Below are positions 1-64,000 of a stretch of 64,000 nt of DNA, piece by piece. Position numbers and translations under genes: made by a program. Below the pieces are notes generated by a model. The model was not told the origin of the DNA and searched no databases. It worked only from the letters and a program-made list of their open reading frames with translations. The DNA lies in the NCBI GenBank assembly GCA_949288415.1, contig CASEKE010000013.1, forward strand, positions 1-64,000. The letters run 5' to 3'. This DNA comes from an uncultured Spirochaetales bacterium (GTDB lineage: Bacteria; Spirochaetota; Spirochaetia; Sphaerochaetales; Sphaerochaetaceae). Within the stretch, counting starts at the first letter, position 1; the number at the start of each line of letters is the position of its first letter.

Positions 1-590
1 AAACAATTCTTTTCGCACTTGTAATTCTGCTTGCGGCAACAAGCGTATTCGCAATAGACGGCTATGTCGGCGTAAAGAGCGGATACACGATGGACATCTC
101 GTTTCCCGAGAAACTCGATCCGGTCACAACGAACAACGTTCCGGTCAAAGCCGACCTGACACTCGACATCAGCGACAATTTCGCAATCGGAACGGGAATA
201 GGAACCAACATCGTCGTTCCGAATCATGGCGACCCTACAGCGCAGTTCGCTCTCGATGTACTTGCATATTACAAGATGCCTCTTGACAGGAAACTCAATC
301 TCTATATCGGAGGTGGAGCAGGATATCGTCTCTGGCATGATTCGACGGGCGACAACAACTACGGTGTCAGTACCACAACGCATCATGTCGACGTCGATAT
401 CTCCAGCAAGCTCGTATACGACGTAGCAAAGAGTCTCGGAATCTTTGCAGGAGCCGATCTTGGATTCAAGGTGTATGACGGAGTAAGTATGAAAACAACT
501 ATTATGGGCAATTCTTCGACAACAACGACCTCGAGCGATACATTCGGCATGTCATGGGGTATCACAGTCGGAGCTGCATACAAATTCTGA
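1..590 (+). CDS. Outer-membrane beta-barrel protein, 5' end cut by window
   Basis: The frame is open from base 3 to the TGA at 588-590, leaving 195 residues; the true start lies left of the window. The visible N-terminus is the hydrophobic end of a signal peptide (ILFALVILLAATSVFA) followed by IDGYVGVKSG, so cleavage after the second Ala is likely. The rest alternates polar and aromatic or aliphatic residues and ends in aromatic Phe (AAYKF), as outer-membrane barrels do. Around 195 residues would fit an eight-stranded barrel. No specific family is recognised. A clear intrinsic terminator follows 20 bases downstream. Membrane location is inferred from the signal peptide and strand pattern only. 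Confidence 0.7.
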   Translation, partial: TILFALVILLAATSVFAIDGYVGVKSGYTMDISFPEKLDPVTTNNVPVKADLTLDISDNFAIGTGIGTNIVVPNHGDPTAQFALDVLAYYKMPLDRKLNLYIGGGAGYRLWHDSTGDNNYGVSTTTHHVDVDISSKLVYDVAKSLGIFAGADLGFKVYDGVSMKTTIMGNSSTTTTSSDTFGMSWGITVGAAYKF

Positions 591-610
591 TACTCTCTTC
601 TCCCTTGCTT

Positions 611-640
611 GTCCCGGGCAAAGTCCCGGGACTTTTCTTT
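611..640 (+). terminator. Intrinsic terminator of the barrel gene
   Basis: An 8-bp GC-rich stem, GTCCCGGG (611-618) with CCCGGGAC (625-632), has a six-base loop and is followed by TTTTCTTT. It separates the barrel gene from the DUF2804 gene. Confidence 0.88.
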
Positions 641-678
641 GCGTTTCCGTTTTCCCCTTTTACTGCTATACTCAGAAC

Positions 679-1719
679 ATGCAGAGAGAAATAACAGCCG
701 AACAGCCGCTTCTTTCCAAGGACGGCAGGATAATACACGAAGGATGGGCCAGAAAGCCATACTGGAAATACGTCCGCAGCGACGTGGCGTCAGGACCATA
801 TCGGATAAAGGAATGGGACTACTACGCCATCACGAATTTCAAGGAAAAGTGGAACATATGCCTGACATTCTCGGATCTGGGCTATGCAGGCCTGTTCTCG
901 ATCACGTTCCTCGACTACGAGAGAGGCAAGTACTCTACTGTCTGTTCCACGAAATTGCTCACCAGACACAGAACAGGGCTCGGAGCGAATCCCGAGGACG
1001 ACTATGCAGTATCTTTCTCGGACGGAAACATGACGATGGCATTTGTGAAAAAAACCTTCCAAAGACACATTCTTGCGACAGCTCCTGCAATGGTTCTTCC
1101 CGACGGGCGTAAGGGACTGAAGATAGATGTAACGCTTCTCGACCACCCTTGCGACGAAAGCGTCAATATAGCAACCAGCTGGCAGGAGAACAGGCACTGC
1201 TTCTACTACAACGAAAAGCGTTGCGCGATGCCGGTCGTCGGCGAACTCCGCTTCGGCTTCGAAAAGGTTGCAGTTGAGGCGGGAACGACCCTTGCGCTGC
1301 TCGATTGGGGACGAGGAAGATGGTACAGGGAATCCACCTGGCATTGGTCATGCGCCATGGGCATGACGGATGATGGACACAGGTTTGCAATAAATACCGG
1401 ATATGGCTTCACCGACAGAACCCCCGCAAGCGAAAATGCAATCATCTACGATGGGAAAGTGCACAAGCTCGGCGATGTCGGCTTCACCTACCCCGAGGAT
1501 TTCACTTCCGGAGTCTGGAGCATCGAAGACGAAGCTGGAAGACTTTCGCTCGAGATGGTCCCTGTGACGGACAGAAGAGATCATATCGACTTCAAGCTGA
1601 TAAAAAGCGAACAGGACCAGGTGTTCGGACACATGAAAGGATTCTTCGTTCTCGATGATGGAAACAGGGTCGACGTCGATACGTTGGGTTTTGCGGAAAA
1701 AGTACATAACAAGTGGTGA
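679..1719 (+). CDS. DUF2804 family protein
   Basis: A 346-residue soluble protein with no signal peptide or membrane segment. Tryptophan-rich motifs (HWSCAMGMTDDGHRFAIN, LDWGRGRWYRES) and overall length agree with the DUF2804 family, a beta-rich family of unknown function found in bacteria and some eukaryotes. No catalytic role can be assigned. There is no Shine-Dalgarno sequence. Instead an extended -10 (TG then TATACT, 664-672) ends six bases before the ATG, so the message is probably leaderless. The gene is monocistronic, between a terminator upstream and the helicase promoter downstream. Confidence 0.8.
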   Translation: MQREITAEQPLLSKDGRIIHEGWARKPYWKYVRSDVASGPYRIKEWDYYAITNFKEKWNICLTFSDLGYAGLFSITFLDYERGKYSTVCSTKLLTRHRTGLGANPEDDYAVSFSDGNMTMAFVKKTFQRHILATAPAMVLPDGRKGLKIDVTLLDHPCDESVNIATSWQENRHCFYYNEKRCAMPVVGELRFGFEKVAVEAGTTLALLDWGRGRWYRESTWHWSCAMGMTDDGHRFAINTGYGFTDRTPASENAIIYDGKVHKLGDVGFTYPEDFTSGVWSIEDEAGRLSLEMVPVTDRRDHIDFKLIKSEQDQVFGHMKGFFVLDDGNRVDVDTLGFAEKVHNKW

Positions 1720-1850
1720 TTTCGCTGCCGCCGTAAAAATCAAGGCTTCAGTCCGGTTTTCCAGGCAATCTTCGCCGTAATTGCGCATTCCGCCCCGTTG
1801 CAATCGGACGTACAATTCGGCCATCATGATAAAATACTATTTTACAAGCA

Positions 1851-1879
1851 TTTACATTCTTTCCATTATCAGATAGAAT
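1851..1879 (+). promoter_or_regulatory. Sigma-70 type promoter of the helicase gene
   Basis: TTTACA (1851-1856), a 17-base spacer, then TAGAAT (1874-1879). It predicts a leader of about 30 bases before the helicase ATG. The rest of the 196-base gap from 1720 holds nothing I recognise. Confidence 0.6.
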
Positions 1880-1915
1880 GAGCCGGCTTAAAGACTGAGA
1901 GATTTAGATTACATT

Positions 1916-3793
1916 ATGGAAAACACAGAAAACGGATTTTCATCCCTGGGACTCAGCGAAAAGACGCTGGAGGCTCTCGAAAAGAAAGGCTTCGTCGAAC
2001 CGACGGAGATACAGAAACTATGCATTCCTCTCCTTCTGGAGGAGAACACAGAAGTCATCGGACAGGCACAGACAGGCACGGGAAAGACAGCGGCATTCGG
2101 TCTGCCGATAATAGAGAAGATCGACGGAGGACAGAAGGAAGTACAGGCTCTCATCCTCTGCCCCACGAGGGAGCTTGCGATCCAGGTCGCCGACGAGATA
2201 GATTCCCTCAAGGGAGATCGCAATATCGTCATCGTCCCCATATACGGCGGAGCTTCAATGGAAAACCAGCTCAAGAGGCTCAGGAACGGAGTGGATGTCA
2301 TCGTCGGCACGCCGGGAAGGATCCTCGACCACCTCAGAAGGAAGACACTGAAGCTCGATGATCTCAAGTTTGCCGTCCTGGACGAGGCGGACGAGATGCT
2401 CGACATGGGTTTCATCGAGGACATTGAGGCCATACTGGAGGAAACGCCGGCCGAAAAGCGCATGCTCATGTTCAGCGCCACAATGCCGAAGGAAATCCAG
2501 AAGATTGCAGAGCGGTTCATGAAGAACTACCTGCTCATAAGGACCGAGAAGAAGGATACGTCGAACACGAACACGCATCAGGTCTACTATGAGGTAAGGG
2601 AAAACGACAAGATAGAGGCTCTTTCAAGGATTCTCGACAAGGAAGTCGGATTCTACGGGGTCATATTCTGCCGCACGAAACTGCAGTGCGACGAAATCGG
2701 AAACACGCTGATCACCCGTGGCTACGAAGCTGCCGCCCTTCACGGAGACCTGTCGCAGAGGGAACGTGAAGTGATACTCAAGAAGATGAGGGAGAAGAGG
2801 ATTTCCATACTCGTTGCCACAGATGTCGCATCAAGGGGACTCGATATCCAGGAGCTCACGCACGTCATAAACTTCAGTATTCCCGAGGATCCGGAAGTGT
2901 ACATCCACAGGGTCGGACGCACAGGCAGAGCAGGAAAAGAAGGAACTGCAATAACATTCGTCACGCCCCGGGAAATGAGGAAGTTCGCCTATATCCTCAG
3001 AACCACCAGCTCGAATGCGGAAAAGCTTTCAATCCCTTCCCCCGAGGATGTGATAGACTGCAAGAAGCAGAAGATCGTGGAAGAAGGAAAAGCGATCGTT
3101 TCAGCCGGCCCCGACGACGAATACATGAAGCTCGCCTTCGACATACTCGAAAGCAAGGATGCGTTCATGGCATTCGCCTCTCTTCTGCAGCATACCTACA
3201 AGGGTGCGCTCGACCCGAGACAATACAAGCCGATAAAGGGCTTCGAACGCAAAGAGGAAAAGAAGAATCGGGAAAAGGCTGCGACTTCGGACAGAAAGGA
3301 AAGAAAGCACTTCGACAGGGATGCATCTCCGGAGACGATGACGAGACTCTTCGTCGCCAGGGGCCGCAAGGACGGCCTGACGAAGAGAGGGCTCGCAAAC
3401 ATACTCATCGACCAGGTCGGTGTCAGGGATGACGAGCTTGTCGACATCGAGGTCATGGACGACTTCTCGTTCCTCAATACGAACGAGGTCTCAGCCAGGC
3501 TGATTCTCGAGTATTTTGCCGTTCCTAAGGGACAGGGAAAGCCGCTCGTGACAAGGGCAAACGTCGAGAAAAAGGATTCCTGCGGATCGAAGAAAGAAAA
3601 AAAGAGAAGAAACCGCGAAAACGAAAGGCCTGAGTTCCCGAGAAAGAAAAAACAGCACCGGGCATGGATGGACGATATCCAGCCATATGGTCGCGACACT
3701 TACGGGGATGACGACGACGGCAAGTTCCGCATGCCGGACAAAAGAGAAAGAAGCTACAGGAACAGGAAAGGCAGGAAGAAAGGCAGGAAGTAG
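1916..3793 (+). CDS. DEAD-box ATP-dependent RNA helicase with DbpA-type RNA-binding domain
   Basis: A 625-residue helicase with the complete superfamily 2 motif set: Q motif around FVEPTEIQ (27-34), Walker A AQTGTGKT (51-58), PTRELA, TPGR, DEAD (156-159), SAT (187-189) and HRVGRTGRAG in the second RecA domain. A DbpA-type RNA-binding domain follows at about residues 475-545 (starting TRLFVARGRKDG). The last 75 residues are very rich in Lys and Arg. By analogy with DeaD/CsdA and DbpA it unwinds structured RNA in ribosome assembly or RNA decay; which of these applies is not visible. It is transcribed with glf, 22 bases downstream. A free-standing copy of the same RNA-binding domain is encoded at 37143-37820. 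Confidence 0.93.
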   Translation: MENTENGFSSLGLSEKTLEALEKKGFVEPTEIQKLCIPLLLEENTEVIGQAQTGTGKTAAFGLPIIEKIDGGQKEVQALILCPTRELAIQVADEIDSLKGDRNIVIVPIYGGASMENQLKRLRNGVDVIVGTPGRILDHLRRKTLKLDDLKFAVLDEADEMLDMGFIEDIEAILEETPAEKRMLMFSATMPKEIQKIAERFMKNYLLIRTEKKDTSNTNTHQVYYEVRENDKIEALSRILDKEVGFYGVIFCRTKLQCDEIGNTLITRGYEAAALHGDLSQREREVILKKMREKRISILVATDVASRGLDIQELTHVINFSIPEDPEVYIHRVGRTGRAGKEGTAITFVTPREMRKFAYILRTTSSNAEKLSIPSPEDVIDCKKQKIVEEGKAIVSAGPDDEYMKLAFDILESKDAFMAFASLLQHTYKGALDPRQYKPIKGFERKEEKKNREKAATSDRKERKHFDRDASPETMTRLFVARGRKDGLTKRGLANILIDQVGVRDDELVDIEVMDDFSFLNTNEVSARLILEYFAVPKGQGKPLVTRANVEKKDSCGSKKEKKRRNRENERPEFPRKKKQHRAWMDDIQPYGRDTYGDDDDGKFRMPDKRERSYRNRKGRKKGRK

Positions 3794-3815
3794 ACTGCAA
3801 GGGAGATGAAATTCG

Positions 3816-4913
3816 ATGAAGGATCGCTATGATTACCTGATTGTCGGAACGGGTCTTTTCGGATCGGTGTTCGCCCACGAGGCGATCGCAAAGGGAAAGA
3901 GCGTTCTGATGGTGGAGAAAAGAAATCACATAGCCGGCAACATCTATACAGAGAAGGTCGACGGGATAAACATCCATCGGTACGGAGCACACATATTCCA
4001 TACCTCCGACGAGACGGTATGGGAATACATCAACCGCTTCGCATCATTCAACAACTTCATCAATTCCCCCATAGCAAAATATGGCAAAGAGGTGTACAAC
4101 ATGCCGTTCAACATGAATACATTCTCTAGGATGTGGGGAATATCGACACCTGCAGAGGCGAAGGCGATCATCGATTCCCAGAGACGGGAGATCGAGACTG
4201 TGACCAACCTCGAGGAACAGGCGATCAGCCTCGTCGGACGGGACATTTACGAGAAACTCATCAAGGGATACACGGAAAAGCAGTGGGGACGAAGTTGCAC
4301 GGAGCTGCCGCCGGAGATCATCAAACGTCTTCCTGTCAGGTATACCTACGACAACAATTACTTCAACGACCGCTATCAGGGAATTCCGACCGAAGGCTAC
4401 ACGGCAATCGTCGAGAAGCTCATCGAAGGCGCGGATGTGGTGCTGGGAGAGGATTTCAACCTTGATCAGGCCAGGTGGAGAAGTCTTGCCGACAGGACGC
4501 TATACACAGGATGTCTCGACGAATTCTTCCACTATTCGGAAGGTCGACTGCAGTACAGAAGCGAAATATTCGAAAGCGAAAGGATCGAGGAAGAGAACTA
4601 TCAGGGGGTTGCTGTAGTCAACTACACAGAAATGGATGTTCCATATACGAGGGTGATCGAGCACAAGCACTTTGCAAAGGACATTTCCCCTGTGACATGG
4701 ATCAGCAGGGAATACCCCGTCGACTACGAAAAGACCGGAGAGCCCTACTACCCTATCAACGACGAAAGGAACGACAGCCTCTACCGGCGGTACAGGAAGC
4801 TTGCCGATGCGGACGGCAGTCTAATAATCGGCGGAAGACTTGCCGAATACAAATACTACGATATGGACAAGACGGTTCTGTCGGCTCTACGCAAGGCTGA
4901 GGAAATCATTTGA
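3816..4913 (+). CDS. glf: UDP-galactopyranose mutase
   Basis: A 365-residue flavoenzyme that interconverts UDP-galactopyranose and UDP-galactofuranose, the donor for galactofuranose in surface glycans. The N-terminus has the FAD-binding Rossmann fingerprint (LIVGTGLFGSVFAHEA) and the family-typical RYGAHIFHT. Later motifs YTEKQWG, RYTYDNNYFND and the C-terminal GGRLAEYKYYDMD match the GLF family. Length is normal for bacterial Glf. It sits 22 bases after the helicase, with a GGGAG about ten bases before the ATG. No glycosyltransferase lies nearby, so the galactofuranose acceptor is not known from this window. Confidence 0.96.
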   Translation: MKDRYDYLIVGTGLFGSVFAHEAIAKGKSVLMVEKRNHIAGNIYTEKVDGINIHRYGAHIFHTSDETVWEYINRFASFNNFINSPIAKYGKEVYNMPFNMNTFSRMWGISTPAEAKAIIDSQRREIETVTNLEEQAISLVGRDIYEKLIKGYTEKQWGRSCTELPPEIIKRLPVRYTYDNNYFNDRYQGIPTEGYTAIVEKLIEGADVVLGEDFNLDQARWRSLADRTLYTGCLDEFFHYSEGRLQYRSEIFESERIEEENYQGVAVVNYTEMDVPYTRVIEHKHFAKDISPVTWISREYPVDYEKTGEPYYPINDERNDSLYRRYRKLADADGSLIIGGRLAEYKYYDMDKTVLSALRKAEEII

Positions 4914-4978
4914 TGGAATCTTGAGATCCATGCAGGAATCCAGCACTGCCCAAAACGTACGGAATGGAAAAACGTGCA

Positions 4979-5005
4979 TAAAAAAGTTCCCTCGCAAGAG
5001 GGAAC
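4979..5005 (-). terminator. Terminator of the minus-strand sugar-acid operon
   Basis: A perfect 8-bp stem, GTTCCCTC (4986-4993) with GAGGGAAC (4998-5005), has a GCAA tetraloop. On the minus strand it is followed by a run of T (4979-4985). It lies 22 bases past the garR-like stop codon and may also end glf transcripts from the other side. Confidence 0.85.
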
Positions 5006-5026
5006 GATTGTTTCGATTCGAAAAGA

Positions 5027-5914
5027 TCACTTTCCTATACGGACACCAGATATCATCTCGTAGTAGCAGGCAAGTGCGCTATGGTCATCCTTTCCATGTC
5101 CGAAGGCCTTGAGAGCTTCCATCATCTCCATGACCTGTCCTGTGAGCGGAACCGGCGAGGAAATCGCATGGGCCGCGTTCAATGCATTGGTAAGATCCTT
5201 TATATGAAGCTCGATTCTGAAACCGGGCTTGTAGTTTCCATCCAGCATCATCGGAGCCTTTGCATCCATGACGGTGGATCCGGCAAGCCCTCCGCGTATA
5301 GCCTTGTACACAAGTTCAGGATCGGCTCCGGCCTTGCGGCTGAAGGTAAGGGCCTCGCTCACTGCTGCGATATTGCAGGCGACCACTATCTGATTTGCAA
5401 GCTTCGCTATGTTTCCGGCTCCCAGCTCTCCGACGTATACAGCGGAGGAAGCCATAGAAAGAAGCAGTGATTTGTACTTTTCGAAGAGAGCCTTGTCACC
5501 ACCGACCATCACGGAAAGAGTTCCATCGATCGCCTTCGGCTCTCCGCCTGAGACGGGAGCATCAAGCATCATGACGCCCTTCTTCGCCAGCTCATTTCCG
5601 ATCGCTTTCGATTCGACAGGGTCTATAGACGACATATCTATAACTACCAAGCCAGGCTTTGCAGTCTCAAGGACTCCGTCTTTTCCTAGAAGGACATCCC
5701 TTACATTGGGGCTGTTCGGAAGCATCGTTATGATCACCTCCGGACCATATGCGGCAACCGCAGCGGCCGATGGAGCTCCGACTGCCCCTTCATTCTCGAA
5801 TTCCGAAATAGTTTTTTTGTCATGGGTATTGACGATGAGCTCATACCCTTTCTTCATCAGATTTCTGCACATGGGCTTGCCCATGATGCCAAGTCCTATG
5901 AAACCGACCTTCAT
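5027..5914 (-). CDS. garR: Tartronate semialdehyde reductase-like 3-hydroxyacid dehydrogenase
   Basis: A 295-residue member of the beta-hydroxyacid dehydrogenase family. It has the N-terminal NAD(P) motif GFIGLGIMGKPM, the substrate-binding DAPVSGG (119-125) and the catalytic Lys171 in GAGNIAKLANQ. GarR/GlxR enzymes reduce tartronate semialdehyde to D-glycerate. The start at 5914 is set by AAGGAGAGTG just upstream; an in-frame ATG 39 bases earlier lies inside the preceding gene. It is the last gene of the minus-strand operon, one base after the DapA-family gene, and ends at a strong terminator. Company with GarD and an aldolase supports tartronate semialdehyde over 3-hydroxyisobutyrate as substrate, by inference. 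Confidence 0.85.
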   Translation of the reverse strand: MKVGFIGLGIMGKPMCRNLMKKGYELIVNTHDKKTISEFENEGAVGAPSAAAVAAYGPEVIITMLPNSPNVRDVLLGKDGVLETAKPGLVVIDMSSIDPVESKAIGNELAKKGVMMLDAPVSGGEPKAIDGTLSVMVGGDKALFEKYKSLLLSMASSAVYVGELGAGNIAKLANQIVVACNIAAVSEALTFSRKAGADPELVYKAIRGGLAGSTVMDAKAPMMLDGNYKPGFRIELHIKDLTNALNAAHAISSPVPLTGQVMEMMEALKAFGHGKDDHSALACYYEMISGVRIGK

Positions 5915-5915
5915 T

Positions 5916-6827
5916 TCAATCACTCTCCTTCGAAGTATATCCTGCAGCCTCAAGCTGCTGTTTCAACTTTTTCATCTGTACATCGTCCGACGGAAGATTC
6001 GGCAGATACGGCTTCCCGACGTTTTCTCCAAGAATATTGCAGTAATCCTTGGTTGCGACGGGGAATGAAGATTTGTCCATCTGCAGTCGTATCGGATTGA
6101 GACAAAACTGCGCCTCAAGCGAACCGGATACATCTCCTGAAACGTACCGCTCATAGATGGAACATACCAGCCGGGGAAGGAAGTTTGCCGTGCAACACAC
6201 CGCCCCTACAGCCCCCACGGCAAGGCCGGAATATATAAGCGTATCCTTGCCGCAAAGAACCTTGAATCCCTTGTCCCTGTTCCTGCGTATGAACTCCGAC
6301 GTCTGAGTCATGTCGCCTGAACTGTCCTTCATACCTACAATATTCTCCGTATCGTGGGCAAGCCGGTATACGACATCCTGCGAAATAGGATAACCTGTCC
6401 GTCCAGGATTATTGTAAAGCAGCATCGGCGTACCCTTTATGCTGTCGGCGATCGTACGGAAATGCAGGTAGAGTTCCTTCTCGTCCGGCTTGATGAACAT
6501 CGGCTGGAGCACGGAGACTCCGTAAGCACCGTTGTCTACTCCAAGCCTTGCAAGACGCACGCATTTCGAAGTCCTTATCGCTCCGATACCCATGTATACA
6601 GGGACTCTTCCTGCAACCTGGGAAACTATGATACGCAGAATCTCCAGCATTTCGCTTTCCTCCTGCATATAGAACTCTCCATTGGAACCGAAAGCGAGAA
6701 TTCCGCTCACGCCTCCGTCGATGACGAAATCGACATGTCTGCGCAACATTTCCTCATCTACATGCTCATCCTTGTCGAGAGGTATAACGATCGGAGGGAC
6801 TATTCCCTTTATCAAATCGACATTCAT
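5916..6827 (-). CDS. DapA/NAL-family class I aldolase, proposed 5-keto-4-deoxyglucarate aldolase
   Basis: A 303-residue TIM-barrel enzyme of the dihydrodipicolinate synthase / N-acetylneuraminate lyase family. Residues expected for Schiff-base chemistry are present: Lys167 in VGMKDSSGD, Tyr138 in LLYNNPGRTG and the carboxylate loop GSNGE (47-51). The start at 6827 has AAGGAGG seven bases upstream and overlaps the stop of the metallo-hydrolase gene by four bases. Between a GarD and a GarR it most plausibly splits 5-keto-4-deoxy-D-glucarate into pyruvate and tartronate semialdehyde, the step done in E. coli by the unrelated GarL. The alternatives are a KdgD-type dehydratase/decarboxylase or another 2-keto-3-deoxy acid aldolase. 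Confidence 0.82.
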   Translation of the reverse strand: MNVDLIKGIVPPIVIPLDKDEHVDEEMLRRHVDFVIDGGVSGILAFGSNGEFYMQEESEMLEILRIIVSQVAGRVPVYMGIGAIRTSKCVRLARLGVDNGAYGVSVLQPMFIKPDEKELYLHFRTIADSIKGTPMLLYNNPGRTGYPISQDVVYRLAHDTENIVGMKDSSGDMTQTSEFIRRNRDKGFKVLCGKDTLIYSGLAVGAVGAVCCTANFLPRLVCSIYERYVSGDVSGSLEAQFCLNPIRLQMDKSSFPVATKDYCNILGENVGKPYLPNLPSDDVQMKKLKQQLEAAGYTSKESD

Positions 6828-7648
6828 ATTTGTCCTCCTTGAATCTGCCCCAGATCGATGCATCTTCCGGGAACCGGTACGACGACGCGCATTCTTCCCG
6901 TCGCTATATGCCGGCAGGTCTCCACGTCCGCGCCGTTCTCCTTGAAGAAGTCGAAATGTGTCGGTATGAGCGCCTTCGCTCCTACCGACACAGCGAAATC
7001 GATTGCCTCGCAGGCATCCATATTGCCGACGATTCCTTTCGAAAGTCTTTCCGGATCTCTGCCATTTATCGGGAGCATCACATAGTCCGGACGATAGCGG
7101 GAAATATCGTCGACAAGTCTTCTGGATGAAAGAGTATCTCCGCCGTGAAACACCGTCAGGCCATTCCACCGCAGCAAATAGCCATAGAAACGCGAAAACC
7201 CGGGAGAGGAATTCTCATAGTCCATATGCAGAATCGGGATTGCCTTCACAAAAAGTCCGCCAAGCCTCACGCTACCGTAATTGCCGACATACAGCTTGCT
7301 GCAATCGGGAATGTCCAGAGAGTCAAGTATACAGGCGGGGGCTATCACCCTGCAGTTTTCGTTTCTTTTCGTCTGGTCCTCGATAAGCGCCCGGTCCAGA
7401 TGGTCCGCATGGTCATGGGAGACCAGAATGAGATCAAGTCCGGGACAGGACGCGACGGGAAACGGAGGTTCGATTCTTCGTCGGGATATATCGGTACCCT
7501 TGTAGAAAAGATCCGAGACGACAAGGTCGATTGCGACCTTCATTCCGCCGGCCTCAAGTACGAAGCCGCACTGCCCCATCGGCATCGCAAAGCCGTCGGA
7601 AAGACACTCCAGCTTTCCTTCCAGATCCTCGGAACAGCAATCCCACAT
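6824..7648 (-). CDS. UlaG-like metallo-beta-lactamase-fold hydrolase
   Basis: A 274-residue protein with the metal-binding signature HDHADH (His78, His80, Asp82, His83) and later FHGGDT and PTHFDFF motifs, all as in the UlaG branch of the metallo-beta-lactamase fold. UlaG is L-ascorbate-6-phosphate lactonase, so hydrolysis of a sugar-acid lactone is a reasonable guess. The gene lies four bases after the MalG-like permease gene and overlaps the aldolase gene by four bases, so all are co-transcribed. Its place beside galactarate genes suggests opening of an aldaric-acid lactone, which is inference. No signal peptide is seen, so it should be cytoplasmic. Confidence 0.8.
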   Translation of the reverse strand: MWDCCSEDLEGKLECLSDGFAMPMGQCGFVLEAGGMKVAIDLVVSDLFYKGTDISRRRIEPPFPVASCPGLDLILVSHDHADHLDRALIEDQTKRNENCRVIAPACILDSLDIPDCSKLYVGNYGSVRLGGLFVKAIPILHMDYENSSPGFSRFYGYLLRWNGLTVFHGGDTLSSRRLVDDISRYRPDYVMLPINGRDPERLSKGIVGNMDACEAIDFAVSVGAKALIPTHFDFFKENGADVETCRHIATGRMRVVVPVPGRCIDLGQIQGGQI

Positions 7649-7652
7649 GATC

Positions 7653-8498
7653 TCACCCCTTCAGACCTGAAGTCGCTATGCCTTCGACAAAATATTTCTG
7701 CGCAAAGAAGAACAGAATGATCAGAGGCATTATCGACACCAGCGCCATTGCCATTACCTGGTTCCACTGTACAGCGGAAGAGGAATCCAGAGATATCCTC
7801 AGTCCCAGCGAAATCGGATACTTCTCGACTTTACTGATGTAGATGAGCGTATTGAAGAAGTCGTTCCATGTCCACATGAACTGGAAAAGTCCTGCGGAGA
7901 AGAGCGCCGGCTTCATCAGAGGCAGAAGTATGCTCCTGAAAGTTCTGAAGCTGGTACATCCGTCTATCGTCGCAGCCTCGTCGAGCTCCTTTGGAATTCC
8001 CCTTATGAACTGCACCAACATGAAAATGAAGAACGGATAGCAGGCAAAGAGCGCCGGCATGATGAACGGAAGATACGTATCAAGCCAATGCCACTTGTTG
8101 AAAAGCAGGTAGCGCGGAATGATGATGACCGAATTAGGCAACATCAACGTAGATATCATCAGTCCGAAAAGGAGCTTCTTCATCGGGAATCGGAACCTTG
8201 CAAACCCGTATGCAACGATTGCACAGGAGAAAACAGTGAACAGTACCGTAGGTATGACCATCTTGAAGGTATTGACGATATAAAGCCCGAACGAATGCTT
8301 GCCAATCCCGTTCCAACCGTTGACATAACCGTCGAAGATGAACTTCTCCGGAAGAAGTTTGTATGAACCGAGAATCTCGTAGTTCGTCTTGAAAGACGAG
8401 AAGAACATCCATATCAGAGGATAGCACATCGCAAAAGCGAACAGTATAAGAAGGACATATACGATCGCCGACTTGAACTTTCTATTCTTTGCAACCAT
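7653..8498 (-). CDS. ABC sugar transporter permease, MalG/AraQ type
   Basis: A 281-residue inner-membrane protein with six predicted membrane segments. The conserved cytoplasmic EAA loop (EAATIDGCTSFRTFRSILLP) contacts the ATPase in CUT1 sugar importers. The N-terminal segment and LPEKF region are typical of MalG-like subunits. The stop codon of the partner permease overlaps its start by one base. Solute-binding protein and regulators are on the divergent plus-strand operon, and no ATPase gene is present. The likely cargo is an oligosaccharide or uronate glycan fragment, judged from the neighbours. Confidence 0.92.
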   Translation of the reverse strand: MVAKNRKFKSAIVYVLLILFAFAMCYPLIWMFFSSFKTNYEILGSYKLLPEKFIFDGYVNGWNGIGKHSFGLYIVNTFKMVIPTVLFTVFSCAIVAYGFARFRFPMKKLLFGLMISTLMLPNSVIIIPRYLLFNKWHWLDTYLPFIMPALFACYPFFIFMLVQFIRGIPKELDEAATIDGCTSFRTFRSILLPLMKPALFSAGLFQFMWTWNDFFNTLIYISKVEKYPISLGLRISLDSSSAVQWNQVMAMALVSIMPLIILFFFAQKYFVEGIATSGLKG

Positions 8499-9403
8499 CA
8501 GAATTCACCTCCGTCCTGGTAGTATACCCATGCATCCGACGAACGGAAAATGAGGAGCGTGAACACGAGAATGATCGCGAACATGACCCAGCTGATGGCG
8601 GAAGCATAGCCCATCTTGAAATTGTTGAATCCTTCCTCGTAAAGCTTCAGTCCGATAAGGTATGTCGATTTAAGAGGTCCGCCATTGGTGATCACAAACG
8701 CTGACGTGAAATTCTGCAAGGCGTTTATCATCTGCATGATGAGATTGAAGAACACGATCGGCGTAATCATCGGGAAAGTGATATGCCAGAAACACGTCCA
8801 GCGGGAAGCGCCGTCCAAGGAGGCAGACTCGTAGTACTCCGCAGGAATCTGTTTGAGTGCCGCAAGAAAGAGCACCATGGACGATCCGAACTGCCATATC
8901 TGGAGAAGACTTATCGTGAACAGTGCCACATGAGGCGAACCGAGCCAATCCACCGCGGGAATATGTATGGCAGACAGAAGGCCGTTTATCATTCCGTCCT
9001 TCATGAACATCAGTTTCCAGAGTGCGGAAATCGCGACGCTTCCTCCAAGTATCGAAGGAAGATAGAAGAGCGTCCTGAAGAAATTCACGTGGCGAAGCTT
9101 CATGTTGAGAATCAGCGCCACAATCAGGGCGAAAATCAGTTTTCCCGGAACCGAGATAAGCGCATAGAGCATTGTCACCTTTATCGATTTGATAAAGTCC
9201 GGATCGATTGTGAAGAGCCTTTTGTAGTTCTTCAACCCGACGAACTCCGGCGTTCCGAAAATGCTGTAGTCGGTGAACGAATATACGAACGAAGATAGAA
9301 ACGGATACAGCTGGAACAGCAGGAAACCTATGATCCAAGGACTGATGTAGAGAAGTCCTCTGTATTTTTGCATACTTCTGGATCCTATTTTTCTGGAAGT
9401 CAA
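8498..9403 (-). CDS. ABC sugar transporter permease, MalF/UgpA type
   Basis: A 301-residue inner-membrane permease with six membrane segments, the N-terminal YISPWIIGFLLFQLYPF segment typical of LplB/UgpA-like subunits, and the EAA loop around ESASLDGASRWTCFWHITFP. I place the start at a TTG (9403) because AAAAGGAGG lies seven bases upstream; the first in-frame ATG (9373) has no such site. It is the first gene of the minus-strand operon. An extended -10 (TGG then TATTCT, minus strand, about 9429-9437) lies upstream of it. Confidence 0.9.
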   Translation of the reverse strand: MTSRKIGSRSMQKYRGLLYISPWIIGFLLFQLYPFLSSFVYSFTDYSIFGTPEFVGLKNYKRLFTIDPDFIKSIKVTMLYALISVPGKLIFALIVALILNMKLRHVNFFRTLFYLPSILGGSVAISALWKLMFMKDGMINGLLSAIHIPAVDWLGSPHVALFTISLLQIWQFGSSMVLFLAALKQIPAEYYESASLDGASRWTCFWHITFPMITPIVFFNLIMQMINALQNFTSAFVITNGGPLKSTYLIGLKLYEEGFNNFKMGYASAISWVMFAIILVFTLLIFRSSDAWVYYQDGGEF

Positions 9404-9439
9404 GACGATTCCTCCTTTTCTTGTGGACTTAGAATACCA

Positions 9440-9468
9440 TTGAAAAAAAGGGCTTCGTAGGCTATCTT
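9440..9468 (+). promoter_or_regulatory. Promoter of the YesN/YesM arm in the divergent intergenic region
   Basis: TTGAAA (9440-9445), a 17-base spacer, then TATCTT (9463-9468). The 103-base region between the two operons (9404-9506) also holds the minus-strand -10. Any operator of the AraC-type regulator should therefore lie here. I could not identify a clear repeat for it. Confidence 0.5.
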
Positions 9469-9506
9469 TCTCGATAAAAGGTATCATAATTTGCCAGGGG
9501 GCGATG

Positions 9507-10247
9507 ATGTACAAGGTAGTTTTGGTCGATGACGAAGAACTTTTTCTGGAAGGTTTCAAGAAAATGATCGACTGGCCGTCCTACGGCTTCGAGATCACGG
9601 CATCGTTCTCCAATGCGAACAACGCATTGCACTTTCTGATGGAAAATCCTGCGGATCTGGTGATCACGGACATCAAGATGCCTTTCATGGATGGTCTTGA
9701 GTTCAGCAGACAACTGAGAGGCATGAAACCTGATCTGGACATAATGATCCTCAGCGGATACAGCGATTTCGAGTATGCAAGAAAAGCCATACAGCACAGA
9801 GTCAACAACTACCTTCTCAAACCTGTTGACGTGAACGAACTTGCACTGACGCTGATGGATCTCAGAGAGAAGCTCGACGAAATGAACGATACCGAGATAA
9901 CGATCGGAACCTCAGCCGGATACTACAACGACCTGGTGGACGGCATCAAGAAGAACATACAGAGGAACTATCGCACGATATCGCTGGAAAGCATAGCATT
10001 GGATACAAAAATGAGCACCAACTATGTCTCCAAGATATTCAAGAAGGTCTCGGGTCAGAATTTTTCCGACTACCTGCTCGAGGTCAAGATGACAAATGCG
10101 TTGCGACTAATAGGCAACGGAGACCTGAAAATATATGAAATCGCATACATGATAGGTTACGACAACCCGAAAAACTTCACCAGAGCATTCAAGAAATACT
10201 GGGGGCACAGCCCATGGGAATACAAGGAAAATGGCTTCAAGAAATAA
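9507..10247 (+). CDS. YesN-type response regulator, receiver plus AraC DNA-binding domain
   Basis: A 246-residue regulator. The receiver domain covers about residues 1-120, with phosphoacceptor Asp55 in VITDIKMPFMDG and KP near residue 106. Two AraC-type helix-turn-helix units cover about residues 145-245, including the signature MIGYDNPKNFTRAFKKYWG. Two ATGs are adjacent (9504 and 9507); the second has better spacing to AGGGGG at about 9495. It pairs with the kinase gene, which it overlaps by 17 bases. This arrangement resembles YesMN systems that control carbohydrate ABC operons in Firmicutes and spirochaetes. Likely targets are the two divergent operons here. Confidence 0.92.
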   Translation: MYKVVLVDDEELFLEGFKKMIDWPSYGFEITASFSNANNALHFLMENPADLVITDIKMPFMDGLEFSRQLRGMKPDLDIMILSGYSDFEYARKAIQHRVNNYLLKPVDVNELALTLMDLREKLDEMNDTEITIGTSAGYYNDLVDGIKKNIQRNYRTISLESIALDTKMSTNYVSKIFKKVSGQNFSDYLLEVKMTNALRLIGNGDLKIYEIAYMIGYDNPKNFTRAFKKYWGHSPWEYKENGFKK

Positions 10248-11982
10248 GACACCTCTGGATAGGCTCCGATCCTCGTTCTTCATAAAAAATCTTCTGTCGT
10301 ACCTTTCGTTGATGCTTATTCCGATTCTCATCCTGAGCAGTGTAGCGATAATACTCGTGGAGCGGAACATATCAAGCCTTATAAGCTCGAACACAAGGAC
10401 CATATTCGCTCTTTCGAGCAATTCGCTGGAAACGCTCATCACTGAAGCCCAGCAGATAGGTATATACATAGACAGTCGTCCGGACCTCCTTCTTTCACTG
10501 CTTGCCATATTCCAGGACGATGACGGAGACGATTCAAGGTCGGACCGTCTGTCGGAATACAACTCATATCTCTACAACATGCTGGCATCGTCTCCGTTCA
10601 TACATTCGGTATGCATATACAAACCCGGATCGCCCAATATGGTGGTAAATGACTCGATAAGGGACCTCGACGAATTCGGCAATCCGGAATTCATCGATTC
10701 GATAACCAGAACGGACAACACCGGATCGATCAGCAGAAATACGATAAAGATGAACGACTTCGAGCTGAACGGTACCGATGTCATGACATTCACATCAAGC
10801 CTGAAATACGGTATGACGCTTTCGATCAACATAACGGAATCGCACATCAGGAACATGCTGGACGATGCTACGCAGTACCCGGACGAGATAATCCTTCTGA
10901 CGGATGGCGATTCGATCGTCACAGGTAATTCCGCCTATATCGACCTTGCAGACGATACCGGCGATATCATTCTCGATACATCTTCCTACGTGATACAGAG
11001 CCAGGACATACTATCCAACCACAACACTCTGGTATCCATGATTCCCGATTCGATCGCGATGGGAGCCTCCAGATCGATAATACGAGCAACATTGCTCATA
11101 ACAATGGTTATAATATCGATGTCGATCCTGATTTCCGTATTCCTGTCAAGGAACACCTACAGGAAAATAAATGACATACTCACTCTCTTCGAAAAAAACG
11201 ATGAGGTAGACGAAGAGCTGATACTGAATTCCGGACGGCATTTCGACACATATCATTACATTCTGGAAAACATCGCAAAGAGTTACATCAGACAGACCAC
11301 CTTGAGAGAAAGAATAGTCAACGGAGAGCTGGACCTGGCTCTTACGCAGCTCACCGCATTGCAATACCAGATCAATCCGCACTTCATTTTCAACACGCTG
11401 CAATCCATCGATCTTGCAATAATGGACGGAGCCAGACATGACCAGGCAAGCCGGATGATAAGTCTGTTCTCCTCGATCCTCAGGTACTCGCTTCAGGACG
11501 CGACGAAGCTTGTGCCGCTCCAGGATGAAATCAATATAACGCGCAAGTACCTTTCGCTTCAGGAAATGCGTTTCGCCGACCGGGTAATGGTCCTTTGGGA
11601 TTTCGAAGAGAAAGAAATCGAAGGTACGAGAATAATAAGAATGCTGTTCCAGCCAATACTCGAGAATGTCTTCCAGCATGGCATGAGGGCCGACGGGAAA
11701 CAGACCGTGGTAAGAATAAGGATCAGCAGGAACGACCGCAGACTCTTCATAGGAGTATCGGACAACGGGCCAGGACTCGAAAAGGCGGAGCTGGACTCGC
11801 TCAGGAAGACGATAGCCACCACCACCCCGCCGGAACACCACATAGGCTTGTACAACGTAAATAGGCGTCTTGTGCTGAAATTCGGAGAAAACAGCGCGAT
11901 GAAACTGATATGCACGGAGGGAAACGGATTGTCGATCTTTATAAGCATCCCGACCGACAAAACAAAAAATGATACCTTTTAG
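10231..11982 (+). CDS. YesM-type membrane sensor histidine kinase
   Basis: A 583-residue kinase. A membrane segment lies near residues 18-42, a large extracytoplasmic sensor follows to about residue 285, then a second membrane segment and a cytoplasmic kinase. The His-kinase domain has the phosphoacceptor His384 in QINPHFIFNTLQSID, the form typical of the LytS/YesM class, followed by an ATPase domain with GVSDNGPGL and HIGLYNVNRRL. It should sense an extracellular sugar or a loaded binding protein and phosphorylate the YesN partner. AAGGAAA directly precedes the ATG, which lies inside the regulator gene. Confidence 0.92.
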   Translation: MASRNKTPLDRLRSSFFIKNLLSYLSLMLIPILILSSVAIILVERNISSLISSNTRTIFALSSNSLETLITEAQQIGIYIDSRPDLLLSLLAIFQDDDGDDSRSDRLSEYNSYLYNMLASSPFIHSVCIYKPGSPNMVVNDSIRDLDEFGNPEFIDSITRTDNTGSISRNTIKMNDFELNGTDVMTFTSSLKYGMTLSINITESHIRNMLDDATQYPDEIILLTDGDSIVTGNSAYIDLADDTGDIILDTSSYVIQSQDILSNHNTLVSMIPDSIAMGASRSIIRATLLITMVIISMSILISVFLSRNTYRKINDILTLFEKNDEVDEELILNSGRHFDTYHYILENIAKSYIRQTTLRERIVNGELDLALTQLTALQYQINPHFIFNTLQSIDLAIMDGARHDQASRMISLFSSILRYSLQDATKLVPLQDEINITRKYLSLQEMRFADRVMVLWDFEEKEIEGTRIIRMLFQPILENVFQHGMRADGKQTVVRIRISRNDRRLFIGVSDNGPGLEKAELDSLRKTIATTTPPEHHIGLYNVNRRLVLKFGENSAMKLICTEGNGLSIFISIPTDKTKNDTF

Positions 11983-11998
11983 TAGGATGTGATAATCC

Positions 11999-14338
11999 TT
12001 GGCCAGATCTTCGGATGCTAACATCGAAGATATGAAACAGATCAGTTTTGAGACAGTCTCCAGATATGACAGACATCTTTTGCCGGCCACGGCGATGCTG
12101 CCTTTTGCAAAAGGCGAGATGAAAGTCGAGGATGTTCTTTGCAACGTTCTGAGAGACGACAGGAATTCATTCCCTTTCCAGACAGGGGTCACATCCACGT
12201 GGGACGACGGTTCCGTACGTTGCCTTGCGCTACGCATGCTTGCCGACTTCGATGCTGACAAGCCGAAGACATTCACCTTCGCACCGGCACACGGCAACCG
12301 AAAAGAAAAAAACGTTCCGACTGTAGAGTTCATTGCAAACCAAGATAGAAGCGCAGTACTGCGCAACAGCATCATGGAAGTCAAGCTCGGACGTCCGGGA
12401 TCGACTCTCATAGAAACAGTATCCGCCGGAGGAGTCACGCTTGCGACCACGGAAGGACCGGTAATTGCCAACGGAGCAGAAAGCTTCATCGCATCGACCG
12501 GCGATTCGGGCTGGAAGCTCGTCGAATCCGGAGACATATATGTCTGTGCAAGCACGAACGGACGGCACCGTTCAACAGACGGCAGAACGTGGTTCGATTT
12601 CGTTTTCTCCGTCGGGCTTTGGGCCGGAAGCGGAAACATAGAGATCGAATACCGTGTCATAAATACGGAAAAGGCGAAATGTGAAACAAAGGAACTTGCA
12701 CTGAACAACGAGCAGGCAGGACTGAAATACGATGACTGCTATCCTCGAGAAATGCTGACTTCGCTCAAATTCTCGGTCATTCCGGGAAAGGACGATGAAA
12801 CAGTGAAGAAGCTCTTCACGTCAAGCTTCAATTTCCATTCCGTCGAAACAGGAAAAGATGGAAGCATCGGTGCATTGGCAACGGCCGATACAATCATCGA
12901 CACGGCAAACGAGATGTTTCCCGAGGTCATGTTCTCCACGTTCGGATGCAGCTGGAAAACAAATGGGATGCATATCGGAACGGAAACTTATCAGGCGTAT
13001 CAGAATTTTCCGAAATCGCTGAATGTCGGAAAAGACAGAATAGACATAGGTCTGTTTCCGGAGGAATGCGAACCCATAGAGTTTCCTCAAGGTGTCCAGA
13101 AGACACACAGATTTTTCATATATGTCATGGACGGATCGGCGACAGACCACGATATCGTCGACAATCTGCTTACCCTCGAGATGCCACCGGTAGGACATGC
13201 CCTACCCTCCGAATTCATCGCATCCGGATGCTATGGAAAGGAAGTCAGCCTCGAAATCGACCATCCGACCGAAAGATTCCTGTATCGGTTCGTAGACTCC
13301 AGAGCCAAAGGCCTCGGCTTTTTCAACTTCGGCGACTGTCCTGAATGGGAATACAGCAAACAGGGGCGAAGCAAGGGCAAGGACGTATGGATCAACAACG
13401 AATACGACATGGTGCACGATTTCATGGTAATGTACGTCCGATCCGGCGATAGACGCTATTTCGACTATCTTCAGGCTGCAGTAAGACACTGGATGGATGT
13501 GGATTTCTGCCATTACAGCGAGCGGCGTTATCACGAAGGGCTTCTGTACACGCACAGCATCAACCATGTATCGGGACAGATGGTTCCCAGCCATCAATGG
13601 GTACAGGGCTTCCTCGACTACTGGCACCTTACCGGTTGCAGAGAAGCTTACGACACGGCAATGACAATCGGGGAAAAGCTGGAAGAGCTTGTCAAGCTCC
13701 CTATGTATTCCCAGCCGGGAATGGTCGAGCCGAGGGAAATCGGCTGGGCTCTCAGGAACTTTCTCGATCTTTATGCCGAGACACATGACGAGAGATGGAA
13801 AGACGACTGTCTGCCGATCGTAGACACATACATAAGGTGGGCAAGACTTCTCGGTTCATGGACCAGTCCGTACCCGGACAACTACATGGACAGAGTACCG
13901 TTCATGATGCAGGTAGGCATAGGAGGACTGTACGGGTATTATCGCCTGGATCCACGGCCGGAAATCAAGGATACCCTTTTGAAGGTGATCGACGACATTG
14001 CGACGAACTGCTACAACGAACGGCTTGACATGTTCCTTGGGAAGATGCATCCGGCAATACGATTCCAGAACCTCAACGGCATGGTTCTTGAGACATTGGA
14101 AATCGGCTATGAGCTAACCGGAGACATTGCATACCTCAGGAAGGGACTTGGGATGTTCTCATGGATCACACGGGAAAACAATCCCCCGATCTATGATTTC
14201 TCGAAAGTGAAGAGAGACGAGCATACGGTCATTTACAACTGCCCAGTAGGGCCAAAGAGATTTGCCCAGACGCTCATTCCGCTGCTCAGATACTATACGG
14301 CGGCGATGGAAAATGGTTTAATACAATCTGCCATATAA
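11999..14338 (+). CDS. YetA / PcRGLX-like protein, putative rhamnogalacturonan-type lyase
   Basis: A protein of about 779 residues that matches the three-domain plan of YetA and exo-rhamnogalacturonan lyase PcRGLX (family PL26): an N-terminal RIFT-type beta barrel, a central beta sandwich, and an alpha/alpha toroid from about residue 430. Typical elements are WEYSKQG, WINNEYDMVHDFMVMY and HINHVSGQMVPSHQW-like stretches (the latter at about 13558-13600). No signal peptide is seen, so it would act on imported oligosaccharides. Start choice is uncertain: TTG at 11999 has AGGA eleven bases upstream, while ATG at 12032 has no ribosome site. Function is inferred from family and from the adjoining importer and galactarate genes. 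Confidence 0.78.
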   Translation: MARSSDANIEDMKQISFETVSRYDRHLLPATAMLPFAKGEMKVEDVLCNVLRDDRNSFPFQTGVTSTWDDGSVRCLALRMLADFDADKPKTFTFAPAHGNRKEKNVPTVEFIANQDRSAVLRNSIMEVKLGRPGSTLIETVSAGGVTLATTEGPVIANGAESFIASTGDSGWKLVESGDIYVCASTNGRHRSTDGRTWFDFVFSVGLWAGSGNIEIEYRVINTEKAKCETKELALNNEQAGLKYDDCYPREMLTSLKFSVIPGKDDETVKKLFTSSFNFHSVETGKDGSIGALATADTIIDTANEMFPEVMFSTFGCSWKTNGMHIGTETYQAYQNFPKSLNVGKDRIDIGLFPEECEPIEFPQGVQKTHRFFIYVMDGSATDHDIVDNLLTLEMPPVGHALPSEFIASGCYGKEVSLEIDHPTERFLYRFVDSRAKGLGFFNFGDCPEWEYSKQGRSKGKDVWINNEYDMVHDFMVMYVRSGDRRYFDYLQAAVRHWMDVDFCHYSERRYHEGLLYTHSINHVSGQMVPSHQWVQGFLDYWHLTGCREAYDTAMTIGEKLEELVKLPMYSQPGMVEPREIGWALRNFLDLYAETHDERWKDDCLPIVDTYIRWARLLGSWTSPYPDNYMDRVPFMMQVGIGGLYGYYRLDPRPEIKDTLLKVIDDIATNCYNERLDMFLGKMHPAIRFQNLNGMVLETLEIGYELTGDIAYLRKGLGMFSWITRENNPPIYDFSKVKRDEHTVIYNCPVGPKRFAQTLIPLLRYYTAAMENGLIQSAI

Positions 14339-14370
14339 AGACAGATGAAAGATAAAAGGAGATAGGAACA

Positions 14371-15684
14371 ATGAAGAAAAGAACTTCACAAGTAATGATC
14401 TGCATAATGATCATGCTTCTCGCCGCATTGCCGATGTTTGCAAACGGTTCCTCGGAGAATTCGGAATCTGCCGACGGAAAAGTCAACCTTCGTTTCTCCT
14501 GGTGGGGAAACGATGCAAGGCACAAAGCGACCATGGAAGTGATAGACAAGTACATGGAAGAAAACCCGAATGTGCAGATATCGGCAGAATACAGAGGGCA
14601 GAGCGAAAGAGAAAAGATCGCGACCCAGCTTGCCGGCGGTACGGTCGCCGACATCGTCCAGCTCAATCCGCCATGGATGGGCGACTTCACTTCAACCGGC
14701 AACGGATTCTTCGAGGATCTGACGCAATACAGCGACGTGCTCGACATCTCCGGATTCGATGCACAGTTCCTCAAGGACAACGGAACGTTCAATGGACAGC
14801 TCATCGGACTTCCGACCGGTGTCAACTCCAGGACATGCATAATCAACAAAACCTTGGCGGAACAGTTCGGAATTCCGACTTCGATGGATACGGAGTGGAC
14901 ATGGGAAGACTTCTATGAGATCGGAAAGACGGTACACGAAAAGGACCCGTCAAAGTACTTCTTCAATGCGGATACTGTAGACATGACGGAGTTTGTCCTT
15001 CTTCCTTATCTCGTACAGAGAACAGGAAACCAGCTCATACAGGACGACTATACGAGAGGATTCACTGAAGACGAACTCAAGGAAGTCCTCACTTACATCG
15101 CAAAACTCTACAGCGACGGTGTCGTTGTGCCTGTCGAAGAAGGCAACGTTTTCCTGAACTCGATCTGGACGAATCCACAGTGGTTGAACGGCAACATCGT
15201 CCTTGAGTTCTCGTGGACAAGCCTCTATGACGCTGTTACGGCAGATGTGAATGCGGAAATGGGAACATTCATCCTCCCCGTTCTCGAGGACGCAAAGAAT
15301 ACAGGACTCATCATCACTCCGTCCCAGCTTCTGAGCATCTCGTCGACAAGCAAGAACAAGGAAGAGGCTGCAAAATTCCTCAACTACTTCTTCAACGATC
15401 CGGAAGCAGGTCTGATACTTGGAGACGTCAGGTCCGTCCCGCCTGTAGATTCGATACAGCAGCTCTGCGAGGACGAGGGTCTGATCGATGCCGAAATAAT
15501 CAAGGCAACCCAGTACGCACAGGAGAACCAGGGTCTGTACAGGAACACGCTCTCCGGAAATTCGGAAATCGTGAAGGTTCTCAACGATGCAGTCGAACAG
15601 GTCGCATATGATTCGAACGCCGTCGACAAGGCAGCGGCAGATGCCGTCAAGATGATCGATTACATCCTGGACGAGATGAACTGA
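14371..15684 (+). CDS. ABC sugar-binding protein of the galactarate-linked locus
   Basis: A 437-residue CUT1 extracellular solute-binding protein. The signal peptide ends in LPMFANGSSEN. There is no cysteine for a lipobox, so it is probably released by signal peptidase I, or it is anchored through the signal segment. The body shows the family pattern VNLRFSWWGND near the N-terminus and FLNYFFNDPEAG in the C-terminal lobe. Its permeases are on the divergent operon (7653-9403). A perfect hairpin follows the stop codon and probably protects or partly terminates the transcript, so that this protein is made in excess. The cargo is unknown; a uronic-acid oligosaccharide is suggested by context. Confidence 0.92.
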   Translation: MKKRTSQVMICIMIMLLAALPMFANGSSENSESADGKVNLRFSWWGNDARHKATMEVIDKYMEENPNVQISAEYRGQSEREKIATQLAGGTVADIVQLNPPWMGDFTSTGNGFFEDLTQYSDVLDISGFDAQFLKDNGTFNGQLIGLPTGVNSRTCIINKTLAEQFGIPTSMDTEWTWEDFYEIGKTVHEKDPSKYFFNADTVDMTEFVLLPYLVQRTGNQLIQDDYTRGFTEDELKEVLTYIAKLYSDGVVVPVEEGNVFLNSIWTNPQWLNGNIVLEFSWTSLYDAVTADVNAEMGTFILPVLEDAKNTGLIITPSQLLSISSTSKNKEEAAKFLNYFFNDPEAGLILGDVRSVPPVDSIQQLCEDEGLIDAEIIKATQYAQENQGLYRNTLSGNSEIVKVLNDAVEQVAYDSNAVDKAAADAVKMIDYILDEMN

Positions 15685-15699
15685 GCATCCGGAAGGCAG

Positions 15700-15730
15700 A
15701 ACAAGGGCATATGCGAAGTATGCCCTTGTT
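15700..15730 (+). terminator. Intercistronic hairpin after the solute-binding protein gene
   Basis: A perfect 12-bp stem (15700-15711 with 15719-15730) has a seven-base loop and only three T after it. It lies between the binding-protein stop and the garD ribosome site. It could act as a partial terminator or 3' stabiliser that sets the ratio of binding protein to GarD. Confidence 0.75.
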
Positions 15731-15752
15731 TCATATCCGGGCAGGAGACGAA

Positions 15753-17267
15753 ATGATCAGGACAATAAAAATCAATAGCAAGGACAATGTTGCAATAGTT
15801 ACCAGGGACGTGAAACGCGGAGAATTGCTCGATATCGGAACAGAGGCGCGCGAAGATATTCCGCAGGGCCATAAAATCGCCCTTGCTCATCTGCAAAAAG
15901 GTGATGAAGTATTACGATACGGGGTTGTTCTAGGAACGCTTAGAAAGGATGTGGAAAAAGGCGATTGGATCGGGGAACACGATCTGGATCTGCCTTTGTC
16001 CCCTGCCCTATCCGAGCTTACATGGACAGGCGGACCGGAATGCGATCGGCAGAAGAAGCCAGGCCAGCCTCCATTCTTCATGGGGTACGACAACGGCGAA
16101 GGAAAGTTTGCAGGGACAAGGAACATTCTTGCAATATCCACTACAGTGCAGTGCGTCAAAGGTGTCGTGGAAGCTGCGCTCTCCCGAATAAGAAACGAGC
16201 TTCTACCAAAATATCCGAACGTAGATGGAGTAGCAGCCCTTACCCATTCCTACGGATGCGGTGTCGCAATTGATGCAAAGGATGCCGCCATACCGATTCG
16301 CTGCGTGAAGAATCTGATGTACAATCCCAATTTCGGAAACGAAATAATGGTCATTGCTCTGGGATGCGAAAAGCTCACGCTGGAAAGGCTCCTTGACAAC
16401 GAAGAAATCAACAGCGACAACGTACTCGTGCTTCAGGACTGCAAAGGTGCGAACGAAATGGTCGATTCCATCGTCGATATGGCGGAACGCAAGCTGGCCA
16501 AGCTGAACAAAAGGAAAAGGACACCATGTTCGCTCGACAAACTATGCATCGGCGTCCAATGCGGCGGCTCCGATGCATTCAGCGGAATTACAGCTAATCC
16601 GAGCATAGGATACTGCAGCGATCTCCTGACCGGATACGGTGCTGCAGTGATGTTCTCGGAAGTTACGGAAGTACGTGATGGCGTACACCTGCTGGCAAAA
16701 CGCTGCAGCAACCGGAAAGCTTTCGAAGATCTTATCAGAGAAATATCATGGTATGACGAGTATCTTGCAAAAGGAAATGTCGACCGCAGCGCCAATCCTA
16801 CTCCCGGAAACAAGAAGGGAGGACTTAGCAACATAGTCGAAAAAGCAATGGGATCGATTGCCAAAAGCGGAACGGCACCTATAGAAAGAGTCCTTGGCCC
16901 AGGCGAAAAGAACGATGCCCACGGACTGATTTTTGCCGCAACTCCGGCAAGCGACTTCGTATGCGGTCCCACCCAGCTTGCAAGCGGAATCAGTCTGCAG
17001 ATATTCTCGACAGGAAGAGGTACTCCGTACGGTCTGAGAGAGATACCGGTCATAAAGATCGCATCGCAGAATACGATATTCTCCAGATGGCCCGGAATCT
17101 TCGACATAAGCGCCGGCGACATAATAGACAAAGGGCTAAGTTTCGAGGATATCGGAAAAAGGTTGTTCGAACTGGTATTGGAAACGGCATCCGGAAGGCT
17201 ATGCCAGGCCGAACGGAATGGATTCTACAACGATATAGTAATCGACAATCCTGCCCCTATTACTTGA
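15753..17267 (+). CDS. garD: Galactarate dehydratase
   Basis: A 504-residue enzyme of the UxaA/GarD family that dehydrates galactarate to 5-keto-4-deoxy-D-glucarate. An N-terminal SAF domain (about 1-85, IPQGHKIAL) precedes the large catalytic part. Landmarks YPNVDGVAALTHSYGCGVA, GCEKL, GGSDAFSGITANPSIGY, DRSANPTPGNKKGGL and ATPASDFVCGPTQ follow E. coli GarD closely as I recall it, and better than UxaA. The start at 15753 has AGGAG six to nine bases upstream. An ATG at 15711 lies in the preceding hairpin and is rejected. This is the last gene of the plus-strand operon, followed by a long hairpin. Confidence 0.93.
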   Translation: MIRTIKINSKDNVAIVTRDVKRGELLDIGTEAREDIPQGHKIALAHLQKGDEVLRYGVVLGTLRKDVEKGDWIGEHDLDLPLSPALSELTWTGGPECDRQKKPGQPPFFMGYDNGEGKFAGTRNILAISTTVQCVKGVVEAALSRIRNELLPKYPNVDGVAALTHSYGCGVAIDAKDAAIPIRCVKNLMYNPNFGNEIMVIALGCEKLTLERLLDNEEINSDNVLVLQDCKGANEMVDSIVDMAERKLAKLNKRKRTPCSLDKLCIGVQCGGSDAFSGITANPSIGYCSDLLTGYGAAVMFSEVTEVRDGVHLLAKRCSNRKAFEDLIREISWYDEYLAKGNVDRSANPTPGNKKGGLSNIVEKAMGSIAKSGTAPIERVLGPGEKNDAHGLIFAATPASDFVCGPTQLASGISLQIFSTGRGTPYGLREIPVIKIASQNTIFSRWPGIFDISAGDIIDKGLSFEDIGKRLFELVLETASGRLCQAERNGFYNDIVIDNPAPIT

Positions 17268-17275
17268 TTGCTCCG

Positions 17276-17311
17276 GATATTTCAAAGGCGCACGCGCCTT
17301 TGAAATATCTT
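17276..17311 (+). terminator. Long hairpin closing the garD operon
   Basis: A perfect inverted repeat, GATATTTCAAAGGCG with CGCCTTTGAAATATC (17276-17290 and 17295-17309), has a CACG loop and is followed by TTCTC. It lies nine bases past the garD stop codon and marks the left edge of the A+T-rich block. Confidence 0.82.
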
Positions 17312-17323
17312 CTCGAAAGCAGT

Positions 17324-17344
17324 CAAGAAATTTCTTGCATGCAA
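17324..17344. promoter_or_regulatory. Two adjoining palindromes upstream of the NarL-type kinase gene
   Basis: CAAGAAATTTCTTG (17324-17337) is a perfect 14-base palindrome. It overlaps TTGCATGCAA (17335-17344), a perfect 10-base palindrome. The TTGCAT inside could serve as a -35 element, with AATAAT 17 bases further. An operator for this two-component gene pair is plausible but unproven. Confidence 0.45.
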
Positions 17345-17373
17345 AACTCCATTCCTCAATAATATACATTATT

Positions 17374-18672
17374 ATGGACATTGTAGAGAACAGGATGCAT
17401 GGAATAACAAGATACAGAAACGAATTCATGATTGCGTTTTATGTGATGTTATTCTTGTTTTCATTTGCATATCTTTTGCTGGTTCATGCTTATATACAAC
17501 AAGCTAAAACATCCGATATGACAAATTATCAGATAAAATTGCTGAAACATTCGCTTTTATTCTTTGTCTATGCAAGCCTGGTTATGACATGCATTCTGGT
17601 CATTGCAAGAAATTCTCTTTTAAAAACTATAGCAGTGATCGGAACTGTTTTTGCTGAATTGCTTATAAGATATACTGTACCATTCAATATTTTATTGCTT
17701 CTTGTCGGTTGGATGATTTTTTGTACTTCTTTCTTTTATAGCTCCGGAATTAATCTGCTTTTAAGCTGCACGATCTATCTTACAGCTTATTTATTCGTTA
17801 CGTTGTTTCCTCTGTCCTCAAGTTTCATAACCCCACATGCAGGACAGATTCCGACATACATAAATCTCTCTGTAATGTCCTTTTCCCTCCTCTGGGGCAT
17901 CGTTGTCTTCCTCATCAACAAAATATTCAAAGAATACGACGGGCTTACAAAAGCACTTGATTACGAACAGAAACTAAACATACAGCTTTCGAACTTCAAT
18001 ACAACCTTGCAGCAATACATCAAGCAATATGGAACCAAATCTGCAGAAGAAGAAAGATTGCGAATTACAAGGGAGATGCATGATGCAAACGGATATCATT
18101 TCACAAATATAATAGCCCTCATGAATGCAGCAATAAGTAGTGGAAACAAAGAGTGGACAATAATAGAAGATATCCTCCAAACAACATTGGAACAAGCAAG
18201 AAAAGGCCTTGCAGAATCCAGAAGAGTACTTCATGAACTCAGAGACGCTCTATCCGGCAACACATATGCAAACGCGCATAGAGAGATTTATCAGATCATA
18301 AAAATTTTCCAGAATTGCACTGGAATAGATGTTGATGTATTTTGGGGAAATCTATCGTTGGAATATACCAGCAACACGATATTGGTAATTACTCGGATAA
18401 TACAGGAAAGCCTTGTGAACGCAGTGAAACATGGGCAAGCAAACAGGATACAACTATACTTCTGGGAAAGTAATTCTGTATTGACATTTATTATTGAAGA
18501 CAACGGGAAAGGCAGCACAAAAATAGTCAAAGGAATCGGATTGCAGGGAATGGAAGAAAGACTTGCTCCATACGGAGGATCTCTGCAGACGGAAAACAAT
18601 CTTCCACATGGTTTCAAGGTGACTGTCCACCTGCCGCTGATTTCACAGAAAGAAAGGGTTGAAAATGATTAG
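17374..18672 (+). CDS. NarL-system type sensor histidine kinase (HisKA_3)
   Basis: About 432 residues from the ATG at 17374; starts at 17335 and 17395 are also possible and none has a good ribosome site. The N-terminal 190 residues form six or so membrane segments without an obvious extracytoplasmic sensor domain. The HisKA_3 dimerisation region has the phosphoacceptor His236 in RITREMHDANG, followed by the ATPase domain with IIQESLVNAVKHG, EDNGKG and GIGLQGMEERL. It resembles DegS/LiaS-type kinases. It overlaps its response regulator gene by eight bases. The DNA is much richer in A+T than the garD operon to its left (20 G+C of 60 bases at 17581-17640). Confidence 0.88.
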   Translation: MDIVENRMHGITRYRNEFMIAFYVMLFLFSFAYLLLVHAYIQQAKTSDMTNYQIKLLKHSLLFFVYASLVMTCILVIARNSLLKTIAVIGTVFAELLIRYTVPFNILLLLVGWMIFCTSFFYSSGINLLLSCTIYLTAYLFVTLFPLSSSFITPHAGQIPTYINLSVMSFSLLWGIVVFLINKIFKEYDGLTKALDYEQKLNIQLSNFNTTLQQYIKQYGTKSAEEERLRITREMHDANGYHFTNIIALMNAAISSGNKEWTIIEDILQTTLEQARKGLAESRRVLHELRDALSGNTYANAHREIYQIIKIFQNCTGIDVDVFWGNLSLEYTSNTILVITRIIQESLVNAVKHGQANRIQLYFWESNSVLTFIIEDNGKGSTKIVKGIGLQGMEERLAPYGGSLQTENNLPHGFKVTVHLPLISQKERVEND

Positions 18673-19315
18673 AGTTCTTATAGTTGATGACCAAATACTC
18701 TTTGCGCAAAGTCTGAAGATGACAATATCCAATTACAGTGATGATATCTCTGTCATCGGTATCGCCAAGGATGGTTCAGAAGCTGTGGATTTCACACGAA
18801 CAAACCAACCTGACGTGATTTTAATGGATGTCTATATGAAAAAGATGGATGGAGTCCACGCAGCAAAGATTATTCATCAAGAATACCCTGATATAAAGAT
18901 TCTCATGCTTTCAACCTATGGAGAGGATGAAAACGTGAGACAAGCCTTGGCTCTAGGTATTTCAGGATATCTTCTAAAAGATATCTCGCCAACAGTTCTG
19001 ATTACATCGATTCGTTCATTGAACAGCGGCATGGTCCAGATTTCTCCGAATATCTTGCATGGATTGATCCAGAAGAAATACGTGAACCCTGACCAAAATG
19101 ACAAATCGAACAAAGCCATCGCAAAACTTGCCGAGGTTCTGACAAAAAGGGAACGAGAGATTTTTTCATTGCTTGCAATAGGATATGAAAACGATATGAT
19201 TTCACGAGAGCTCTGTCTTTCGGAGCAGACAGTCAGAAACTATGTGTCACTTATCTATGACAAACTTGGAGTCAAAGATCGATTTGAAATTATAAGGTTG
19301 GCGAATCAAGTATAA
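18665..19315 (+). CDS. NarL/LuxR-type response regulator
   Basis: A 216-residue regulator: receiver domain at about residues 1-120, with phosphoacceptor Asp55 in ILMDVYMKKMDG and Lys in YLLKDISP, then a LuxR-type helix-turn-helix at about 150-212 (LTKREREIFSLLAIGYEN, LSEQTVRNYVSLIYDKLGV). The ATG at 18665 has AAAGGG six bases upstream; a TTG two codons earlier is less likely. It is the partner of the kinase just before it. It lies 107 bases upstream of the solute-binding protein gene, so it probably controls the UgpB-like operon. Confidence 0.92.
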   Translation: MIRVLIVDDQILFAQSLKMTISNYSDDISVIGIAKDGSEAVDFTRTNQPDVILMDVYMKKMDGVHAAKIIHQEYPDIKILMLSTYGEDENVRQALALGISGYLLKDISPTVLITSIRSLNSGMVQISPNILHGLIQKKYVNPDQNDKSNKAIAKLAEVLTKREREIFSLLAIGYENDMISRELCLSEQTVRNYVSLIYDKLGVKDRFEIIRLANQV

Positions 19316-19422
19316 ACGGTACAAATGTACTGATTTCAAGTCAAGTTGTTATTCTTGTCCGTTTCGGTCTGAAAAAATTGTCTTTATCCTTTTTATAGAA
19401 AGAAACCCTAAGGAGGTTGCTT

Positions 19423-20712
19423 ATGAAAAAAGGAAAAAAAATCATCCTGACACTGCTTGTGATGATTCTGGTCGCAAGCGTCGCATTCGCAAACGGCTCG
19501 TCCGAAGCGAAAACATCTGCAGATGAAAATGGAGATGTCATTCTTCGATTCTACTTCCCAATAGGAACAGCAGGTGACTTGACAAATATAATGAACGATC
19601 TCTGCGCCAAATACGCAGAAACACATCCAGGCGTGATAGTCGAACCTATTTTCGCAGGAGATTACGTTCAGACCATGCAAAGGACATTGACAAGCAGCAA
19701 AGCAGGAAATCCACCTGATTTGGCGTTGCTTACCAGTGCAGATGTATGGACTGCAGTCGATGAAGGAATCATTATTCCCCTTCAGCAGTTCATCGACAAA
19801 GAACCGGAGGGATTTCTCGATCGATTCTTCCCCGGAATGCTCGAAGATGCAAAAGTTGCCGGCGAATTCTATGCAGTACCTTTCAGCAAGTCCACGCCTA
19901 TATTCTACTACAACAAGGATATGTTCAGAGATGCTGGTCTCGACCCAGAGCACTCCCCCGAGACATGGGAAGAGCTTGAAGAATACTCTCGTATCTTGAC
20001 AACAGAAGATCACTATGGATGTGAAATACCGATCGACCAATGGCTCATGTCTATTTTCATCCTTCAGAACGGAGGAAAAATAAACAATCTCGAAGGTACA
20101 GAAACATATCTTGACACGCCTGAAGCAATTGAAGCCATGGAATTTGTACTCTCGCTTGTGGAGAAAGGCTATATGCCGGCAAAGAGACTTTTCGGCGACA
20201 GCTCCAGCGATTTCGTAGCAGGAAAGACTGCAATGATGTATAACTCCACAGGCAGTCTTGCATTCGTACGCGATAGTGCATCCTTCGATTGGGGAGTAGG
20301 ATTCCTTCCTGCAGGCAAAGAAAGAGTCGTAGCAACTGGAGGAGGCCAATTCGTCATCTGCGCAGGAACATCAGAAAGAAGGCAACAGGCAGCTTGGGAA
20401 TTCGTCAAATGGATGACAGAACCTGAACAGACTATGGTATGGAGCCAGGGAAGCGGGTTCATCGCTGTCAATCCCGCTGCATTCGACCTTCCTCAGATGA
20501 TAGAATACACAGACAATCTTCCTCAGGCTATTGTTGCAAGAGATCAGTTACAGTATGCAGTCGGAGAACCTCCCAAAACCCATGATGCAAGACAGGTGTC
20601 ACAGGCAATGGCAACTACATTCGAAAGCATATTGGCAAAAAAAATCACACCTGAAGAAGGAATGAAGGAACTGCAGGAATCATGCGATAGGATCCTCGCA
20701 AAATACAACTGA
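19423..20712 (+). CDS. UgpB-like ABC solute-binding protein
   Basis: A 429-residue CUT1 binding protein. The signal peptide ends ASVAFANGSSEAK and has no lipobox cysteine. The stretch FSKSTPIFYYNKDMFRDAG followed by LDPEHSPETW is strongly reminiscent of UgpB, the sn-glycerol-3-phosphate / glycerophosphodiester binding protein. Later motifs (WEFVKWMTEPEQ, MVWSQGSGF) also fit. AGGAGG lies six bases before the ATG. It heads a five-gene run with two permeases and two phosphoesterase-type enzymes. Cargo assignment to a phosphorylated polyol or phosphodiester is inference from this similarity and these neighbours. Confidence 0.9.
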   Translation: MKKGKKIILTLLVMILVASVAFANGSSEAKTSADENGDVILRFYFPIGTAGDLTNIMNDLCAKYAETHPGVIVEPIFAGDYVQTMQRTLTSSKAGNPPDLALLTSADVWTAVDEGIIIPLQQFIDKEPEGFLDRFFPGMLEDAKVAGEFYAVPFSKSTPIFYYNKDMFRDAGLDPEHSPETWEELEEYSRILTTEDHYGCEIPIDQWLMSIFILQNGGKINNLEGTETYLDTPEAIEAMEFVLSLVEKGYMPAKRLFGDSSSDFVAGKTAMMYNSTGSLAFVRDSASFDWGVGFLPAGKERVVATGGGQFVICAGTSERRQQAAWEFVKWMTEPEQTMVWSQGSGFIAVNPAAFDLPQMIEYTDNLPQAIVARDQLQYAVGEPPKTHDARQVSQAMATTFESILAKKITPEEGMKELQESCDRILAKYN

Positions 20713-20725
20713 TAAAAATTTACGA

Positions 20726-20749
20726 TTGCCTGGAAATTGTTCCAGGCAA
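20726..20749 (+). terminator. Intercistronic hairpin after the UgpB-like gene
   Basis: A perfect 10-bp stem, TTGCCTGGAA with TTCCAGGCAA, has a four-base loop and no T tract. It lies between the binding-protein stop and the permease ribosome site (GAAAGGA). It has the same position and probably the same role as the hairpin at 15700. Confidence 0.75.
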
Positions 20750-20764
20750 ATTGAAAGGAATAAT

Positions 20765-21655
20765 ATGATAAACCTTCGATCCCCTAAATATAAGCAATAT
20801 GGACTTGCTTATTTATTGCTAATGCCAAGCCTGGTTTTTCTGCTTTTGTTCACCTATTACCCTATTGTATATTCCGTCTGGTCAAGTTTCTTTGGAAGGG
20901 TCTCCGGAGGAACAAAGTTTTTAGGAATCGGAAACTATATTGAAATGTTTTCAAGCCCGGAATTCAAAGAAGTAATAAAAAACAATATAATCTACGCATT
21001 GTTCAGCACCGCACCAGCTGTAATCTTTGGACTTTTCCTTGCAATTCTTCTGAACAAGAAAATAAGGGCGCGTGGATTCTACAGGTTTGCAATGTTCTAT
21101 CCGACAATACTTCCCATAGCAACAGCATCGATGATCTGGGTATTTCTATTGTCTGAATCAATCGGATTGGTCAATCATCTTCTCAAAATGGTTGGATTGC
21201 CATCCAACATAGACTGGGTCAATACATCACCGTATGCAATGATCTCTATAATTGCAGTATATATTTGGAAATATTCCGGATACTATATGCTGCTGTTCCT
21301 TTCCGGACTTCAGTCAATTGATGAAAGTCTATACGAAGAGGCCTATCTGGAAGGAGCAAATTCATGGACAAGACTCCACAGAATAACCTTACCTCTACTC
21401 TCCCCTACGACATTCTTCGTCGTACTGCTTGCAATCATCAATTCATTCCAGGCAGTAGACCAGATTTACGTCATGACAAAGGGTGGACCTCATAATTCCA
21501 CCAATGTGCTTCTGTATTACATATATGAGCATGGATTTGTCTATTGGGATTCAGGAGTTGCCAGCAGCGCCTCGACAATACTGTTCATTGTGCTCCTGAT
21601 AATCACGTTCTTTTACTATTACGGCTTGCAGAAGACTGTAAATTACGAGAGGTAG
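20765..21655 (+). CDS. ABC transporter permease, UgpA/MalF type
   Basis: A 296-residue inner-membrane protein with six predicted segments. The N-terminal region (LAYLLLMPSLVFLLLFTYYPIV) and the EAA loop (YEEAYLEGANSWTRLHRITL) are typical of CUT1 permeases. The start at 20765 is supported by GAAAGGA six bases upstream; an upstream TTG in frame lies inside the hairpin stem and is rejected. The gene is followed four bases later by the partner permease. Base composition is low in G+C (17 of 60 bases at 20941-21000). Confidence 0.92.
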   Translation: MINLRSPKYKQYGLAYLLLMPSLVFLLLFTYYPIVYSVWSSFFGRVSGGTKFLGIGNYIEMFSSPEFKEVIKNNIIYALFSTAPAVIFGLFLAILLNKKIRARGFYRFAMFYPTILPIATASMIWVFLLSESIGLVNHLLKMVGLPSNIDWVNTSPYAMISIIAVYIWKYSGYYMLLFLSGLQSIDESLYEEAYLEGANSWTRLHRITLPLLSPTTFFVVLLAIINSFQAVDQIYVMTKGGPHNSTNVLLYYIYEHGFVYWDSGVASSASTILFIVLLIITFFYYYGLQKTVNYER

Positions 21656-21659
21656 AAAA

Positions 21660-22496
21660 ATGGTAAAGAAAAGAAACCCGCTAACAATTTTCTTGACGCA
21701 TTTCATACTGTGCTTGGCATCATTGATAGTGCTTCTACCATTGATATGGCTCTTCACGACTTCATTCAAAACGAAGATGGAATTGTTCGCAAATCCATAC
21801 AAATTGCTACCGGAAAACCTGATATTCGAAAATTTCACAAAAGCTTGGGCCTATGCTCCATTCGGCGATTATTATCTTAATACAATCATAACTACATTCG
21901 GGTTGTTGGTGATTCAGCTCGTCACTGTGACTCTATCGGCATATGCATTCGGAAGACTGAACTTTCCTGGTAAGAATTTCCTTTTCATTCTATTTCTTAC
22001 TCAATTGATGATTACGCCACAAAGTACGATTTTCCCGAATTACCTCTTGATAAGCAAAATGCATTTGCTGGATACCAGAATAGGAATGATGTTACCCTAT
22101 GTAGCATCTGCCATGGGTACTTTCCTACTTCGACAGGCTTTCATGTCTATTCCATCAAGTCTTGAGGATGCAGGCAAACTGGATGGTTGCAACACCCTAC
22201 AATTGATATGGAATGTATTCATACCGCAAATCAAGACTTCAATGCTTGCATTCTCCGTGATAAGTGTAACATACCACTGGAATGAATTCCTATGGCCTCT
22301 TCTGGTGACAGAAACAGCTAAAAGCAGACCGCTGACAGTTGGACTGACCGTCTTTGCACAGCAAGCAGAAGGAGGAGCGGAATGGGGACTGCTCATGGCA
22401 GCAACGCTGATCGTTTCATTGCCTCTGCTAATAGCATTCACGTTCTTCCAGAAAATGTTTGTGCAGGCTTTTCTCAGTTCAGGCATGAAAGGTTGA
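21660..22496 (+). CDS. ABC transporter permease, UgpE/MalG type
   Basis: A 278-residue inner-membrane protein with six segments, the FTTSFKTKMELFANPYKLLP segment of MalG-like subunits, and the EAA loop (LEDAGKLDGCNTLQLIWNVF). It forms the heterodimeric channel with the preceding permease. GAGAGG lies seven bases before the ATG. No ATP-binding subunit follows; the next genes encode phosphoesterase-type enzymes. A shared MsmX/UgpC-like ATPase elsewhere is therefore expected. Confidence 0.92.
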   Translation: MVKKRNPLTIFLTHFILCLASLIVLLPLIWLFTTSFKTKMELFANPYKLLPENLIFENFTKAWAYAPFGDYYLNTIITTFGLLVIQLVTVTLSAYAFGRLNFPGKNFLFILFLTQLMITPQSTIFPNYLLISKMHLLDTRIGMMLPYVASAMGTFLLRQAFMSIPSSLEDAGKLDGCNTLQLIWNVFIPQIKTSMLAFSVISVTYHWNEFLWPLLVTETAKSRPLTVGLTVFAQQAEGGAEWGLLMAATLIVSLPLLIAFTFFQKMFVQAFLSSGMKG

Positions 22497-22500
22497 ACCA

Positions 22501-23397
22501 ATGAAATTTACAAACTGCTACTCGAATGTATCATCTATCTGGAAAAAAGGCACTATCCATGTACATACTGCAAATAGTATCTGTGGGCACTATCCGGCGG
22601 AAAAAGTATGCGATATGTATTTCGACAGGATAATGCAATATGATTTTATCGCACTGACGGATCATATGCATTTGACAATTCCGCCTGAAGTCCCAGTTGG
22701 AAGACAGGTATATGCTGGAGAAGAATTCAAAAGACATCTCAAGCAAATCCTTGGCGTAGGCCTACGCCACGAAATAGACGATGATCCGGACAACCTCCTG
22801 AATCACCAACAACTGATCGAGAATATACATGCACAAGGTGGAATTGCAGTAATCTGTCATCCGCATCTTTACGAGAATAGTTACTGGGCATTGGAAGATG
22901 TTCTTGCATTGCACGAAATTGACGCAATAGAGATATACAATCATAATTCGAAGATGAACAATGCAGGTCGTAGTATAGCCTCAGACCTATGGGATTCTTT
23001 GCTGTGCAAAGGCAAAATCATCTGGGGCATGGCAAATGATGACATGCATCACTGTTCCCGCATCGGAGGAGGATACATCAAAGTTCAAGCAGATGGCAAA
23101 AATATCCTTGACCAGATCAGAAACGGCGCTTTCTATTCATCGACGGGTATCGATGCCCGTTCTTACATCGTTGGGAACAAAATAGTTGAAATAACATTCG
23201 ATAACGATGTGGGAAACAAGATCGAAACCAGGCTGATTGTCGACGGAGAAATAACATTGCGTGCTTTTTGTTCATCAAAAGCGGAAATACCTTTACCGCG
23301 GCAAGTCCAGAAGTATTTCAGAATAGAAGCCTACAGGGAAGACGGAGCCTTCATATGGTTTCAACCGCACTTTATTGAAAAGCGAAAAGGAGAATGA
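22501..23397 (+). CDS. PHP-domain metal-dependent phosphoesterase
   Basis: A 298-residue protein with the polymerase/histidinol-phosphatase (PHP) signature: HVHT (His20, His22), LTDH (Asp54, His55), Glu in GEEF, HPH in AVICHPHLY, and a C-terminal ANDDMHH. These residues normally bind a trinuclear metal site that hydrolyses phosphoesters. A further 80-residue beta-rich tail follows. No signal peptide is seen. Its position between importer genes and a second phosphoesterase suggests it removes phosphate from the imported compound. The exact substrate is unknown. Confidence 0.87.
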   Translation: MKFTNCYSNVSSIWKKGTIHVHTANSICGHYPAEKVCDMYFDRIMQYDFIALTDHMHLTIPPEVPVGRQVYAGEEFKRHLKQILGVGLRHEIDDDPDNLLNHQQLIENIHAQGGIAVICHPHLYENSYWALEDVLALHEIDAIEIYNHNSKMNNAGRSIASDLWDSLLCKGKIIWGMANDDMHHCSRIGGGYIKVQADGKNILDQIRNGAFYSSTGIDARSYIVGNKIVEITFDNDVGNKIETRLIVDGEITLRAFCSSKAEIPLPRQVQKYFRIEAYREDGAFIWFQPHFIEKRKGE

Positions 23398-23398
23398 C

Positions 23399-24199
23399 AT
23401 GTACAGAATAGCCTTGATTTCCGATATTCACAAAGGGGAATTGATAGAATGCAGACCAGGTGAAGAAGCAAGAAAGCTTCTCGACAGATTTCTGGAAATA
23501 TGCAAAAAGAAAAATGTAAATCTGATACTGGATCTTGGTGACAGAGTCAACAACAAGAACAGGACAGCCGACATTGCCAATCTTGAAGATGTTGCATCTG
23601 TTTTTTCAAGCTCTGGAATTCCTACAATACATGTCATTGGAAACCATGACATACATTATATGGAGAAAAAAGATAATCTATCCATTCTCGGATTGATGAA
23701 CTCTTACTATTCACTAAAAAAAGGGAATTTGACGTTTTTGATTCTGGATACGGCCGACCCTGTATGGGACGACTGCGGAGGATGTGTATCAGATCGGCAG
23801 ATCGAATGGCTCAAAAGCGAATTGGAGAAAGCGGATTCCCCAGTTGTTGTCGCCTCTCACCATCCCGTCTACGACCAATATCAGGAAGGAAATCCATTCT
23901 TCGTGAAATTGCCGGGCCAATACAAAGTGAAGAACAGCGAAAAAGTATTCGATATCATAAAAAAAAGTGGAAAAGTCATCGCTTGTCTGAACGGACATGT
24001 CCATTGGCTGTACCAGACAGAAGAGAATGGAATCGACTGTATATCTGTCCCGTCGCTGACGGAAGCATACCCTATGAAAGTAAATGCTCCAGGCATATAT
24101 TCAATAATTGATTTCACAGATAACAACGAAATAGTTGCTTCATTCGAATCGATTGTTCCGGAACGTGTAATAGGAAAACATGTCCATATTTTTAAGTAA
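23399..24199 (+). CDS. Calcineurin-like metallophosphoesterase (CpdA/GpdQ-type)
   Basis: A 266-residue enzyme with the full metallophosphoesterase motif series: SDIHKG (Asp9, His11), LGDR (Asp48), GNHD (82-84 Asn-His-Asp), SHHP, and NGHVHW near the C-terminus. The family includes cyclic-nucleotide phosphodiesterase CpdA and glycerophosphodiesterase GpdQ. The ATG at 23399 has AAAAGGAG upstream, and the gene follows the PHP gene by one base. It ends the island operon. With a UgpB-like importer in the same operon, a GpdQ-like diesterase followed by a PHP monoesterase is the most attractive reading, but this is inference. Confidence 0.88.
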   Translation: MYRIALISDIHKGELIECRPGEEARKLLDRFLEICKKKNVNLILDLGDRVNNKNRTADIANLEDVASVFSSSGIPTIHVIGNHDIHYMEKKDNLSILGLMNSYYSLKKGNLTFLILDTADPVWDDCGGCVSDRQIEWLKSELEKADSPVVVASHHPVYDQYQEGNPFFVKLPGQYKVKNSEKVFDIIKKSGKVIACLNGHVHWLYQTEENGIDCISVPSLTEAYPMKVNAPGIYSIIDFTDNNEIVASFESIVPERVIGKHVHIFK

Positions 24200-24218
24200 C
24201 TAACGAATGAAACTCTCG

Positions 24219-24244
24219 GGGTGTCACAAAAAAACGCGGCACCC
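24219..24244 (+). terminator. Weak hairpin after the phosphoesterase gene
   Basis: GGGTGTC (24219-24225) can pair with GGCACCC (24238-24244), with one G-T wobble and a 12-base A-rich loop, before TATTTGTC. It is a poor match to an intrinsic terminator. It is the only candidate in the 209-base gap to the next gene, and I see no gene in that gap. Confidence 0.35.
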
Positions 24245-24408
24245 TATTTGTCTATATTACAAGATTGGATTGTTCTGGTAACAGCAGAAAAAACAATACT
24301 GAAGGAAATCTTTTCCTACCTCGCAAATCTCGACAAGCACGATATCCGTATCTTACGGTCGATTATTTCAGATTCTTCTACGCAGGGAATTTATGCCCTC
24401 AACCATCG

Positions 24409-24741
24409 TCAAAGGTGCAGATGATCGTCGTACTTGGATGAAAGCAGCTTTCTCATGAAGCCTTCCTTTTTCTTGAGCATCCTGGATCCACGCGTTATCT
24501 TGCAAAGGCTGATGTGCCTGTTGCTTGCGATATCTCTCTGGCTCTTTCCCTTGTAAAGATCGTCCATCAGAAGGAAGCGCAGTATGAAGTCGTTGATCTC
24601 TGCGTCCGTGAACAAGTCGTCGAAGAGGCTGAGCATCTCGTTCCTATCGTCTATGCGAGTGAATATGTCCACCAAATCGTCGAAGGCCTTCCTGCCCTCC
24701 TCCGTGTTGATGATTCTTTCCTTGGAGTTTTTTTCATTCAT
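24409..24741 (-). CDS. TrpR-superfamily DNA-binding protein, YerC/YecD type
   Basis: A 110-residue protein. The middle (LFDDLFTDAEINDFILRFLLMDDLYKG) followed by SQRDIASNRHISLCKITRGSRML matches the Trp-repressor-like YerC/YecD family, with the helix-turn-helix at about residues 65-90. Members are small transcription factors of mostly unknown regulon, and there are no trp genes here. No Shine-Dalgarno sequence is present. A minus-strand promoter TTGAAA / 16 bases / TACTAT (24771-24776 and 24749-24754) ends seven bases before the ATG, so the transcript is probably leaderless. It is divergent from the acidic repeat-protein gene and could regulate it. Confidence 0.85.
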   Translation of the reverse strand: MNEKNSKERIINTEEGRKAFDDLVDIFTRIDDRNEMLSLFDDLFTDAEINDFILRFLLMDDLYKGKSQRDIASNRHISLCKITRGSRMLKKKEGFMRKLLSSKYDDHLHL

Positions 24742-24748
24742 ACGCTAC

Positions 24749-24776
24749 ATAGTAACATAGGAAGCTCTTTTTTCAA
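24749..24776 (-). promoter_or_regulatory. Promoter of the TrpR-like gene, leaderless type
   Basis: On the minus strand TTGAAA (24771-24776), 16 bases, TACTAT (24749-24754), seven bases, then the ATG. Confidence 0.5.
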
Positions 24777-25027
24777 AGTTGTCCTTTCATGCTGTCTTTT
24801 CCGCAGAGGAACGTGTACAATGGTCTCTAAGGAGTCCGGATGGACGGATCAGAGATTGCTCGCGTCCATAGGCCGACCGCGCCTGGCAAGATGGAGGAAA
24901 AGGACAGGACGGAAGGTTCAATGCGGAAAAGGATGCTGAAGGAAAGATATAGCTCTTTCTTCATGTCGACTGAAACGACGATTTCCTCGAATACTATACG
25001 GGAAAAAATAATCAAGGAGAAAAGACA

Positions 25028-27877
25028 ATGGCGGATTTTAAAGACATCGATGCCGATTTCGAGTTCAATCTGGACTACAGAATGGACGATTACCTGCTTG
25101 AAGTGAAGGACGATTACTTCGGAACTCTTCTGTTTGGAACCGACGAAGGGGAATACAGGAACCAGAAGGCCTTCAAGTTCACCACGGATGACGGAACAGT
25201 TACGGCAAGTGTCGACCTTGACGAATACAACGGGAAAGACGACTTCGACGAAACGGAGCTGTTTTTTGAGGACGGAAAGCTGGTTGCCCTCGAGGGCTCG
25301 ATCCTGTTCGAAGAAGATGACGAGGAGGATGCTCTCGAATGCTTCTACGAGCTTATGGAAGCGGTGTCGGACAAGACGGATGTATATCCGGAAGTCGATG
25401 TGGACGGAGAGGACGAAGATGCTGAGGATGCGGACGAAGAGGACTATCCGGAGCTTCTGAGAGAGGACAAAGTTGCACTTACCGCGTCCTGGCTTACACC
25501 TGATCTGTTTCTGGATCTATCAATCTTCAACGACGATGGAAAGATTGTCGTCGTCATGTACATAGGAATCAATCCCGACAGGAACTCCAACTTCTTCGCC
25601 ATCGACGACGGGAACTTCGAGCTTCTCGCCGATTACGTTTCGCCGGACCTATCGTACTACGACAGCAAGGATGCGGTAATGGAAAGTCTGGGAACCGATG
25701 AGCTGCCGTTCATCTCCGAAAAGGCTCCGTTCGGATTCGAGAACGCCGTGGTCGAATACGACGATGCTCTGCGACTCTTCTTTGTAAGAGGCGTCGGCAG
25801 CGAGGAGGAAGGAAAGAGGTTGCTCGAGGAAAAGAGGAACGAGATAGCGAAGTTCTACGAGGACGAAGGCAAACTGGTCGAAGAGGACGGCTTCTTCAAC
25901 AGTTATTACTACTGGAAGGGATTCTCCACGGAAACGATGCTGTCGCTGGAGAAATACAAGGACGGATACGCCCTGTTCATCGACATCTCGGAAATGGATG
26001 AGTTCATTCCGTGCATGATGGCCGAAGACGACAAGCCTGTATTCTCAGACGATACGATTGCCTGGGCATATGATACGCTCGGAGTCGAAATAGGTTCCGA
26101 CATGGACATCGTCGAGGAAGCCTATGCATCCCTCATGGATGACTACAGCGAGGACGCGGAACAGCTGGAGGATATCGACGACGAGGAAAGGAACAAGCTA
26201 GAAAAAAGAAGGTACGAGATAGAGGAAGCCTTCAGCATCCTTTCTGAATACTTCAGCCAGGACGATGACGGCGAATTCGACGAAGAGGATATCCTCGACG
26301 CTCTGGACACTCTCGGTCTCAAAGAAGGAGCCGGTGTGCAGGACGTGTACGACGCCTATTCGTCGTTCATGGACGAATATGTGAAAAAAGCCGATCCTTC
26401 GGACGAGGAAAAGAGGAAGAACGAAGAGGTATCGGCTGCATTCGACAAGCTTATCTCCTATTTCGACGAGGATGACGGGGACGAACTTCCCGAGTATGAC
26501 GAAGAAGATATCCTGGATGCCTACGACACACTCGGAATCGAACCTGAGAAGGAAGACGAGATAGACTACGACGAGCTGATGGAAAATTACCTCTACGCAC
26601 TCAACGAGGCCGAAGACGAGAACGACATCGAGGAAATAGAGAACGCATACGACATCCTTGCGGACCACTTGCAGCTCGAAAGAGCTCCGTCTCCTCTCGA
26701 AGGCATGCAGGACGCGCTCGACAGATTCGGCCTCGACGCGGAAAACCTCGATCCCATCGTGCTCGGAGAAGCTTACCTGGATGCGCTCGACAAGGCAGAG
26801 GGCGATGAAGAGAAGGATGCGATCAACGAGGACTTCGAACTGCTGAAAAACGTCATGAGAATAGCGGAACGCAGCGCAGGGCGGAAATGGAGCAACAGCT
26901 ACTTCGACTTTGCGGATGACAGCGACGAGGAACTGATGCGCGAGGCACTGGCCGAGATCGGCCTCGAAGAGGACGCCGACGAGGACGAAGTCAAAAAGAG
27001 ATTCAGGGCTCTCGAGGACTACCTGAAAAGAGACGAGAAGCTTTCTGCAGAGGCAAGGGAGGAACTGATAGACGCCCTCGACTACATCGATTTGTGCTAC
27101 GAAATAAGGGACGACAAGGAGAGGCGCGACGACCTCAAGGATTCGTTCGCTCTCTTCGGTCTCAAAAAGAGCGCCACGGCAAAGGATCTTGACGAAGCCT
27201 TCGACAAGGAGTTCACAGCCAAAAAGAGCTACCCCGAGCTTCAAAGACTCGCATCGGAATACTACAGTCTATCAGGATTCTTCAACGCCTATCCGATACT
27301 CCCGACAGCCGTGATCGAAGCTCTGAAGTTCTTCGGGCTCGACGAGGAGGATCCGGCGGATCTCGACGAGGATACAATCGTGAACGCATACTACGACAAA
27401 GTCTCGGAGGAAGACGACAAGGGAAAGGACAAGGCGTACGATTTCCTTGCCTTGCTCGGAGCCTGGTATGACTTCGATCCGGAGGGAGAGATGGACGATG
27501 ATGCGCTCAAGGCACTTGAGGAACTCGGATTGGATACCGACGCAGACGACTGCGATGTCGAGGATGCGATCGACGAACTATATGCGAATGCAAGGCTGGA
27601 CGACGACATCGAGAAGATGAAGAAAGCGGAAGAATACAAGGAACTGCTTTCGCCCTACTTCAGCTTCGACAGCGAGCTTGGAGATGGCATAAGCGAGGAA
27701 GACTACGACAATGCTTTGCTGTTCTTCGACTACAATGACGATGAAGATGCGGAATTCGAGGACATACTCGGATCATACTGCAAGAGGCTCGGTAAGGCGC
27801 TCAAGGAGCACGAGGACAAGGAGACTCGCAAACTCATCGAGAACTTCCAGATACTCATGAACGTCATGAACGACTGA
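25028..27877 (+). CDS. Very acidic protein with nine degenerate J-domain-like repeats
   Basis: A 949-residue protein dominated by Asp and Glu. I do not recognise a named family. Residues 1 to about 115 and about 150-335 look like two mixed alpha/beta regions separated by an Asp/Glu linker. From residue 341 to the end I count nine tandem helical units, starting near 341, 418, 492, 559, 633, 702, 760, 823 and 890. Each carries a pattern like ALDTLGL, then an acidic turn, then AYxxxMDxY, then a spacer, then AFxxLxxYF. This resembles helices I-IV of a DnaJ J-domain, but the HPD triad is lost in every unit. GGAGAAAAGACA precedes the ATG, and a strong terminator follows. No signal peptide or membrane segment is present, so it is probably cytoplasmic. 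A scaffold or chaperone-like role would be pure speculation. Confidence 0.85.
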   Translation: MADFKDIDADFEFNLDYRMDDYLLEVKDDYFGTLLFGTDEGEYRNQKAFKFTTDDGTVTASVDLDEYNGKDDFDETELFFEDGKLVALEGSILFEEDDEEDALECFYELMEAVSDKTDVYPEVDVDGEDEDAEDADEEDYPELLREDKVALTASWLTPDLFLDLSIFNDDGKIVVVMYIGINPDRNSNFFAIDDGNFELLADYVSPDLSYYDSKDAVMESLGTDELPFISEKAPFGFENAVVEYDDALRLFFVRGVGSEEEGKRLLEEKRNEIAKFYEDEGKLVEEDGFFNSYYYWKGFSTETMLSLEKYKDGYALFIDISEMDEFIPCMMAEDDKPVFSDDTIAWAYDTLGVEIGSDMDIVEEAYASLMDDYSEDAEQLEDIDDEERNKLEKRRYEIEEAFSILSEYFSQDDDGEFDEEDILDALDTLGLKEGAGVQDVYDAYSSFMDEYVKKADPSDEEKRKNEEVSAAFDKLISYFDEDDGDELPEYDEEDILDAYDTLGIEPEKEDEIDYDELMENYLYALNEAEDENDIEEIENAYDILADHLQLERAPSPLEGMQDALDRFGLDAENLDPIVLGEAYLDALDKAEGDEEKDAINEDFELLKNVMRIAERSAGRKWSNSYFDFADDSDEELMREALAEIGLEEDADEDEVKKRFRALEDYLKRDEKLSAEAREELIDALDYIDLCYEIRDDKERRDDLKDSFALFGLKKSATAKDLDEAFDKEFTAKKSYPELQRLASEYYSLSGFFNAYPILPTAVIEALKFFGLDEEDPADLDEDTIVNAYYDKVSEEDDKGKDKAYDFLALLGAWYDFDPEGEMDDDALKALEELGLDTDADDCDVEDAIDELYANARLDDDIEKMKKAEEYKELLSPYFSFDSELGDGISEEDYDNALLFFDYNDDEDAEFEDILGSYCKRLGKALKEHEDKETRKLIENFQILMNVMND

Positions 27878-27911
27878 TGCATGAAAAGCGGACAGTCCGG
27901 ATGAATCAACC

Positions 27912-27946
27912 CCCAAATGTCGGAAACGACATTTGGGATTTTTTTT
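27912..27946 (+). terminator. Strong intrinsic terminator of the acidic repeat-protein gene
   Basis: A perfect 11-bp stem, CCCAAATGTCG (27912-27922) with CGACATTTGGG (27927-27937), has a GAAA tetraloop and then A and eight T. Confidence 0.95.
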
Positions 27947-28000
27947 GGTCATGGTATGAATTACTGGACACAAAGTTAAAAGAATAAAACGAAGAGGACA

Positions 28001-28282
28001 GTGTCCAGAAGAGTATTCGACATGGATTGCAAACTTGCAGCAGCAAGGCTGATAGTCGAAGATGATATGGATGTCAAGGAAGTGCAGGAACTTCTCGCCA
28101 TCCACTACAACACCCTTTACAGACGGGTATCCGAGTACGAGAAGTATGGCCAGTCGGCCTTTCACGGGAACGGGGTCAGGATATACGACCACAACAGAGT
28201 GGATCTTAATTCCTCCAACTTTGTGGGATTGGTTCAGGATACGGGCCGTCTTTCTTACAGCGCAGGAGAAAAGAGCTTGTAG
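28001..28282 (+). pseudogene. Remnant of an IS3-family transposase OrfA
   Basis: The first 55 codons, from a GTG with AGAGGA just upstream, encode a helix-turn-helix of the IS3/IS150 OrfA type: RRVFDMDCKLAAARLIVED, then LLAIHYNTLYRRVSEYEKYG and AFHGNG. A full OrfA would continue into a coiled coil followed by OrfB. Here the frame runs into unrelated residues and stops, and no OrfB is present. TACTGGACACAAAGTT at about 27962-27977 resembles an IS150-type terminal repeat. The element is therefore a left-end fragment. Its 3' part overlaps the end of the cardiolipin synthase gene. Confidence 0.7.
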
Positions 28283-29778
28283 AAATAACGGAAGGCACGT
28301 CTTATGAATCCTATGCGTACCTTCTTCTGCTCGTTCATCACGCAGGAAAGCTCGAAAAGGTGAAGGAAATCCTTTTTGACTTCCTCGCATATTCCCGCCT
28401 GAAAAAACGCGACCGAAAGCTCGAAGTGGAGGAAAAATGATCTGAAATCAAGATTCGTGGTTCCCACTATAGCCTTGTCGTCGTCGGAGAGGAACATCTT
28501 CGAATGCACGAAGCCAGGTGTGAATTCATAGATTTTCACGCCGCTGGATATGAGGACGTCGTAGTTCGAACGCGAGACCTCGTGGACCTGCTTCTTGTCG
28601 GGAATGTGGGGCGTTATTATCCTCACATCCACACCGCTGATCGCAGCCAGACGCAACGCCTCCAGCATTCCATCGTCCGGTATCAGGTAAGGCGTGGTAA
28701 TCCAGACATATCGCTTCGCGCTGCCTATCATAGTAAGATATGCGTTCTCTCCCACTGCATCGTTCACGAATGGATTGAATCCGAACGGTTGCACAAGGCC
28801 GTCATCCTCGACCTCTATGGACGGAAGATATTCGAACGGGTCGTCCTTCTGCCCGGATACGGCATCCCATAGCTCGAGGAACATGGCCGTAAGCGTGAAC
28901 ACCGCCGAGCCTGTAAGTTTTATCGCATTGTCCTTCCAATAGCCGAACCTTATCTCGCTGTTGAAATACTCGTCAGCGAGATTCAGTCCTCCGGTGTAGC
29001 AGACATTTCCGTCTATCGAGAAGATCTTCCTGTGGTCGCGGAAGTTCAGACGCGGGTTGAGATGCAGTCTCACCGGATTGAAGCAGAATGCCTTGATGCC
29101 ATACGACCTGAGTGTCCTGTAGTAGTAGATCGGGATACTGTTGATCGAGCCCATGTCGTCATACATGACGCGTACATCGACTCCTGCTGCGGCCTTTCTT
29201 CGCAGGATTTCGAGAATCCGGTTCCAATACTCGCCTTCCCCTATTATGAAGTACTCGATGAAAATGAAGTGCTCTGCCTTCTCCAGTTCGTCGAGAAGGT
29301 CCAGAAAAAAGTCGTTTCCATCAGCGAAATACACCGATCCGGTCGACCCGAAGGCAGGGGCTCCTGTTGAATTGTATATATAGCGTGAAAGCTTCTTCGA
29401 ATCATCGTCCCTTATCAGTTCGATGGCATCGTCCTCGATCTCGCCTATCACATCCTTCACATGGCTATCGATACGGTATACCTTGATTTTCTTCTCGGAC
29501 AGCCGACCTATCTTCTTGTTGCCGTAAAGCAGATACAGAACTCCGCCGAATGACGGGAAAAGAGATGCAAGAAGCATCCAGACCATCTTGTACGCAGGCT
29601 TCTCGTTTCGAGTCATCACGAGGAGCACGACAACAGCGGAAAGAAGCGTGAAGTATATGTAATAACCCTTCGAATAGGCTGCCCAGAATACGAGGTAGAT
29701 CATCACGGAAAACTCAGCCGCGAAAAGAAGAGCCGAAAGGAATAGCCGTGACGTAAGTACCCTAACGAGCTTTCTCAT
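28255..29778 (-). CDS. cls: Cardiolipin synthase (phospholipase D family)
   Basis: A 507-residue membrane enzyme that condenses phosphatidylglycerol into cardiolipin. Two N-terminal membrane segments (about 12-34 and 40-55, with a third near 66-86) precede two HKD motifs: His249 in DHRKIFSIDGN and His425 in HSKMFLSDDDK, each followed by the expected GG(L)N or GTTN. This is the Cls family plan and length. The start at 29778 lies inside queH (17-base overlap), so the two are co-transcribed. The C-terminal codons run into the IS remnant region, but the expected tail (FRYFYKLFSPAL) is present, so the gene seems intact. Confidence 0.95.
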   Translation of the reverse strand: MRKLVRVLTSRLFLSALLFAAEFSVMIYLVFWAAYSKGYYIYFTLLSAVVVLLVMTRNEKPAYKMVWMLLASLFPSFGGVLYLLYGNKKIGRLSEKKIKVYRIDSHVKDVIGEIEDDAIELIRDDDSKKLSRYIYNSTGAPAFGSTGSVYFADGNDFFLDLLDELEKAEHFIFIEYFIIGEGEYWNRILEILRRKAAAGVDVRVMYDDMGSINSIPIYYYRTLRSYGIKAFCFNPVRLHLNPRLNFRDHRKIFSIDGNVCYTGGLNLADEYFNSEIRFGYWKDNAIKLTGSAVFTLTAMFLELWDAVSGQKDDPFEYLPSIEVEDDGLVQPFGFNPFVNDAVGENAYLTMIGSAKRYVWITTPYLIPDDGMLEALRLAAISGVDVRIITPHIPDKKQVHEVSRSNYDVLISSGVKIYEFTPGFVHSKMFLSDDDKAIVGTTNLDFRSFFLHFELSVAFFQAGICEEVKKDFLHLFELSCVMNEQKKVRIGFIRRAFRYFYKLFSPAL

Positions 29779-30331
29779 CTGCCTTCTCCATCATGCGATC
29801 TCTGAGCGAGAATTCGCATCCGCAGTAATCCTGCCTATACAGTCCAAGTTCCTTTGAAAGAGTGATGGAACGGTTGAATCCGTCCTTTTTCTTGAAGTCG
29901 ATCTCAAGGAACCCGGGAAAATCTTTTGCGACCGAAAAGATCGTCGCACTCTTCTTGAATCTGGATACGGTAAGCGTCGTCGTGAAAAGCTCTATTCCGA
30001 GCCCGGAAGCTACCTCTGCCGTACGGGCCAGATTGTAGCGGAAGCATATCGAGCATCTCGCCCCATGCTCCCTGTCGCTCTCATGCCCTTTCACAGCCTC
30101 GCGCCAAGCTTCATGATTCTGAGGGTCCTTTATGATCTCGAGGCCGTAATGCCTTGCGACTGCAAGAGCGTTCTCATATCTCTTCTCGAACTCGCTTCCA
30201 GGATAGATGTTGCTGTCGGAGAAGAAAAGCACAGGAACATATCCTTCAGAGAGCAGACGTTCTATCGAAGCCGTGGAACAGGGGCCGCAGCACACGTGCA
30301 GCAATATTCGTTTCTCTGTGGTATTTTCCAT
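29762..30331 (-). CDS. queH: Epoxyqueuosine reductase QueH
   Basis: A 189-residue enzyme of the DUF208/QueH family that performs the last step of queuosine synthesis in tRNA. The cysteines expected for its metal/cluster site are present: CCGPC (14-18), CSIC near residue 92, and CGC in QDYCGCEFSLRDR. Length is standard for QueH. No ribosome site is visible. TATAAC on the minus strand (30340-30345) lies eight bases before the ATG, so a leaderless message is likely. No other queuosine genes lie in the window. Confidence 0.95.
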   Translation of the reverse strand: MENTTEKRILLHVCCGPCSTASIERLLSEGYVPVLFFSDSNIYPGSEFEKRYENALAVARHYGLEIIKDPQNHEAWREAVKGHESDREHGARCSICFRYNLARTAEVASGLGIELFTTTLTVSRFKKSATIFSVAKDFPGFLEIDFKKKDGFNRSITLSKELGLYRQDYCGCEFSLRDRMMEKADEKAR

Positions 30332-30382
30332 GATTTAATGTTATACATATTTTTGAATCTTGGACAATAGAAGGGGGAGAAA

Positions 30383-31468
30383 ATGAAAAGATACAAGCAG
30401 GCGATCGCCGTTACCGCAGTAGGCATCGCATTCATCGTTGCCCTTTTCACAGACGCTCCGGCATGGGTGAAGATATTCGTATTCGCTGTGGCACTGATCC
30501 TCGTAACGGTCAACAGTAGAGGATCAAGACTTTATGCGAAGGCAAACAAGCTCGTCAACGAGCGGGACATGGAGAAAATTCCGAAAGCCATAGAACTCTA
30601 CGAAGAAGCGCTGAAAGCCGGAATCCCGGACAATTTCGAACTCGTGGCAGCTACGCTGATACTCCAGCACGGAAATCCGGAGACAGGAAAAAAATACCTC
30701 GAGCCTCTTTCGTCGAACCCCAAGAGGGACATAAGATGCCAGGCGAAAATCTCGCTTTCCATGTACTACTGGATAAGAAAGGACATCGGAAAGGCGATCT
30801 CGCTCTGCGAGGAGTCCCGTGCCGAAGGCTATGTCAACCGCAATCTCTATACGAATCTGGCGACATACTACATAGACAAAGGCGACACGAAGGCATTCGA
30901 GAAGATTCTCAAGGAAGCCGTGTCGTCAGGCAACGTAAGTCTTCCCATATACGATCTGGAAGCCGTCGCAAGCATGCTCAAGAACGACTACAGGAGAGCA
31001 GGCGAGATCCTGACCTCGCTGTTCGCCCAGGCCGCACCGACTTTTGCGGACCCATACATACACATGGCAGTCGTCAAGCTGCACTACGGTAACGTAGGCG
31101 ATGCCATCGACCTTCTCAGAAGCGCCGAAAAGACGGTGTTCTCCAATACGGTCCTATACCAGCAAGACGACATAACGGAACTGAGGACGGGACTCGAGAA
31201 CCCGGATACGAGACTGCTTTACGTCGATTCTATCATGAGGAACCTCGATGACATCATAAACGGCCGGAAGATAAGAATCGACAGGATGGCCCGTCCACGC
31301 TGCGAAGAGAACAAACTTCCGGGATATCCGGCAGAGCCTTCGTTCAGCAAGGAAAACAACCTTACAGAAATCCTCCGTGAAAACATCAAGGGAAAGGACG
31401 AAAGAGAAATCAATACGGATCTCAACGAAGACGACGAGAAATGGCTTGCCCGGCATAGAAACGACTGA
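30383..31468 (+). CDS. TPR-repeat membrane protein
   Basis: A 361-residue protein. Two membrane segments at about residues 6-25 and 28-45 are followed by a cytoplasmic helical region with tetratricopeptide-like units (AIELYEEALKAGIPD, AISLCEESRAEGY, FEKILKEAV, AIDLLRSAEK). The last 60 residues are charged and probably unstructured. AAGGGGGAG lies just before the ATG. The gene is divergent from queH and ends at a hairpin shared with the patatin gene. TPR proteins mediate protein contacts; the partner is unknown. Confidence 0.8.
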   Translation: MKRYKQAIAVTAVGIAFIVALFTDAPAWVKIFVFAVALILVTVNSRGSRLYAKANKLVNERDMEKIPKAIELYEEALKAGIPDNFELVAATLILQHGNPETGKKYLEPLSSNPKRDIRCQAKISLSMYYWIRKDIGKAISLCEESRAEGYVNRNLYTNLATYYIDKGDTKAFEKILKEAVSSGNVSLPIYDLEAVASMLKNDYRRAGEILTSLFAQAAPTFADPYIHMAVVKLHYGNVGDAIDLLRSAEKTVFSNTVLYQQDDITELRTGLENPDTRLLYVDSIMRNLDDIINGRKIRIDRMARPRCEENKLPGYPAEPSFSKENNLTEILRENIKGKDEREINTDLNEDDEKWLARHRND

Positions 31469-31479
31469 TGCAGCCAGCG

Positions 31480-31506
31480 AAAAAAGAGTGCCCGGAAACG
31501 GGCACT
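31480..31506 (-). terminator. Bidirectional terminator between TPR and patatin genes
   Basis: AGTGCCCG (31487-31494) and CGGGCACT (31499-31506) form a perfect stem with a GAAA loop. On the minus strand it is followed by CTTTTTTC, so it terminates the patatin gene well and the TPR gene less strongly. Confidence 0.88.
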
Positions 31507-31527
31507 TCATTGTCATGAGCTTTCCGA

Positions 31528-33540
31528 TCAGAACCGCGTAGCAAATATAGTGGATACTACGGGCCCTCCGGTCATGCTGTCGTAGCCTACCCTTATTCTC
31601 AGAGGAATCTCCACGAGACCTATGATGCTGGCGGCTGCCTGGATTTCCACTCCAGTCGAGAAGTTGAAATCGGTCCCGAAAAGAAGCATGTCGAAATATG
31701 CCGAAAGTTCTACCTTGTCGAACATCAGGAACTCGGCAAGCGTGAATTCAGGGGAAAGCCATCCGGATGACAAGCGGATTATACTCATAAGGCGTTCAGG
31801 GTATGCGACCGGATCGTAGTAACCGACATTGTTTCTGTTGATGGCTGTAACGTATCCGTCACTTATGAAAAGGGGCACTCCGTCGAGGCCATCCACAGCA
31901 CCTCGCATCATCAGGCCGCAGTCGGCAAAGATACCGAAAGGAGCTTTGTATCTTACCTTGAAATCGAACTGGAGGTAGTTTCTGATTCCGGGAAGATCCT
32001 GCCCTGTCACAAGATAGCCAAGATCGAGGTCTACGTTTCCCCAGGACGGGACATAGGAATTGTTCAGAAGTACTGAAAAAAGATAGCGGCTACCCTCGTT
32101 CGCGTCGCTGGAACCATAATATTCCAGCGTCTGGCTGACCCCCATGTCGAATATGTCTTTGTAATGCCATGCCTTGAAATCGAGTCCCTGTCTGAGGTAG
32201 TAGCTCGGAATCCAGCTTCTGCTGTTCCAATCCACGGATCCGTAGAGGCTCATTCTCATCCAGGCGAACGGATAGAGATCCATACCGACGGACAATTCCG
32301 GATACAGGCGGAATTCCTTTGAATTGGCCGTATCGAATGCACCTCCTGCCTGTATGCTCAGCTCGACCATGCGATAACGCAGCAAATATTCGAATCCGAG
32401 GCTGATCGAATCTTTGAGATAATACGGATAGTCCGTGCTCTGGTTGCTTGTCAGACAGATGTCAAGCAGATTGGAAACCTGAGTGGATTCGATCCTGTCG
32501 AAGTAGTAGAGATTGTTCTTTGCCTTCTCGATGGCCACGTCATAGATCTTCCTCTGTTCGGAAAGGCTTGACGTCCCGCTCCTGTACAGCGTGGAGAGGG
32601 CATCAGCCTCGGCCTCTGCCGCCTCGTAGCCCAGCGCGGCCATTGTATCCGCACTTTTGAAATCCATGAACGAAAACTGCTCGACGTTGCATCTTATCCA
32701 GATGTACCCATCGTATTTCTTCATGTCGGATGCGGCCTTCTGGCGCTTGCCGATGTCGAAGGCCCCGTTCAGGATGGTTATAGGATTGATCAGATTGATC
32801 GAGTCGAGGTCGTAAAATGTGGTCGAGATGACTACAGTATCTGTATAGTCATACGCCGCATCTATGGGTGCCAGCGATTTGATTCCTCCGTCCATCAGAA
32901 GATGTCCGTTGTAGAACTGCGGCGGAAAGTACACGGGAATGGCGAACGAAGCGATAAGCACGTCTGCGAAGTTTCCCTCGCAGATCCTGATTTCCCTCTT
33001 GGTCACGAGGTCGTCGCATATCACCATCACAGGGATCGGAAGGTCTTCGATCCTGAGATCGTAGCCCATGACCGACTGCACGAGCGTCTTGAATGACGAT
33101 GGATCGAGAAGTCCGCCCTTGATTGGAAGCGTGAACGAGAAGTAGTTCGAGATGTCTCCGACGTTCACGACCTCCGAGATCTGTCTGGGCTCGAGCCCTG
33201 CGGCATAGAGCAGTCCGATTATGGATCCCATGGAATTCGCAACTATGAAATCCGGTTCTATCCCCTGCTCCTCGAGGTATTCGAGGACCCCGACATGGGC
33301 CAGTGCCCTCGCCGATCCCCCTGTGAGCACCAGTCCTATCGGGTCTCTCTCTCCCTTGGTTCTCTCGAGGATGCGCTCTCTGAAGCGCTCCTCGCCGTAG
33401 CAGATAGGAACATCCGACGAGAGGAAATAATCGAATGCACCGTCGTCGGCAGATGCAGACAGCTCTGTCTCGTCTGCAGCGTAGAGGCATGAAAAAACGG
33501 ATATGGCGAGCATCGCAAGGATGAACAGTTTCTTTTTCAT
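31528..33540 (-). CDS. Patatin-like phospholipase with C-terminal outer-membrane barrel
   Basis: A 670-residue exported protein. A signal peptide (KKKLFILAMLAISVFSCLYA) is followed by a patatin domain (about 65-330) with oxyanion loop GGSARALAHVG, nucleophile Ser103 in ANSMGS and catalytic Asp217 in MDGGIKS. The C-terminal half (about 385-670) is rich in amphipathic beta strands and ends in FATRF, as in PlpD-like phospholipases that export their own catalytic domain. The usual first Gly of GxSxG is Ala here. The start at 33540 has no ribosome site, but TTGCAT / 17 bases / TATTCT ends seven bases before the ATG. Function: phospholipid or lipid ester hydrolysis at the cell surface, by family. 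Confidence 0.88.
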   Translation of the reverse strand: MKKKLFILAMLAISVFSCLYAADETELSASADDGAFDYFLSSDVPICYGEERFRERILERTKGERDPIGLVLTGGSARALAHVGVLEYLEEQGIEPDFIVANSMGSIIGLLYAAGLEPRQISEVVNVGDISNYFSFTLPIKGGLLDPSSFKTLVQSVMGYDLRIEDLPIPVMVICDDLVTKREIRICEGNFADVLIASFAIPVYFPPQFYNGHLLMDGGIKSLAPIDAAYDYTDTVVISTTFYDLDSINLINPITILNGAFDIGKRQKAASDMKKYDGYIWIRCNVEQFSFMDFKSADTMAALGYEAAEAEADALSTLYRSGTSSLSEQRKIYDVAIEKAKNNLYYFDRIESTQVSNLLDICLTSNQSTDYPYYLKDSISLGFEYLLRYRMVELSIQAGGAFDTANSKEFRLYPELSVGMDLYPFAWMRMSLYGSVDWNSRSWIPSYYLRQGLDFKAWHYKDIFDMGVSQTLEYYGSSDANEGSRYLFSVLLNNSYVPSWGNVDLDLGYLVTGQDLPGIRNYLQFDFKVRYKAPFGIFADCGLMMRGAVDGLDGVPLFISDGYVTAINRNNVGYYDPVAYPERLMSIIRLSSGWLSPEFTLAEFLMFDKVELSAYFDMLLFGTDFNFSTGVEIQAAASIIGLVEIPLRIRVGYDSMTGGPVVSTIFATRF

Positions 33541-33547
33541 ACAAGAA

Positions 33548-33576
33548 AGAATAGCCAAAAAGGGAGGGGCATGCAA
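33548..33576 (-). promoter_or_regulatory. Promoter of the patatin gene, leaderless type
   Basis: On the minus strand TTGCAT (33571-33576), 17 bases, TATTCT (33548-33553), seven bases, then the ATG at 33540. Confidence 0.55.
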
Positions 33577-33629
33577 TAAACAATCTTGTCCGAGTCATGG
33601 AATTTTGGTATAGTTGAAAATCGGAGCTC

Positions 33630-33712
33630 GCCGGACTGGTGGAATGGTAGACACAGTAGACTCAAAATCTGCCGGGAGCGATCCCGTATCGGTTCAAGTC
33701 CGATGTCCGGTA
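33630..33712 (+). tRNA. tRNA-Leu (anticodon CAA)
   Basis: The acceptor stem is GCCGGAC with GTCCGGT (first pair G-U). The D arm GGTGGAATGGTAGACAC is typical of leucine tRNAs. The anticodon stem-loop has loop CTCAAAA, and the long variable arm is CGGGAGCGATCCCG. The T arm is ATCGG-TTCAAGT-CCGAT. The CCA end is not encoded. It reads UUG codons. Confidence 0.95.
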
Positions 33713-33715
33713 TGG

Positions 33716-33749
33716 ACGCCGTCAGCAAAACTGGCGGCGTTTCTTTTTT
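33716..33749 (+). terminator. Terminator after tRNA-Leu
   Basis: ACGCCGTCAG (33716-33725) pairs with CTGGCGGCGT (33731-33740), with one wobble, around a CAAAA loop. TTCTTTTTT follows. Confidence 0.9.
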
Positions 33750-33796
33750 CCATGCTCTCCTTGCCCTTTTCCTTTTCTTAGGCAATAATCTTCCAT

Positions 33797-35065
33797 ATGC
33801 CGTTCACACTTGTCACAGAAGAGATCGTCGCAGAGAAGGACGAGTTCATACGAGAAATCGAGGAAAGCGGGAGCTACAGCTTCCCTCCTTCGGATGAGTA
33901 TCCCATTTCCGATCTGACCGACGGCAAAAAGGGGATGATGTTCGCCCTTCTCGTCGCTCGTGCTTCCACAGGAGAGAAAAAGATTCTCAGGGGATTCTCC
34001 GGTCTCGCAAAGGGACGCTGTACGATTCCCGGCTATGTTCCGCCATGCTACAGCGCAAACGAATTCACGAGAATCGCGGAAAGCTACGACAAAACGATAA
34101 AGGATCTCGGAAAGCGGATTCTAGAGGGAGAAGACCTCTCGGAAGAAAGGCGGAAGACGACGCACGAGGCTCTTGCCAGACTCAACGAACTCTATTCGTT
34201 CGCCGACATAGATTCGCACCGTTTCGGCCTTGACGAGATAGGAAAGGATCTGCCTACGGGAACTGGCGACTGCGCCGGGATAAAAGTCCTCAACCAGGCG
34301 TTCAGAAAAGGCTGGCAGGTCGAAGGCTTTATAGAGTTCTACTATGGGAAAGACACAGCGGAAAGAAAAAGCGGAGAGATATACCCTCCATGCCGGAGCC
34401 GCTGCGAGAAGCTGATCGAAAGAATGCTGAAACTGTCCTTCGTCTACGTATGCGACGATTTTGCGATAGTCGACAAGCCGGCAGGACTGCTCTCCGTCCC
34501 CGGGCGCGGCGAGGACAAGGCCGACTGCGTATCGGCACGTTTCCACCGCCTTTTTCCATCCTCTCCCGAGCAGTGCTTCGTGCATCGCCTGGACATGGAT
34601 ACATCCGGACTTCTGGTCCTTGCACGCAACAGGCAGTCCCACAGAAGCCTATCGATGGCCTTCGAGGACAGGCTCGTCAGGAAGGAGTACGAAGCCTTGC
34701 TGGAAGGACGGCTGGAAACGATGGCAGGAACGATCGACCTTCCGATAAGGAGCGACCCCAGCAACAGGCCTTACCAGGTAGTGGACATAAAAAACGGCAA
34801 AAGATCCGTCACCGGATACAAGGTGCTCGGATTCACGACAATAGACGGGGTTCTATGCACAAGAGTACGTTTCTTTCCCGAGACAGGAAGGACGCATCAG
34901 ATAAGGGTACACTCGGCATACGGCCTCGGACATCCGATAAAAGGCGACAGACTCTACGGCAGCAGAAAGGATGGCGAAAGGCTGTTGCTGCACGCGGCAC
35001 TGCTGAGCTTTCCCCACCCATCGACCGGAGAGACGATGACGTTCACCTCCGAGGTGCCGTTCTGA
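33797..35065 (+). CDS. RluA-family pseudouridine synthase with long N-terminal region
   Basis: A 422-residue protein. The C-terminal 220 residues are an RluA-type pseudouridine synthase with catalytic Asp in HRLDMDTSGLLVLARN and the later GRTHQIRVH. The MD in HRLDMDTSG resembles E. coli RluA, which modifies tRNA and 23S rRNA. The N-terminal 210 residues include GTGDCAGIKVLNQAFRKGW and GFIEFYYG, a region found in a subset of long RluA homologues whose role is unknown to me. There is no ribosome site; an AATAAT -10 (eight bases before the ATG) after TTGCCC suggests leaderless transcription right after the tRNA terminator. Confidence 0.9.
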   Translation: MPFTLVTEEIVAEKDEFIREIEESGSYSFPPSDEYPISDLTDGKKGMMFALLVARASTGEKKILRGFSGLAKGRCTIPGYVPPCYSANEFTRIAESYDKTIKDLGKRILEGEDLSEERRKTTHEALARLNELYSFADIDSHRFGLDEIGKDLPTGTGDCAGIKVLNQAFRKGWQVEGFIEFYYGKDTAERKSGEIYPPCRSRCEKLIERMLKLSFVYVCDDFAIVDKPAGLLSVPGRGEDKADCVSARFHRLFPSSPEQCFVHRLDMDTSGLLVLARNRQSHRSLSMAFEDRLVRKEYEALLEGRLETMAGTIDLPIRSDPSNRPYQVVDIKNGKRSVTGYKVLGFTTIDGVLCTRVRFFPETGRTHQIRVHSAYGLGHPIKGDRLYGSRKDGERLLLHAALLSFPHPSTGETMTFTSEVPF

Positions 35066-35067
35066 AG

Positions 35068-35850
35068 TCAGCGCCTGCCGAGTACCTCGTCGACCTTGAG
35101 AAACCTGAATCCCGGATATGACGAGAAGAAACCCTCGAGCATCGGCAGCGATCTTGAAGTATTCTCAGGCTTGTGAGCATCGGTTGCCGGCACCGTTCTG
35201 ATGCCTTTGTCGACAGCCATGTCCCAGAATTCGCGCATCGGGTAGGACGGCCGATCGTACTTCGAAGGTCTGATCAGTCCGTTTCCGTTCGCTTCAAGGA
35301 TCATGCCGAGGTCCTTTGCCGCATCGATTATCGCTTTCGATACGGCTTTGGCCTCATCGTCGAACTTTTCATATCCGATGAAGAACACGTCAGGATGCGC
35401 AAGGTATGTGAAAAAACCCGACCTCATGCCCTTTATCGTGGAGTCGGCATAAAGCGCAAGATCGCTCTTTGCAAGAGGACGGGTGAATATCGACCTGTAG
35501 GATCCATCGATAAGCGTGTAATGGGTACCGAAAATCAGGTAGTCGGTCTCCTGCCTGAGTTCCTCGTAATAGTGTTCCATGTCATCGAAGTAGTCGCACT
35601 CCCAGCCAAGAAGTACCTCGAGTCCCTTCTTCGAGTATTCCTCCCGCACCTTGGCGACATCCGATGTGAACCTATCCTTCATCGCATAGGCCATACGGGA
35701 AGCGGAAAGCCTGTCGTCGGGAAACGGCAGATGTTCGGTGAAGCCGAGCACCTTAAGTCCGGAGCGGAGCGCCGACTCCGCGTAATCCGAAGGATTTCCC
35801 TCCCCATGTCCGCAGTATCTACTGTGCGTATGCAGATTGTAGTCGATCAT
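35068..35850 (-). CDS. hisK: Histidinol-phosphatase of the PHP family
   Basis: A 260-residue PHP enzyme: NLHTHSRYCGHGEGNP at the N-terminus, GFTEH, GWECDYF, FGTHYT, AHPDVF and the C-terminal ATDAHKP supply the metal ligands. This is the HisK/HisJ histidinol-phosphatase pattern and length, the enzyme that removes phosphate from L-histidinol phosphate in histidine synthesis. No other his gene is nearby, so a related sugar phosphatase role cannot be excluded. Its ATG overlaps the stop of the coiled-coil gene upstream (ATGA). Confidence 0.85.
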   Translation of the reverse strand: MIDYNLHTHSRYCGHGEGNPSDYAESALRSGLKVLGFTEHLPFPDDRLSASRMAYAMKDRFTSDVAKVREEYSKKGLEVLLGWECDYFDDMEHYYEELRQETDYLIFGTHYTLIDGSYRSIFTRPLAKSDLALYADSTIKGMRSGFFTYLAHPDVFFIGYEKFDDEAKAVSKAIIDAAKDLGMILEANGNGLIRPSKYDRPSYPMREFWDMAVDKGIRTVPATDAHKPENTSRSLPMLEGFFSSYPGFRFLKVDEVLGRR

Positions 35851-36926
35851 AAATCCCAGTCTCCTCCCCTTCCTTCTTCGCCGGAATCTTCGTCGTTCGA
35901 CGGTGAAAGCTTCCCGAGTTCGTCCTTGAGAGCCCTTATTTCAGCATAAATGGAATCGATCTTTTCATCGATTCTCTTTTTCTCGTCCTCAAGTGCGTAG
36001 ATTCTCCTGAAGTTGTCGTCGATCAGGCTGCGTATGTCCCTTTCCTTTGCGGCAAGATAAAGCTTCTCCTCGTCACGCTTGAGATCATCGAGCTCCCGAT
36101 CCAACAGGATGAGCCTTTCAAGAATCGAAAGCACATCCTCGCCCGTGTTCTCGTCGATCCAGGTCTCGGCCTTCGAGTAAAGCCGTTCGGCATACGCGAC
36201 AGCATCGCAATAGAATGCGGACTCGCTTTCCTTTATGGACTCGTCCAGCTTTTTTACATCTTCGCCGCTGAGGCCGTCTTTCTCGTCGAATGCGGCAATG
36301 CGCTTCTTGAAGTCTTCGAGTAAGTTTCTCAACTTCATCCGCTCGCTTTCGAGATTCCGTATGTCCGATATCAGCTTTACCGCCTTCTCTCCGGTGACAA
36401 GGCCTTCCTTGCCCTCCTCGAAAAGTCTGTCGGAATATCCCACGTACCTCTCGCGCCGCAATTTGTCGAAGTCCTTGAGATTCTTCCTGTAGGAAAGCTT
36501 TTTCAGAAAGGACTTGTCCCCGGATTCGGTCAGTTTCCTGTAGACTCGTGCATCCTCGTCCATGAAATCGACGGATCTGTCAAGCACTCCCATGGAACGC
36601 TGCTCGAACAGCACCGCCCCGAGACTGAGCTTCTTCTCTTCCAGACTGCCGTCGATCTCGGCCAGCTTCTTTTCAATGCGGTTCTTCTTTTCCACAAGAT
36701 CGTGCCTGGCCGAAAGGCTTCCCACGGCCTCCGCCCTGTACTCTCTCATTCCATCAAGAGAATTCAGGCGGTCGGAAAGCCTACCGAACTCGTCCTCCTC
36801 GTCCCTCGTCTCGTCGTTCCTCGCAAGAACGGCTATCGCGAGATCGTAAAGCAACGCCGACCTGTCGTTTCTCAGGTCTTCTCTCTTGTCGTTGATGCTT
36901 TTGAATTCAGGGGCGAAAAGTTCCAT
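35847..36926 (-). CDS. Coiled-coil protein of unknown function
   Basis: A 359-residue cytoplasmic protein from the ATG at 36926. Almost the whole length is predicted helix with heptad patterns, especially residues about 85-125, 195-230 and 270-345 (for example KRIDEKIDSIYAEIRALKDE). No catalytic motif and no membrane segment are seen, and I do not recognise a family. It overlaps hisK by four bases. An upstream TTG extension to 37013 is possible but adds a hydrophobic stretch without a ribosome site, and its first codon lies at the edge of a plus-strand -35 box. Confidence 0.7.
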   Translation of the reverse strand: MELFAPEFKSINDKREDLRNDRSALLYDLAIAVLARNDETRDEEDEFGRLSDRLNSLDGMREYRAEAVGSLSARHDLVEKKNRIEKKLAEIDGSLEEKKLSLGAVLFEQRSMGVLDRSVDFMDEDARVYRKLTESGDKSFLKKLSYRKNLKDFDKLRRERYVGYSDRLFEEGKEGLVTGEKAVKLISDIRNLESERMKLRNLLEDFKKRIAAFDEKDGLSGEDVKKLDESIKESESAFYCDAVAYAERLYSKAETWIDENTGEDVLSILERLILLDRELDDLKRDEEKLYLAAKERDIRSLIDDNFRRIYALEDEKKRIDEKIDSIYAEIRALKDELGKLSPSNDEDSGEEGRGGDWDL

Positions 36927-37006
36927 TGCAAGATAAAATGATAGCACAACATCCCTTTCCTTGCCATAGATAAGGAAAAAGAGAGATGTCTTGAGGGCCT
37001 GATTTG

Positions 37007-37035
37007 TTGACAAAGAGGGAATAGAAATATATCCT
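37007..37035 (+). promoter_or_regulatory. Consensus-like promoter with a ~100-base leader
   Basis: TTGACA (37007-37012), a 17-base spacer, then TATCCT (37030-37035). The predicted leader runs to the ATG at 37143. An AAGGAG at about 37123 is 13 bases from the start codon. A structured or cold-responsive leader is possible. Confidence 0.65.
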
Positions 37036-37142
37036 TTTCCAGTGTTGTACGACTATTTCATAAGTGCGACATTGAGGACCTCTATACCATACCCAGTTAA
37101 GATATGTCCCGTTTCATCTATTCAAGGAGTTTGAATTAAACT

Positions 37143-37820
37143 ATGGACAAGGATGACAAGTCTCAGCTTTCGCCTGAGATGCTCAGCGAGAGGATAAAGG
37201 CGATCCTGGAGAAGATCAAGACCGATTCCAACACCAACCCCGCAGAGCTCGAGGAGATCAAGAAGATCATCAGAAAGAACGTTCCGCTCTTCATGAGAGG
37301 CGCATTTTCCGCATTCGTTCTCAGGGAGCTCATGAACTGCAGGACGCAGGGCCCGAGAAAGGACAGAAGGGAAAGAAGGGAAAGCCAGGCAGTAGCTGAA
37401 AAGAGGAAGGACCAGAACAGGACCACGTTCCCACAGAAGGAACATGCCGTCCAGATGAAGGCAGCAGACGCCGCCGAGGACGCAAGAGCGGAGGTGGAGA
37501 CGAATGACGATACCACATCCCGCCAGAGCGCTCAGGACGATCTTGCGGCAAAGGCCGAGAAGGAAGAGAGGGTCATTCCCGAAGGAGCCAAGACGCTGTA
37601 CCTCAACGTCGGAAAGATGAAGAGGCTCTATGCGAAGAATCTCTCACAGCTGCTCCAGAGCGAACTTGGGATCACGAGGGAGGACATATACAGCCTCCGT
37701 GTACATGACAAATACTCGTTCATCACCATGAGCGAGGAGAACTGCGAAAAGGCGATCGAGAAGCTGAACGGCAAGGACATCAACGGACGCACCGCAATGC
37801 TCAACTACTCGAACCGCTGA
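37143..37820 (+). CDS. Free-standing DbpA-type RNA-binding domain protein
   Basis: A 225-residue protein without helicase motifs. Residues 1 to about 65 are helical and end in LFMRGAFSAFVLREL. Residues 66-145 are a charged, low-complexity linker rich in Arg, Lys, Glu, Asp and Gln. Residues about 150-225 (from TLYLNVGKMKRLYAKNLSQL to GRTAMLNYSNR) form a DbpA-like RNA-recognition domain, as found at the end of DEAD-box helicases. It probably binds rRNA or structured RNA and may work with, or compete with, the helicase of 1916-3793, which has the same domain. It is monocistronic with its own promoter and terminator. Confidence 0.82.
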   Translation: MDKDDKSQLSPEMLSERIKAILEKIKTDSNTNPAELEEIKKIIRKNVPLFMRGAFSAFVLRELMNCRTQGPRKDRRERRESQAVAEKRKDQNRTTFPQKEHAVQMKAADAAEDARAEVETNDDTTSRQSAQDDLAAKAEKEERVIPEGAKTLYLNVGKMKRLYAKNLSQLLQSELGITREDIYSLRVHDKYSFITMSEENCEKAIEKLNGKDINGRTAMLNYSNR

Positions 37821-37840
37821 TCGCATACCGTTCGTCAAAG

Positions 37841-37869
37841 GGGACCTGCGCTTGCAAGGTCCCTTTTTT
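37841..37869 (+). terminator. Terminator of the RNA-binding protein gene
   Basis: GGGACCT (37841-37847) pairs with AGGTCCC (37857-37863), followed by TTTTTT. The ribosome site of the next gene (AAAAAGGAGG) begins only two bases later. Confidence 0.85.
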
Positions 37870-37886
37870 CAAAAAGGAGGAGAGAC

Positions 37887-38525
37887 ATGAGAATCCAGCC
37901 GTTCACCAGCGGAATATGCAACACGAATTCGTTCGTAGCATACGGATATGCCAGCGCAAAGGCACTCGTAGTGGACGCCCCTGACGGCAACGATGCGGTC
38001 GTGGCTTTCCTCAGGAAGGAAAAGCTGGAACCCGAAGCCATACTCCTGACACATGGACACTTCGACCATGTGATGGGACTGCCCACGCTGCTGGAAGCCT
38101 ACCCCGGAACTCCGGTATTCGTATCAAAAAACGACTATTATCTCCTTGAAGACAAAGGAGCCGGGAACATGGAACTTTTCAGAACGTGCTTCCCCTCTTT
38201 CGAAAAAATGCTTTTACAGAACATGTCCAGCCTACCCGAGGAGTACAAGTTCTATGAAGACGAGGCGTTCGGTTTCAAGGTCATTTCCACCCCGGGACAT
38301 ACTCCGGGGTCCGTATCGTTGCACAACGTAGCGGAGAATCTCCTTTTCTCCGGAGACACGCTCTTTGCATCGAGCTACGGCAGGACCGATTTCCCCCGCT
38401 CCAGCGCACGCGACATCGCAAGATCGCTCAGGACGTTGCTGGCCCTTCCGGAGGACACTCTGGTCCTTCCGGGACACGGTACAGGTACGACGATAGGCAG
38501 GGAGAGAAATAACCTTTACATCTGA
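37887..38525 (+). CDS. Metallo-beta-lactamase-fold hydrolase, glyoxalase II-like
   Basis: A 212-residue cytoplasmic protein with THGHFDH (His56, His58, Asp60, His61), a later STPGHTPGSV, FSGDTLF and PGHGTGT. This is the glyoxalase II / YcbL-type set for a dinuclear metal site. Substrates in this group are thioesters or small acyl compounds; lactoylglutathione is unlikely to be the native one without evidence. A good AAGGAGG precedes the ATG. The purO-like gene follows after 37 bases and is probably co-transcribed. Confidence 0.88.
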   Translation: MRIQPFTSGICNTNSFVAYGYASAKALVVDAPDGNDAVVAFLRKEKLEPEAILLTHGHFDHVMGLPTLLEAYPGTPVFVSKNDYYLLEDKGAGNMELFRTCFPSFEKMLLQNMSSLPEEYKFYEDEAFGFKVISTPGHTPGSVSLHNVAENLLFSGDTLFASSYGRTDFPRSSARDIARSLRTLLALPEDTLVLPGHGTGTTIGRERNNLYI

Positions 38526-38562
38526 ACACTTTTCCATGGTAGAATTCAGGAAAGGAGATTCT

Positions 38563-39264
38563 ATGGAAAAGCTTCTGTCCTACCTTGCCCGGAACACATA
38601 TCCCGGACGGGCGATCCTGATGGGACGCCTGGCCGATTCACGTCCGTTTCTTTCCTTCGTCCTCACGGGAAAGAGAAAAGAGAGTCTCAACAGAGTCATA
38701 AGAAAGACCGAAGATGGAATAAGACTTGAATTCTACGACGAAAAAATCAAGGGAAACAGCAAGATACTGATCTACAACCCGCTCAGGATATTCGAAGGAA
38801 AGGCGATACTCTCCAACGGAAACCAGAGCGACACGATAAAGGAAAGCCTGGAGAACTGGGACACGTTCACTTCGGCCATGTTCCTGCACAAGGCGGACGA
38901 CGACAGACCGGGGAACTCAAAGATAGCCGGAATATTGGACCTGAGGAACGGAGACCTCAAGATGAGCGTCCTCAAGAAGGACGAGGACGGAGTGGACGAG
39001 CGTTTCTTCTACAACTACGAACGGATAATCGATGGAAGAGCGTTCTTCATCTCATCCTATTCGGCACCCGGAGTTCCGTTCACGGGAGAACCTCTCAAAA
39101 TCAGGTGCGAAACTGACCTGGGAACGATCCACAGGACAATATGGAATGCGATCGCTGCCGAGCACAGGATAAGCCTATACTCTGCCGCTTTCGGAGGCGA
39201 CTGCTCGATCTCGGAGGAGATCGTCACGAACAGACTGATAGAGGAAAAGGCGCAGAAGGCCTGA
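38563..39264 (+). CDS. purO: Archaeal-type IMP cyclohydrolase family protein
   Basis: A 233-residue protein matching the PurO family, which closes the ring of FAICAR to give IMP, the last step of purine synthesis in many archaea. Recognisable points are YPGRAILMGR at the N-terminus, the NRV stretch, ILSNGNQSDTI (compare the NGSHTDTI of archaeal PurO) and SKIAGILDL. Most bacteria use the PurH C-terminal domain for this step instead. The start at 38563 is fixed by AAAGGAG six bases upstream. Enzymatic function in this organism is inferred from the family only. Confidence 0.8.
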   Translation: MEKLLSYLARNTYPGRAILMGRLADSRPFLSFVLTGKRKESLNRVIRKTEDGIRLEFYDEKIKGNSKILIYNPLRIFEGKAILSNGNQSDTIKESLENWDTFTSAMFLHKADDDRPGNSKIAGILDLRNGDLKMSVLKKDEDGVDERFFYNYERIIDGRAFFISSYSAPGVPFTGEPLKIRCETDLGTIHRTIWNAIAAEHRISLYSAAFGGDCSISEEIVTNRLIEEKAQKA

Positions 39265-39274
39265 CCGGAACAAA

Positions 39275-39303
39275 AAAACGCCACCCCTGAAAAAGGATGG
39301 CGC
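39275..39303 (-). terminator. Terminator of the dksA-like gene
   Basis: On the minus strand GCGCCATCC pairs imperfectly with GGGTGGCG, followed by a run of seven T (plus-strand A run at about 39271-39277). It lies between convergent genes. Confidence 0.65.
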
Positions 39304-39314
39304 AACTATCGGGA

Positions 39315-39668
39315 CTATCTTTCAAGTCTTTCATTCTTTGTCTTGCATTCTATGCAAAGAACCGCTGACGGAATCGCTCTGAGTCTTCCTTCGGGAATCT
39401 TCTTGCCACACTGAAGGCAATAGCCGTATTTGCCTTCGCTTATTCTCTTCAAAGCACCTTCGATCGCCTTCAGCCTCTTGGCGTCCATCGCGTTGAGAGC
39501 CTCCATCTTCTTGAAGGCGCCCTCGTCGGAAGCGAGATCGCTCGAATCCTTTCCCGAAGCGGCCAAGGCTTCCGTTCGGAAGTTGTCCTCCTCCGAGTTC
39601 AGCTTTGCAAGAAGCTCATTCCTTTCCTTGAGCAGAGACTCCTGCATCTCCTGGGTAAATGCGTCCAT
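39315..39668 (-). CDS. DksA/TraR-family zinc-finger regulator
   Basis: A 117-residue protein: an N-terminal coiled coil (about 5-75, with several acidic residues at the turn region DSSDLASDEG) and a C-terminal C4 zinc finger with Cys84, Cys87, Cys105 and Cys108. DksA-type proteins bind the RNA polymerase secondary channel and modulate rRNA and stress promoters, often with ppGpp. The length is shorter than E. coli DksA (151) and like the short forms of many bacteria. GGGGGT lies six bases before the ATG. A good minus-strand promoter lies at 39705-39733. Confidence 0.9.
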   Translation of the reverse strand: MDAFTQEMQESLLKERNELLAKLNSEEDNFRTEALAASGKDSSDLASDEGAFKKMEALNAMDAKRLKAIEGALKRISEGKYGYCLQCGKKIPEGRLRAIPSAVLCIECKTKNERLER

Positions 39669-39704
39669 TTATTTACCCCCCTTTTCGTTTGATGTTATGC
39701 ATGT

Positions 39705-39733
39705 AAAATACAATGCATATAGGTCAAGGTCAA
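39705..39733 (-). promoter_or_regulatory. Promoter of the dksA-like gene
   Basis: On the minus strand TTGACC (39728-39733), 17 bases, TATTTT (39705-39710). A second TTGACC is directly adjacent (39722-39727), giving a TTGACCTTGACC tandem. Confidence 0.55.
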
Positions 39734-39765
39734 GGTTTATTTTGAAAAAAACGCAATTCCAAGCC

Positions 39766-39981
39766 TCATTCCTCTGTTTTTTCCTGTTCAACCTCTTTCA
39801 TCGCTTTCAAAAGCCGTCCGACCGAAAAGAACAGGAAACGGAGTATGAACACATAGACGAGAAAGACGACCAAGGCTATCCATCGCGGCCCGGTATAGAC
39901 CGCGAGAAGCAGGATGAAACCTACCGTCATGAATACGACGAGAAGGGATATGCTTACCTTTATTCTTGTCCTAGATGTCAC
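39766..39981 (-). CDS. Small two-segment membrane protein
   Basis: A 71-residue protein with two hydrophobic segments (about 8-28 and 32-52) and a charged C-terminal tail (GRLLKAMKEVEQEKTEE). The N-terminus is basic, so both ends are probably cytoplasmic. It overlaps the thrH stop region by 11 bases and is co-transcribed with it. No family is recognised. Confidence 0.65.
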   Translation of the reverse strand: MTSRTRIKVSISLLVVFMTVGFILLLAVYTGPRWIALVVFLVYVFILRFLFFSVGRLLKAMKEVEQEKTEE

Positions 39982-40582
39982 TTTCCACGAACTCCCTTAT
40001 CACGGCGAGGAATTCGTCATAGTCCCTGGCGAGCCTCAGATCCGGCTGCTCCTTGAGAATGTTCTCGGGGGCACGGAATAGGCATCCGGCATCGGCCGTG
40101 CGGATCATGGAAATGTCGTTGTAGCTGTCGCCTGCGGCGAAAGTTCTGAGGCCCATGCTCCTGAAGCCCTCTATGGCCTTCCTCTTTCCGTCGTTCTGTC
40201 TCATTTTCACGGATTCTATCATCCCCATGTCGTCCATCACGAGGCTGTTGCAGAGGATTGTCGGCCATCCGAGCTGCCGCATGAGCGGAGATGCGAACTC
40301 CCTGAACGTATCGGAAAGAATGACGACCTGGGTCATCGCCCTCAGAGCCTCCAGAAATTCCACCGCTCCGTCCAATGGCCTTATCCGGGAGATCACATCC
40401 TGGATGTCCGCCAGGGAAAGATTCTCCCTTCTCAGTATGCCGATCCTGTACTTCATCAGCTTGTCGTAGTCCGGTTCGTCCCGCGTCGTTATCTTAAGCT
40501 CTTCCAGCCCCGTCTTCTCCGCGAAGCTGATCCATATCTCAGGGACAAGTACGCCCTCAAGGTCAAGACAGATTATGTTCAT
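39971..40582 (-). CDS. thrH: ThrH-type HAD phosphatase (phosphoserine phosphatase / homoserine phosphotransferase)
   Basis: A 203-residue HAD-family enzyme: CLDLEGVLVPEIW (Asp7 nucleophile, with Glu9 in place of the usual second Asp, which is the ThrH signature), VILSDTF for motif II, Lys at about 133 and AAGDSYNDISM for motif IV. ThrH dephosphorylates phosphoserine and can transfer phosphate to homoserine. It has no ribosome site; GATAAT lies six bases before the ATG on the minus strand (40589-40594), which suggests a leaderless message. Confidence 0.92.
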   Translation of the reverse strand: MNIICLDLEGVLVPEIWISFAEKTGLEELKITTRDEPDYDKLMKYRIGILRRENLSLADIQDVISRIRPLDGAVEFLEALRAMTQVVILSDTFREFASPLMRQLGWPTILCNSLVMDDMGMIESVKMRQNDGKRKAIEGFRSMGLRTFAAGDSYNDISMIRTADAGCLFRAPENILKEQPDLRLARDYDEFLAVIREFVESDI

Positions 40583-40636
40583 GCGGCTATTATCGCAGGA
40601 AAGGGAATTAAATTAAAGGACTTCCGAAAAGCTTCC

Positions 40637-40665
40637 TTGAAAAAAAGTACGCTCTATGCTGTACT
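40637..40665 (+). promoter_or_regulatory. Promoter of the DMT transporter gene, leaderless type
   Basis: TTGAAA (40637-40642), 17 bases, TGTACT (40660-40665), seven bases, then ATG 40673. The TTG that could be read as an upstream start codon is here better explained as the -35 box. Confidence 0.55.
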
Positions 40666-40672
40666 TCAACCC

Positions 40673-41563
40673 ATGGAAGCAAAGACAGGAAGAGCGTACA
40701 TAGGAGCATTCCTCATCGGGGCGGTGATCTCCCTGATGGTCACGTTCAACACCGAATTCGGAAGACTCACCTCGAGCGAGGTCAGCACGACGGTCAACCA
40801 GATAGTCGGAATAGTGCTGCTCTCCGCGCTGATGGCTGCCGCAAGGGGCAACGAAAAGATCAATCCGCCGAGACGTCATGCCGGCTGGTACATGTACTTC
40901 GGAGGGCTCTTCGGCATCGCGATCATTTCGATCAACTACGTCGCGGTCGTCAATACCGGCGCCACTGTCGCGATGGCCGGTGCAGTCTTCGGACAGAGCC
41001 TCATGGGATTCATCTTCGACGTCACGGGCCTTTTCGGAATGGAAAGAAGGAACATATCCGCACGGAGGACAGTCTCTCTCCTGGTAAGCTGCTCGGGAAT
41101 CCTCATGATGCTTGCCGGCGGCACCATAGACGCGATATATCTTCTGCTCTCGATGTCGGCAGGTGCTCTGACTATGATGCAGATGGTCTACAACAGCACG
41201 CTGGCGAAAGCCAAAGGTGCATTCTACTCCGCCAGATGCAACGTGATATCAGGTCTTGCAGGGGCACTTCTATATTCGTTCATATTCCATCCGGCAACCA
41301 CTATTGCGGGCCTTGAAGCGCTTGATGAAGTCCCTTTCCTGCTCATGATCGCAGGAGGAACGCTTGCCTGCATAGTAGTAGTCGGTACCAACGTCATTAT
41401 CCCGCGGATCTCTGCAGTGCATTCCGCCCTGCTCCTTTCATCGGGACAGATACTTGCCGCCGTCCTAATAGACTATCTTCTCTACGGAATCTTCACGGCG
41501 CCGCTTCTTGCCGGGGCGATCGTGATGCTGGTCGGAATGGCCATAGGCGGAAAGGAAAAATAG
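40673..41563 (+). CDS. DMT-superfamily transporter, duplicated DUF606/YdcZ type
   Basis: A 296-residue inner-membrane protein with about ten membrane segments. Two similar halves of about 145 residues each can be seen: both start with a glycine-rich segment after a charged N-terminus and both contain a GAxxxxGQ(S)L or SSGQILAA segment. YdcZ/DUF606 proteins are normally about 150 residues, so this is the fused form. Substrate is unknown. The gene is divergent from thrH and convergent with the AI-2E transporter gene, whose end is two bases away. Confidence 0.82.
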   Translation: MEAKTGRAYIGAFLIGAVISLMVTFNTEFGRLTSSEVSTTVNQIVGIVLLSALMAAARGNEKINPPRRHAGWYMYFGGLFGIAIISINYVAVVNTGATVAMAGAVFGQSLMGFIFDVTGLFGMERRNISARRTVSLLVSCSGILMMLAGGTIDAIYLLLSMSAGALTMMQMVYNSTLAKAKGAFYSARCNVISGLAGALLYSFIFHPATTIAGLEALDEVPFLLMIAGGTLACIVVVGTNVIIPRISAVHSALLLSSGQILAAVLIDYLLYGIFTAPLLAGAIVMLVGMAIGGKEK

Positions 41564-41565
41564 AC

Positions 41566-42753
41566 TTACTTGTCCTCCCCGTCCTTCTTTCTCTCAGGGT
41601 TCCTGCCAACGGGCATCTCGATATCGAATCCAGTCTCTTCGACGACGCCGTTCTTCCTGCGGCGTCTGGAGTTCTTCTCCTCGTAGTCCTTCCTGAGGAA
41701 CTTTCCGGTGGAAAGGAACACTGCGACTTTCTTGAGCGACGGGATGTTGGCACATACGATCTGGATGATCGAAGTTAGCGGGACGGCAAGGAACATGCCG
41801 ATCAGTCCCCAGATGTATCCCCATAGGGCAAGGGATACAAGGATTACCACCGGGGAGATGTTGAGCTGCACGCCCTGGAGCTTCGGGTCTATCACGTTGC
41901 CGAGGATCATCTCGATGCTCGTCATCATTATCGCAATGTAGATGACCCAGCCCCATTCGGGCATGAACTGTATGATCGCCATCAGGATCGTTCCTGCTGT
42001 GACTATGATGCTTCCGATGGTCGGAATGAAGTTGAGAATGAACGCAAGGACTCCCCATACCAGAGCGAAATCAAGGCCGGTAAGCACCGCGACGAGGTAG
42101 AACATCACTCCCGTGGCGGCCGAGATCGCAATCTTCAGGAAGATGTACTTTGACATCTGGCGGTTCATCTTGAGAGCAAGCGATGCGAATCTCTGCGCCT
42201 TGTCACGAGGAAGGATCGCCACGAGCTTCGGCATGAAGCTCTGCCTCTCCATCAGGAGAAAAAGCAGGTAGACGAATATCAGCATTGCATCGGAGAATAT
42301 TCCGATGAACTTTCCGGAGAACGAAGAAAGCGTCGTGATCGCCACCGAAAGCCAATCGACGTTCAGCAGCGCAAGCACGGAAAATGTCTCCGCATCCGCA
42401 TCGAACAGCTGTGCGACATGGCCGCTGATGAACGAATCGAACATCTGCACTCTGGCTCCGTAGTACGGAAGCCTCGAAAGAAGCATGTTCACCATCAGGA
42501 TCACAGTATAAAGCAGCGCTCCGAATATCAGGACGACAAGAGCCAGGACTGCAATTATCGAAAGCAACTTCGGAACCTTGAGCTTGTCGAGCTTGTTGAG
42601 TATCGGGTTGACCATCACGAAGATGAAGACAGCTATGACTATCGGAAGAATGACGTCCTTCCCCTGCTTCATCAGAAAGCCTAGAAGAATGACAGCCATG
42701 AAGACAAGTGCGTTCCTCGATTGCCTGAGATACCCCTGATTCAAATCATACAT
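41566..42753 (-). CDS. AI-2E / PerM-family transporter
   Basis: A 395-residue inner-membrane protein with eight predicted segments and the conserved FVIPTIGS-like stretch (here ILNFIPTIGSIIV) and MILGNVIDPKLQG near the C-terminus, both hallmarks of the AI-2E exporter / PerM family. Members include autoinducer-2 exporters and Na+/H+ antiporters, so the substrate is open. The last 50 residues are charged and cytoplasmic. No ribosome site is seen; TTGTAT / 17 / TACACT ends six bases before the ATG (42760-42788). Confidence 0.92.
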   Translation of the reverse strand: MYDLNQGYLRQSRNALVFMAVILLGFLMKQGKDVILPIVIAVFIFVMVNPILNKLDKLKVPKLLSIIAVLALVVLIFGALLYTVILMVNMLLSRLPYYGARVQMFDSFISGHVAQLFDADAETFSVLALLNVDWLSVAITTLSSFSGKFIGIFSDAMLIFVYLLFLLMERQSFMPKLVAILPRDKAQRFASLALKMNRQMSKYIFLKIAISAATGVMFYLVAVLTGLDFALVWGVLAFILNFIPTIGSIIVTAGTILMAIIQFMPEWGWVIYIAIMMTSIEMILGNVIDPKLQGVQLNISPVVILVSLALWGYIWGLIGMFLAVPLTSIIQIVCANIPSLKKVAVFLSTGKFLRKDYEEKNSRRRRKNGVVEETGFDIEMPVGRNPERKKDGEDK

Positions 42754-42759
42754 GAGCAA

Positions 42760-42788
42760 AGTGTACTATTTCGTGGCTAAAAATACAA
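42760..42788 (-). promoter_or_regulatory. Promoter of the AI-2E transporter gene, leaderless type
   Basis: On the minus strand TTGTAT (42783-42788), 17 bases, TACACT (42760-42765), six bases, then the ATG at 42753. Confidence 0.55.
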
Positions 42789-42857
42789 TAATTCGCAGGC
42801 TCCGCCGGGACCATATTCATATGGAACAAATTCACTTTTGGATATATATTGGTTTCT

Positions 42858-43601
42858 ATGGATTCGAATTATCTTGACAGAATCGAAATTGTGCTGGTAG
42901 AGACGCAGGACGGAGCCAACATCGGATCCGTGTGCCGCGCGATGAAGACCATGGGACTGACTCACCTTACGCTTGTCACGGACAGGGTCTACGACGAGAA
43001 CCGGGTAAGGACGCTGGCGCTGCATGCCGCGGACCTCTATGAGAACCGCAGGGAGACAAGGACTCTCGAGGAGGCTCTTGCCGACAGCATCTTCACCGTC
43101 GGGGCGACAAGGCGCAGAGGAAAGTTCAGGAAGCTTTCGGCCTACTCTCCTTCGCAGCTTGCGGAAAAACTCGGAACTCTGCCCGAAGGGAAAGTGTCGA
43201 TCGTATTCGGACGCGAAGCCGACGGACTCAGGGACGACGAGGTGGCGCTGTGCTCCGCGATCGTGACGATTCCCACAAGCGACCTGTTCCCATCGCTCAA
43301 TCTCTCGCAGGCTGTACAGATCATCGCCTACGAGCTATTTCTTGCATCCAGGCCGTACAAGGCCGGAATGACGGCAGTAGGACACGAAAGGATATCGAAG
43401 GCAGTTGACGAAATGAGCTCGCACCTCGAAGCCATCGGATACTACAAGTGGGACGAAGAGGTGAAGTGGACGAAGCAGCTTCTCAAGGACATCGTCGAAC
43501 GTGCCGGCCTCAGCGAGAGCGAACTCCAGCGTTTCGAGAAGATCTTCAGGAAGACGGAGCAGATCAAGCTCTACAAAAAGACGGAGGAAACGGAAAAATG
43601 A
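42858..43601 (+). CDS. trmJ: tRNA (cytidine/uridine-2'-O)-methyltransferase TrmJ-type
   Basis: A 247-residue SPOUT enzyme with the three SpoU motifs: IVLVETQDGANIGSVCRAMK (Asn and Arg of motif 1), IVFGREADGLRDDE (motif 2) and PSLNLSQAVQIIAYELF (motif 3). TrmJ methylates the ribose of nucleotide 32 in several tRNAs. A C-terminal helical extension of about 80 residues is also TrmJ-like. The ATG at 42858 has TATATT seven bases upstream and no ribosome site. The stop codon overlaps the glycerophosphodiesterase start (ATGA), so they form an operon with the next two genes. Confidence 0.92.
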   Translation: MDSNYLDRIEIVLVETQDGANIGSVCRAMKTMGLTHLTLVTDRVYDENRVRTLALHAADLYENRRETRTLEEALADSIFTVGATRRRGKFRKLSAYSPSQLAEKLGTLPEGKVSIVFGREADGLRDDEVALCSAIVTIPTSDLFPSLNLSQAVQIIAYELFLASRPYKAGMTAVGHERISKAVDEMSSHLEAIGYYKWDEEVKWTKQLLKDIVERAGLSESELQRFEKIFRKTEQIKLYKKTEETEK

Positions 43602-44407
43602 TCAACGAAGGATTTCTCGACCCGATGCCACGCGTAGTCGCGCACAGAGGCGACAGCGCGAACTACCCGGAAAACACTCTCCCCGCATTCCTCTCGGCCG
43701 TGAAGATGGGAATAGACGTCATCGAGACGGATGTGCATCTTTCCAAGGACGGGGTTCTCGTCATATGGCACGATCCGACGCTCGAAAGAAACACGGATGG
43801 AACAGGCACGATAGAAAGCCATACATACGAAGAGCTTCAGCGCTTCGATGCAGGCTACACTTTCACGAAGGACGGTGGAAAGACCTACCCCTACAGAGGA
43901 AAGGGAATAAAGCTCTGCACTCTTGACGAGGCTCTCAAGGCATGCCCGAACGAAAGATTCAACATCGACCTGAAAAGCAGCAACGTCGCGATCGTCGACG
44001 AATACATACGCGTCATAAGGGAAAACGGTGCCGAGGGAAGAGTGAACTGCGCTTCGTTCCACCTGAAGAACCTCAAGCTCGTACGCAGGAAGGCGCCGGA
44101 CCTGCTGACAAGCATCACCACGCTCGAAGTGATACCGCTTCTGATAAGGCAGAAGACCCACACTCTGCCAGCAAGATTCGAAAGGAAGATCATCTTCCAG
44201 ATTCCTAAGGAGCAATGGGGAATCAAGGTGGTCACTCCATCGTTCGTCGACGACATGCACCGCCGCGGCGCAGTCGTCATGGTGTGGACGATAAACGACG
44301 AGAATACTATGCGAGAGCTTTTCTCCATGGGTGTCGATTCGGTCATGACCGACGACCCGGCACTGGTCATAAAGGTCGCAACGGAAATGGGATTGAGAAA
44401 AGCATGA
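43598..44407 (+). CDS. ugpQ: Glycerophosphodiester phosphodiesterase
   Basis: A 269-residue TIM-barrel enzyme with VAHRGDSANYPENTLPAF (general acid/base His), ETDVHLSKDG (metal-binding Glu/Asp), WHDPTLERNTDGTG and VWTINDENTM near the C-terminus. GDPD enzymes cut glycerophosphodiesters to glycerol-3-phosphate and an alcohol. There is no signal peptide, so it acts in the cytoplasm like UgpQ. GGAGGAAACGG precedes the ATG, which overlaps the trmJ stop. It could use substrates imported by the UgpB-like system at 19-22 kb, though it is encoded far from it. Confidence 0.95.
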   Translation: MINEGFLDPMPRVVAHRGDSANYPENTLPAFLSAVKMGIDVIETDVHLSKDGVLVIWHDPTLERNTDGTGTIESHTYEELQRFDAGYTFTKDGGKTYPYRGKGIKLCTLDEALKACPNERFNIDLKSSNVAIVDEYIRVIRENGAEGRVNCASFHLKNLKLVRRKAPDLLTSITTLEVIPLLIRQKTHTLPARFERKIIFQIPKEQWGIKVVTPSFVDDMHRRGAVVMVWTINDENTMRELFSMGVDSVMTDDPALVIKVATEMGLRKA

Positions 44408-44436
44408 TGGAAAACAATGGACAAGGGAAGGAAAAA

Positions 44437-45552
44437 ATGAACGAAAAGAGCAAAGTCTACTATTCCGATCTCAGGACGGGATTCAACAACAGCCTGCTCG
44501 ACAAGCTCGGCAAGCTGATCGAGAGAGCGGGAATCTCCAGCATCGACATGGACGGAAAGTTCGTGGCGATCAAGATCCACTTCGGGGAGCCCGGGAACCT
44601 CGCGTTCCTACGTCCCAACTGGGCACGCGTCGTCACCGACAAGGTCCGCAGCCTAGGCGGAAAGCCGTTCCTGACCGACTGCAACACGCTCTACGTCGGA
44701 GGCAGAAAGAACGCTTTGGATCATATTGATGCGGCATATTCGAACGGATTCGTACCCTATGCCACAGGAGCCCATGTAATCATCGCTGACGGTCTGAAAG
44801 GCAATGACGAGACCGAAGTAGAGGTCAAAGGGGCCAAACACATCGGAAAAGCCAAGATCGGCAAGGCAATCATGGATGCGGACGTGGTCATATCCCTGAC
44901 CCACTTCAAGGGCCACGAGTCCACCGGATTCGGTGGAGCGCTCAAGAACCTCGGAATGGGATCAGGTTCCAGGGCCGGAAAGATGGAGATGCATGCCATG
45001 GGCAAGGCCAGAGCTTCCAAGGACCTCTGCATCGGCTGCAGAAGATGCGAGAAGATCTGCGCACACGGAGCGCCTACCTTCGACAAGGACGGAAAGTGCT
45101 CGATCGACCAGGAAAAGTGCGTCGGATGCGGACGTTGCATATCGATTTGTCCAAAGGATGCGATAGAGCCGGCATCATACAACAGCAACGACGAGCTCAA
45201 CTGCAGGATGATGGAATATGCAAAGGCCGTAGTGGACGGCAGGCCGTGCTTCCATATCTCGATCGCAGTCGACATATCCCCCAACTGCGACTGCCATAAC
45301 GAGAACGACATGCCGATCATCCCGAACGTCGGACTCTTCGCTTCGTTCGATCCTGTCGCGCTCGACCAGGCGGCGGCCGACATGTGCAACAGCATGGCTC
45401 CGAACCGCAACTCGGCACTCGACGAGGTCGGTGAACACACCCACGACCACTTCCACGACATCCATCCGGATACGAACTGGAAGCAGGGACTCGAGTACGC
45501 GGAGGAGATCGGACTCGGACATAGGGACTACGAGCTTGTCAAAGTGAAATGA
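44437..45552 (+). CDS. DUF362 protein with two 4Fe-4S ferredoxin motifs
   Basis: A 371-residue protein. The N-terminal two thirds match DUF362 (VAIKIHFGEPGN, DCNTLYVGGRKN, SLTHFKGHESTGFGGALKNLGMG). Two ferredoxin-type clusters follow: CIGCRRCEKIC and CVGCGRCISIC, each with a later Pro after the fourth Cys region. It probably transfers electrons in a redox reaction not yet defined for the family. I choose ATG 44437 because GGAAGG lies upstream; ATG 44404 overlaps the preceding stop and is possible. The gene ends at a strong terminator and is the last of the trmJ operon. Confidence 0.9.
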   Translation: MNEKSKVYYSDLRTGFNNSLLDKLGKLIERAGISSIDMDGKFVAIKIHFGEPGNLAFLRPNWARVVTDKVRSLGGKPFLTDCNTLYVGGRKNALDHIDAAYSNGFVPYATGAHVIIADGLKGNDETEVEVKGAKHIGKAKIGKAIMDADVVISLTHFKGHESTGFGGALKNLGMGSGSRAGKMEMHAMGKARASKDLCIGCRRCEKICAHGAPTFDKDGKCSIDQEKCVGCGRCISICPKDAIEPASYNSNDELNCRMMEYAKAVVDGRPCFHISIAVDISPNCDCHNENDMPIIPNVGLFASFDPVALDQAAADMCNSMAPNRNSALDEVGEHTHDHFHDIHPDTNWKQGLEYAEEIGLGHRDYELVKVK

Positions 45553-45573
45553 CGGGTTCGGACAAAAAGAAAC

Positions 45574-45605
45574 GGCGACCGGGAAAAACCGGTCGCCTTC
45601 TTTTT
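45574..45605 (+). terminator. Bidirectional terminator between DUF362 and nagB genes
   Basis: GGCGACCGG (45574-45582) and CCGGTCGCC (45589-45597) form a perfect 9-bp stem, followed by TTCTTTTT. On the minus strand it is followed by GTTTCTTTTTG, so it serves both convergent genes. Confidence 0.95.
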
Positions 45606-45620
45606 CAAGTCAGGATCCAT

Positions 45621-46430
45621 CTAGCAGATCGACATCGGATCGATATGTGCCTGTTCGATATCCTTGAAGTACTTGTACGTATCGACCTTGAGCTCTCCGC
45701 ACGCAGGCTCGTCGCATACGATGATTGCGGCCCTGTGCATCTGGAGTGCCGAACACGTCCACATCTGGCTTACCGAACCTTCCACTGTGGCTGCAAGGGC
45801 ACGTGCCTTGCTGTGTCCGTTCACTAGAACGATGACTTCCTTGCTGTCGGTGACTGTCTGGACACCTACTGTGAGAGCGGTGGAAGGCACCTTGGAAACA
45901 TCTCCGTCGAAGAAACGAGAATTCATGACCTTTGTGTCATAGGTAAGGCTCTTCTCCCTGGTCCTGGAGGAAAGAGAAGAGAACGGCTCGTTGAATGCGA
46001 TGTGTCCATCCGCACCGATTCCGCCCAAAAAGAGGTCGATTCCTCCGTAGCTCTTTATCTTCTCCTCGTAGCGTGCACATTCGGCCTTGAGGTCGGGAGC
46101 GTTACCGTTGAGTATGTTCGTATTCTCCTCGGGGATGTCGATGTGGTCGAAGAAGTTTTCATGCATGAACGTATAGTAGCTCTGGGGATGGTTCTTCGGG
46201 AGACCGACATATTCATCCATATTGAAGGTGACTACGTTCTTGAAGGAAACGTATCCGTTCTTGTTCATCTTGATCAGCTCCTTGTAGGTGCCGATCGGGG
46301 AAGAGCCTGTCGGAAGGCCCAGGATGAACGGTCTTGTCTCTGTCCTGTTGTGCTCCCTTATCCTGGCGGCAATGTATCTTGCAGCCCAGAGGGAAAGCTT
46401 CTCATAATCCGGTTCGATAATAACGCGCAT
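45621..46430 (-). CDS. nagB: Glucosamine-6-phosphate deaminase
   Basis: A 269-residue isomerase/deaminase that converts glucosamine-6-phosphate to fructose-6-phosphate and ammonia. Family landmarks are [21 protein letters not shown] (catalytic Asp), [15 protein letters not shown] and [14 protein letters not shown]. Length agrees with E. coli NagB (266). CAGGAGGAAATCA immediately precedes the ATG. With the hexosaminidase gene at 49.8 kb it suggests use of N-acetylglucosamine-containing glycans. Confidence 0.97.
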
Positions 46431-46521
46431 TGATTTCCTCCTGAGAATTTATGACTACTTGACAGTTTAGTTTATTTCCGCAATGGATGCAAGGAAATGA
46501 AAACAGGCCCACTCACGGCGC

Positions 46522-47580
46522 TCAGAGTATGATGCCGTTCGCGATGACGACATCGCCGTCGTATACCACGGCGCTCTGACCGGGAGTAAGCGCCATGACG
46601 GGAGAAAGGAAGTCCGCTCTGAAGCCTTCATCCGTCGAACTTACGAATGCGGGAGTGCCGGAAGATGTGGAACGGATCTTGACCGTGTATACCCTGGAAT
46701 CGAAGCCATCGGAACCGACGTAGTTCACATTCCCCGCCATCAGGGAAGACGAAAATGTGCGCTCCTTCGTGCCGACGTACACGCGATTTGCCAAGGGATC
46801 GAGCGAGATCACGTAAAGAGGTTCGCTCCAGGCTATTCCCAATCCTTTGCGCTGCCCTATCGTATAATGCCAGAAGCCGCGATGCTCCCCTATCTTCCTG
46901 CCGTCGTCGACGAGCACGATGTCGCCCTTCCTGTCGGGAGTCGAAAGGAGATCCGAATAATCACCTCCGTAGAAGTCCTGGCTCTCCACTGCTCCCGGGG
47001 CATGGAAGCCGAGGCTCTCGTCGATTCTGCGGATCTCGTCCTTCGTATAGTCGCCGAGAGGAAAAAGCGTGGTGGAAAGCTGCTTCTGGCTCAGACGGGA
47101 AAGGAAATAGGACTGATCCTTTTTGCCGTCCACGGCCTTCATGAGACAGAACCTGTCCCCGCACTTCGATATCCTGGCATAGTGACCGGTGGCAAAGAAA
47201 TCGAAGTCCAGCGTCTCCCTGGCGATATCCAGCATCGCACCGAACTTGATCAGCGCATTGCACCAGATGCATGGATTGGGAGTGCGGGCATTCATGTACT
47301 CGCTCCTGAAATTCGCAAGCACGTTCCTTTCGTAGAGTCTGGAGCAGTCGACGACATGGTGACGGACGCCCAGCTTGGTGCATATCTCGTCTATTTTTGC
47401 GAGATCCTCGCTCTTGTCGGGATTGTAGCAGCTGTTAGGAGAGACCGGAGCCGGATACGGCGAGTCCTTCGACCAGATCAGCATGGTTATTCCTTCCACC
47501 TCGTATCCCTGTTTCTGAAGAAGATACATGGCGACGGAGGAATCGATTCCTCCGGACAGTCCGACAAGCACTTTTCTCAT
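46522..47580 (-). CDS. mnmA: tRNA 2-thiouridylase MnmA, variant lacking the usual third cysteine
   Basis: A 352-residue enzyme for s2U34 formation in tRNA. The PP-loop GLSGGIDSS (7-15) for tRNA adenylation is intact, as are TPNPCIWCN, ATGHYAR and YTIGQRKGLGI. The first site has Cys-x-x-Cys. At the place where E. coli has catalytic Cys199 (GICFIG) this protein has ESQDFYGGDY with no Cys and a slightly shorter loop. The start at 47580 has no ribosome site; TAGATT lies seven bases upstream. The variant may bind a [4Fe-4S] cluster, or take sulfur, in a different way; this is inference. Confidence 0.92.
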   Translation of the reverse strand: MRKVLVGLSGGIDSSVAMYLLQKQGYEVEGITMLIWSKDSPYPAPVSPNSCYNPDKSEDLAKIDEICTKLGVRHHVVDCSRLYERNVLANFRSEYMNARTPNPCIWCNALIKFGAMLDIARETLDFDFFATGHYARISKCGDRFCLMKAVDGKKDQSYFLSRLSQKQLSTTLFPLGDYTKDEIRRIDESLGFHAPGAVESQDFYGGDYSDLLSTPDRKGDIVLVDDGRKIGEHRGFWHYTIGQRKGLGIAWSEPLYVISLDPLANRVYVGTKERTFSSSLMAGNVNYVGSDGFDSRVYTVKIRSTSSGTPAFVSSTDEGFRADFLSPVMALTPGQSAVVYDGDVVIANGIIL

Positions 47581-47743
47581 GTATCGGAATCTATCACATT
47601 TCAGGACAAAATGACATACGTCGACGCATGGCGCAGTCCTGTAGCAGGGAAAAAGACTCATCGGACGACAGTTCGGCACGGAAAAAAAGGAATTATTCGG
47701 ACGGAATCGATTCGTTTTCCACTTCCTTGAAAAGGAGTGGATC

Positions 47744-48589
47744 ATGAGCAAGGATAGACGGAAGGAAAAAAGACTGGAGCACGGAAATACGGTCTACGTC
47801 GTCAGGGATGACGGAGCCGTGATGATCGACGGAGACAGGAACGGGACATGGAGTTTCGGGGAGCCCGGAGCGGACGGCAGTCTCATGTTCAACGGGGAGA
47901 AGGTGGACGAACTTGTGGCGATGGCCTTCGTTCCCGGCAGGGACACAGGATGTCTGGTGGAACATAGGGACGGGGACAGGAGAAACAACAGAGCCGACAA
48001 CCTGAGATACATCGGACGCCTGGAGAGCTTTCTTCTCAAAGGAAATCTCCTGAGACGTCTCGAACTCGAGACGGGCCATGACGCGGAAAGCATAATAAGG
48101 AAGATCAGGCTCATAAGGGAAGCCAGGGAAAGAGAGGACGCAAGATGGCTCTGCGAAGTCACGCAGGAAGAGATCGCAAGGACGATATCGAGATTGAAAG
48201 ATACAGGAGGGAAAGGATGCTACCGTCTTGGAATCAGGCCATCGCTCACGCCGAATGCCCTGCAGAAGGGACTTTCAGAGGCATACTCGTTCCCGTTGTG
48301 CCCGAAACTGCACAGTTCCTCGTTGGCCGACTACAAAGGCACGCTGAGAACCGGACGGGCCGTCATGGTGGAACAGACCGACAGGAACTGCGTGGTGGAT
48401 GCAGAGCTCTCGGAAGACGGGGATAGGCTGTGCATAAGGACGAGGAGCGCACGTCTCTACAGGCCGCATGGCCTTCTCGTCGTCACGATCGAATATGGAC
48501 AGTTCCTGCATGACGGACGATTCTTCCACGACAAGGAAAGTCGGGACAGGGAATTCATGAAGGAACTCGAAGCTAGAGATTCTCCCTGA
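47744..48589 (+). CDS. HNH-endonuclease-like protein of unknown role
   Basis: A 281-residue cytoplasmic protein. Residues about 50-95 (VDELVAMAFVPGRDTGC, then VEHRDGDRRNNRADNLRYIG) match the HNH_3 motif of phage and homing endonucleases, with His and Asn residues in place. The remaining 185 residues are not recognised and include a charged helical segment and a beta-rich end. It is not inside another gene or next to an intron. AAGGAG lies seven bases before the ATG. Its end overlaps the convergent J-domain gene by 17 bases. It could be a domesticated nuclease or a nucleic-acid-binding protein. Confidence 0.7.
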   Translation: MSKDRRKEKRLEHGNTVYVVRDDGAVMIDGDRNGTWSFGEPGADGSLMFNGEKVDELVAMAFVPGRDTGCLVEHRDGDRRNNRADNLRYIGRLESFLLKGNLLRRLELETGHDAESIIRKIRLIREAREREDARWLCEVTQEEIARTISRLKDTGGKGCYRLGIRPSLTPNALQKGLSEAYSFPLCPKLHSSSLADYKGTLRTGRAVMVEQTDRNCVVDAELSEDGDRLCIRTRSARLYRPHGLLVVTIEYGQFLHDGRFFHDKESRDREFMKELEARDSP

Positions 48590-49691
48590 GCCATTCGTAG
48601 GCCTCGTTTATGGTCTGCATACGGCTCTTGGCATATTCCATGAACTCCTTGTCCAGATCGTACGAGGCTATCCTGTCGGGATGGAATTTCAAGGCCATCG
48701 ACTTGTGGGCCTTTGCCACATCGTCGAAAGATGCGTCCTTCCCGAGTCCGAGAAGGGAAAGGTAGTACTCCTTCTCGCTTCTTTCCTCCCTGGCCTTCTC
48801 AAGCTTCATCTTCTCGTCGTAGTAGGCAAAGAACGCCTTGCGCTGCTCCCGAGTATCATGGAAACCGTTCATGTACCAGGCGAAATCCATGGGCGACAGG
48901 GTGACGCCGAACGAAAGGTAGCCCTCGCCACCGTAGGAGGGACTGTCGGCGCACGGCAGCCTGTGCTTCTCCACGGCGACGACATAGTCGTCTTTCCCTT
49001 TTTCCTCCTGCATGCGTTCGATGAATGTGTAATAGTCCACCAGATCCATGTTCTCCAATCCCGCATACATGTTGAAGGACGAAAGGAGCTGCAGATATCT
49101 TATCAGGGCCTTCTTCTTCTCTTCGGAGACTTCCTTGTAGTAATCCAGGAAACCGAGATCCAGATGCTCGAGATTGCCGGTATCGATCCTTCGCGGAGAA
49201 CGGACAAGCAGGTCGAGGCAGAAGCTGCCCTCCCCCGATGCATCGTAGGACAGAACGAGACGCACGGATTCTATCTTCTTCGTCTTGAGGTTGTCGAAGA
49301 ACATCCGGACCCCCTTGTCCTTCCTGTGGATCAGAGTCTTCTCTATCGGCAGGTTTGGATCTAGCGGTCCCTCAAGATAGGACGGCACCTCGTATCCGGA
49401 AGCCCCGAGCAACGCGATGATCTCCTCGAGAGCGAACGGGGAAACGGCAGAGCCGTCAAGCTCGTAGATGTTCTCCTCGATCTCCCCTTTGCCGATGCTC
49501 TTGTGTACAATCGTCTTTCTTATTGCCAGATTGAAGAGCGTTCCCTTGACGTACGCCTCGTATATATCGGCCTTCCTGCGCCGACCTTCCACCTCGAGAG
49601 GAACCTCGATGCTGTGTCTGGCACGGATCGATATCGCAGAGAGGCTTCTTGAGAAAACGTCTTCAAGATAGAGTCTGAGCTTTCCTTCCAT
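48573..49691 (-). CDS. Protein with C-terminal J-domain
   Basis: A 372-residue protein. The last 65 residues (from YYLSLLGLGKDASFDDVAKA to NEAYEWLRENL) form a complete J-domain with an intact HPD triad in LKFHPDR. It should therefore stimulate an Hsp70 (DnaK). The first 300 residues are of unknown fold, with an internal segment from LGLGKD upstream rich in charged helices (MKLEKAREERSEKEY). A C-terminal J-domain is the reverse of classical DnaJ and is seen in specialised co-chaperones. The promoter TTCACA / 17 / TATCAT ends seven bases before the ATG, suggesting a leaderless transcript. Confidence 0.85.
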   Translation of the reverse strand: MEGKLRLYLEDVFSRSLSAISIRARHSIEVPLEVEGRRRKADIYEAYVKGTLFNLAIRKTIVHKSIGKGEIEENIYELDGSAVSPFALEEIIALLGASGYEVPSYLEGPLDPNLPIEKTLIHRKDKGVRMFFDNLKTKKIESVRLVLSYDASGEGSFCLDLLVRSPRRIDTGNLEHLDLGFLDYYKEVSEEKKKALIRYLQLLSSFNMYAGLENMDLVDYYTFIERMQEEKGKDDYVVAVEKHRLPCADSPSYGGEGYLSFGVTLSPMDFAWYMNGFHDTREQRKAFFAYYDEKMKLEKAREERSEKEYYLSLLGLGKDASFDDVAKAHKSMALKFHPDRIASYDLDKEFMEYAKSRMQTINEAYEWLRENL

Positions 49692-49698
49692 GATTTTG

Positions 49699-49727
49699 AT
49701 GATACAACAGCGCTCTGTCGATGTGAA
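49699..49727 (-). promoter_or_regulatory. Promoter of the J-domain gene, leaderless type
   Basis: On the minus strand TTCACA (49722-49727), 17 bases, TATCAT (49699-49704), seven bases, then the ATG at 49691. Confidence 0.55.
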
Positions 49728-49802
49728 GAAAAAGAATGGGAGAAAATCGGAAAGCAGGAGAAAAATGTTTCCCTTCCATTATGGGCGATATGATGCCAGA
49801 AT

Positions 49803-51263
49803 ATGATCATGGACAATTTCTTTTCTCCCATTCCACGGAACTTCAGCTTCACGTTCACGCAAGGAGATGCAGATCTGCAGAGGCTCGGCCTGTCGCTGGC
49901 AAATGCACTTTCTTTCCGGGACGAGATTCTTCTCTTCTTGGAACAGACGGACATTGCGGAAAGCTCTGAAGGAATTCCCGTGCTTACATTCGAGAACATA
50001 GGCTACAAGGACGAGGAATATGGGCTCAACGTCAAGGAAGACGGAATCGCGATTCTGGCCTCGTGCGGCAAAGGCGCACACCTTGCTCTCGAATGCCTTA
50101 GGGAGATGTTCATTGCATACGACGGCACGATTCCCTGCTTCTCCCTGCGCGACAAACCGTTCTTTTCGCACCGCGGGCTTCTTCTTGACGTTGCACGGCA
50201 TTTTCTGCCGATGGACTATCTCATGAAACTCGTAGACGCGATGAGCCTGCTCCGTCTGAACGTGCTGCACCTTCATCTGACAGACGACCAGGGCTGGAGG
50301 CTGGACATCCCCACCTTCCCGGAGATCGCACGGATCGGAGGCTCGAGGAGGAGTCCAGTGAACGGACAGCCGCCTACGGAAAGCCTATTCTACAGCGAGG
50401 ATGAGATGAAGGCGCTTATAGCCCATGCGGCAAGGCGCCACATCGAGATTGTTCCCGAGATAGACATGCCGGGTCATATGCTGTCCCTCCTCGCCTCGCA
50501 TCCTGAGCTCGGGTGCAAGGACAGGGTATACGAAGTCGAAACCCGCTGGGGCATATTCGAAGACGTGCTATGCCCAGCGAAGGAGAAGACATACGAGCTG
50601 CTGGAAAAGATAATCGCATATGTCTCAGAACTCTTTCCCTCCGGCCGGTTGCACATCGGCGGGGACGAATGTCCGACCGCGAGCTGGAGGAAATGTCCAG
50701 ACTGCCAAAGGATGATGATGGATCGCGGCCTGCAGGACGAGAGACAGCTCCAGGGCATCTTCTCGTCGCGAATATCGGAAATCATGGGCAGATACGGCCT
50801 CTCTCCGATAGCCTGGCAGGAAACTGCGGACGGGGATCCTGAAATAAAACCTGTTCTCTCAGTCTGGTTCGACTCCTCTCGTACGGCCGATTACAGCCGC
50901 AGGGGCTACGACATGCTTTTAAGCGTACACGACGATGGAGCATATCTCAACTATTCGCCGGACACGGACATCGATTATGGGCCACTTTACGGTACCAATA
51001 CTCTTGAAAAGTGCTACTTCATGCATACGGACCTTCCTGCACCCGGACCGGGACGCATCGTCGGCGGAGAGGCTGCGCTCTGGAGCGAATATATCACGTT
51101 CCCGTTCGAAGCAAGCCATTTCCTGTTTCCCAGACTTGCGGCAGTCTCCGAAGCGCTCTGGATCGGAAACGGCAAGCGGGACTTCTACGGTTTTCTGAAG
51201 AATGCCGGATTTCTAGAGAAAATGCTGGAAAACGTCGGAATCTATGTGAAAATAGTGCTGTAA
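49803..51263 (+). CDS. Beta-N-acetylhexosaminidase, family GH20
   Basis: A 486-residue glycosidase that removes terminal beta-GlcNAc or GalNAc. An N-terminal GH20b-like domain (about 1-115) precedes the TIM barrel. Catalytic Asp288-Glu289 lie in HIGGDECP; substrate-site stretches HLHLTDDQGWRLDIP and EIDMPGH are present, and WQE occurs later. There is no signal peptide, so it should act on imported chito- or glyco-oligosaccharides. The start lacks a ribosome site; TATGAT lies eight bases before the first ATG, and a second ATG is two codons on. NagB at 45.6 kb would take the product further. Confidence 0.93.
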   Translation: MIMDNFFSPIPRNFSFTFTQGDADLQRLGLSLANALSFRDEILLFLEQTDIAESSEGIPVLTFENIGYKDEEYGLNVKEDGIAILASCGKGAHLALECLREMFIAYDGTIPCFSLRDKPFFSHRGLLLDVARHFLPMDYLMKLVDAMSLLRLNVLHLHLTDDQGWRLDIPTFPEIARIGGSRRSPVNGQPPTESLFYSEDEMKALIAHAARRHIEIVPEIDMPGHMLSLLASHPELGCKDRVYEVETRWGIFEDVLCPAKEKTYELLEKIIAYVSELFPSGRLHIGGDECPTASWRKCPDCQRMMMDRGLQDERQLQGIFSSRISEIMGRYGLSPIAWQETADGDPEIKPVLSVWFDSSRTADYSRRGYDMLLSVHDDGAYLNYSPDTDIDYGPLYGTNTLEKCYFMHTDLPAPGPGRIVGGEAALWSEYITFPFEASHFLFPRLAAVSEALWIGNGKRDFYGFLKNAGFLEKMLENVGIYVKIVL

Positions 51264-51403
51264 CTGCAATAGGTATGCAGGAGAACATATGAGACTTTGA
51301 AACATTGCATACTTGGCAAATTATGTAATCCGCAGTTTTCATGCAGTTTTCTTATTTTGAAATCAGAATCATACGTTTTTTTTGCTCATAAGCTTCTTTT
51401 CCA

Positions 51404-51412
51404 TGTTATACT
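51404..51412 (+). promoter_or_regulatory. Extended -10 promoter of hppA
   Basis: TGTTATACT (51404-51412) is a consensus extended -10. The -35 region (TTGCTC, 19 bases upstream) is weak. The leader is about 30 bases and carries GGAGG before the ATG. The rest of the 184-base gap is A+T-rich and holds nothing recognised. Confidence 0.55.
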
Positions 51413-51447
51413 GAAAGCAGGAAAGGCAATACCGCACTGGAGGACTC

Positions 51448-53607
51448 ATGGTCGTCTTGCTATCTGTCATAGCCGTATTGTTTTCACTGTTTCTTGCCCT
51501 GTACTGCTACAAAAGCGTAAAGAAAAAAAGCGAAGGAAGCGACAGGATGAAGGAGATTGCCTTCATCATACGCTCCGGGGCTTCGGAATTTCTCAAATGC
51601 GAATACAAGGTCCTGTTCGTGACCAGTGTAGCGGTATTTGCAGTACTTGCAATCTTCGTTTCACCCTCCGGCGCATTCTGCTTCCTGTTGGGAGCCTTCA
51701 TGAGCGCACTTGCCGGCCTTGTCGGCATGAAAAGCGCAACCGAAGCCGGAGTACGCGTGACAGAGACCGCACGCGAGACGAGAGACACAGGAGAAACGCT
51801 CTCCGTGGCCCTCAAGGGCGGAGCCGTGATGGGACTTTCCGTGGGCGGTTTCGCGATGCTCGGCATCACTGTCGTTTACCTTGTCTTCGGCCTGGCCCTC
51901 GGGCAGCTCGAAGCCGAGCGGATCGCGTTCCACTCGAATTTCCTCGGCATAGGTGACATCCCATTCACAATGAGCGTCTCCTGCTACGCGCTCGGCTGTT
52001 CACTTATCGCGATGATAAACAGGGTCGGAGGCGGAATCTACACGAAGGCAGCCGACATGGGAGCCGACCTCGTCGGAAAGAGCGAGCAGGGAATCCCAGA
52101 AGACGATCCACGAAATCCGGCATCGATAGCCGACAACGTAGGCGACAATGTAGGGGATGTCGCCGGACTCGGATCCGATCTGCTGGAAAGCTACGTCGGA
52201 GCGATGATTTCCTCGGTAGTGCTTGCGATATACACGTATTATTCGAAGACCGGATCGGACGATCCGATCGGCTATGGTGCAATGCAGAAGATAGTCGCCT
52301 ACCCCATAATGTTCGCCTCCATCGGACTGATAGCGTCCAGCATCGCACTCACGCTTTTCTTCATCAAGAAAAAGCACGGCAATCCCAAAAGAAGCCTGAA
52401 CAGCGTCAGTTACATAGCCGCATTCCTAATAATACTTTTCAATGTGTTCTTCTCCCTGATGTACTTCGACAGATCGGAATGCGCTTCACTGGGCTTCAGG
52501 CTCGGCAGACTCAGTCCGGCTCTCTCCAGCGTACTCGGAATGGTAGCAGGAATACTGATCGGCCAGATTGCCGAGTACTACACCTCATACGACTACTCAC
52601 CGACGCGGCGAGTTGCCAAGGCAAGCTGCGAAGGAGCCGCCCTCACGATAACCGAAGGGCTCGGAGCCGGCATGTCCAGCACGCTGCTTCCATTGATCGT
52701 TCTTGCGATGGCCATAATGACGGCGAACGCCATATCGGGACTTTACGGTGTGGGAATCGCCGCTCTCGGAATGCTCTCGTTCGTCTCCGTGACAGTAAGC
52801 GTCGACACCTACGGCCCGATCGCCGACAACGCAGGAGGCATTGCGGAAATGTGCGCGCTCGACGAGGATGTAAGGAACATAACCGATGGTCTCGATGCTG
52901 TCGGAAACACTACCGCCGCAATCGGCAAAGGCTTCGCGATAGGATCGGCGGCATTCGCGGCACTGTCCCTCTTCGCAAGCTATCTGTATGCGGAAAGCGG
53001 CGAAGGAAGCAGCAGCGGACTGATGCTGGTTCTTAACATGCTCGATCCGCTCGTCCTTGCAGGCGCTCTCGTCGGAGGTGCCCTGCCCTACATGTTCAGC
53101 GGCATCCTGATCTCGTCCGTCTCGAAGACTGCCAGACTCATGGTCGAGGAAATCCGAAGACAGTTCTCGAAGGAACCGGGCATTCTTGCCGGTACGGTGA
53201 AACCCGACTACAACAGATGCATCGCAATCTCCAGCCAGGGAGCCCTCAAGGAAGTCAGGAAACCCGCATTCATAGCAGTCGCTACCCCGCTGATCGCGGG
53301 CTTCCTCTTCGGATCATCATTTGTAGGAGGTCTTTTGATAGGAACGACTCTCAGCGCAATCATGCTTGCGATCTTCACGGCAAACAGCGGAGGAGCCTGG
53401 GACAACGGAAAGAAATACATCGAGAAGGGAAACTTCGGCGGAAAGAACACCGATGCCCACAACGCCTCGATAATAGGCGACACCGTAGGCGATCCGCTCA
53501 AGGATACGGTCGGTCCTTCGCTAGACATCCTCATCAAGATAATGAGTGTGGTATCTCTGATCACCGTCTCGATATTCTCGAAGTACAATATCGCCGCTCT
53601 GTTCTAG
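51448..53607 (+). CDS. hppA: Membrane-bound ion-pumping pyrophosphatase, K+-dependent type
   Basis: A 719-residue inner-membrane enzyme with about 16 segments. It couples pyrophosphate hydrolysis to Na+ and/or H+ export. The substrate-site motifs are present: DLVGKSEQGIPEDDPRNPA, DNVGDNVGDVAG, YGPIADNAGGIAEM and the C-terminal GDTVGDPLKDT. The stretch GNTTAAIGKG has Ala at the position that is Lys in K+-independent enzymes, so this belongs to the K+-dependent group, which includes Na+ pumps. GGAGG lies before the ATG. The gene end overlaps the convergent mntP gene by four bases. Confidence 0.97.
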   Translation: MVVLLSVIAVLFSLFLALYCYKSVKKKSEGSDRMKEIAFIIRSGASEFLKCEYKVLFVTSVAVFAVLAIFVSPSGAFCFLLGAFMSALAGLVGMKSATEAGVRVTETARETRDTGETLSVALKGGAVMGLSVGGFAMLGITVVYLVFGLALGQLEAERIAFHSNFLGIGDIPFTMSVSCYALGCSLIAMINRVGGGIYTKAADMGADLVGKSEQGIPEDDPRNPASIADNVGDNVGDVAGLGSDLLESYVGAMISSVVLAIYTYYSKTGSDDPIGYGAMQKIVAYPIMFASIGLIASSIALTLFFIKKKHGNPKRSLNSVSYIAAFLIILFNVFFSLMYFDRSECASLGFRLGRLSPALSSVLGMVAGILIGQIAEYYTSYDYSPTRRVAKASCEGAALTITEGLGAGMSSTLLPLIVLAMAIMTANAISGLYGVGIAALGMLSFVSVTVSVDTYGPIADNAGGIAEMCALDEDVRNITDGLDAVGNTTAAIGKGFAIGSAAFAALSLFASYLYAESGEGSSSGLMLVLNMLDPLVLAGALVGGALPYMFSGILISSVSKTARLMVEEIRRQFSKEPGILAGTVKPDYNRCIAISSQGALKEVRKPAFIAVATPLIAGFLFGSSFVGGLLIGTTLSAIMLAIFTANSGGAWDNGKKYIEKGNFGGKNTDAHNASIIGDTVGDPLKDTVGPSLDILIKIMSVVSLITVSIFSKYNIAALF

Positions 53608-54188
53608 AAGAAGCTGGAAACAAGTATCTCAAGCCCGATGAGGCATAGGATGACGCCTCCGAATACGGAGGCTCTTCCAGCATACCTGCAGCCGAACTTC
53701 TTTCCGATGACGACTCCTGAAACACAGATTGCAAAGGTCACGGCGGCGATTATAAGTGCCGCCACAATTGCCATGGACAGAGGATAGGTGCTTATCGTGA
53801 ATCCTACCGACAGTGCATCGATGCTGGTGGCGACCGCCTGCAGAAGGAGTGTCGAGAAAGCAAGAGTCCTCTCCTTTTCCGCGCAGCCGCATTCCCTTCT
53901 ACCCTCCCTGATCATTCCGCTTCCTATGAAAAGCAGGAGAGCGAAAGCTATGTACGGGATGAATGCGGAAAGGGACGAAAACCTCTCAACGACAGTTTGA
54001 ACGCACACCCATCCTATCATCGGCATAAGAGCTTGGAAGAACGCAAATAGCAGCGAAGACGAGATGACGCTTTTTGCTTTCATGTCGGGAAAGGACAATC
54101 CGTTCGCCAGAGAGACGGAAAACGCGTCCATGGCAAGTCCCACACCGAGCAGCACGCTGTTGAAGAAAAAAAGAAACGACCAAGACAT
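53604..54188 (-). CDS. mntP: Manganese efflux pump MntP
   Basis: A 194-residue inner-membrane protein with six segments. The two conserved MntP/DUF204 repeats are present: LAMDAFSVSLANG in segment 1 and VATSIDALSVGF in segment 4, each with the essential Asp. A cysteine-bearing loop (RRECGCAEKER) lies between them. It exports Mn2+ under excess. GGGGAG lies seven bases before the ATG. The transcript begins with a yybP-ykoY manganese riboswitch and terminator (54209-54380), so expression should rise with Mn2+. Confidence 0.95.
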   Translation of the reverse strand: MSWSFLFFFNSVLLGVGLAMDAFSVSLANGLSFPDMKAKSVISSSLLFAFFQALMPMIGWVCVQTVVERFSSLSAFIPYIAFALLLFIGSGMIREGRRECGCAEKERTLAFSTLLLQAVATSIDALSVGFTISTYPLSMAIVAALIIAAVTFAICVSGVVIGKKFGCRYAGRASVFGGVILCLIGLEILVSSFF

Positions 54189-54208
54189 GACAATACTCCC
54201 CTAAGTTC

Positions 54209-54241
54209 AAAAAAAATCCCGGGCAGTCGCTTCCGCCCGGG
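54209..54241 (-). terminator. Expression-platform terminator of the mntP riboswitch
   Basis: On the minus strand CCCGGGC (54235-54241) pairs with GCCCGGG (54218-54224) around a ten-base loop, followed by A and eight T (54210-54217). It lies between the aptamer and the mntP ribosome site. Confidence 0.9.
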
Positions 54242-54297
54242 CAATCCGTCGATCAAATGATGAAAGAAGGACGACCATGCACAGAAACACACTGCAC

Positions 54298-54380
54298 ATG
54301 AGTCTCGCAAATTAAGGAAAGCCAGGCCATGAGCCAGTATGTTGACTTTCCGCAGATGACTGCTTGCTACTCCCTCATTC
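54298..54380 (-). ncRNA. yybP-ykoY manganese riboswitch aptamer
   Basis: On the minus strand the RNA starts with GAGGGAGTAGCAAGC and later has AAAGTCAACATACTGG, a small hairpin, GGCTTTCC, and TTTGCGAGACTCAT. These match the GGGGAGUAGC opening, the central stem, and the GCAAGACC-type closing strand of the yybP-ykoY Mn2+ riboswitch class. Position upstream of mntP and the following terminator agree: Mn2+ binding should favour read-through. Confidence 0.88.
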
Positions 54381-54386
54381 GATTCG

Positions 54387-54415
54387 ATTCTCACAGAAGA
54401 GGCACGTTATGTCAA
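54387..54415 (-). promoter_or_regulatory. Promoter of the riboswitch-mntP transcript
   Basis: On the minus strand TTGACA (54410-54415), 17 bases, GAGAAT (54387-54392). Predicted initiation falls right at the start of the aptamer. The remaining 180 bases up to the butyrate kinase start hold no gene. Confidence 0.6.
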
Positions 54416-54594
54416 GTCGACGGATGGAACAGCGTCTGCACGTGGGGAAGAAATGAAATCGATATGCATATTATAATTCCGAGTAAGGATTATATTATTT
54501 CCATCCAATTTTACAACGCCCGGCAAAAAGTATTTTAGGGTGCAACTGTGGAAAAACCGGGAACTTCCTCCGGGAATATGGTATGATTCATATT

Positions 54595-55698
54595 ATGAAG
54601 CTACTTGTGATAAATCCGGGATCTACATCAACGAAGATAAGCGTGTTCGAGGACGGGAACGAGCTCTTCACCCAAAGCGTGTTCCATGACGCCCCTACGC
54701 TCATGCAGTACGAGACGACGAACGACCAGCTTCCTTTCAGGGAAAAGGTCGTGATGGACTTTCTTGCCGAAAGGAATATCAGAATCGAGGACATCGATGT
54801 GTTCGTGGGCAGAGGCGGATGTGCAGCCTCGCAACCCGAGGGTGTGATGGAAATCGATGAAAGGCTGTACAGGGATACGATGGATGACATAGGAGGAAGC
54901 GACCATCCGGCCAAGCTCGGCGTCATGATGGCCTACCTCTTCTCCATCCGATACGGCAAACCGGCGTATACGGTCAATCCGACGAACGTCGACGAGCTAT
55001 GCGACTATGCAAGAGTAACAGGGCTCAAGGGAGTATACAGGAGAGCGCAGTCCCATGTACTCAACCAGAAAGGAATCGCCAGGATACATGCACGAAAGCT
55101 CGGCAAAGACTACAAGGACTGCTTCTTCATCGTCTGCCACATAGACGGAGGGATCACGATCGCAGCCCACAAGGGCGGAAAGATGATAGACGGCACGGAA
55201 GGCGCAGGCGGGGACGGTCCGTTCACGCCGACGCGGATAGGAAGCATACCGATCATGGAGACGGCACGTTTTCTCGAGGAACATACCACAACGGAACTCG
55301 AAGCCATGTGCTCACGATCAGGAGGATTCGTAAGCCACTTCGGGACATCGGATTCGAACAGAATACACAGAATGGTCGAAGACGGAGATGAACATGCGAC
55401 GCTCATATGGGACTCGATGATATACCAGATCTGCAAGGAGATCGGTGCGATGGCTACGGTCCTGGAAGGCCATGTCGATGCGATTCTGCTGACGGGAGGA
55501 TTGGTGCGGTTCGACGACATCACGGAAAAGATAGAAAAGCGCTGTGGATGGATTGCACCCATCGCAAAATATCCGGGAGAGGTAGAACAGGAGGAAATGG
55601 CAAATGAAGTAATGAAGGTTCTCAACGGAGAGGCCAAAGCCAGGAAATATACGGCAAAGGCCGTCTTCAAAGGCTATCCGTGGGACAAAAAGGAATAA
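54595..55698 (+). CDS. buk: Butyrate kinase
   Basis: A 367-residue ASKHA-family acyl kinase that converts butyryl phosphate and ADP to butyrate and ATP, or phosphorylates related acids. The phosphate-binding LVINPGSTSTKI, VGRGGCA, the long SHVLNQKG region, CHIDGGITIAAH, DGTEGAGGDGPFTPTR and LTGGLV are all as in Buk, and distinct from acetate kinase. ATG 54595 is preceded by TATGAT with seven bases between, and lacks a ribosome site; an ATG four codons earlier lies on this -10. Phosphotransbutyrylase is not in the window, so flow direction is not settled. Confidence 0.94.
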   Translation: MKLLVINPGSTSTKISVFEDGNELFTQSVFHDAPTLMQYETTNDQLPFREKVVMDFLAERNIRIEDIDVFVGRGGCAASQPEGVMEIDERLYRDTMDDIGGSDHPAKLGVMMAYLFSIRYGKPAYTVNPTNVDELCDYARVTGLKGVYRRAQSHVLNQKGIARIHARKLGKDYKDCFFIVCHIDGGITIAAHKGGKMIDGTEGAGGDGPFTPTRIGSIPIMETARFLEEHTTTELEAMCSRSGGFVSHFGTSDSNRIHRMVEDGDEHATLIWDSMIYQICKEIGAMATVLEGHVDAILLTGGLVRFDDITEKIEKRCGWIAPIAKYPGEVEQEEMANEVMKVLNGEAKARKYTAKAVFKGYPWDKKE

Positions 55699-55742
55699 GT
55701 GATGCCACAAAGGCACCCTTTTCCGGATCGCATGCGATGGAA

Positions 55743-56648
55743 TTATCGGATCGCTTCAGGAGCGTTGCAGAAAAAAGCATCCCTTTCTTCGGCCTTTCTT
55801 GTCGCTTCCTCCTGTGCAATGCATACAGCCTCGAGGAAAGGTCTCTTTTCTGCAATCAAGGCAGCAAGCACCCCTGAGAATACATCTCCGCAACCGGTGG
55901 TATTCATACTTTTTATCGCACGTACAGGGATTTCCCTCATGGAATATCCGTCATAGACCAACGTAGGACGGCTTCCGCGCGTCACGACAGTCCTATATCC
56001 GGACGCAAAGAGATCCTCCATCCTGGCTTCGACCGCATCGGTCGAGCAACCGGCGAGATGGAATGTTCCAAGAAACTCATTCTCGTTGATCTTTATCACA
56101 CCTTTGCCGGCCCTAATGGAATCAAGCAGTATCCGCCCCTGGACATCCAGCACGACGGGGATGCCTCTCGATGCGAAAAGAGCGACAAGAAAGGAAACGA
56201 ACGAGGCTGGAACGCCGGAGGGTACAGAGCCCGAGAAGACTACGACGGAGTCGCTCCCGACCTCGAGGGAAACGGATTCGGCAAGTTTCGCAAAAGAGTC
56301 TGCGACATGACCGGGAATCGCACCTGATTCCTCCACAAGCTCCGTACATGAAGCTGTCGGAACATCGATCAGTGTGCAGCACTGTCTCGTCGGGACAGGA
56401 GAAAGCACATAACGAAGCTCTACACCGGCTCTTTTGCCGAACGCGATGAACTTTTCCTCGCTGTTGTGTCCCAGCACGCTCAGAGCGACGACTGGATGAT
56501 GGAATCTGGCCGCAGCTGCCGCGGCGTTCATGCTTTTTCCTCCGACGGTTTCCAGAACATCCGTGCTTCTGTTGACATTCCCAAGAACAAGTCCGTCGAA
56601 TCGATAGACACGTTGCAATGCAGGACTTAGACCGACCGTTACCACCAT
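55743..56648 (-). CDS. PfkB-family sugar kinase, FruK/LacC-like
   Basis: A 301-residue kinase: N-terminal VTVGLSPALQRVYRFDGL and GGKSMNAAAAAARF (substrate loop), then FSGSVPSGV and the ATP-site NTTGCGDVFSGVLAAL with catalytic Asp. The beginning resembles 1-phosphofructokinase and tagatose-6-phosphate kinase. The usual GAGD is GCGD here. It is the third gene of a minus-strand set with a barrel protein and an LRR lipoprotein, 16 bases after the latter. I start it at ATG 56648; an upstream in-frame ATG is less consistent with family length. Substrate is unknown. Confidence 0.85.
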   Translation of the reverse strand: MVVTVGLSPALQRVYRFDGLVLGNVNRSTDVLETVGGKSMNAAAAAARFHHPVVALSVLGHNSEEKFIAFGKRAGVELRYVLSPVPTRQCCTLIDVPTASCTELVEESGAIPGHVADSFAKLAESVSLEVGSDSVVVFSGSVPSGVPASFVSFLVALFASRGIPVVLDVQGRILLDSIRAGKGVIKINENEFLGTFHLAGCSTDAVEARMEDLFASGYRTVVTRGSRPTLVYDGYSMREIPVRAIKSMNTTGCGDVFSGVLAALIAEKRPFLEAVCIAQEEATRKAEERDAFFCNAPEAIR

Positions 56649-56664
56649 AAAGAAACACCTCTCG

Positions 56665-57810
56665 TCAAAGTTCGACACCGTTCCATATCACTTTTGCACC
56701 GAAATAGCCTGCGCCCCAGGCATTTTCATATCCTGCAGGCGGATATGGGTTGCTCGGATTTATGAATACTATTTCCTTGAGGCTATAGTCGAGCTCGAAC
56801 GCATTCGGATCGATCTCCTCGATCTCGGTTCCTTCCTCGAAAACGATCCGTTCGACATATACGTCCATACCGAAGGCCGACCGGCCGATGCTCCTGACAC
56901 TTTTGGGAACGGTTATTTCTGTCGATACAATGACAGAGAAAGCTTCCTTGGGAATGGACGTAAGAGCGGAACCATCCTCGAAAAACACCTGACGTAGCTG
57001 AGATGCCGAGCAGAACGCGAATTCTCCCAGCTTTGTCAGCGATTTTGGAATCTCGATGTACTGCAAAGCTGAGAAATAGAACGCACGCTCCCCGATGGAT
57101 TCCAGAAGAGAACCGTCTTCGAAATCGATGGCCTTGACCATCGAATTTCTGCTGAAGGCATAGTCTCCAATGCCTTTCACGGATTTAGGTATTCCATAGA
57201 ATTCATAAAGAGGTTCTTTTGTTCCTTTAATAACATCGTCTTCCATGTCGAACACATCGTCCAGATCTTTGAACACGGGTGTTATGCATATTTCTTCTGC
57301 AGACATGTTCACTATCGGGAAACGAGGTATCGCATCTCCGGACTCAGTTTCCGTGCCATCCGAAACCACATTCCATCCGACGAAGACCTTTCCTGCGTTT
57401 TCTCCGGAGAAAACTTTCGGAGCGAAGAAGTCGTAATCGACGCTCCTGGGCTTGAGATAGAAATCCAGACTGTCGACAGCCACAGTATGCTCGACAGAGA
57501 TACCTGCATAGCTTACAGTGAAACTGCAATTCTCGCCGGTGCTCTCGAAAGGCAGCCCCGAGAATTCGGCGAAAAGCGTGACATCAGCTCTGGTTCCGTC
57601 CTCATATACAGCGACTACGGAAGCGTTTTCCACTCGATACCCGTTCTGCCCATACGTCACTTTCGGCTCCGAACCGTCAAGAGAGACTTCGAGCGATACT
57701 ATGCCTATATCATGATCCGTAAACTCGTCGAGTATCGTTTCCTCAGTCAACGAGTCGGAACAGGAAACAGAAAGCAACAACATCAAAATACCGACAACAA
57801 TCCTCGTCAT
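56665..57810 (-). CDS. Lipoprotein with BspA-type leucine-rich repeats
   Basis: A 381-residue exported lipoprotein: signal MTRIVVGILMLLLSVSC with a lipobox (LSVSC). An N-terminal beta-rich region (about 35-130, with two Ig-like strand sets) is followed by BspA-type LRR_5 units from about residue 200 (IPKSVKGIGDYAFSRN, IGERAFYFSALQYIEIPKS, LGEFAFCSAS, IGRSAFGMD). Such proteins are surface adhesins in Treponema and Bacteroidetes. ATG 57810 has AGGAGG five bases upstream, better than a GTG two codons earlier. It lies 12 bases after the barrel gene. Confidence 0.88.
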   Translation of the reverse strand: MTRIVVGILMLLLSVSCSDSLTEETILDEFTDHDIGIVSLEVSLDGSEPKVTYGQNGYRVENASVVAVYEDGTRADVTLFAEFSGLPFESTGENCSFTVSYAGISVEHTVAVDSLDFYLKPRSVDYDFFAPKVFSGENAGKVFVGWNVVSDGTETESGDAIPRFPIVNMSAEEICITPVFKDLDDVFDMEDDVIKGTKEPLYEFYGIPKSVKGIGDYAFSRNSMVKAIDFEDGSLLESIGERAFYFSALQYIEIPKSLTKLGEFAFCSASQLRQVFFEDGSALTSIPKEAFSVIVSTEITVPKSVRSIGRSAFGMDVYVERIVFEEGTEIEEIDPNAFELDYSLKEIVFINPSNPYPPAGYENAWGAGYFGAKVIWNGVEL

Positions 57811-57822
57811 ATCCACCTCCTG

Positions 57823-58383
57823 TCAAAAATATGTTCTGAATCCAATGGATGCAGGAACAAGGAACAGCTGGGAAGCGATTCTCCCTTCGGAACCGAACTG
57901 CAGCAAGGCAAGCATACGGACAGATGAAAAAAGCGTAAATGAATCAGTGACATTGAAAGCAATGCCTGATGAAATACCGACTGTCACGCCAAACTTGCCA
58001 ACATCTTCCAAGGACTGGAAATGTCCGCCGGCAAAAACTGAAATAGGCACTCTCACGGTATCGTTTCCTGGCGAGAACCGCAACGAAAGGTAGAAAGGAT
58101 TTGTAAAAAGCATTCCGATCTTTTCATGCGGATCGTTAAGATCGAATTCCACAACGCCGCCGAGAGAGAACCATGGCAGGACTTCATAGTGTCCTTCAAT
58201 AGTGTACGATATACCTGTAGACAGGATTTCATTGGTGTCAAGATAGCTTTCTTTTCCATTTTCGGAAATGAAACCGGCAAACGGAACGAACGGGGAAATC
58301 GACGTCTCTACGTATCCCCGCCCTGAATATGCCGAGAAAAGAACAATGAATGCAATGGCGGAAAATGCCAGCAATCGTTTCAT
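57823..58383 (-). CDS. Small outer-membrane beta-barrel protein
   Basis: A 186-residue protein with a signal peptide (KRLLAFSAIAFIVLFSAYSGRG) and a body of alternating strands ending in Phe (ASIGFRTYF). Size fits an eight-stranded barrel. Repeated ISxGIxxNVT and VxISVFAGGHF strands are visible. AAAGGAGGGG lies before the ATG. First gene of the barrel/LRR/kinase cluster. Not related in clear sequence to the barrel at the left window edge. Confidence 0.78.
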   Translation of the reverse strand: MKRLLAFSAIAFIVLFSAYSGRGYVETSISPFVPFAGFISENGKESYLDTNEILSTGISYTIEGHYEVLPWFSLGGVVEFDLNDPHEKIGMLFTNPFYLSLRFSPGNDTVRVPISVFAGGHFQSLEDVGKFGVTVGISSGIAFNVTDSFTLFSSVRMLALLQFGSEGRIASQLFLVPASIGFRTYF

Positions 58384-58486
58384 GGGCCCCTCCTTTCAAC
58401 ACAGAGCATGACAGGCATCACCTATCAGGAATATTATACCACCGGAAGAAGGAACCCGTAATGGGAAACATGCGCTTTTTACAGAG

Positions 58487-59803
58487 TCAGCATGACATCG
58501 CCTCGCGGTCGACCTTCCTATAGATATGGACGATGAGGAAGATAGTAGGCACATCGGCCGCAAAGAAGCTGAGCCATATGCCGTCGAGTCCGAAAAGCGC
58601 GTTCAGGATGAAAGCGAACGGCAGGAGAAACAGAAAGAACCGCGAGTATGTTATCGCGAGACTACGTCCGCCCATTCCGAATCCCTGCAGCAATCCGGTG
58701 GTTATTATGTTCGGACTGGTAAGCAGGAAACAGAAGCAAAGCAGACGGAATGCCCTGGTTCCTATCGCAAGCAGTCCGGGATCCGAGGAGAACAGGCCGA
58801 CTATCTCCGGCGCGGCGATCTGGAATATCGCAAAGCCAATCAGCATGATGGCCCAGGAAAGAGCAAGGGCCGTGAAATAGCATCTCTTCACCCGGCGCAT
58901 GTCCCCCAGTCCGTAGTTGTAGCCGACGATCACTATCAGTGCGCTTCCGATTCCGGATGAGGCAAGAAACATGAAAGACTCGGTCTTGAGGTACATACCG
59001 AATACAGCCATCGCATCGACACCATATTCCACGACGAGCTTGTTGAGCACCACTCCTACAATCGGTCCTGCCGCCTGTCCCATCATGGAAGGAAGCGCGA
59101 TACGGAATATCCTTCTTCCGTCACGACCGTCATACGACGGACGGGAAACGATGCAATCGGATCTGAAATAAATCGCAAATGCGACAACAGCCGAACATAT
59201 GTAGCCGAGTGCGGTTGCCACGGCAGCTCCTGCGGCACCCCACCCGAAGGTGAATATGAACAGAGGATCTAGGATGATGTTGCATACGGCCCCGGATCCC
59301 TGGATCGCCATAGCGCTTCTGCTTCGTCCGTACGATTGAAGCAGGAACGATACCAGGGACGAAGCAAACTGGAAAGGAAAGGCGACAGCGACTATCTTCA
59401 GGTAAACGACGGCGTCGATTGCGCTTGCATCGTTTCCGAGAAAGAAACGGACAAACGGCGCAGAAGCGGCAAGGACAAGGACAAAGCCCGATACGGACGA
59501 TGCGATTGCCAGCGTCCATGCGGTTCCTACCGAACTTGCGGCACGCTTCTCGTCTCCTTCGCCGAGCGTCTTCGAAAGCAGGCTGCCTTCTCCGGCGGCT
59601 ATGCCGTTCGCCAAGGCCGTGAAAATCAGAATAAGGGGTTGGACGATCGATACTGCGGCGAAAGACGTCTCCGAGTATCGAGAAATGAAAAGGCTGTCGG
59701 CAATGTTGTATATTGCCTGAAGCGCCATCGAAAGCATAACAGGGAGAGCCATCGAGAGTACCAGAGGAAGAGGCTTCATTGTACCAAGCTTGTTATTATC
59801 CAT
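58487..59803 (-). CDS. MATE-family efflux transporter
   Basis: A 438-residue inner-membrane protein with twelve segments. The N-terminal region (SMALPVMLSMALQAIYNIADSLFIS) and the mirror start of the second half (IALPSMMGQAAGPIVGVVLNKLVV) are the two MATE repeats. NIADSLFIS is the VDTIFV-type element after segment 1. It exports cationic drugs or metabolites with Na+ or H+. I start it at ATG 59803; the ribosome site is weak. Its single-gene unit lies divergent from the flavin reductase gene. Confidence 0.93.
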   Translation of the reverse strand: MDNNKLGTMKPLPLVLSMALPVMLSMALQAIYNIADSLFISRYSETSFAAVSIVQPLILIFTALANGIAAGEGSLLSKTLGEGDEKRAASSVGTAWTLAIASSVSGFVLVLAASAPFVRFFLGNDASAIDAVVYLKIVAVAFPFQFASSLVSFLLQSYGRSRSAMAIQGSGAVCNIILDPLFIFTFGWGAAGAAVATALGYICSAVVAFAIYFRSDCIVSRPSYDGRDGRRIFRIALPSMMGQAAGPIVGVVLNKLVVEYGVDAMAVFGMYLKTESFMFLASSGIGSALIVIVGYNYGLGDMRRVKRCYFTALALSWAIMLIGFAIFQIAAPEIVGLFSSDPGLLAIGTRAFRLLCFCFLLTSPNIITTGLLQGFGMGGRSLAITYSRFFLFLLPFAFILNALFGLDGIWLSFFAADVPTIFLIVHIYRKVDREAMSC

Positions 59804-59916
59804 AAGTCCAAAGGAAACCACAATCCGACGGAAAAGTACATATGATTGCAAAGCAGAACGCTTGGATCACACTTACTGATTACTTCTCGAGTTTGAGAAC
59901 AAGCGAAAAACATATA

Positions 59917-59946
59917 TTGTACGGACAGGGATCGATATCCTAAAAT
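59917..59946 (+). promoter_or_regulatory. Promoter of the flavin reductase gene
   Basis: TTGTAC (59917-59922), 18 bases, TAAAAT (59941-59946), followed by CCAAGGAGAAAAG and the ATG at 59972. Confidence 0.6.
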
Positions 59947-59971
59947 AGGATGATACCAAGGAGAAAAGAAA

Positions 59972-60526
59972 ATGAGAAAGAATTTCGGACCGAAGACATG
60001 GATGTACCCGATGCCGGTACTTATAATAGGAACATACGACGAGGACGGCAATGCAAATGCAATGAATGCCGCCTGGGGAGGGATTCACAACGACGATACG
60101 GTGATGCTATGTATAAGCAAAAGCCACAAAACAGCAAAGAACATCAGGACAAGCAAGGCATTCACCATAAGCTTTGCGACAAAGGAATTTGCAACGGCTG
60201 CGGACTATCTGGGACTGGCAAGCGGAAACACAGAAGTGCACAAAATCGAGAAAGCAGGGTTCACCACCAGCAGAAGCAGATTCGTCTACGCACCGATCAT
60301 CAATGAACTGCCAATGACAATGGAATGCGAGCTTGTTTCGATCGAAGATGAGAATCTTGTAGGAAAAATCGTCAACGTTTCTGCAGACGAAAGAATAATT
60401 GCCGACGACGGCATGATCGATTACAGGAAACTTGCTCCTATAACATACGATCCCATACGCCATCTCTACATAACGCTCGGCGATGCCGTCGGGCATGCGC
60501 ATAGCGACGGACGGTCACTCTTCTGA
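59972..60526 (+). CDS. Flavin reductase family protein
   Basis: A 184-residue split-barrel FMN protein: MPVLIIGTYDEDGNANAMNAAW at the N-terminus, then SKSHKTAKNIRTSKAFTISFA and the DYLGLASGNTEVHK region. These are the FMN-binding signatures of the flavin reductase-like / DIM6-NTAB family. These proteins reduce flavin or act as flavin oxidoreductases; the partner is not seen. A good ribosome site (AAGGAGAAAAG) and promoter are present. Transcribed alone. Confidence 0.92.
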   Translation: MRKNFGPKTWMYPMPVLIIGTYDEDGNANAMNAAWGGIHNDDTVMLCISKSHKTAKNIRTSKAFTISFATKEFATAADYLGLASGNTEVHKIEKAGFTTSRSRFVYAPIINELPMTMECELVSIEDENLVGKIVNVSADERIIADDGMIDYRKLAPITYDPIRHLYITLGDAVGHAHSDGRSLF

Positions 60527-60601
60527 CGCTTTACTTCGCTTCATAAACTGTAGTCCTCCTCCGATTGTCCACCATGTTTGCCACATTTCGCCTGACCAGC
60601 A

Positions 60602-60610
60602 TGCTATAAT
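60602..60610 (+). promoter_or_regulatory. Extended -10 promoter of the lipocalin gene
   Basis: TGCTATAAT (60602-60610) is a perfect extended -10. No good -35 is seen. The leader of about 35 bases carries AAAAGGAG before ATG 60653. Confidence 0.6.
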
Positions 60611-60652
60611 GAGCAAAACGGTACGGCATCGCCGGAGGAAAAGGAGACAAGC

Positions 60653-61147
60653 ATGGCAGGAAAAGGAAGGACAGAGGAAATTGCCGGAGTCGAAGGTTTC
60701 AAGCTTGAAGCCTACCTCGGCACATGGTTCGAGATAGCCAGGATCGATTTCAGGTTCGAGAGAAACCTGAGCAACACCACTGCGGAATACTCCATCAGGG
60801 ACGACGGCAAGGTCAAGGTGATCAACAGAGGATACAACCAGGAGAAGGACGAATGGAAGGAAGCTGAAGGGAAAGCCAGATTCAGAGGCAATCCCGACAA
60901 GGGAGAACTCGAGGTATCCTTCTTCGGACCGTTCTATTCCCAGTACAACGTTGTTATGCTGGACCAGGGCTATGAGAATGCCCTTGTCGCAGGAAGGAAC
61001 ACCGACTATCTCTGGATCCTATCAAGGAAGGAGACCCTTTCCGAGACGGTCAAAAAGGCATTCCTGGACAAGGCATCTGCACTAGGATATGACACATCGA
61101 GGCTCATATGGGTCACGCATGACAGGAAAAGGAACGAATCCGACTGA
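60653..61147 (+). CDS. Blc-type lipocalin, apparently cytoplasmic
   Basis: A 164-residue protein with the lipocalin GxW motif (YLGTWFEIARIDFRFER) followed by AEYSIRDDGKVKVINRGYN, GKARFRGNPDKGELEVSFFGPF and YLWILSRKETL, which is the Blc/apolipoprotein D order. Such proteins bind lipids or hydrophobic molecules. Most bacterial Blc proteins are outer-membrane lipoproteins, but this one has no signal peptide or lipobox before the GxW. It is followed 42 bases later by a lipoprotein gene. Confidence 0.88.
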   Translation: MAGKGRTEEIAGVEGFKLEAYLGTWFEIARIDFRFERNLSNTTAEYSIRDDGKVKVINRGYNQEKDEWKEAEGKARFRGNPDKGELEVSFFGPFYSQYNVVMLDQGYENALVAGRNTDYLWILSRKETLSETVKKAFLDKASALGYDTSRLIWVTHDRKRNESD

Positions 61148-61189
61148 CCAATAGAATCAACGTGCAGCCCATGCTGCAAGGAGGACCGG

Positions 61190-61834
61190 ATGAAAAGAAC
61201 AAGAACGATCATGCTGATATCTATAATCATTCCGGCAACGCTCACATCATGTGGAATGTTCTATGGACAAGGGAATACCGATGCGACAAAAGCCATAGAG
61301 ACCATCAGGGCTGACGTGAAGGACGGAGACTGGCACAAGCGAGGATCCACCATGACCCTTGCCGGCACGGTCGAAACCGCCAACAACGAAGAAGTGACAT
61401 TCAGCTATGCCCAGTTCGATATTTCAGGCGGCCAAGTGGAGCTTGAATCGATACCAAGTTCCTGCGAGACGGATGCGTCTGTGACGGATCTTGAAAACTT
61501 GGTTAACTCGATTCTCAATGAGAAGCTGATGCGAAACGGACTTACAAAGAAGACGATAGATACTCGCGGGACTTTCACCATCGACGGCTATAGTTTCGAC
61601 ATCCGGACGAAAAGAACATTCGATGAGAACGGATTTCGTGATACGACTACGGAACTCGACCTCGGGCAGAAAGCAAGATTCCTGGTGACTGTTCCTGCGG
61701 GAAAGACGATAGACTTCAAGAACTCGGCATACATGAAGATATTCTACGACAAAGACAGGAACTCTGTGTCGTTCGACTATCAGAGCATAGTTTGGGATGG
61801 ACATGTGATCCCATTTCCGTCAAGTCCCAAATGA
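61190..61834 (+). CDS. Lipoprotein of unknown function
   Basis: A 214-residue exported lipoprotein: signal KRTRTIMLISIIIPATLTSC with lipobox LTSC at Cys21. The mature part is beta-rich with no family I recognise; strands such as STMTLAGTVETANNEEVTFSYA and DSFDIRTKR-like segments alternate. AAGGAGG lies five bases before the ATG. It probably shares a transcript with the lipocalin gene. Confidence 0.75.
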   Translation: MKRTRTIMLISIIIPATLTSCGMFYGQGNTDATKAIETIRADVKDGDWHKRGSTMTLAGTVETANNEEVTFSYAQFDISGGQVELESIPSSCETDASVTDLENLVNSILNEKLMRNGLTKKTIDTRGTFTIDGYSFDIRTKRTFDENGFRDTTTELDLGQKARFLVTVPAGKTIDFKNSAYMKIFYDKDRNSVSFDYQSIVWDGHVIPFPSSPK

Positions 61835-61856
61835 TCCTCTATCGGCAGGACCGCAC

Positions 61857-62699
61857 TTATTGAAAGGCGATGCGGACGATTCTCAGATGCATGGGGCCGT
61901 CCGCAATCCGGGCGAGAAGGCGGTAGATTCTTCTTATTCCCGGCCCCTCGAGCTTTGCGTAGCCCTGCATGTATCCGCGGCTTGAGACACTTATCATTTC
62001 AGACCACCGTGCAATATCATTTTCCGCATCCTTGAGGGCAAAAAGTGCGTCTGCATTCTTCGTAGCTGTCTTCCTCAGCCATGTACCGGTCATCAGATGC
62101 AAGGCAAATGGTCCTACGGCATCGAACACGAGGATACCGCCGGAAAAGCGTCCGGCCATGGCCCGGACGAGTGCTTCGACCTCTTTCATTCCGAAGTAAT
62201 AGAATACGCCAGCGGCAAAAAAAACCACACCGTCCTTTCGGCATGAATCGAGAATCTCGAACCAGGATGTATCCTTGATGTCGAATGCGACGTTGACCTC
62301 CCTGTTCTTCGGAGGAAGCAGCCTATCCCGCAACGCAATCACATCCGGCAGATCGATGTTGAATATCCGGCACTGCCCGTTGTCGCAACGCCGTCCTGTA
62401 TCATCCAGGCCGCAGCCTAGGTTCACGACTGCCGCTTTAGGATGCATCTCCAGATAATTGCGTACCTCCCACTCGATGTCCTTCTGCCTCATTGCGACTT
62501 CCAACGCCCCGAAGACATACATCCATCTGCCGGATATCGCATCCAGTCCCGAGAAATCATAGTCGACCTGGGCAAGAAGCTCCTCGGCCTTCACGTCCGA
62601 GAACAGGAAAGGAAATCTCCTTGTACAAAGAGCCCTTCCATAAAGAGGTATCAGCAGAGTCTCCTGTACCGACCCTCTTTCGATCCTGTATTTCTCCAT
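61857..62699 (-). CDS. Class I methyltransferase, LCM/TcmP-like
   Basis: A 280-residue S-adenosylmethionine-dependent methyltransferase. AAVVNLGCGLDDTGRRCDNG is the AdoMet-binding loop of the leucine carboxyl methyltransferase family, followed by FNIDLPDVIALRDRLLP and the DGVVFFAAGVFYYF region. Members methylate carboxyl or hydroxyl groups of small molecules or proteins. It lies three bases after the membrane methyltransferase gene and is translated with it. The substrate is unknown. Confidence 0.88.
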   Translation of the reverse strand: MEKYRIERGSVQETLLIPLYGRALCTRRFPFLFSDVKAEELLAQVDYDFSGLDAISGRWMYVFGALEVAMRQKDIEWEVRNYLEMHPKAAVVNLGCGLDDTGRRCDNGQCRIFNIDLPDVIALRDRLLPPKNREVNVAFDIKDTSWFEILDSCRKDGVVFFAAGVFYYFGMKEVEALVRAMAGRFSGGILVFDAVGPFALHLMTGTWLRKTATKNADALFALKDAENDIARWSEMISVSSRGYMQGYAKLEGPGIRRIYRLLARIADGPMHLRIVRIAFQ

Positions 62700-62702
62700 T
62701 CC

Positions 62703-63515
62703 TCATTTACGTCCTTTGAGCATTCGGGAATCGCCGAGCATGAGCTGTGCCGCCCGGCGGCGGGAACCGAATATCCCCAAGGCTGTGTCGACAAGCTCTA
62801 CATCCTTGAAGCCTTTGCGTCTCAGGCTTTCAGCAAATTCTTCCATATCCTTGTACATGCTTTTTTTCATGGTATCGTTGAAGACGAAGACCCCGCCCTT
62901 CCTAAGTACCCTCAGACTCTCCGAGATGAGATCTTGCCCATCATGCCCTGGTATATTATGGAACACATAGTTGCTCACCACGGCATCGAAGCTTTCGTCG
63001 GGAAAGTCGAGTTTGACCGCATTTCCTCGGACGAAGACACAGCGATCTGCGACTCCTTCCAGCTGCGCATTTTGTTCGCACATCTCCCTGCTGTAGTTGT
63101 ATACGGCACTCCAGCTGTCGATGCCGGTGACCCGCGCCTCCGGCCAGCAAATCGCAAGCCTGATGGCAAGCGCCCCGGAACCGCACCCTACCTCAAGTAT
63201 CGATCCGACGCCATCGAAATCGAGATTCCTGACGACGGTCTCATGCACTTTCTCCATCATGCCACCTCCTGTCGACGAATACTGTCTTCTGATCCAGGAT
63301 ATCCAGATGAGAAGAGCGAGCATGGCTGCAGCAAAAACGATGGATAATCCTCCGAGAAACGGAAAATCGAGGATAGCAAGAAAGCAATATGCCATTGCGG
63401 AAAACAATGCGGCAATCAAGCCGACGATGACGAAAACAGGAGTCGACATCCAGCTTCCGTAGTTCTCTCCATGTGTTCCAAGCTTCAGATTGCCGCCGCG
63501 TCCGGTATCAGACAT
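62703..63515 (-). CDS. Membrane-anchored class I methyltransferase
   Basis: A 270-residue protein. Two membrane segments at about residues 22-44 and 50-72 precede a soluble methyltransferase domain with AdoMet loop SILEVGCGSGALAIRL, acidic GID after strand 2, and FDAVVSNYVFHNIPG. A ubiE-like or sterol-type membrane substrate is possible. ATG 63515 has GGAGG six bases upstream; a GTG one codon earlier is less favoured. An iron-box-like palindrome overlaps its promoter. It heads a two-gene operon with the LCM-like methyltransferase. Confidence 0.87.
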   Translation of the reverse strand: MSDTGRGGNLKLGTHGENYGSWMSTPVFVIVGLIAALFSAMAYCFLAILDFPFLGGLSIVFAAAMLALLIWISWIRRQYSSTGGGMMEKVHETVVRNLDFDGVGSILEVGCGSGALAIRLAICWPEARVTGIDSWSAVYNYSREMCEQNAQLEGVADRCVFVRGNAVKLDFPDESFDAVVSNYVFHNIPGHDGQDLISESLRVLRKGGVFVFNDTMKKSMYKDMEEFAESLRRKGFKDVELVDTALGIFGSRRRAAQLMLGDSRMLKGRK

Positions 63516-63528
63516 CACGAACCTCCAA

Positions 63529-63547
63529 TATAGTTAGCCTAATCTAA
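63529..63547. promoter_or_regulatory. DtxR/IdeR-like iron-box palindrome
   Basis: TATAGTTAGCCTAATCTAA matches 15 of 19 positions of the DtxR/IdeR iron-box consensus TTAGGTTAGSCTAACCTAA, including the central GTTAGCCTAA. It overlaps a minus-strand TATATT -10 (63527-63532) of the methyltransferase operon. Spirochaetes have DtxR-family metal regulators (TroR), so metal control is plausible. Confidence 0.5.
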
Positions 63548-63658
63548 CTTGATTGTACATCGGATTGCCTCTTCTTTCAACTCCATTGAATCACAACCCG
63601 TTTTTTTTCATTGAAGCATTGCCGTTGCCGTTCTAGAATCAAGGAAGGAGGCAAGGCA

Positions 63659-64000
63659 ATGGCAGATTCGATACGCTTCGACATAAAGGATCTGGCAGGC
63701 ACGAGGATCCCAACGACCCGAATCGGAGGAATCCCCGACGTAGACGACAAATTCATCTGGCCAAGATACGGTTCGGATAATCGCCCGCTGTCGTTCATTG
63801 CGCAATTCGACTGCTCGGATCTCGGTTTAGAGGAATTGCCGCCCTCCGGGATTCTTTCATTCTTCTATGACCTCGAAGACCGGCCGTGGCATACAGATGC
63901 AGGCTGTCGTGTATTCTGGTTTCCGGACAAAGAGGTCCTTTCCCCTGCCGATGTCCCCAATGACCTCGGGCCGGAATCGACACTGCCTGTACTTGATGTC
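63659..64000 (+). CDS. DUF1963 (YwqG-like) protein, cut by the window end
   Basis: The frame is open from ATG 63659 (AAGGAAGGAGG upstream) to the window end, 114 codons. The residues TRIGGIPDVDDKFIWPRYG, LSFIAQFDCSDLGLEELPPSG, and ILSFFYDLEDRPW follow the DUF1963 / YwqG pattern (GGxPxxP, PLxFLAQ, GxLxFFxD). The family is cytoplasmic and of unknown function. The 3' end is missing. Confidence 0.82.
   Translation, partial: MADSIRFDIKDLAGTRIPTTRIGGIPDVDDKFIWPRYGSDNRPLSFIAQFDCSDLGLEELPPSGILSFFYDLEDRPWHTDAGCRVFWFPDKEVLSPADVPNDLGPESTLPVLDV

Follow-up and report, generated by a model that had tools for sequence, protein, structure and literature searches.

An acidic bacterial protein with nine tandem J-domain-like repeats that lack the HPD motif

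The gene at positions 25028-27877 (+) of the window, by which we mean the whole 64,000-nt stretch of DNA analyzed here, encodes an acidic 949-residue protein (P0001) that carries nine tandem repeats. As judged from sequence, profile and predicted fold, which agree with one another, these repeats are degenerate J-domains by descent, as an earlier note on this DNA had proposed. The J-domain is the part of the DnaJ helpers that switches on the Hsp70 chaperone; J-domains are usually single and are defined by HPD-driven activation of Hsp70. P0001 is a known kind of domain in a new arrangement, not a new fold, and we lean toward regarding it as a J-domain-derived scaffold or multivalent acidic binder that does not drive Hsp70.

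The gene, its locus and its distribution

An ORF and translation check of the window showed the reading frame to be intact over all 949 residues. A Shine-Dalgarno sequence (AAGGAG, 25014-25019, +) precedes the gene, with the ATG 8 nt downstream, and the gene does have a terminator of its own, as had been claimed for it: an 11-pair stem followed by a T run (27912-27945, +), of which 27912-27937 form a strong hairpin. The synonymous codon log-odds is 0.145, as against 0.03-0.23 in neighboring host genes, and the two other sense frames of the ORF score 0.003 and -0.316. P0001 is a real host gene with host-like codon usage, which argues for long residence or for a donor of similar usage. We discounted a 348-aa antisense ORF (26198-27244), taking it for a shadow that the acidic codons of P0001 cast on the other strand, and an Rfam search of the region found no RNA.

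Both neighbors of the gene are on the opposite strand, which leaves it by itself, so that the context offers no operon partner. On its left flank lies the divergent TrpR-like regulator that had been noted before (24409-24741, -; Pfam Trp_repressor, E = 2.8e-13), and on its right flank a cardiolipin-synthase-like gene (28255-29778, -), which we take to be cls from reading its sequence and of which 45 congeners carry an orthologue, in most cases at 51-64% identity. The cls-like gene is followed by the trpR-like gene on the same contig, 26-138 bp apart, in 41 of the 45 congeners in which the trpR-like gene was detected; the two are on different contigs in three of the 45 and ~1.5 kb apart in one (G022). 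Here the distance is 3.5 kb, taken up by the P0001 gene and by the remnant of an IS3-type transposase (OrfA; 27968-28230, +; HTH_Tnp_1, E = 2.3e-5) with imperfect terminal inverted repeats. The P0001 gene was inserted between cls and trpR in one lineage and is seen in a single genome among those sampled. An 85% identical copy of the OrfA remnant is present in the same genome (G000:C51:7662-7969), which speaks against a foreign piece of contig; the rest of the element is not evident at either remnant. The stretch between cls and trpR in the other genome with a wide spacing (G022:C16:6940-8419) could show whether the junction is a repeated insertion site. In the source assembly, a single draft of 53 contigs that is 87% complete, dnaK, dnaJ and the gene for a J-TPR protein (L002) lie on other contigs than P0001.

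The gene was found in 1 of the 48 genomes of the genus and dnaK is near-universal, which makes co-occurrence of the two, suggested earlier as a check, uninformative. No relative of whole P0001 turned up in congeners or in ~390 genomes of the phylum, nor by tblastn in phages and plasmids. None came either from peptide-pattern scans, run with P0001 and with an alignment of its first three repeats (R1-R3) against species genomes and against viral contigs; such scans need short near-exact matches and overlook distant relatives. PHROG 14336, tried as a phage tandem family, is the phage DnaJ family, which matches the whole DnaJ in nearly every genome. A bacterial protein of this architecture was found neither in Pfam, NCBIfam, PHROGs, PADLOC and the PDB nor in the open literature searched, which, with partial coverage, yielded no tandem HPD-less J-protein in bacteria. 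Within these libraries and papers, the opinion that no protein of this kind had been described stands.

P0001 has a molecular weight of 109 kDa and a pI of 4.05, and its Asp+Glu content of 31.1% is the highest among the 51 long ORFs of the window (mean 12.9%, sd 4.8%), so its description as highly acidic was apt. It is probably a soluble, cytosolic protein; inspection by eye revealed no signal peptide or membrane helix. The N-terminal region, residues 1-333 (25028-26026, +), in which two putative domains had been noted earlier, has no family match in Pfam or the PDB and no convincing one in PHROG. In a low-confidence full-length model it is probably alpha/beta, with strands predicted at ~49-89 and ~150-175. 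An internal duplication in this region was unsupported (z 2.7, 0.5 and 0.6), and weak matches to it in the ~390 genomes were unrelated proteins (e.g., UvrB) at chance level. We note that the second most acidic long ORF of the window (35847-37013, -; 388 aa, 23.7% Asp+Glu) is probably coiled-coil and has no Pfam family.

Nine J-domain-like units

Nine repeat cores were found, the first beginning at residue 341, as had been claimed, and the others at residues 419, 492, 557, 633, 700, 759, 823 and 890. Scored one by one with a J-domain HMM, four repeats are J-like beyond all of 1000 shuffles: R1 (residues 341-409; 26048-26254, + as for all repeats) at 18.0 bits, R2 (419-479; 26282-26464) at 21.6 bits, R3 (492-548; 26501-26671) at 14.2 bits and R5 (633-691; 26924-27100) at 13.8 bits. 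R1 and R3 also reach z = 10 and z = 9 to L002, the genome's own J-protein, and R5 has in its favor a match to the NCBIfam J-protein ActJ at 642-705. R6 (700-752; 27125-27283; 11.9 bits, 1/1000 shuffles as good) and R8 (823-878; 27494-27661; 5.5 bits, 5/1000) come near to this level, and three repeats are weak alone, namely R4 (557-610; 26696-26857; 2.2 bits, 22/1000), R7 (759-814; 27302-27469; 2.3 bits, 47/1000) and R9 (890-947; 27695-27868; 2.2 bits, 39/1000). Compared with each other, R1 and R2 are the most alike (z ~12), followed by R2 and R3 (z ~9-10); the others are joined at z 4-6, and R9 weakly. The weak repeats are tied to strong ones at z ~4-6 through links from R4 to R3 (z 5.9) and from R7 to R3 and R4 (z 4-5), with R8 linked to R2 (z 4.4-5.2) and R9 to R4 (z ~4).

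For the whole protein, hmmscan returned Pfam DnaJ as the only family (E = 4.8e-4, three stretches), with a score of 20.6 bits that lies below the gathering cut-off of 27.8, and the NCBIfam matches were to the J-proteins DjlA (E = 8.5e-6) and ActJ (E = 3.1e-4). In 60 related genomes, whole P0001 had a single match (E = 1.4e-4), a congener's J-protein that is canonical and bears HPD. A profile of R1-R3 matched J-proteins in 48/48 genomes of the genus, down to E = 3.6e-8, with L002 of the same genome at E = 5.8e-7, and 34 of its 35 PDB matches at E < 0.1 are J-domain proteins. An HMM of the clade's J-domains gave P0001 29.1 bits, as against at most 8.8 in 2000 tail-shuffled versions. In HMM-HMM comparison, the probability of a relation to J-domains was 95% for all nine repeats, 96% for R1-R3, 83% for R4-R9 and 37% for R4/R7/R8/R9, as against at most 7% in column-shuffled controls; the alignment behind the shuffle and HMM-HMM tests was built manually, with a J-like register. 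R1-R3, R5 and R6 each have a higher z to the J-domain of L002 than to that of DnaJ or of P0004, a hint but no proof that the array may have originated from the L002 J-TPR family.

The predicted fold points the same way. An AF2 model of one unit (repeat 2), built from an alignment of P0001 repeats only and without canonical J-domains, has a pLDDT of 87.6 and a pTM of 0.71 and forms a predicted J-type fold with helices I-III at 9-18, 27-43 and 49-71. When this model was searched against the PDB with Foldseek, the top list consisted almost entirely of J-domains, with probabilities up to 1.0, TM ~0.6 and E-values all above 0.1; against a viral library, mainly DnaJ-domain proteins were near the top. 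With VIA-align, the first rank went to Tim16 at Z 7.9 (60 residues, rmsd 2.3), tied with canonical J-domains, as rows with a Z difference below 1 count as tied. For a small helical bundle, a Z below 8 is insufficient alone but enough together with the sequence evidence, which carries the J assignment. The full-length single-sequence AF2 model (pLDDT 40) was set aside for fold claims and, as an indication only, has about three helices per repeat. Of the structure that the earlier note expected, the J-like fold is borne out by the repeat 2 model, whereas four-helix units with helix I-IV spacing are not: the AF2 models give three helices (I-III) per unit, and helix IV is not seen.

Loss of the Hsp70 contacts and possible roles

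HPD is absent from all nine repeats and from the rest of the 949 residues, which contain two histidines only (residues 547 and 928); every HPD has indeed been lost, as was claimed. Counted over the stretch aligned with DEIKRAYKQLAKKY of L002, the net charge of helix II from R1 to R9 is -5, -4, -4, -2, 0, -2, -3, -5 and +1, with the register of R3 ambiguous, so that it is negative in 7/9 repeats and negative or neutral in 8/9. The four canonical J-domains of the clade have +3, +3, +1 and +3. It is with a positively charged helix II that J-domains dock on the negatively charged groove of DnaK, and HPD is required too (PMC5519331); against these known contacts, the missing HPD and a helix II at -5 to +1 instead of the canonical +1 to +3 make it unlikely that the P0001 units engage DnaK as co-chaperones. 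The idea of a decoy for Hsp70 loses ground as well, because helix II, the basic docking surface for the acidic groove of DnaK, is mostly not basic here. The other proposals made earlier, a scaffold or a surface for basic clients, are possible.

In the reading that we favor, one J-domain would have been duplicated repeatedly to give nine three-helix units that make up the C-terminal two-thirds of P0001. With HPD lost from all units and the charge of helix II reversed in most, these would neither bind nor stimulate DnaK, and the array would provide one partner protein, or several, with a scaffold or a multivalent acidic surface to bind to. The N-terminal region may be a specific functional head.

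The likeness to Tim16 bears on an alternative that we hold to be unlikely, in which P0001 antagonizes or titrates the DnaK system of its host, its Tim16/Pam16-like units pairing through their acidic helix II with canonical J-domains and thereby blocking or redistributing DnaJ or the J-TPR protein L002. Pam16/Tim16 is itself J-like without HPD, and in its pair with Pam18/Tim14 it keeps the partner from stimulating mtHsp70 (PMC12953747); it is the best structural match of the unit model, helix II of the repeats is opposite in charge to that of the host J-domains, and among these the L002 J-domain is the most similar to the repeats (z to 10). Tim16 is not singled out by the structural comparison, however, being tied at Z differences below 1, the charge reversal is perhaps due to the overall acidity of the protein, and no genomic link connects P0001 with dnaK, dnaJ or L002. 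A bolder version, to our minds a little less likely still, is a bacterial "anti-J", soluble and prokaryotic but otherwise analogous to Tim16, whose nine HPD-less, mostly charge-inverted J-modules in one chain would form pairs with canonical J-domains; toward the DnaK system of the host it would be a multivalent brake or a sorting scaffold.

Presence in a single genome of the genus and the adjoining IS remnant would also fit an orphan with little or no function, either a tolerated recent insertion in one lineage or a misassembled piece. We consider this improbable, as the 2.85-kb ORF is intact and has a Shine-Dalgarno sequence, a terminator and host-like codon usage, the repeats have strongly diverged from each other but kept the three-helix pattern, and the IS remnant has its second copy in the same genome. 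Quite improbable, in our estimate, is a DNA or RNA mimic or a sink for basic proteins such as restriction enzymes, nucleoid proteins or ribosomal proteins. The Asp+Glu content and pI would suit such a role, as would an orphan gene on an insertion next to an IS remnant, but acidity alone is weak evidence, PADLOC gave no match, and there is no phage or plasmid relative. To the best of our knowledge, known DNA mimics are far smaller than 949 aa. Convergence of an unrelated helical repeat, of the TPR or EF-hand type, on a J-like pattern is largely refuted and very improbable. The units are indeed short and helical, and the individual scores of R4, R7 and R9 are weak, but profile, pairwise and fold searches all lead to J-domains, and TPR and EF-hand models matched neither P0001 nor the single repeats at E up to 10 (HMMER filters on); the TPR- or EF-hand-type fold that had been set as the refuting outcome was thus not found.

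With nine copies of the J-fold that have shed their Hsp70 contacts, P0001 would be a case of bacteria putting this fold to new use as a repeat module. Should the modules bind J-proteins, P0001 would represent a new kind of chaperone regulator; should they not, it would still extend the range of J-like architectures and offer a simple test of the fold without HPD.

Comparison with known systems

With the J-domain (Pfam PF00226, DnaJ/Hsp40), the repeats share helix I "DxLGL", the loop, helix II "AYxxxM" and helix III "AFxxL", all in register, and the unit model superposes on it; the nearest J-domains in the clade are those of the J-TPR proteins L002/L005. P0001 differs in that HPD is missing, helix II is acidic, helix IV is not seen and one chain holds nine copies, and also in its score below the Pfam gathering cut-off. 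L002 (G000:C15 near 34999-35680) is a conserved protein with an intact HPD and with orthologues L005, L021, L023 and L026. This family has a C-terminal cysteine-rich hydrophobic tail, e.g., FFPCCFPFFPCCCII, which is reminiscent of the cysteine string in eukaryotic DNAJC5 and may serve to anchor the protein in a membrane. The window also encodes a conserved ~372-aa protein (48573-49691, -) with a C-terminal HPD J-domain and ~300 N-terminal residues without a Pfam family; its orthologue in congener G001 (L037) adjoins an mnmA-like gene, and the arrangement in the window is almost the same.

The J-domain stretches of DjlA and ActJ match P0001, but the whole protein scores far under the equivalog cut-offs of both and has no second domain in common with them. 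Pfam RPT (PF13446) is a short repeated domain of ubiquitin hydrolases, of which yeast Ubp2 is an example. It matches R7 (E = 0.0046; 17.2 bits, below the gathering cut-off of 28.2) and R3 (E = 0.074); RPT belongs to eukaryotic deubiquitinases, with no enzyme domain common to P0001. When members of the RPT family were sought in the phylum, the best match proved on inspection to be an ordinary HPD J-protein. The RPT model matches a plain HPD J-domain protein of the phylum (L041, 841-1659, -), which suggests that RPT itself may be a J-like fold.

Tim16/Pam16 resembles the P0001 units as a degenerate J-like domain without HPD and holds the top, if tied, rank in VIA-align. It is a single domain, eukaryotic and located at the mitochondrial inner membrane, where it has Pam18 as its partner, whereas P0001 is a bacterial protein of nine tandem units that is predicted to be soluble.
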